A stretch of 20,072 bases of DNA from a virus: positions 1 through 20,072 of IMG/VR virus record IMGVR_UViG_3300009285_012490. One strand, 5' to 3'. Shown in pieces: positions 1 to 20,072 of the stretch (position 1 is the first letter of the stretch; every line of letters starts with the position of its first letter). The position numbers and the translations under genes were made by a program. The notes below the pieces were generated by a model. It had not been told where the DNA came from, ran no database searches, and saw only the letters and a program-made list of their open reading frames with translations.

Positions 1-1006
1 CTACAATATTTTCAACTTTAAAATATTTTTTATTATTCTGTATAGATTTTTCACACGTTTCAATTCTTTGAATAATATTTTCAACTGTTTTATTCTGTTC
101 TAGTAAAACATTATATTCAGAAAGCTTCTTATTCAATAGACCAAAATCATTTTCTATTTTACCATATTTGATATATTTTGCAATAATTATTTCTATATGT
201 TCCAAATTAGATATTGTTTTAGAAACAAGATTTGTCTTACTTTCAATATTTAATAAGTTTACAATATCTTCTTTTATTCTTACAACATTTGATTCATTTA
301 TTAGTAGAGACTTCTTTTCACTAATAAATGAATCAATAGCAGATATTTCATTTATAATTTTTTCAATTATTTTATTCTCTTTTTCTATTTTTTCTATTTG
401 GTCATTCGAAGACTCTATTTCAAGAATAAGTTTTTCTATTCTGTCTAAAGATTCAAAATTTTTGAGATTATCTTTTGTCTCTTTTATCTCCTTATCAACC
501 TTTTTGATTTTATTATTTGTTTCAGTGACAATGCTATTTATTTTAGAGGTTGATTTATCGATTATTTCAAGGCCGGCAATTTCATTTAGCATTCGGGCTC
601 GTTCAGATGAGTTTTCTCCAATAAAGAAAAACCTGTCATGTTGTCCTTGAATATTAAAAGTCCCTAAATTTAAAGCATCTGTTACTTCTTCTGGAACTCC
701 AGTGCCAAAAGCAATTAAGGGTTTTTGCTCATTAATTCTATATTCATGAAAATCATCTGACCTTCTTTTAGAAACTCTAACATCATCAAATTCTAATATT
801 ACTTCAGTAACATCTTTATTTTTAGCATTCCAGGGCTTAATAGGCTCATAGCCAGATGGGCGATTATTAATAGCCCATATACAACCTCTTTGAGATCCTG
901 ATTTCCCATTATTGCTATCTCCAGAAATAATTGTCACCATTGAAGATGGTTCAATAATAGTCTCTTTATGATTCTCATAATTTTTTATAACAATTTTATT
1001 CAGCAT
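1..1006 (-). CDS. Rad50/SbcC-like SMC-family ATPase, N-terminal part (runs off left edge)
   Basis: The reading frame stays open from an ATG at 1006 to the left edge, giving about 335 residues with no stop. A Walker A motif GDSNNGKS lies at residues 29-36, after an N-terminal strand beginning MLNKIVIKNYENHKE, the usual start of Rad50/SbcC/RecF-type ATPases. A Q-loop-like stretch, NIQGQHDRFF, is near residues 118-127. From about residue 150 onward the protein is rich in Lys, Glu, Ile and Asn with heptad-like spacing, as in the first arm of an SMC coiled coil. The zinc hook, signature motif and Walker B would lie beyond the window. The start codon shares one base with the stop of the upstream gene (TAATG). 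Phage homologues (T4 gp46, T5 D13) pair with an Mre11/SbcD-type nuclease to process DNA ends. No such partner is visible here, so it may lie to the left. The class is fairly certain; the exact family is inferred. Confidence 0.85.
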   Translation of the reverse strand, partial: MLNKIVIKNYENHKETIIEPSSMVTIISGDSNNGKSGSQRGCIWAINNRPSGYEPIKPWNAKNKDVTEVILEFDDVRVSKRRSDDFHEYRINEQKPLIAFGTGVPEEVTDALNLGTFNIQGQHDRFFFIGENSSERARMLNEIAGLEIIDKSTSKINSIVTETNNKIKKVDKEIKETKDNLKNFESLDRIEKLILEIESSNDQIEKIEKENKIIEKIINEISAIDSFISEKKSLLINESNVVRIKEDIVNLLNIESKTNLVSKTISNLEHIEIIIAKYIKYGKIENDFGLLNKKLSEYNVLLEQNKTVENIIQRIETCEKSIQNNKKYFKVENIV

Positions 1007-1437
1007 TATTCATTCCAATCTTTTCTTTTATATGTTCCATCAAGATTTATTTCCATATTTTCTTTAGAATATGCTTTATAAAACATCTTTCTCATTTCTG
1101 GATTACTTAAAATCCATTCCCGATATTTTTCTGCTTGTTCATATGTTATTGGATATGAAACCCCACAATGTAAAAACGAACAAAAACCGCCATGCTCATT
1201 TTTAAATTCAATATCATATAAAATTTGATTATTTTTAAGACATATGTATTCTGGAATTATATCAACAATTTTAATATTTAACCCGCTACAATCGCAAATC
1301 AAATCTCCAATTTTATAATCTTTAAATTTAAGGAAGCGGGAAAATAAACCCTTTCTTATTTGGTTTATAATCTTTTTACCTATTCTCTTTTTTATTCTCT
1401 TGTTCCATAAAGGGATTCCAAATGCTTTAGGTGACAT
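1006..1437 (-). CDS. Hypothetical protein (143 aa)
   Basis: Function not recognised. The first 40 residues are strongly basic (many Lys and Arg), followed by a compact domain with a CDCSG segment and strands rich in Ile, Tyr and Phe. A CSFLHCGVSYPIT segment and an amphipathic C-terminal helix (EQAEKYREWILSNPEM) come next. The scattered Cys and His residues do not form a clear zinc knuckle. The ATG at 1437 lies inside the last codons of the PD-(D/E)XK nuclease gene (11-base overlap) and the stop overlaps the start of the SMC-like gene, so it is translationally coupled on both sides and probably belongs to the same recombination operon. The Shine-Dalgarno sequence is weak (AGG), consistent with coupling. 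Confidence 0.75.
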   Translation of the reverse strand: MSPKAFGIPLWNKRIKKRIGKKIINQIRKGLFSRFLKFKDYKIGDLICDCSGLNIKIVDIIPEYICLKNNQILYDIEFKNEHGGFCSFLHCGVSYPITYEQAEKYREWILSNPEMRKMFYKAYSKENMEINLDGTYKRKDWNE

Positions 1438-1990
1438 TTAATAGCCTACTTGTAAAATATTCTGGTTTAGCCCAATTAAAAAAATCCTCAAGTTTAAAAA
1501 TTACAAAATCAAAAAAACCATCATCTAAAATAATCATAGGGGATTTAGGAGGCAATCCCCCAAAAAAATCTGTCATCTTTAAGAATCTGGTTTTATAAAA
1601 ACAAACGCAAGGTTTTTTTCTATCTCGATGAAATATCAATAATGGCTCTTTGTTGGCCGCAATAGAATCTCTAATCACTTGATCTAAATTTTTTCTAAAT
1701 GGGTGTGAATCACTTGCTGTATCCACTTCATCTAAAATATTAGATTTATTATATCCTTTTTTTAATTCTATTACAAAAATATCAAGAAGTGGCTGGCCGG
1801 TTGAGTCTTCAGCAAGGATATCACCATAATTTATAGATGTTTTTCCCTTCTTCGCTCTATTAGTGGCTCTAGAGCCTGACCCATGAGTATGCCAATAAAT
1901 ATCATCTCTTTCGCCATTGCTCCACCATAAGGATAATTCTTTAGAGAATTTTCTTTCCCAATTCCCTCCCTTATTTTTACTATTACTCAT
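1427..1990 (-). CDS. Putative PD-(D/E)XK-fold nuclease (resolvase or endonuclease-like)
   Basis: This 187-residue protein has the motif order of the PD-(D/E)XK superfamily. An N-terminal helix carries a glutamate (GNWERKFSKEL), a short basic segment follows (GSGSRATNRAKKGK), then an acidic position (YGDI), and finally a strand with the E-x-K signature (FVIELKKGYNK). This pattern is shared by Holliday-junction resolvases, VRR-NUC proteins and many phage endonucleases, and the sequence alone cannot separate them. I chose the ATG at 1990, not one 33 bases upstream, because it overlaps the stop of the zinc-peptide gene by 8 bases and the longer form would run through most of that peptide's 3' end. 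The neighbours (SMC-like ATPase, FEN, RecA) fit a role in branched-DNA or end processing. Confidence 0.7.
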   Translation of the reverse strand: MSNSKNKGGNWERKFSKELSLWWSNGERDDIYWHTHGSGSRATNRAKKGKTSINYGDILAEDSTGQPLLDIFVIELKKGYNKSNILDEVDTASDSHPFRKNLDQVIRDSIAANKEPLLIFHRDRKKPCVCFYKTRFLKMTDFFGGLPPKSPMIILDDGFFDFVIFKLEDFFNWAKPEYFTSRLLNVT

Positions 1991-2132
1991 AATTTTCAAT
2001 TTCCCTACAATCATAACAAACATCTAAAACAGGATCAAAACAATCTTCACAAAACCATTCTTCGCAATCTGGACATTCAAATTGTGATTCCCAAGAAAAT
2101 AATGGCTCTCCGCAATTAAAACAACCTTTCAT
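1983..2132 (-). CDS. Small double zinc-knuckle peptide (49 aa)
   Basis: A short ORF has an excellent ribosome-binding site (AAGGAGAT, 7 bases before the ATG at 2132). The 49-residue product has four CxxC pairs (CFNC, CPDC, CEDC, CYDC) near residues 4, 20, 28 and 39, enough to bind two zinc ions. It is acidic, with many Glu and Asp residues. Its stop at 1983-1985 overlaps the start of the PD-(D/E)XK nuclease gene, indicating coupled translation. The function is unknown. Such phage zinc ribbons may bind nucleic acid or act as adaptors, but nothing here decides this. Confidence 0.75.
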   Translation of the reverse strand: MKGCFNCGEPLFSWESQFECPDCEEWFCEDCFDPVLDVCYDCREIENYE

Positions 2133-2168
2133 TAAAATATCTCCTTATTTTATATCAACGGGGTGTTT

Positions 2169-2198
2169 ATAATATATAATTAGAATGCTCAATTTCAA
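2169..2198 (-). promoter_or_regulatory. Possible sigma70-type promoter before the zinc-peptide gene
   Basis: On the minus strand TTGAAA (2193-2198) and TATTAT (2169-2174) are separated by 18 bases, about 37 bases before the ATG at 2132. The position, just after the end of the Ser/Gly-rich gene, is reasonable. In DNA this A+T-rich, such matches are common by chance, so this is only a candidate. Confidence 0.25.
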
Positions 2199-2564
2199 TA
2201 ACTACTAGAGTCATCACTATAACTTGACAAATCTCCCCCTGAATCATAAGACGAGCTTGAAGAATCGCTATTATCCCAACTCCCAGATGCTCCTCCTCCA
2301 CCGAATTCTCCGTTATGATCAATAATATCTGTATTCTTATAGTCATCAGAAGACAAAAGAGAGCCAGTCATAACTCCCATCATAAAATTATTACCATGAC
2401 AATTATGATGCGCTGTCACATTAGATGATGACATCATTTGCCCTCTTTTGGGCGGAGGTGGTGACACTCGTGAACCACGGGCCTTGCCGATGAGATTCGA
2501 GGAAACAGAGGCTCCTGTTTTTTTTTGCTTTCGTGCTAAAAATGCGGTTTATCCATTCAAACAT
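2195..2564 (-). CDS. Ser/Gly/Asp-rich protein, reading frame broken at a 9-A run
   Basis: A strong Shine-Dalgarno (GGAGG, 7 bases upstream) precedes an ATG at 2564. The frame opened there (MFEWINRIFSTKAKK...) stops at 2421 after 47 codons. A second frame, open from inside the A9 run (2518-2526 on the plus strand as T9) to the stop at 2195, continues with a plausible basic linker, a PPPPKRG segment, and a tail ending in FGGGGASGSWD followed by Ser/Asp/Tyr repeats. Such Gly/Ser tails occur on many small bacterial and phage proteins. Removing one A would join the two halves into one protein of about 122 residues. So this is one gene with a +1 (or -2) frame change at a homopolymer: a sequencing error, transcriptional slippage, recoding, or a real mutation. 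The rest could be translated alone from a GTG at 2467. Function unknown. Confidence 0.6.
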
Positions 2565-2586
2565 GCGGAACCTCCATAATTAATAT

Positions 2587-3441
2587 TTAATTGCATAAAT
2601 ACTTTCGCCACTTATCCATTTTATCAGATTCTATGAAACTTTTAAACCCATACTGATTGCAAATTTTAATAAATTTTGAAATATCTAATTTACTAAAATT
2701 CAATTCAGGAATTTTAGTCTCAGGAAATGGTATTTCTACTAAAATTTTATTCTTTTCAATCAATTCTTTCCCGTTTTGAGACACAATACTTTGATATTTT
2801 TTACCAGTATTTTTAAGTTCTCCTCTTAGATATTGAATGGCTGTTTTTTCAGCAACGCCCGCAACTCCCTTTACATTATCTGTTTTGCAGCCTCCCGTTT
2901 GTTTGACAAGAATCCATTCTTTTGGAGTCATCTTAAATTCCTCAAAAAAATCTTCTTTTGAATACAATACTCCTTTGCTATTTAATAATGAACAATAATC
3001 CAGTAATTGATATAAATCCCTATCGTTAGAAAAAACTAAATAATCATTAGGGATATTAATTACAATACTGGCAATTAAGTCGTCTCCTTCATGGCCCTCT
3101 TGCCAAAAGTTATTGAAAAACCCTAATTCCGGTAAAACATAAATACGCAAATCTCTAAATTGAGAATAGCAAATTTTTTCAAACAATTTTTCTTCAGGAG
3201 AAAGCTCTTCTTTTTTCTTAATTCTATTTTCTTTGTACTCTGGATATATCTCTTTTCTTTTTGATATTTTGGTATCCCAAACAAAAATCAATCTATCTGT
3301 TTTATAAATATCAATGAGAGAAATTATTTTAGCAAGAAAACCAAAAATAATGCCTGTTTGTTCATTTTTGTAAGATAACCCCTTAATTGTATATTTAACC
3401 ACATTGCATAAATAATTGCAATCTATTAATAGTGTTTTCAT
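2587..3441 (-). CDS. 5'-3' exonuclease / flap endonuclease (FEN, PolA N-terminal type)
   Basis: This 284-residue protein has the FEN motifs in order: LLIDCNYL (Asp7), VWDTKISKRKEIYPEYKENR (Asp56 and the basic arch residues), EGHEGDDLIA (Glu118, Asp120, Asp121), SNDRDLYQLL (Asp140, Asp142) and a helix-hairpin-helix at GCKTDNVKGVAGVAEKTA. It should remove RNA primers and 5' flaps as a stand-alone enzyme, like T5 D15 or T4 RNase H, which suits a phage whose polymerase is DnaE-type and carries no 5' nuclease. In many family members the last metal motif reads GDxxDN; here it is GCKTDN, with Cys at the first Asp position while the second Asp (188) is kept. Translation is coupled to the upstream membrane peptide through a TAATG overlap. 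Confidence 0.93.
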   Translation of the reverse strand: MKTLLIDCNYLCNVVKYTIKGLSYKNEQTGIIFGFLAKIISLIDIYKTDRLIFVWDTKISKRKEIYPEYKENRIKKKEELSPEEKLFEKICYSQFRDLRIYVLPELGFFNNFWQEGHEGDDLIASIVINIPNDYLVFSNDRDLYQLLDYCSLLNSKGVLYSKEDFFEEFKMTPKEWILVKQTGGCKTDNVKGVAGVAEKTAIQYLRGELKNTGKKYQSIVSQNGKELIEKNKILVEIPFPETKIPELNFSKLDISKFIKICNQYGFKSFIESDKMDKWRKYLCN

Positions 3442-3629
3442 TAAATATTCTCTTTAAATTTTTTAATATTCCAAATCCAGAATTTTAAACACATTATATC
3501 ATGATTAGGGTATTCGCTTTTATCTCCCGATCTTTTAATCATAAAATCTATATAAAGACTTCTTAAAATAAAAAGATGGGCAAACGATCCTGCTAATCCA
3601 GCTATTGCAAATAATACAAGAATTGTCAA
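3441..3629 (-). CDS. Small membrane peptide (62 aa), uncertain start
   Basis: The product begins with a hydrophobic helix (TILVLFAIAGLAGSFAHLFIL) followed by a basic stretch, so it is probably a single-pass membrane peptide. Its frame has no ATG near the 5' end and is closed by a TAA just upstream, leaving a TTG at 3629 as the likely first codon. Yet the strong Shine-Dalgarno (AAAGGAGG) and an ATG at 3637 sit just before it in another frame, which stops after three codons. One extra G in the GGGG run would join that ATG to this frame, giving MGELTILVLF at the N-terminus. The stop overlaps the FEN start (TAATG). Function unknown. Confidence 0.55.
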   Translation of the reverse strand: MTILVLFAIAGLAGSFAHLFILRSLYIDFMIKRSGDKSEYPNHDIMCLKFWIWNIKKFKENI

Positions 3630-3634
3630 CTCCC

Positions 3635-3652
3635 CATTTTAATTCCTCCTTT
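3635..3652 (-). promoter_or_regulatory. Strong ribosome-binding site with ATG leading to a 3-codon ORF
   Basis: On the minus strand AAAGGAGG (3645-3652) is followed after 7 bases by ATG (3635-3637), then GGG AGT TGA. The TGA overlaps the TTG start of the membrane peptide by two bases, so ribosomes ending here could restart there. A missing base in the sequence is the other explanation. Confidence 0.5.
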
Positions 3653-3654
3653 AA

Positions 3655-3918
3655 TTACTTCCTTAAATTAATTTTTTTAAAGTCAAAAGTTTGCATAGTA
3701 AGAGCTAAAGCTTCTTCTCTTGTCATCCCAGCATAAATATATTTTTTAAATGTTGCTATTTTAATAGAAGCAACCCCTAAAATCAAGCTTTCTGTCAATT
3801 GATATACTTCTGGTCCAAAAGTTTTTGCTATTTTCACTAAATTATTAACTACATCTTTATAAATTTCTGATTCTTTTGAAATATCATCAATAAGAGAAAC
3901 AATATCATCTGGTCTCAT
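3655..3918 (-). CDS. Small helical hypothetical protein (87 aa)
   Basis: This acidic, probably all-helical protein has no recognised family. Its C-terminal part (KKYIYAGMTREEALALTMQTF) has the look of a short helix-turn-helix bundle, with a glycine turn followed by an REEAL helix. A very similar pattern ends the 56-residue protein at 18513-18683. The start at 3918 overlaps the stop of the von Willebrand A gene by four bases (ATGA), so the two are translated together and may work together. There are no Cys residues and no membrane segment. Confidence 0.75.
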   Translation of the reverse strand: MRPDDIVSLIDDISKESEIYKDVVNNLVKIAKTFGPEVYQLTESLILGVASIKIATFKKYIYAGMTREEALALTMQTFDFKKINLRK

Positions 3919-4571
3919 TTGTATTGCGCTCCTGCTTCTTTTTGTTTTTGATAATCATTATTTGTAAATGCTATTGTCTCAACATTGCCTAAGCGATAAT
4001 TAACTAAATTTTTAGAAATAGACCGAGTGGCATCATGCACTCCAAGACTATTTGCTGCATAAGTTATAGCGTTATCAATATTAATCCCAATTTTTGCAGC
4101 TTCAAAGCAAGCATCTTGATTAGCTCCAAGAAAAACAAATTGCCAATTATATTTTTGTTCTTGATGCTTTATCATATCTTTAATATGACTAGCTAAATAA
4201 TTTTTGCTATCATTTTCTTGTCCATCAGTGAAAATGACAAAAACAACTTTTTCTGGTCTTTCATTATCCTTCATCTTCCGCAAATAAACCTCAGTTTCTT
4301 CAATCGCTCTCCCTACAGCATCATATAACCTTGTCCACCCATTAGGAACAAATGTTTCGTTATTAAGAGGGCCAATATATTTAATATATGCTCCATTATA
4401 AACAACTTGATATTCATCGTTAAATTGGGCTAAAGTAACTGTTGCCTCTCCAGGAACGCTCTTTTGCTCCTCAATAAATGTGTTAAACCCTCCAATTACA
4501 TCATCTTTAATGATCCCCATCGAGCCAGAACGGTCTAGAACAATTGTAATATGAGTATACCCCTTTTTCAT
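3915..4571 (-). CDS. von Willebrand factor A (vWA) domain protein
   Basis: The 218 residues are almost entirely one vWA domain. The metal-ion-dependent adhesion site is complete: DRSGSM at residues 13-18 (D-x-S-x-S), a threonine in GWTRLYDA, and an aspartate in FTDGQEND. The protein has no signal peptide or membrane segment, so it is probably cytoplasmic. vWA proteins use the bound metal to hold partner proteins and often work with AAA+ or other ATPases. Here the gene overlaps the recA-like gene by four bases (ATGA) upstream and the small helical gene by four bases downstream. This suggests a function tied to recombination or to a shared complex, but that is inference. Similar stand-alone vWA proteins occur in other large phages without a settled role. 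Confidence 0.88.
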   Translation of the reverse strand: MKKGYTHITIVLDRSGSMGIIKDDVIGGFNTFIEEQKSVPGEATVTLAQFNDEYQVVYNGAYIKYIGPLNNETFVPNGWTRLYDAVGRAIEETEVYLRKMKDNERPEKVVFVIFTDGQENDSKNYLASHIKDMIKHQEQKYNWQFVFLGANQDACFEAAKIGINIDNAITYAANSLGVHDATRSISKNLVNYRLGNVETIAFTNNDYQKQKEAGAQYK

Positions 4572-5689
4572 ACAAATCTCCTCTTCCTATCTAATTTAAT
4601 AGCTTCTTCTCTTGCAAGCCATGCAACTTCAACAATTTTATCTACTTCTGTCTCAAGGTTATTTTCTTCAATATGAGCAATTAATTTATTTTTAGTTAAT
4701 TCTATTCCTAATTCAGGAGCCTTAATTGTTTGTTTTTCTTTAGCCCAAAATCCATTCTTTGTTAAAAAATCAACATTGGCTACTAAATTATCAAATCCCA
4801 TAGAATCATATAAATCTATCTCAACTGTTCTTTTCTTTCCGGTAAGTTTATTCTTGGTTACTTTAATCTGAACTCTTTGCCCAATATTCAAATCATATTG
4901 GGAATCTTTATGGGAGGCAATTTTAGTTGTCCAAAATTGATGCGTGGAGTAATAAAAAGGAGCATTTCCCCCACTAGTAATTTCCTTCTTCCCAAACAAC
5001 CCAGCATTTATATTTTGCCTTAATTGTTGAACAATATTAACTGAAGAATTTGTATTTTTAATCTCTCTTTTAATCATTCGTAGAACTTGGCCAATAATCC
5101 TACTTTTCTCTGTATTATAAGATCCCTTAATTTCCTTTAAATGTTCCTCTGACTTAGCCGCTTTTACAGCTTCTTTATATTCTCTTTCAACTTCTTCATC
5201 TGAAGCAAGAGAATCTAAAGAATCTAAAACATAAATAAATGGTCCTCCTTTACTACAAAAATTTAAAATATTATGCTTAAATTCTTGGATTGTATTAGAA
5301 TGGATAGAGCCATCTTTCCCGGTCTTTGGAGCAATAAGACGATTATAAAGCTTCGCACCAAAAAGCTCTGAGATATTAAACTCTAATGCTTCTTCGGCAT
5401 CATCATAAATAATTGAGTATTCTTCAAACCTTGGATCATTTGCGATAGCTGCAAGAGTATTAAAAACAAGAAAAGTTTTTCCTGAGCTTGATCCTCCAGG
5501 AATAGTATTTACTTTCCCCATACTAATTCCGCCGACAATAGTATCGGAACAAGCTAAATCAAGAAGAGTTATCCCCGTAGGAAGCAATAGTTCCGGGTTT
5601 ACTCCTTCCGGCTCATCATTTTCTTCAATATCTTCAGTAATCGTTTCTTCTATTTCATCTGCAATCTGCTTGGTGCTTTTTCTTCCCAT
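4568..5689 (-). CDS. RecA/UvsX-like recombinase
   Basis: This 373-residue protein has a RecA-type ATPase core. Walker A is GGSSSGKT (residues 65-72), the catalytic glutamate region is DDAEEAL (96-102), and Walker B is FIYVLDSLDS (151-160). A loop with a QQLRQNINAGLFGKKEITSGG region follows in the position of the DNA-binding loops L1/L2, together with the TSGGNAPFYYS segment typical of RecA-family proteins. The N-terminus is acidic and the C-terminus is basic (DRKRRFV). It should form filaments on single-stranded DNA and drive strand exchange in phage recombination and repair. The ATG at 5689 has a good Shine-Dalgarno (AAAAGGGG). It lies just downstream of the SSB gene and a large hairpin, and overlaps the vWA gene. 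Whether it is nearer UvsX or bacterial RecA cannot be settled by eye. Confidence 0.9.
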   Translation of the reverse strand: MGRKSTKQIADEIEETITEDIEENDEPEGVNPELLLPTGITLLDLACSDTIVGGISMGKVNTIPGGSSSGKTFLVFNTLAAIANDPRFEEYSIIYDDAEEALEFNISELFGAKLYNRLIAPKTGKDGSIHSNTIQEFKHNILNFCSKGGPFIYVLDSLDSLASDEEVEREYKEAVKAAKSEEHLKEIKGSYNTEKSRIIGQVLRMIKREIKNTNSSVNIVQQLRQNINAGLFGKKEITSGGNAPFYYSTHQFWTTKIASHKDSQYDLNIGQRVQIKVTKNKLTGKKRTVEIDLYDSMGFDNLVANVDFLTKNGFWAKEKQTIKAPELGIELTKNKLIAHIEENNLETEVDKIVEVAWLAREEAIKLDRKRRFV

Positions 5690-5726
5690 AAAACCCCTTT
5701 TATTGTTTTTATAAACATTTAAGCTG

Positions 5727-5764
5727 TAATATACTGGGGTAGTAAATTCTACCCCAGTATATTA
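5727..5764. repeat. Perfect 16-bp inverted repeat with 6-base loop (SSB-recA hairpin)
   Basis: Arms at 5727-5742 and 5749-5764 are exact reverse complements, with a GGGG/CCCC core and A+T-rich base, around the loop TAAATT. It begins 7 bases after the SSB stop and fills much of the gap before recA. Neither side is followed by a T-run, so it is not a classical intrinsic terminator. It may protect or process the SSB transcript 3' end, attenuate recA, or bind a protein. Confidence 0.85.
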
Positions 5765-5771
5765 ACAAATA

Positions 5772-6863
5772 TTAAAATGGGATATCGTCACTATTTTTAA
5801 GTTTCCGTTTAGGAGTAGGCCTTCTCAGCTTTGCATTCTCAGCTTTGCATAGTTGGAAAACCTTACACTTGGCCTCACCACATTCTTCATATTCATCAAA
5901 TTCTACTCCTAGAATCCCGCCCCAAGGACATTCCGCATCTTCTGAAGAAGCCGTTTGGGGGAAATCTAGTGGAACATCATCGCCAATTGGCTCCTCCTCT
6001 TTAGGCACAGAAGGTGTATTTTGTTTAAGCCCCTTCCGTGGCGGAAGTTCTTCTTGTGGTGTATCTTCTCGTTTAACCTTTTTTACCTTAGTTAGTTCTT
6101 TAATCTGATCATAATTCTTTAGAACTACTAATTCATCAAGTGTAATTGCCCCAGAAAGTTCCTTGTCAGAAAGATCATAAGTCCTTGCTACCAACTCATA
6201 CCCACCAAGGATGTACTTCCTCTCTCCCGGCTTAGTCCCTTCAAAATAGATAGAATACCCATCTTTATCTGGCCAGCTATAAAACCTCTCTTCTCCAGTA
6301 CTCTTATTAATTTTAAGGGATTGTAGCTTTTCCTCCATCCAATGAAATGGATAATCAAGAATTTGAACACCCTTCTCTTGCTCTTCTCCCTTATCTCGAA
6401 CAACAACATTATAAACAACTCGATGCTGAGTACCAAATTCTTGATGGATCTTATGGCGCTCTTCCTTTACATAAGTTTGAGCGAGTTTTTCTAGCTTCTC
6501 TTCACAAATAGGGCAAGGAAGCCCAAAATTTTCATATGGACAAACAATCCTCAAATTCTGGGGGCCAACATTTGTATGGATGAATAGATTTAAAACATAT
6601 GCAGGATCGCCTTCCTTTAAACTAATAATAGAGACTCCTTGCCTTTTAACATTCGGGTAAGTTGGCCACTTACTCCCTACGATAAATGGGACAATATCAA
6701 ACATATATCCCAATGGCTTTTCTTTAAACTTAGGGCTCCATTGGTTAACTCCCTCAGAAATATTCAAATATGTTTCAAAGCTATTCCCGTCATTTCGAAT
6801 GCTTTCCTGTTCTTGTTGCCGTTGTTTCAACCCTTCCTTCATTTTGCTACGATCAAAAGCCAT
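5772..6863 (-). CDS. Single-stranded DNA-binding protein with Cys knuckles and DDIPF tail
   Basis: I place the start at the ATG at 6863, because GGAGGA lies 5 bases before it and would be inside the coding sequence of the alternative ATG at 6875. The 363-residue protein has a large N-terminal domain of OB-fold-like strand pattern, a Cys cluster (CPYENFGLPCPICEEKL), a charged Pro/Glu-rich linker, a second Cys cluster (AECPWGGI...EECGEAKCKVFQLC), and ends SDDIPF. The acidic DDIPF tip is the classic SSB tail that recruits partner proteins. With recA next, a T4 gp32-like role coating single-stranded DNA is likely. The gene is less A+T-rich than its neighbours. A 14-bp tandem duplication lies near its 3' end. 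The OB fold itself is inferred, not seen as a motif. Confidence 0.82.
   Translation of the reverse strand: MAFDRSKMKEGLKQRQQEQESIRNDGNSFETYLNISEGVNQWSPKFKEKPLGYMFDIVPFIVGSKWPTYPNVKRQGVSIISLKEGDPAYVLNLFIHTNVGPQNLRIVCPYENFGLPCPICEEKLEKLAQTYVKEERHKIHQEFGTQHRVVYNVVVRDKGEEQEKGVQILDYPFHWMEEKLQSLKINKSTGEERFYSWPDKDGYSIYFEGTKPGERKYILGGYELVARTYDLSDKELSGAITLDELVVLKNYDQIKELTKVKKVKREDTPQEELPPRKGLKQNTPSVPKEEEPIGDDVPLDFPQTASSEDAECPWGGILGVEFDEYEECGEAKCKVFQLCKAENAKLRRPTPKRKLKNSDDIPF
5823..5850. repeat. 14-bp perfect tandem duplication inside the SSB gene
   Basis: TCTCAGCTTTGCAT occurs twice in direct succession. Because 14 is not a multiple of three, the copies are read in different frames: the first in the translation direction gives CKAE and the second gives AKLR. 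The downstream frame reaches the DDIPF tail only with both copies present. Confidence 0.95.
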
Positions 6864-6874
6864 TGAATCCTCCA

Positions 6875-7108
6875 TTAATTATTTTTATTTTCTTGCGGCA
6901 ATAAAGATTTTGCTTTTGCTATTATCTTTTCTTCATAAATAAATCGACAAGAATAATAGCTTTGGAATAAATTACTAAATAAACTCTGGAAAAAAGCATT
7001 TAACATTCTTTTAAAAGCATTTGGGATCACTTTTGTAACCAATAAACCGACAATTACAAAAAGAATCGCCCAACTCCACCAGGACCAAACAAAAATGTCA
7101 AGATTCAT
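6875..7108 (-). CDS. Small membrane protein (77 aa)
   Basis: A hydrophobic N-terminal helix (WSWAILFVIVGLLVTKVI) is followed by an amphipathic, aromatic-rich region (MLNAFFQSLFSNLFQSYY) and a charged tail. It is probably a single-pass inner-membrane peptide with a cytoplasmic C-terminus. The start lies inside the end of the coiled-coil gene (11-base overlap) and the stop lies 12 bases before the SSB start. No family is recognised. Small membrane peptides between phage replication genes often prove to be host-takeover or exclusion factors, but nothing in this sequence shows that. Confidence 0.7.
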   Translation of the reverse strand: MNLDIFVWSWWSWAILFVIVGLLVTKVIPNAFKRMLNAFFQSLFSNLFQSYYSCRFIYEEKIIAKAKSLLPQENKNN

Positions 7109-7658
7109 TGTTTAATTTTCTTCTCCCTTTCAGGGCTCTACTACCCATTCTTTGAGATAACCCATTTAATTCTTCTTGACCTTCCTCCCTTGGTTGAATT
7201 TGAATTTCTTGAATTGCCTCTTTTACATAATAACCACTAAAAAAAAGATCTTTCAATTGATCAATTTTCTTACTTTTTTCTAACAAGACATAATGAAAAT
7301 TTTTGTATTTATGCTCTATGCTTTCTTGTTCTGCCATTTCCTCCCTAAGTAATTTAATTTTATTGATAAGGGTTAAATATTCTTCTTGAGTAAAAACCCA
7401 ATTCTCAGCAACTTTATCAGAAGGAGATTTATCAAATCCATAATCCCCCCAGCTTGTTTTTAGCTTAAAAGCAAGCTTTGCCTTAACCTCTTTTAAATCG
7501 TCTTGTAAATTTTCAAATTGAGATTTTAATTTAGTATATCGACTAAAAGCCTTGTCCCATAATTCATCATAGCTTTGAATAAGAGAAGCTATATTAGCAC
7601 TTTCTTCATCTAAAGCATATTTGTCTATTTTTGAATCCTGTTTAGGGTTTAATTCCAT
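7098..7658 (-). CDS. Coiled-coil protein, possible UvsY-like recombination mediator
   Basis: This 186-residue protein has a long helical hairpin. The first arm spans about residues 20-70 (YTKLKSQFENLQDDLKEVKAKL is part of it). A loop containing SWGDYGFDKSPSDKVAENWV follows, then a second arm to about residue 150, and last a basic tail (RALKGRRKLNN). A helical hairpin of this kind with a basic end, encoded beside SSB and RecA, resembles recombination mediators such as T4 UvsY, which load the recombinase onto SSB-coated DNA. That assignment rests on architecture and neighbours, not on a diagnostic motif. It overlaps the nicotinamide phosphoribosyltransferase gene upstream (10 bases) and the membrane peptide gene downstream. 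A structural or chaperone role cannot be excluded. Confidence 0.65.
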   Translation of the reverse strand: MELNPKQDSKIDKYALDEESANIASLIQSYDELWDKAFSRYTKLKSQFENLQDDLKEVKAKLAFKLKTSWGDYGFDKSPSDKVAENWVFTQEEYLTLINKIKLLREEMAEQESIEHKYKNFHYVLLEKSKKIDQLKDLFFSGYYVKEAIQEIQIQPREEGQEELNGLSQRMGSRALKGRRKLNNES

Positions 7659-9127
7659 AAACTCTCCTCAGCTAATCGATTACGAATTCTTTGCAAAGAA
7701 TCATTTACTAAAAGCAAACCATCCTTAAAAATTGTCCGCATCAAATCCGGCTCTCTATGATAAAATGAGAGATTGTCTTTACAGATCAATTTTCCGTTTT
7801 CCTTCATTACAGCAACAACTCCTGTATTTGATTTCTTTGTTCCATCATCTGTTGCTGGATTTTTATAAATATTCTTCTGTATTCCATCAATCATACAAGC
7901 TGTTGATTTAATCGCAAAACCAAAAGTATCACGAGTATTATATTGAAAAGTATACGAGCCGATTCCGTAAACCATATTTGTAGAAGCAAAGCCTTTTTGT
8001 TTTAATCCTTCACAAATATTTTTACATCTATCTAAAGTGATTGAATCCCCATAAATAGCGCCAATATGAGGATCAAGAACTTTATATCCCCTTTCATTAA
8101 TAGTCCCACCAAAAATATCCCAAAAAACCTCAATTACTCCCTTTTGAGCTAGTGGATTTGAAGAAGACAAATCTCCACAAATAATTTTTACAGGATCTCC
8201 CGAATCTGGACGGATGGTACACTTCCCATTTCTGGACATAATCACATCTTTTAATGGAGAAATAACATCGGACAAGCATTTCCAAAGGTCCCACGTATCC
8301 GAAACAATACTGACAATTCCGGTTGGATAGACCTTTGTAAGGAGTCTCTTATAGGTTTCTAGTTCATTTTGCCCATCTCCACCGGTGGACATAACAGAAT
8401 GCTCTGTTGCGGAAACACTACAACAAACGAGTTCTTTTTCAATATTTGCATTGTAATACTTCTCTAGATAAAAAATAGCAGGAACAGTGTCTGAACCGAC
8501 AAATGAAAGTAAATGGGCCGAACCAATTAAATTACAGGCTTCTACTCCTATCAAGCCTCGCATAGAAAAATCATGCCCTTGAAATTTAACAAACCCAAGA
8601 TCGCCTGTTTCTTCAGCATATTTACTAAGCAAAACATTATATTCTTTTGATATTGTGGCAGCTGTAGACATTGGCCACAATTCAGCAGACATAAGAGTTT
8701 CAATATAATTAGTTAGCCAAAAAAATCTTTTATCGGTGTTACAAATTGTTAGCATTGGAACTCGAATAGGAGAACACATTCCTTCTGGCAATGCCCGAAT
8801 GTGCAATGGTAAATACCCTAAGGCATGAAGATCTTCAAGATGCTTTGTATGAGGATTTTCTACTCCCAGTGCATATTTAATAACTCGTGCATATTCAGTA
8901 ATAACATTTTTAAGGGGCCGAGAAAAGAAATTATCATTAAAATAATCAATAAGAAATTTCTTAATAAAGCCCTGAAAACCAAAAGCAACAACTTTATCTA
9001 CAGATGGATGATATTTATTACTTCGTGGTGTCCAGGTAGAATAAATCATTTGTGTCTTTTCTGGATATTGCTCTCGATGAGAAACCTTATAAAAATCACA
9101 AAGTAGCGTTGGCGGAGTTTGCGTCAT
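7649..9127 (-). CDS. nadV: Nicotinamide phosphoribosyltransferase family (NAMPT/NadV; possible Namat of NARP1)
   Basis: The full-length 492-residue protein has all the hallmarks of the NAMPT family: DFYKVSHREQYP at residues 11-22, KFQGHDFSMRG (181-191), GSDTVPA (211-217), ATEHSVM with the catalytic His243, VSDTWDLW (275-282), RPDSGDP (306-312), IYGDSIT (358-364) and GIGSYTFQYNTRDTFGFAIKST (from 388). The classical reaction joins nicotinamide to PRPP to give NMN. In the phage NARP1 pathway a family relative (Namat) instead joins nicotinamide to ADP-ribose pyrophosphate, giving NAD+ directly. The PRPP-synthetase-like gene one base upstream supports this second possibility. A good Shine-Dalgarno (GAAGGGG) precedes the ATG. 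No motif I can read separates the two substrates. Confidence 0.95.
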   Translation of the reverse strand: MTQTPPTLLCDFYKVSHREQYPEKTQMIYSTWTPRSNKYHPSVDKVVAFGFQGFIKKFLIDYFNDNFFSRPLKNVITEYARVIKYALGVENPHTKHLEDLHALGYLPLHIRALPEGMCSPIRVPMLTICNTDKRFFWLTNYIETLMSAELWPMSTAATISKEYNVLLSKYAEETGDLGFVKFQGHDFSMRGLIGVEACNLIGSAHLLSFVGSDTVPAIFYLEKYYNANIEKELVCCSVSATEHSVMSTGGDGQNELETYKRLLTKVYPTGIVSIVSDTWDLWKCLSDVISPLKDVIMSRNGKCTIRPDSGDPVKIICGDLSSSNPLAQKGVIEVFWDIFGGTINERGYKVLDPHIGAIYGDSITLDRCKNICEGLKQKGFASTNMVYGIGSYTFQYNTRDTFGFAIKSTACMIDGIQKNIYKNPATDDGTKKSNTGVVAVMKENGKLICKDNLSFYHREPDLMRTIFKDGLLLVNDSLQRIRNRLAEESLWN

Positions 9128-9128
9128 T

Positions 9129-9908
9129 TTATTCCCCTTCTCTAACTTTAATAATTCTTGGATGGTTTTTTAATTCTCTTTCTGGACTTGTATAAATTCT
9201 ATCAATATAATCAAACAGTTCTCCATTAAAAACATTATCTTCGCAATAAGAGACAAGTAAATTTATTGCGCCAACATTGGGAAATTTGCTTCTAATTTCC
9301 TTGGAGGCATTAATAAATGTCCCTCCCTTGCTACAAATATCGTCTACAATAAGGACATTCCCTTGTAAAAAACCACTTATCTCATACTTTCTAATCTCTC
9401 CTGTAGTAAAATCTCTAGTCTTCTTACCATATGCTACAGGAAGTCCAACTTTTTGCAAATCATATCTAGCCAATGCTCCAAAATCAGGATAAAAAAGACT
9501 AGCGGTATGAGAAAATTTACAAATTTTCTCAAAACAATTTTCTATCCAATTATCTTGAGAAAAATTTGCTAAATAATCTCCTGTTGCCGCAGAATGAGGT
9601 TCCCTTACTATTACTTTTCCAAAACCCATAGAATTAATCAAATGACAAATTGCTTTAAGGCTAAAAGAATAAACATCATTTTTTCTGTCCATCCGAGAAT
9701 ATGGCATATAAGTAATATAAAGACATGTTTTAGCCCCCATATCATTTATATACTCTTGTAAAATCGCCAAATTGATTAGATCTTCATTGCTCTCAAAAAC
9801 AAATTTAATATAATTAAATTCCTTAATATCTAAATCAGAAATAGACAAATAGCTTTCTAAATTCGGATATTTCCCAAATTTTATTTCTCTATCATTTAAA
9901 TAAAGCAT
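9129..9908 (-). CDS. PRPP-synthetase-like protein (Prs family; possible Adps of NARP1)
   Basis: This 259-residue member of the Prs/type I phosphoribosyltransferase fold is shorter than bacterial Prs (about 315). Recognisable elements are the flexible-loop YMPYSRMDRKN (residues 67-77, like FPYARQDR), PHSAATGD (104-111, metal-site His), FYPDFGALARYD (139-150, like SPDVGGVxRA) and the PRPP-binding signature VLIVDDICSKGGT (185-197). Canonical Prs makes PRPP from ribose-5-phosphate and ATP. The phage NARP1 enzyme Adps is a divergent Prs that pyrophosphorylates ADP-ribose. The gene ends one base before the nicotinamide phosphoribosyltransferase gene, so the two form a two-enzyme unit for making NMN or, more interestingly, rebuilding NAD+. 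Family assignment is secure; substrate is inference. Confidence 0.9.
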   Translation of the reverse strand: MLYLNDREIKFGKYPNLESYLSISDLDIKEFNYIKFVFESNEDLINLAILQEYINDMGAKTCLYITYMPYSRMDRKNDVYSFSLKAICHLINSMGFGKVIVREPHSAATGDYLANFSQDNWIENCFEKICKFSHTASLFYPDFGALARYDLQKVGLPVAYGKKTRDFTTGEIRKYEISGFLQGNVLIVDDICSKGGTFINASKEIRSKFPNVGAINLLVSYCEDNVFNGELFDYIDRIYTSPERELKNHPRIIKVREGE

Positions 9909-9913
9909 ATTAT

Positions 9914-10153
9914 TTACCTTTTTTTAAGTATATGCAAAAGACTATCTATTTCTGCCCAGATTCTAGTTTTCATAGCTTTAGCAGATTTAAAATCAAATGA
10001 TGGTTCTTCTGAAGAATTTTCAGTAACCCTGACAACAGTTCCAAAAGGTACATTCAATATATGCCAAAAATTATTTACTTCTTGCGATGTTTCAAAAGTT
10101 ATTTCTAACTTAATAGGTTTAAATTCTTGAGCAAAATCACTTTTTACAATCAT
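9914..10153 (-). CDS. Small hypothetical protein (79 aa)
   Basis: The start is the ATG at 10153, preceded by AAGGAG at a 6-base distance. An upstream in-frame TTG would include that ribosome-binding site in its coding sequence and is rejected. The product has a strand-rich N-terminal half (FKPIKLEITFETSQEVNNFW), an acidic loop and a C-terminal helix ending in basic residues. No family is recognised. It lies one base after the ligase stop and five bases before the Prs-like start, so it is transcribed with both. It could be a regulator of either, but nothing shows this directly. Confidence 0.75.
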   Translation of the reverse strand: MIVKSDFAQEFKPIKLEITFETSQEVNNFWHILNVPFGTVVRVTENSSEEPSFDFKSAKAMKTRIWAEIDSLLHILKKR

Positions 10154-10154
10154 T

Positions 10155-11447
10155 TTAACTCTCCTTTTCAATTTCGCTTAAATTATCTGCTTCTGTTTTA
10201 TCATTTCTCACTTCTACGAAACGAGGCAAGAATAATGATTTAATTTTTTCGTTTTTCTTTTCTATTACAGAATTAAATTTAACTGTAATAATTTCGCCAA
10301 TAAAAAATGTCATGTCCTTTTTTCTTAATTCATCTGTCAGTCCTGAACCAACGTCAGTTCTTAATTTGCCATCTTTTGATCCGCAAATCAAAGAGCCTAT
10401 TAGCTCAGGGTCTTTATTATGAGGAGTAACACCAATGCAAAGTAAATCACAATCTTTTTCTTCTTTTAGCTTAATATGGGTTTTGAGCCTCTTCCCCTCC
10501 CATATACTATCTTTTTCCTTAACAATGATACCCTCTTTCCCCTCTAAAAGCTTTTCATCATAATAATTTAAAGCCTCCTCCCAATTGTTTACTTTTCGGC
10601 ATTCTACCAAGAAAACTTTACTAGAATATTTACTTTTTTCTATTTCTTTTTCTAAAAACTCTAACCTTGCTCCATAAGGAATAAAACACTTCCCATTTTT
10701 AAAAGCTTCCAAAGGAATATAATCCCAAAACCTCACAATAACGCTAGATGCTTCATCTTCTGAAATAGTCCCTTTTAGAGCTTTATTAATAATTCCATTT
10801 CCGGTTGATCTGTCTAAAACTTGTGCGCCATTTAAAACTAGGCATTCCCCATCATATACTCCATCTAAAAAATTTTCAAATTCTTTTTCTAAACAACCAA
10901 GAAAATCGATTTGTTTGCCTGCTCTAGATTTATGAACAACTTTCCCATTTTCTACAATAATATTTATCCTCGCCCCATCTTCTTTTACTTGGGCGATTGC
11001 AGGATATGACATTTTTCCTATTAATTTAGGAGTAGCCAAAGAACAAAGAGCTATATGATGAATTCCTATTAGATTTGGCCAAACTTTATTAATTGTTTTA
11101 AAATCTACGCCACAATTAGGATCGCGTTTAATAATTCTTTCTATTACATTTGCATTTTCATAGCAAAGCGATTCTAAAATAGTTTTAAGGTGTTCAATAG
11201 CTGCATAACCTGTTTTAGATCTATCAATCAAAAGCTCTAATTCTTCATAAGCAATTTTTAAATCAATTCCTTTCTCATAATTAGAAATATATTCAGGAAT
11301 TTTCTTAATATTAAAAACAATATGAGAATCTAAAGCTAGCTTAAAAAATGTTTTTAAATTTTCATTATCTTTATTTTGGTTTAAAATTTCTAACTTCTTT
11401 TTAGAAGACCCATTTCTTTCAAGTTCTTTAAGAATTTCGTAAACCAA
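10155..11447 (-). CDS. ATP-dependent DNA ligase
   Basis: The nucleotidyltransferase motifs are all present (numbering from the TTG at 11447). Motif I is AQVKEDGAR with the adenylated Lys155, motif III is VYDGECLV with Glu201, motif IV is EGIIVKE (about 305-311), and motif V is HIKLKEE (about 324-330). An OB-fold-sized region follows, and an N-terminal helical DNA-binding-like region precedes them, as in T4 and T7-type phage ligases. At 430 residues it is close to the size of T4 ligase (487). It should seal nicks after flap removal by the FEN. I prefer the TTG at 11447 because AAAGGAG precedes it by 6-7 bases directly after the upstream stop. A further TTG at 11474 lies inside the upstream gene and lacks a good site. 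Confidence 0.93.
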   Translation of the reverse strand: MVYEILKELERNGSSKKKLEILNQNKDNENLKTFFKLALDSHIVFNIKKIPEYISNYEKGIDLKIAYEELELLIDRSKTGYAAIEHLKTILESLCYENANVIERIIKRDPNCGVDFKTINKVWPNLIGIHHIALCSLATPKLIGKMSYPAIAQVKEDGARINIIVENGKVVHKSRAGKQIDFLGCLEKEFENFLDGVYDGECLVLNGAQVLDRSTGNGIINKALKGTISEDEASSVIVRFWDYIPLEAFKNGKCFIPYGARLEFLEKEIEKSKYSSKVFLVECRKVNNWEEALNYYDEKLLEGKEGIIVKEKDSIWEGKRLKTHIKLKEEKDCDLLCIGVTPHNKDPELIGSLICGSKDGKLRTDVGSGLTDELRKKDMTFFIGEIITVKFNSVIEKKNEKIKSLFLPRFVEVRNDKTEADNLSEIEKES

Positions 11448-11448
11448 T

Positions 11449-11721
11449 TTATTCTCCTTTAGTGGGAGCCTCAAGTTTTGCCCAATAAAAATTTTTAGGA
11501 TAAGTATAAATATCTAATTTCCATCGATCTTTTATTTTTATAGGCTTTTCATACTTGCCCATTTTTATACTTTCAATAACAATATCATCGTATGGAAACC
11601 ATTCATCAACCCATAAACAATATTTTTGATAGCTTCCAAAAGAATAGGCTTCACAAGATGGACAATAAATTAAATAATCTCCATATTCTTTTGGAGAAAC
11701 AGAACAATGTTCCCATTTCAT
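11449..11721 (-). CDS. Hypothetical protein with one CxxC (90 aa)
   Basis: No family is recognised. Features are a YCPSCEAYSF knuckle near residue 20, two more Cys nearby (6 and 35), many aromatic residues (Trp and Tyr) and a strand-rich second half. The Cys pattern could hold one zinc with C6/C20/C23/C35. The ATG at 11721 is preceded by AAAGG at 7 bases. The gene ends with the Shine-Dalgarno of the ligase embedded in its last codons, a clear coupling arrangement. Confidence 0.75.
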   Translation of the reverse strand: MKWEHCSVSPKEYGDYLIYCPSCEAYSFGSYQKYCLWVDEWFPYDDIVIESIKMGKYEKPIKIKDRWKLDIYTYPKNFYWAKLEAPTKGE

Positions 11722-11787
11722 ATTTCTACCTTTTTATCTCCTTTTTAAAATGTTTATCGCATGGAATTTTATCAGAATAGGGAAGGT

Positions 11788-11795
11788 CCCTCCTT
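11788..11795 (-). promoter_or_regulatory. Orphan Shine-Dalgarno-like AAGGAGGG
   Basis: A very strong ribosome-binding sequence overlaps the stop of the 11794-12000 gene, but no ATG, GTG or TTG follows at a usable distance in the 72-base gap. The only nearby candidate is a CTG opening a 13-codon ORF. It may be a relic of a lost gene. Confidence 0.3.
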
Positions 11796-12000
11796 ATCTT
11801 ATAATATCAAATCCTGGATGTTTTCTATCAAAACACAATTTACAAACTTTAGGATGTGCTACTCCTGCAAGAATCATAGCTCCACAATCTGGACAATGAT
11901 ATTGCCCTAATGGTGAACCAATAAATACTTCTGGCTTTTCTTCACAATTTGGTTCAAATAATTTTTCAACCGATGCATAACATCTTCCGCAAATATTCAT
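11794..12000 (-). CDS. Small zinc-ribbon protein (68 aa)
   Basis: Three CxxC pairs are visible: CGRC near the N-terminus, CPDC in the middle (YHCPDCGAMI) and CKLC near the C-terminus, plus a single Cys in PNCEEK. This is typical of a rubredoxin-like or zinc-ribbon fold. The ATG at 12000 is my choice, giving MNICGRCYAS. A TTG twelve bases upstream is also possible, and neither has a convincing Shine-Dalgarno. It follows the 186-residue unknown gene by only a few bases. Function unknown; a nucleic-acid or protein adaptor is the general expectation for such proteins. Confidence 0.7.
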   Translation of the reverse strand: MNICGRCYASVEKLFEPNCEEKPEVFIGSPLGQYHCPDCGAMILAGVAHPKVCKLCFDRKHPGFDIIR

Positions 12001-12015
12001 ATTGCATACCAATAA

Positions 12016-12576
12016 TTAAAGATTTTTAATTTTTTCATAAAGGCATTTCTTTGTTTCTTTTACAGAAGAACGAGCAATTATAATTAAACAATCAGCCATC
12101 GCTTCTGCTAATTCTTTTGAAACACTATATTCATGAAAAATAACATTTTTTATTTCTTTTGAAAAATCTTCAACATCTGGATATTCAGGCTCATCTTCTA
12201 TTGTTTTAAGAACTTCAGAGCGCTCTAATAAATTATTTGATTTTGTTGTTTTGTCAGCTAGAACATTAATAAATTGTATCTCTCCGGTCTCTATCAAAAA
12301 ATTAATGGCATCATCATAAGCTTTTTCTTTTTCATAATAATCATATTTTTCTCTATATGAAACTACACAACAAGCAATAGAATCAAATGCAACTCGCAAG
12401 GCACACTTAGCATGTCCTATCTGCCGCCAAGAACTTTTTCCACTGGGGAGCTTTAAAATTTTTCCTTTAAATTTAATAACCCAAATTGCTTTTTGAGGGG
12501 AACCAACCTCAAGAGCAGATAATTTTTGAATAAAACTATTCTTATACCTTTCAAACATTTCTTCATAAGTTAACAT
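12016..12576 (-). CDS. Hypothetical protein (186 aa)
   Basis: No family is recognised. The N-terminal half contains KAIWVIKFKGKILKLPSGKSSW, which reads as a beta hairpin followed by a basic turn. A helix with HAKCALRVAFDSIACCVV follows, and the rest is mainly helical and charged. A C-terminal helix (ELAEAMADCLIIIARS) resembles the start of MazG-like or similar all-alpha domains only superficially. The ATG overlaps the stop of the 65-residue gene (TAATG), and the gene is in the block between the polymerase and the ligase. The soluble, charged composition argues for a cytoplasmic protein. Confidence 0.75.
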   Translation of the reverse strand: MLTYEEMFERYKNSFIQKLSALEVGSPQKAIWVIKFKGKILKLPSGKSSWRQIGHAKCALRVAFDSIACCVVSYREKYDYYEKEKAYDDAINFLIETGEIQFINVLADKTTKSNNLLERSEVLKTIEDEPEYPDVEDFSKEIKNVIFHEYSVSKELAEAMADCLIIIARSSVKETKKCLYEKIKNL

Positions 12577-12773
12577 TAATCCTCCTCCAGTCCAATATTT
12601 ATCATTACTCTAAATGCAGCTTCTTCCCACTCAGCCTTATAGTTTTGTTTCGATTTTACTTGTATTTTAATTTGACTATCGAATATATTAACGCATCCTA
12701 ATTTATTTTGCAAGTAATCCTTAACTAATTTTCTTAATGTTGCTTCATTTAATTCAATATTAATTGAATTCAT
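12576..12773 (-). CDS. Small hypothetical protein (65 aa)
   Basis: A short soluble protein starts with INIELNEATLRKLVKDYLQNKLG, a strand followed by an amphipathic helix. A strand then ends in VKSKQNYKAEWEEAAFRVMI. It has no family that I can name with confidence. A G-rich Shine-Dalgarno (GGGGGG, 5 bases before ATG) and the coupled stop (TAATG with the next gene) support it as a real gene. Confidence 0.7.
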   Translation of the reverse strand: MNSINIELNEATLRKLVKDYLQNKLGCVNIFDSQIKIQVKSKQNYKAEWEEAAFRVMINIGLEED

Positions 12774-12784
12774 TCAAACCCCCC

Positions 12785-12976
12785 CTATTTTAGCCAACAA
12801 TCCCAGCACTCCCAATGATTTTCATAATTATTCCACCAAATAGCATCTCCAAATTCTGCTTCGTTGTCATTAATAAGCATATCATCTTTCTTCCCAAAAG
12901 AATAACATAGGGGGCAACGCATTTCAGTCCCCTGACTTATTTCTACAAAAATATATGGATTAATTTCTTTTATCAT
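12785..12976 (-). CDS. Small Trp-rich zinc-knuckle protein (63 aa)
   Basis: The protein carries CPLC near residue 21 and CWDC near residue 57, which together could bind one zinc, with an acidic, Trp-rich stretch between them. Its ATG directly abuts the TGA of the polymerase gene, so its translation probably depends on that of the polymerase. No family is recognised. Confidence 0.7.
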   Translation of the reverse strand: MIKEINPYIFVEISQGTEMRCPLCYSFGKKDDMLINDNEAEFGDAIWWNNYENHWECWDCWLK

Positions 12977-15900
12977 TCATTCAAATCCCCCTAATTGTTC
13001 GATTTTTTCTATAAAGTTATTAATCCCCTCCTTAAGCTTTGGCATATTTTCATTTTTGTCATACAAACAGCAACTTGGATGAACGCAATAACAAATCCAA
13101 GCTTTATATTCTTCATTCCACTCAGTAGAACCATTCCATTTAAATATTCCCGTGTCAATATTTTTAAAAAATTTTAAGTTTGTATTGCCAAGAGCTAGAA
13201 TAATAAAGGGGCTAACTTTTTCAATCTCTTTTTCTAACCATGGTCTACATGCCTCTACTTGCTCTTTAGTGATATTTTTCCCCTTACATTTTATCGCATT
13301 TGTAACATAAAACATAGAACGATCATAACCATGCTTATCTAAAGCATCCCACAATATTTTACCAGAGTCTCCTACAAATGGTTTGCCTTCCTGAAACTCA
13401 TTTGTCCAGCCGGATTCTCCTACAATCATAACATTGTATAGCCCACAGGCGGCGTTCAATGGTTTTTTACAATTTCTCCTAAGTTCGCAATTAGTGCAAC
13501 TTATTAAATCTTCTAGAGGGGGAATAGGCTTTATTTCTTTAGCAAAAAACCTAGAACGAATATTCCCTGTCAATAAATCATCTAGATTATAATTATTTGT
13601 GTTGCCAATTAATTTATTAAGATTTGGATATTTATTTTCAACAGAAAACACAAAATTTAATTTAAAATATTGATCTATTGTTTCAGGAATGTCATCTGTA
13701 AAAGCTCCGATTCCATCTAGAATTGTTTTTAGTTTGCCCTTAATTATTGGCTTTTCTTCTTTGTTGAAAAAACTATCTTTAATTGTTTGATTTGCTTCTA
13801 TAATTTCTAAAGCCTTATTCCCTATTCCTTTTACCTCTGAAAATGGGACAAATAATTTTCCTCCCTTAGCAACCCAATTTTTAGTATGAGAATATACTAT
13901 TTTTGGAGGAATAATTTCTAATTTAAGACGTTTTGCTTCTTTAAGCAGGGCCTCTTTTTGATTGTCTGTTCCTTTTGATAAACTTGCAGCAAGAAATTCA
14001 TAAGGGTAATATTTTTTTAGCCATGCTGTCCAGTAAGCCAATATAGCATATGCTAGAGCATGGGCTATATTGAAGGAATAAGAGGCATGCGCTTGAAGTT
14101 CTACCCAAAATTGATGAGCTTCTTCTTTGCTAAGAGTTTGTTTTTCTAAGCAACCATTAATAAACATATCTTTATATTTTTCAAATTCTTTTGGATCTCT
14201 TTTTTTACCAATAATACGCCTAATATCATCTGCAACCTGAAGAGAAAGGTCAGCAACTTTATTAAAAACAAACATTATTTGTTCTTGATAACAACAAATC
14301 CCAAAACTCTTTTCTGTAATTTCTTCATAGATATGATGTTTTGGAGTCCATGTTTTGCCTTTTTTTCTTTTAATGTATTCTTCTGTTGCCCCAGAATCAA
14401 AAGCTCCCGGTCTGACAAGGGCCATCGCATCGGAAAGTTGGTGTAAATTATCTACTCCCATTTCCTTAATTAAATTATTCATAGACCAAGTACAAATTTG
14501 AAAACATCCTTCATTATGGCCAGCAGAAATTTCTTTATAAACTTTTGGATCTTCTAAATTTAATTTTTCTAAATTAATAACCTTTCCATAATTTTGCTTA
14601 ATAAGCTCTTGTGTCTCATTTACAACAGAGAGGGTATTTAATGCAAGAACATCGAGCTTCATTAATCCTTGGTATTCACAATCTTCCATATCCCAATTAA
14701 CAACTAATTGTTCGCTTCTTTCAGCTAAATTCGCCCGTGTCCCTAAATTTAAATCCTCAGGAGAAATAATAGAAGCAGCAGCATGCCGACCATACGCTTT
14801 ATATTGCCCACGAAGTTTTAAAGCATGTTTTATAACATTAGGATATTTATTATTAAACGCTCTCCCCTCTTCAGTTCCAATAGCTGTTTCAATATCCTCA
14901 ACAATTGTTTTGGTAAAATTATTTACTTCTAAAAGATTAACTTCAAATACTCTTGCTACATCTTTAACAACACTTCTATCTTCAAGTTTAAGAAATGTAG
15001 TCACGCTAGCAATTTGATTTTGTCCATAAGTATTCTGGAGATAGGCTATAACTTTATCTCTTTTAGTGTCCATGAAGTCTAGATCGATGTCCGGGAAAGA
15101 CTGTCTTCCTGGATTGATAAAGCGCTCAAACAGCAAGTCATATTTAATGGGATCTATCATAGTTATCCCCATTAAATATGCAATTAAACAGCCCCCGACA
15201 CTACCACGGCCGGGGCCAACCAAAATATTATTTTTGCGACAAAAATTAACTAAATCATAAACAATCAAAAAATATCGAATAAAATTTTTACCTTTTAAAA
15301 CAGAAAATTCATACTCAAATCTGTCTTTATATTCTTGAGGGACTATTTCAAAATTTTTTCTTAACCTTTCTTCACATAAAAGTCTAAGAATATTATCTTC
15401 ATTCAATCCTTTAAACTGCGGAACCTCAGGCAAATCCATTTGTTGTTTTTCAATTCTAAATTTCTCACATTTTTGGGCAATTTTATATGTGTTTGAAAGA
15501 GCTTGGCGAATTTGAGTTTGATTTAAAATTCCCTGATTTTCAAATTTTTCCATTATAATATTAGTGGGACAAAGATATAGTCCTTTAATCCCAAACTTCC
15601 AGCGATTTGGATCGTTCCAAATTGCCTTAGTCTGCATTGCTAAAAGAATTTCATGAGTCTCCCAATCCTCTTCTTCGATATAGTGAGAATCTAACGTCCC
15701 AATAATTGGAATATTATAATCTTCTGATATTTTTAAAATTGTTTTATTTAATTCTATTTGTTCTGGAATATCATGAGGCATAACTTCAAGATATAAATCA
15801 TCTTGAAGTTTTTTATATAATTGCAAAAAGAAATCTAGACCACCTTTAAGAAGAATAAAAGAATTATGACAAGCAGTTGAAACAATCAGTCCTTCGCAAT

Positions 15901-16279
15901 TATTTAAGAAAAAATTAAAATCTGTTCTCGGACGATAATAAAAACCATTAAGATTCGCATTGCTTAGAATTTTAAGAATATTTTGCCAACCAATTTTATT
16001 CTTAATAAATACTGTTATATGGCCTCGTTTTTCTCCCTTTTCTTTAAATTCATTATCAGGAACAATAAAAAGTTCTGTTCCTGCAATAGGGATGATTCCT
16101 TCTTTCTCACAGGCTTTTTGATGTTTAATTAAGCCATCTACATTCCCATGGTTTGAAACTCCTAAATATTTATATCCTAGTTCTTTAGCTTTTTTTGCTG
16201 CCTGTTCTGGGGTTCCTAAACCATCAAGTAGGGAAAAAGTATCATGTCTATGCAAATGTACATATTTAGGAATTGCCAT
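12977..16279 (-). CDS. dnaE: DNA polymerase III alpha (DnaE type) fused to a family-4-like uracil-DNA glycosylase
   Basis: Numbering is from the ATG at 16279. A GTG 21 bases upstream is possible. Residues 5-270 form a PHP domain (HLHRHDTFSLLDG, SNHGN, TLDSHY). The C-family palm follows with GPGRGS (355-360), the two catalytic aspartates in PDIDLDF (396-402), and KLDVLALNTL for the third. The fingers carry the FGICCYQEQIM and NIAHALAYAILAYWTAWLK motifs, and a helix-hairpin-helix is near VKGIGNKALEII. Instead of the usual OB fold and tau-binding tail, the last ~173 residues are a uracil-DNA glycosylase domain. It has CTNC and KC...EAC cysteines for a 4Fe-4S cluster, GESGWTNEF...GKPFVGDSGKIL as the first motif and VHPSCC as the His motif. 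It is the phage replicative polymerase. The fusion is an uninterrupted frame, with no start at the domain boundary that has a ribosome-binding site. Confidence 0.95.
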   Translation of the reverse strand: MAIPKYVHLHRHDTFSLLDGLGTPEQAAKKAKELGYKYLGVSNHGNVDGLIKHQKACEKEGIIPIAGTELFIVPDNEFKEKGEKRGHITVFIKNKIGWQNILKILSNANLNGFYYRPRTDFNFFLNNCEGLIVSTACHNSFILLKGGLDFFLQLYKKLQDDLYLEVMPHDIPEQIELNKTILKISEDYNIPIIGTLDSHYIEEEDWETHEILLAMQTKAIWNDPNRWKFGIKGLYLCPTNIIMEKFENQGILNQTQIRQALSNTYKIAQKCEKFRIEKQQMDLPEVPQFKGLNEDNILRLLCEERLRKNFEIVPQEYKDRFEYEFSVLKGKNFIRYFLIVYDLVNFCRKNNILVGPGRGSVGGCLIAYLMGITMIDPIKYDLLFERFINPGRQSFPDIDLDFMDTKRDKVIAYLQNTYGQNQIASVTTFLKLEDRSVVKDVARVFEVNLLEVNNFTKTIVEDIETAIGTEEGRAFNNKYPNVIKHALKLRGQYKAYGRHAAASIISPEDLNLGTRANLAERSEQLVVNWDMEDCEYQGLMKLDVLALNTLSVVNETQELIKQNYGKVINLEKLNLEDPKVYKEISAGHNEGCFQICTWSMNNLIKEMGVDNLHQLSDAMALVRPGAFDSGATEEYIKRKKGKTWTPKHHIYEEITEKSFGICCYQEQIMFVFNKVADLSLQVADDIRRIIGKKRDPKEFEKYKDMFINGCLEKQTLSKEEAHQFWVELQAHASYSFNIAHALAYAILAYWTAWLKKYYPYEFLAASLSKGTDNQKEALLKEAKRLKLEIIPPKIVYSHTKNWVAKGGKLFVPFSEVKGIGNKALEIIEANQTIKDSFFNKEEKPIIKGKLKTILDGIGAFTDDIPETIDQYFKLNFVFSVENKYPNLNKLIGNTNNYNLDDLLTGNIRSRFFAKEIKPIPPLEDLISCTNCELRRNCKKPLNAACGLYNVMIVGESGWTNEFQEGKPFVGDSGKILWDALDKHGYDRSMFYVTNAIKCKGKNITKEQVEACRPWLEKEIEKVSPFIILALGNTNLKFFKNIDTGIFKWNGSTEWNEEYKAWICYCVHPSCCLYDKNENMPKLKEGINNFIEKIEQLGGFE

Positions 16280-16311
16280 TTTTTTTGCTATCCTCGCCAC
16301 TTCAAAAATAA

Positions 16312-16656
16312 TTATAAAGCATAGTCAAAATCTTTTAATCTATATTCACAGGCTTCTACAATGCATAAAGCAAAAAATTCACTATCATACAACAAAATAT
16401 TTATCCTATCCCATGAATCAAAAAATGAAGCCGTACAAATAGCATTATCTTCTGAATTAGCCCATAACCCAAATAATGGACAATTATCACATCCTCCAAA
16501 CATTGAAGACTTCAAATATTCACAACAATAACAATCTCCCGAGATATAAGAAGGGTCTCCAATAAAACCCAAATAATCTTTTTTCGTCTTTGTTGGATTA
16601 TCTGCTAGCCAATTCCACATGCCCCGACACTTTACCAAACTTTCAACTAATTCCAT
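16312..16656 (-). CDS. Cys-rich hypothetical protein (114 aa)
   Basis: The N-terminal region MWNWLADNPTKTKKDYL leads into a Cys cluster (CYCCEYLKSSMFGGCDNCPLFGLW), compatible with one or two zinc sites. A Trp- and Tyr-rich helical C-terminal part follows. Proteins opening with a MWNWLADNP-like stretch and a following Cys cluster are, from memory, recurrent in phages, but I know of no function. It is coupled to the upstream Cys-rich gene by a one-base gap and precedes the polymerase gene. Confidence 0.75.
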   Translation of the reverse strand: MELVESLVKCRGMWNWLADNPTKTKKDYLGFIGDPSYISGDCYCCEYLKSSMFGGCDNCPLFGLWANSEDNAICTASFFDSWDRINILLYDSEFFALCIVEACEYRLKDFDYAL

Positions 16657-16657
16657 T

Positions 16658-16903
16658 TTAATTCTCCGTCATTCCTTCAGTATCATCATTCATATAATAT
16701 TCATCATTTTCTTGTTCGCACAAAATACAGCACCCGCATTTTTGAAAACTAATACACCTTAAAATTAATTTTCCCTCGCAATTTTCATCTAAACAGCACC
16801 AATCTTCATCTCCACACTCACATTCCCCTAATTCTTCTTCCTCTTGAAGCATATTATGGCAAAGATTGCATTGATAAACATACATTTTAGGTTTATCCTT
16901 CAT
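16658..16903 (-). CDS. Acidic multi-Cys zinc-binding-type protein (81 aa)
   Basis: Thirteen Cys residues in the 81-residue form make CNLC, CEC, CC, CEGK, CISF, CGCC and CEQE clusters, suggesting a cross-brace or tandem zinc ribbon. The C-terminus is very acidic. Two starts are possible: ATG at 16903 with only a weak GAG upstream, or ATG at 16885 with AAGGA ten bases before it, giving MYVYQCNLCHNML. Function unknown. The 69 bases upstream, to the nucleotidyltransferase stop, hold no supported gene. Confidence 0.7.
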   Translation of the reverse strand: MKDKPKMYVYQCNLCHNMLQEEEELGECECGDEDWCCLDENCEGKLILRCISFQKCGCCILCEQENDEYYMNDDTEGMTEN

Positions 16904-16972
16904 ATATTTGGCTCGAATTCCTTTTTTAATTTTAAATATTGTTGGTATCTATTGGTTTTTTCTTTTCCATAT

Positions 16973-17854
16973 TTAATCAATCCTCATTAAAGATTCAAGT
17001 TCTTCTATCTCTTCTTTAGATAACCCTTCTTTTTCGCTTTTCTGAAAAAATTCAATAATTTTTAACCTATAATCTTCATCCCGATTCTCCCAATCAAGAA
17101 ATAAACGCAGGGCCTGAAATGGTGGAAGCCAATATCCCTTTGCAGCATATTTCATGCATCTAAGAGTTGAAGACACAGGGCAGTGGATATTTTTAATTCT
17201 TAGAATTTTCTTAGGCTCATCATTTTCAAAATCTGAATCAACCATTATCTCATTTTCATTAAGGAGACCACAACGAATAACAGTAAAATCAAAATTTTCT
17301 AAAATCGTTTGCATGTCTCCATTAGCTTTAATGGCCCCTTCATTTATTGGCTTTATAATTTGAATAGGAGGGCAAGCAAAAAATTTATTTTTCTCATCAG
17401 AAGATCTATGAAAAGTCAAAGAGACTTCATTTTCAAATTTTACTTTTAAATTTTCTTGATTTACAAGAAGATCTTTTAATTTTTCATAAGCCTCATCATC
17501 GTATGAATAAATATCAATATCTCCTGGGGGAATCGGCTTTAAAGTATGGGAAGCCATATATCTAACATATCCCCCACAAATAAAGCAATTTAAATTTTCT
17601 CCTTTTATTAAATAATAAAGGTTTTTAATTTCCGAAAACCCTCTCAAAACTGGGCGAATTACAAAACCCTCCTTAGACTTATAAGGAATATAGGCCTTTT
17701 CTTCCTCAGGGGAATTTGTTTCTTTATTAGATACATCTTCTATTTTTAAAGAATTTAAAGAATTTAAAGAATTTAAAGCTTTATTAATCGTGTCTTTATA
17801 ATTTTCTTTAGACAATCTATCTAATTCTTGTTCATTTTTAAAATCGCTATTCAT
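16973..17854 (-). CDS. Nucleotidyltransferase-fold protein (CCA-adding/poly(A) polymerase head-like)
   Basis: The 293-residue protein carries the nucleotidyltransferase signature: FICGGYVRYMASH (GG at residues 94-95) followed by GDIDIYSYDD (Asp112 and Asp114), then a strand-rich region with ENFDFTVIRCGL that could supply the third acidic residue. This order matches the head domain of class II CCA-adding and poly(A) polymerases and of related phage proteins. The neck, body and tail of a tRNA nucleotidyltransferase are missing, although a short helical C-terminus (KYAAKGYWLPPFQALRLFLDW) is present. The substrate could be RNA, a protein or a nucleotide. Near the N-terminus, LNS is repeated three times from a 9-bp tandem repeat. 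A good Shine-Dalgarno (AGGGG) precedes the ATG. Confidence 0.75.
   Translation of the reverse strand: MNSDFKNEQELDRLSKENYKDTINKALNSLNSLNSLKIEDVSNKETNSPEEEKAYIPYKSKEGFVIRPVLRGFSEIKNLYYLIKGENLNCFICGGYVRYMASHTLKPIPPGDIDIYSYDDEAYEKLKDLLVNQENLKVKFENEVSLTFHRSSDEKNKFFACPPIQIIKPINEGAIKANGDMQTILENFDFTVIRCGLLNENEIMVDSDFENDEPKKILRIKNIHCPVSSTLRCMKYAAKGYWLPPFQALRLFLDWENRDEDYRLKIIEFFQKSEKEGLSKEEIEELESLMRID
17745..17778. repeat. 9-bp tandem repeat (3.8 copies) coding for LNS repeats
   Basis: TTTAAAGAA is repeated three times, followed by TTTAAAG. On the coding strand each unit specifies Leu-Asn-Ser, giving the low-complexity stretch near residues 28-36 of the nucleotidyltransferase-like protein. As the unit is a multiple of three, copy-number slippage would keep the frame. 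Confidence 0.95.
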
Positions 17855-17877
17855 TATAACCCCTATTTAATTTATTT

Positions 17878-18318
17878 TTAATAATTTCTAAATTTACATC
17901 TTGGGCAAGTAAACTTATTTATTCCTTTATCAAATTTATACCATCCAGGAGATTTACAATTAGGGCAAAGCGGCCCTTTATGCGCTCCACAATCTACACA
18001 AGACGTTATTCCGAAAATTGATGGGTGGAAAAATATTCTTTTCTCAGTCAATTTTCTTTTTTCAAGGCATTCGCAATTTGGCTTTACACTCATATTAAGC
18101 ATAAAAATATAGTAATCATGGGATATAAAAAATTCTTCTGTCCAACAATAATTACAACAACTTACACCTTCGAATACAACATTTTCCGACCCACAAATAT
18201 TACACCCAAAATAGGCATTTCTCTTAGCTAAGCAAGAAGTTTTACCCCTCTTTTTCTTACTCTTATGTCTTAAAACTTCAGGTAAAACTTCTTGCTTATT
18301 GTCTGGATTTTGTTGCAT
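17878..18318 (-). CDS. Multi-zinc-ribbon protein (146 aa)
   Basis: A basic N-terminal tail (RHKSKKKRGK) is followed by a series of Cys pairs: CNIC, CCNYC, CEC, CVDC, CPNC and CPRC. This is sufficient for about three zinc sites. The last two pairs (LCPNCKSPGWYKFDKG...FTCPRCKF) form a clear zinc ribbon of the type found in nucleic-acid-binding proteins. The central region has a non-zinc stretch with HDYYIFMLNMS. It is probably a nucleic-acid-binding adaptor, but no specific family is recognised. It follows the two-helix membrane peptide by eight bases and precedes the nucleotidyltransferase gene. Confidence 0.78.
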   Translation of the reverse strand: MQQNPDNKQEVLPEVLRHKSKKKRGKTSCLAKRNAYFGCNICGSENVVFEGVSCCNYCWTEEFFISHDYYIFMLNMSVKPNCECLEKRKLTEKRIFFHPSIFGITSCVDCGAHKGPLCPNCKSPGWYKFDKGINKFTCPRCKFRNY

Positions 18319-18326
18319 TTAATTTC

Positions 18327-18479
18327 TCACTTTAAAATCCACGCCCAACATGCAGCTGTTATTAACCAGCCAAACAATATCTTATATCCATTTATTTCTA
18401 AATGTGCATGTCGGTTGGTTAAAACAATAAATAAGCATGATAAGAAAAATAAAGCAAACAACGTAGAAGGAATCGCCAT
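18327..18479 (-). CDS. Small two-helix membrane peptide (50 aa)
   Basis: The frame from the ATG at 18479 to TGA at 18327 reads a hydrophobic helix (TLFALFFLSCLFIVLTN), a short polar loop and a second hydrophobic helix (ILFGWLITAACWAWIL) ending in Lys. This is a convincing two-span membrane hairpin, and the gap between its neighbours matches its length. The Shine-Dalgarno is weak. Opposite-strand frames here are less protein-like. Function unknown. Confidence 0.6.
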   Translation of the reverse strand: MAIPSTLFALFFLSCLFIVLTNRHAHLEINGYKILFGWLITAACWAWILK

Positions 18480-18512
18480 GATATAAGCAAAAATTGTTAA
18501 AAAATTCCCATA

Positions 18513-18683
18513 TTATTGCCTGCCAAAAATATTTTTAGTTAATTCTATAGCTTGCTTTTTATCAAAGCCTGCCGCCAAAAGAAGCAAATATTTCTTCTTT
18601 TGGTAAGAAACAATCTCCTCTAAAAGTTTTTCAGGGCTAATTTCTTTATCAGGGAATAATTGCTGGACATTGTCTTCTTCCAT
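18513..18683 (-). CDS. Small helical protein (56 aa), first gene after the strong promoter
   Basis: The start is the ATG at 18683, with GGGAG six bases upstream. Longer versions would run through the untranslated leader. The 56 residues are an acidic N-terminus and two or three helices, ending in KKYLLLLAAGFDKKQAIELTKNIFG. That C-terminal pattern closely resembles the end of the 87-residue protein at 3655-3918 (KKY, Gly turn, A-x-x-LT, F), hinting at a shared small fold. It is the first gene after the promoter at 18729-18757, so it should be well expressed. Function unknown. Confidence 0.72.
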   Translation of the reverse strand: MEEDNVQQLFPDKEISPEKLLEEIVSYQKKKYLLLLAAGFDKKQAIELTKNIFGRQ

Positions 18684-18728
18684 CTTTATCTCCCGGCTAA
18701 TTGTTAAACTTCCCACCCATAGGCGCAT

Positions 18729-18757
18729 ATTATATCAAGGGCAATGATAAAAGTCAA
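18729..18757 (-). promoter_or_regulatory. Near-consensus sigma70 promoter with extended -10
   Basis: On the minus strand TTGACT (18752-18757), a 17-base spacer and TATAAT (18729-18734) are present, with TGA directly before the -10 box (extended -10). Only one base differs from consensus. Transcription would start near 18722 and read through the 56-residue gene and the operon to its left. It sits in the only gap (18684-18799) between primase and downstream genes. Confidence 0.75.
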
Positions 18758-18799
18758 TAAAAATATTCTAATTATAAAAAGGCTCATCTGGAAGGATAA

Positions 18800-19699
18800 T
18801 TAAATAAAAATCTCTCTTCTTAATGCTAAAATTTCATCTCTTGGAAGTTCTCCAGGGTCTTTATATTTTTCTGGTAATTCTACATGAAAAACTTCAGGAA
18901 TAAAAGTTAAAAAACTTTCTAATTGCTTAGCTCTTTTTTGCTCTTCTTCCCCTGAATCAAATATAATAAAAGCTTTTTTTATTTTCTTCTTTTTTAATTT
19001 TAGAACTTGCTCTTTTGAAAAAGCCATTGACAATAAAGCGATCGAACCAGAGCCAATTTTCATACAGTCAAACGGGCCTTCGGTAATTATAACTGTATCA
19101 TTTAAAATATTGTCATAATTAAAAATCAATTCTTTTCTTGGCAAAACTGCATGATGTTCTGCACAATTTTTATAGCGTAAATATTGAAGGTCTGTTACAT
19201 CCCTTCCTGTAAAGCTAACAATTTTTCCATCCATAATAATAGGACAAATAATTCTATATTTAAATTGCCCATAATGAGGAGTAGCAAAAAGATTAAAATC
19301 TCTTTTTAATTTTAAGTAATCAAATCCTCTTTCTTCTAAATACTCTATATGATATTGCTCAAATTTTTTGGAAAACTCAGAAGGAAACTTTATTTTTTCT
19401 GGATGAATATAATCTTGTGTTTCTTGGAAAATGATTTGACTTGTCTGAAACTGATTAAGGATCTTGTTGGCTTGTAGCGGATCACAATCCTCAATTAATC
19501 TAATAAGCCTTTTGACATGCCCTAATGACCCACAGATCCAACAATACATCTGAAGCGTTTGTGGATTAATTGAGAGATGATTAGACCTATCAGGATGATT
19601 AAAGCATCTTATATTTATATTCCCTTTTTTTACATTTTTACCAGAAGAAGCATAAAAAACTCCTCTGTTATTTAAATATTCCCTAATGTCAAATTGCAT
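18800..19699 (-). CDS. DNA primase (DnaG-type: zinc finger plus TOPRIM)
   Basis: The start is the ATG at 19699, two bases after the previous stop. A longer frame starting at 19786 lies over the coding sequence of the neighbour and is not credible. The 299-residue product has a CHC2-type zinc finger (RCFNHPDRSN then MYCWICGS: Cys32, His35, Cys53, Cys56), a core with FKYRIICPIIMDGKIVSFTGRDV, and a TOPRIM domain (VIITEGPFDCMKI, then KAFIIFDSGEEEQKRA). It should make RNA primers for the DnaE-type polymerase. In most TOPRIM domains the second motif is DxD; here it is DSGEE, so one usual metal-binding Asp is missing, though the following Glu residues might substitute. No helicase domain is attached. 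Confidence 0.9.
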   Translation of the reverse strand: MQFDIREYLNNRGVFYASSGKNVKKGNINIRCFNHPDRSNHLSINPQTLQMYCWICGSLGHVKRLIRLIEDCDPLQANKILNQFQTSQIIFQETQDYIHPEKIKFPSEFSKKFEQYHIEYLEERGFDYLKLKRDFNLFATPHYGQFKYRIICPIIMDGKIVSFTGRDVTDLQYLRYKNCAEHHAVLPRKELIFNYDNILNDTVIITEGPFDCMKIGSGSIALLSMAFSKEQVLKLKKKKIKKAFIIFDSGEEEQKRAKQLESFLTFIPEVFHVELPEKYKDPGELPRDEILALRREIFI

Positions 19700-19703
19700 G
19701 TTG

Positions 19704-19820
19704 TTAGCAAGGAAGATTTGGCAAGTCTTTCGCTTTGACTTCGCCGCACCAGTGAATGATCCCTGTGTCGATTTGGTTTTCCTCAAATATTATTTTTCCT
19801 TTTTCGCAATAATCACACAT
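19704..19820 (-). CDS. Small CxxC peptide (38 aa)
   Basis: The ATG at 19820 has an excellent Shine-Dalgarno (AAAGGAG, 5 bases). The peptide opens MCDYCEKG and also has a Cys near residue 25 (HWCGEV) and one at the C-terminus, enough for a single zinc site. Upstream codons in the same frame belong to the GC-rich sequence and are not part of it. The stop is four bases before the primase ATG. Function unknown. Confidence 0.65.
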   Translation of the reverse strand: MCDYCEKGKIIFEENQIDTGIIHWCGEVKAKDLPNLPC

Positions 19821-19854
19821 ATATACTCCTTTAAAGCCCGGTTCTCGCTGAACT

Positions 19855-20072
19855 TCACGTTGGGCCATCAACGTAACAAATCCGACAAAGCGATTGTCCT
19901 TCACTGCCGATAAAGATGCCACCACACACCTCGCACCTTTCCCCGAAGCATGCAGCGTGCAGCATCCCCTCCCGAATCCCCGCCCTATACCGCTCCAGCA
20001 AATATGGGAAGTAGGCCGCATCGATCCCCCGGCATCTGGCCCCGTTGGCGAGCTGGCCGGAGACGATGCGGA
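19855..20072 (-). CDS. 3' end of a GC-rich gene encoding a zinc-ribbon C-terminus (partial)
   Basis: The frame is open from the right edge (first full codon at 20070) to TGA at 19855, giving 71 residues. It reads as a plausible protein: RIVSGQLANGARCRGIDAA, a helical stretch (YFPYLLERYRAGIREGML), then a zinc ribbon with CEVCGG and CRIC, ending YVDGPT. Base composition is clearly GC-rich, unlike everything to its left, with G or C at most third positions. It may be a recently acquired gene or an assembly join. Other frames on this stretch are broken or low-quality. Confidence 0.6.
   Translation of the reverse strand, partial: RIVSGQLANGARCRGIDAAYFPYLLERYRAGIREGMLHAACFGERCEVCGGIFIGSEGQSLCRICYVDGPT

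Follow-up and report, generated by a model that had tools for sequence, protein, structure and literature searches.

A phage C-family DNA polymerase with a predicted family-4-type uracil-DNA glycosylase domain in place of its OB fold and C-terminal domain

Timinskas et al. (2013) described, in one sentence and a figure, a DnaE variant (DnaEX) in which the OB fold and C-terminal domain (CTD) are replaced by a PF03167 uracil-DNA glycosylase (UDG) domain, and which occurs as an additional polymerase in some Yersinia pestis and Salmonella enterica strains (PMC3919608). We infer that this DnaEX-UDG is related to SSU5-type phage-plasmids. A literature search, whose coverage left out most subscription papers, retrieved no characterised DnaE-UDG, or assay of one, beyond that report. 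UDG folds are also covalently joined to the A-family polymerases of phages (phiLo [9QHS], the PaBG group, StAshley, ctfzr933, and SPO1). In vaccinia virus, the UDG D4 acts together with A20 as a DNA tether of the polymerase (PMC5682278; PMC10253040), with conflicting reports on whether excision is needed for processivity (PMC10253040).

The window analysed here is the whole 20,072-nucleotide stretch of one metagenomic virus contig (IMG/VR record IMGVR_UViG_3300009285_012490). Its fused polymerase gene resembles DnaEX-UDG in the order PHP, Pol3, (HhH)2, and UDG, the last standing where the OB fold and CTD would be (PMC3919608). The architecture has been known since 2013; what is new is how widely it occurs, that most copies are intact, and that the decay is graded. 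The first-pass annotation had named the SPO1 polymerase as the closest known arrangement, which proved incorrect: the same C-family fusion is found in PMC3919608 and in Salmonella phage SSU5 (subfamily HMM, E = 2.8e-23), Rhizobium phage RHph_Y2_11 (RHEph10-like), and Pseudomonas phages nickie and hairong. These phage genomes share the architecture of the window, but their UDG domains are degenerate. In SSU5 the degeneration is complete, with no cluster cysteines or catalytic motifs, whereas the window retains four cysteines and most catalytic residues; the Rhizobium and Pseudomonas phage copies have also lost the PHP ligands, which are intact in the window. The SSU5, RHph_Y2_11/RHEph10-type, and nickie/hairong fusions are annotated only as Pol III alpha. 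In the A-family phage polymerases, by contrast, the UDG is N-terminal and precedes an A-family core, while in the window it is C-terminal and follows a C-family one. Vaccinia D4-A20-E9 provides a works-like precedent for a UDG in polymerase processivity, although it involves another UDG family, separate subunits, and a B-family polymerase. The features of the fused gene are as follows (residues numbered from GTG 16300).

12977..16300, minus strand: DnaE-type DNA polymerase with C-terminal UDG domain, complete ORF, 1107 aa from GTG 16300
15854..16258, minus strand: PHP domain, residues 15-149 by Pfam (2.3e-27), the fold extending beyond
14642..15388, minus strand: Pol3 catalytic core (DNA_pol3_alpha), residues 305-553 (Pfam, 1.3e-74)
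14141..14635, minus strand: fingers, residues 556-720 (Pfam, 6e-39)
13769..13921, minus strand: helix-hairpin-helix region, residues 794-844 (HHH_6, 3.8e-5)
13529..13636, minus strand: linker joining the DnaE part to the UDG, residues 889-924 (structural alignment)
12989..13528, minus strand: family-4-type UDG domain, residues 925-1104 (Pfam and predicted structure)
13487..13498, minus strand: Fe-S cysteines 1 and 2, C935 and C938 (alignment)
13397..13420, minus strand: motif A, GESGWTNE, residues 961-968 (alignment; motif definition from PMC10359453)
13247..13288, minus strand: Cys3 to Cys4, C1005-x12-C1018 (alignment)
13061..13081, minus strand: motif B, HPSCCLY, residues 1074-1080 (alignment)

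As the first-pass annotation had proposed, polymerase and UDG share a single unbroken frame (12977-16300, minus strand), with no stop between them. The frame ends at a stop at 12977 and is open from GTG 16300 or ATG 16279; ATG 16279 is the likelier start, because homologues start only a few residues upstream of the PHP HxH. The proposed PHP, palm, and fingers of a C-family polymerase were all recovered by Pfam with their catalytic residues intact, including the aspartates D404, D406, and D550, and the polymerase scored 713.8 bits against TIGR00594 (cut-off, 434). As all nine PHP metal ligands (HHDHEHCDH) are present, the PHP domain is possibly a proofreading-type nuclease. The helix-hairpin-helix match was marginal (24.3 bits; cut-off, 25.6), and the structural match to DnaE reaches approximately residue 888. 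The linker that follows lies at the point where the OB fold and CTD of bacterial DnaE would begin. It contains the residues NLDDLL (window 13600-13640, residues ~897-902), which loosely resemble a clamp-binding motif.

AlphaFold2 models were built on an alignment of 42 fusions and compared with known structures using VIA-align. The whole-chain model had a mean pLDDT of 91.4 and a pTM of 0.79, and its residues up to ~888 superposed on DnaE structures (5lew, Z 46; 2hpi and 4iqj, Z 43). The C-terminal 253 residues (mean pLDDT 90.4, pTM 0.85) gave a glycosylase fold, as the earlier reading had predicted; the matches were the Thermus and Thermotoga family-4 enzymes 1ui1, 1ui0, and 1vk2 (Z 22-23, rmsd 1.8-2.3), with residues 924-1104 matching 1ui1 at Z 23.1 and 1.8 A and 1vk2 at Z 23.0 and 1.9 A. 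Since the DnaE match ends at ~888 and the UDG match starts at 924, the models place the UDG as a replacement for the OB fold and CTD. The reported absence of an OB fold and clamp-loader-binding tail is borne out: alignment with Taq Pol III alpha stops at Taq residue 1013, where the UDG comes next, no OB family was matched by Pfam in the window ORF, and the OB and C-terminal tau-binding domains that distinguish DnaE1, the bacterial replicative alpha subunit, are missing after the HhH. The Pfam match to UDG (PF03167, residues 956-1095, E = 2.6e-22, 79.8 bits; curated cut-off, 24.3) is far from chance. The gene thus almost certainly encodes a C-family polymerase whose OB fold and CTD gave way to a family-4-type UDG, the variant of Timinskas et al. 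(2013).

The UDG domain shares its fold and motif B with family-4 UDG and UdgX, and the four cluster cysteines (C935, C938, C1005, and C1018) with family 4. The first-pass annotation had called it family-4-like on the basis of these cysteines and the HPS motif, both of which were confirmed (HPS at 1074-1076); comparison with family 4 did not bear out motif A, where GESGWTNEF departs from GE(A/G)PGxxED (consensus GE(A/G)PG [PMC10359453]), both glutamates being retained. The Cys3-Cys4 spacing is 12, versus 15 in family 4 and most fusions. This leaves the catalytic loop three residues short, and the position of the catalytic Asn (N89 in Thermus) is lost; N1009 might be a stand-in. Neither the KRRIH loop nor the GEQPG of UdgX is present, and the domain scores below NCBIfam cut-offs (UDG_fam4, 79.3 bits; curated cut-off, 125.3). 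The cluster ligands and the Asn and His of the uracil pocket persist in the window phage, yet with its changed motif A and catalytic loop the domain probably excises uracil weakly or not at all. Against this, E962, E968, F975, N1001, H1074, and HPS are all retained, with which the domain could still excise.

The family was gathered from viral contig scans and three phage records. A proposed survey of other phages found the fusion in one frame at 88 loci besides the window, isolated phages included, corresponding to 69 distinct ORF sequences; some loci are partial and some derive from one contig entered twice. These loci argue against the refuting case named in the first-pass annotation, a stop and a new start between polymerase and UDG in related genomes. 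L081/L144 and L078 seem to be split by frameshifts and were not counted as separate genes. Matches from human faeces, Moorella, and a 595-kb phage contain the UDG with the polymerase not in the same frame. A single-sequence UDG scan of viral contigs returned nothing, so that alignment-based queries were needed, and a DNA-level search of phages with the window gave no match. Two genome-contig scans yielded no cellular copy, which is weak evidence of absence as the patterns were narrow.

Motif states were counted in a different set of 69 UDG domains, to which the window belongs along with a few UDG fragments lacking an in-frame polymerase. By the rule that E962, E/D968, N1001, and H1074 be present, 48 domains were intact and 21 failed, some of the latter being fragments or one-site differences. 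All four Fe-S cysteines were found in 61 of the 69 (46 of the intact and 15 of the decayed domains), and 45 have Thr or Ser where Thermus has N89. The fusion is found widely among uncultured phages, and in most of them the Fe-S active site looks intact; the SSU5 copy, the closest to the 2013 report among the phage sequences read, is catalytically dead. In L057 (9052-10212), an intein with a Vsr/DUF559-like nuclease is inserted exactly at the third cluster Cys of the fused UDG. Inteins favour conserved sites, and the position agrees with a constrained UDG but is no proof of activity. The fused polymerase of L146 (7989-13682; 1898 aa) carries two inserts within the polymerase portion; the second is an intein with a weak HNH match. 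L022, L035, and L051 carry the motif A GQDPG, like family-1 GQDPY, in family-4-type domains, and in L007, L008, and L011, from phages with cobT/cobS neighbours, the PHP metal ligands and UDG catalytic residues are both lost.

In polymerase trees (a quick tree and FastTree), the window grouped with L142/L054, then with L140/L046 and L141 (support 97-100). The short Cys3-Cys4 loop is common to this whole clade. Motif A reads NEYPN, GENPN, or NEAPH in the other members, and the motif B His is present in the window only. The window is thus less decayed than any other member of this clade, which is itself in decay. Across the tree, parsimony counted nine changes between the intact and decayed states, direction not inferred. 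Relatives without any UDG occur inside the fusion clade, implying several losses and showing that the UDG is dispensable in some phages. The UDG of nickie and hairong has lost the catalytic residues (LDGPS/CDGPS, NPA); between the two phages, dN/dS was 0.213 for the UDG and 0.190 for the polymerase (dS ~1; one pair, simple method). Values for window pairs were near saturation and were not relied on.

The window also encodes UvsX/RecA-like, gp32-like SSB, flap exonuclease, ATP ligase, DnaG-like primase, and resolvase-like nuclease genes, a phage replication-recombination set. The fused enzyme is probably the phage's main polymerase, because the 25 related records have one UDG each and no PolA. 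A clamp loader is encoded in 13 of the 25, and clamps gave weak, below-cut-off matches in 3, upstream of the polymerase in both cases read. In L135, a divergent beta-clamp-like protein (6311-7378) lies upstream and a clamp-loader AAA protein (13637-14554) downstream of the fused gene. Neither clamp loader (PF13177) nor clamp (PF00712) was detected in G009, G011, and G020 of the window clade; some related records may be incomplete, and a divergent clamp could escape detection. dUTPase exceeded the cut-off in one record for PF00692 and in one for PF08761. A uracil-DNA genome is unsupported, as dUTPase and ThyX scans gave mixed results.

We consider it an even prospect that the UDG serves this phage as a DNA-binding or tracking module of doubtful excision activity. 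On this view a tailed phage's replicative C-family polymerase has exchanged its OB and tau-binding domains for an Fe-S UDG of family-4 descent, ancestrally a plausible uracil-excising enzyme kept at the fork, which sits where the OB fold handles DNA. Selection would then have retained it as a DNA-binding or tracking domain even where excision residues were lost, possibly contributing to processivity or uracil sensing. Consistent with this, the sequences of 15 of the 21 decayed domains retain all four cysteines, and the dead UDG of nickie and hairong, constrained like its polymerase, argues for a retained non-excising role. By analogy, vaccinia D4/A20 offers a precedent of a UDG as DNA tether. 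The clade-wide short loop and degenerate motifs of the nearest relatives point to decay in the window lineage itself. The narrower version, in which a repair enzyme has turned into a built-in, clamp-independent tether in this lineage, is rather unlikely; it draws on the missing loader and clamp in G009, G011, and G020 as against a loader in 13 of 25 records. With loaders in those 13 and weak clamps in 3, processivity does not depend on a UDG tether in every phage.

Active surveillance, in which the UDG of the window and its relatives excises uracil from dUTP misincorporation or deamination near the fork and couples replication to base excision repair, is somewhat unlikely. The intact majority favours excision family-wide, judging by motifs, and the Ser/Thr at the N89 position recalls UdgX H109S, a mutant with a water at that position and the turnover of a conventional UDG (PMC10359453). 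Rare dUTPases could also make uracil frequent. The window, however, has GESGW and a shortened loop, its clade is eroding catalytically, decay recurs across the family, and excision from a single-stranded template would create an abasic block.

Improbable, by comparison with the DNA-binding reading, is a read-ahead sensor that binds template uracil uncut and makes synthesis stall, as archaeal B-family polymerases do through their uracil pocket. Such a sensor and fork surveillance were the two functions suggested by the first-pass annotation. The pocket residues N1001 and H1074 are kept despite the motif A change, and the constrained nickie/hairong domain would fit, but the nearest relatives have lost the uracil-binding His, so sensing is not conserved in the window clade. 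Equally doubtful is a relic, in which the once-active UDG of this lineage has lost its function and is now free to drift. The recurrent decay and the several losses would suit it, whereas the UDG fold predicted at pLDDT 90, the four cysteines of most decayed members, and the polymerase-like dN/dS of nickie/hairong speak against drift. An assembly chimera or an overlooked stop separating two genes, for which nothing speaks beyond the window being a metagenomic contig, is ruled out: many unrelated contigs, and isolated phages too, have the same junction, and 88 other loci carry both parts in one frame.

The graded decay provides a natural series for asking whether a replicase-borne glycosylase repairs, senses, or holds DNA, a question that applies equally to vaccinia D4 and phage PolA-UDG enzymes.

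At the right end of the window (19700-20072), upstream of the likely primase start, GC rises from ~0.27 to 0.59, and this end may be chimeric or foreign. Adjoining NAMPT-like and ribose-phosphate pyrophosphokinase-like genes (7649-9908) suggest NAD+ rebuilding, possibly as a counter-defence.
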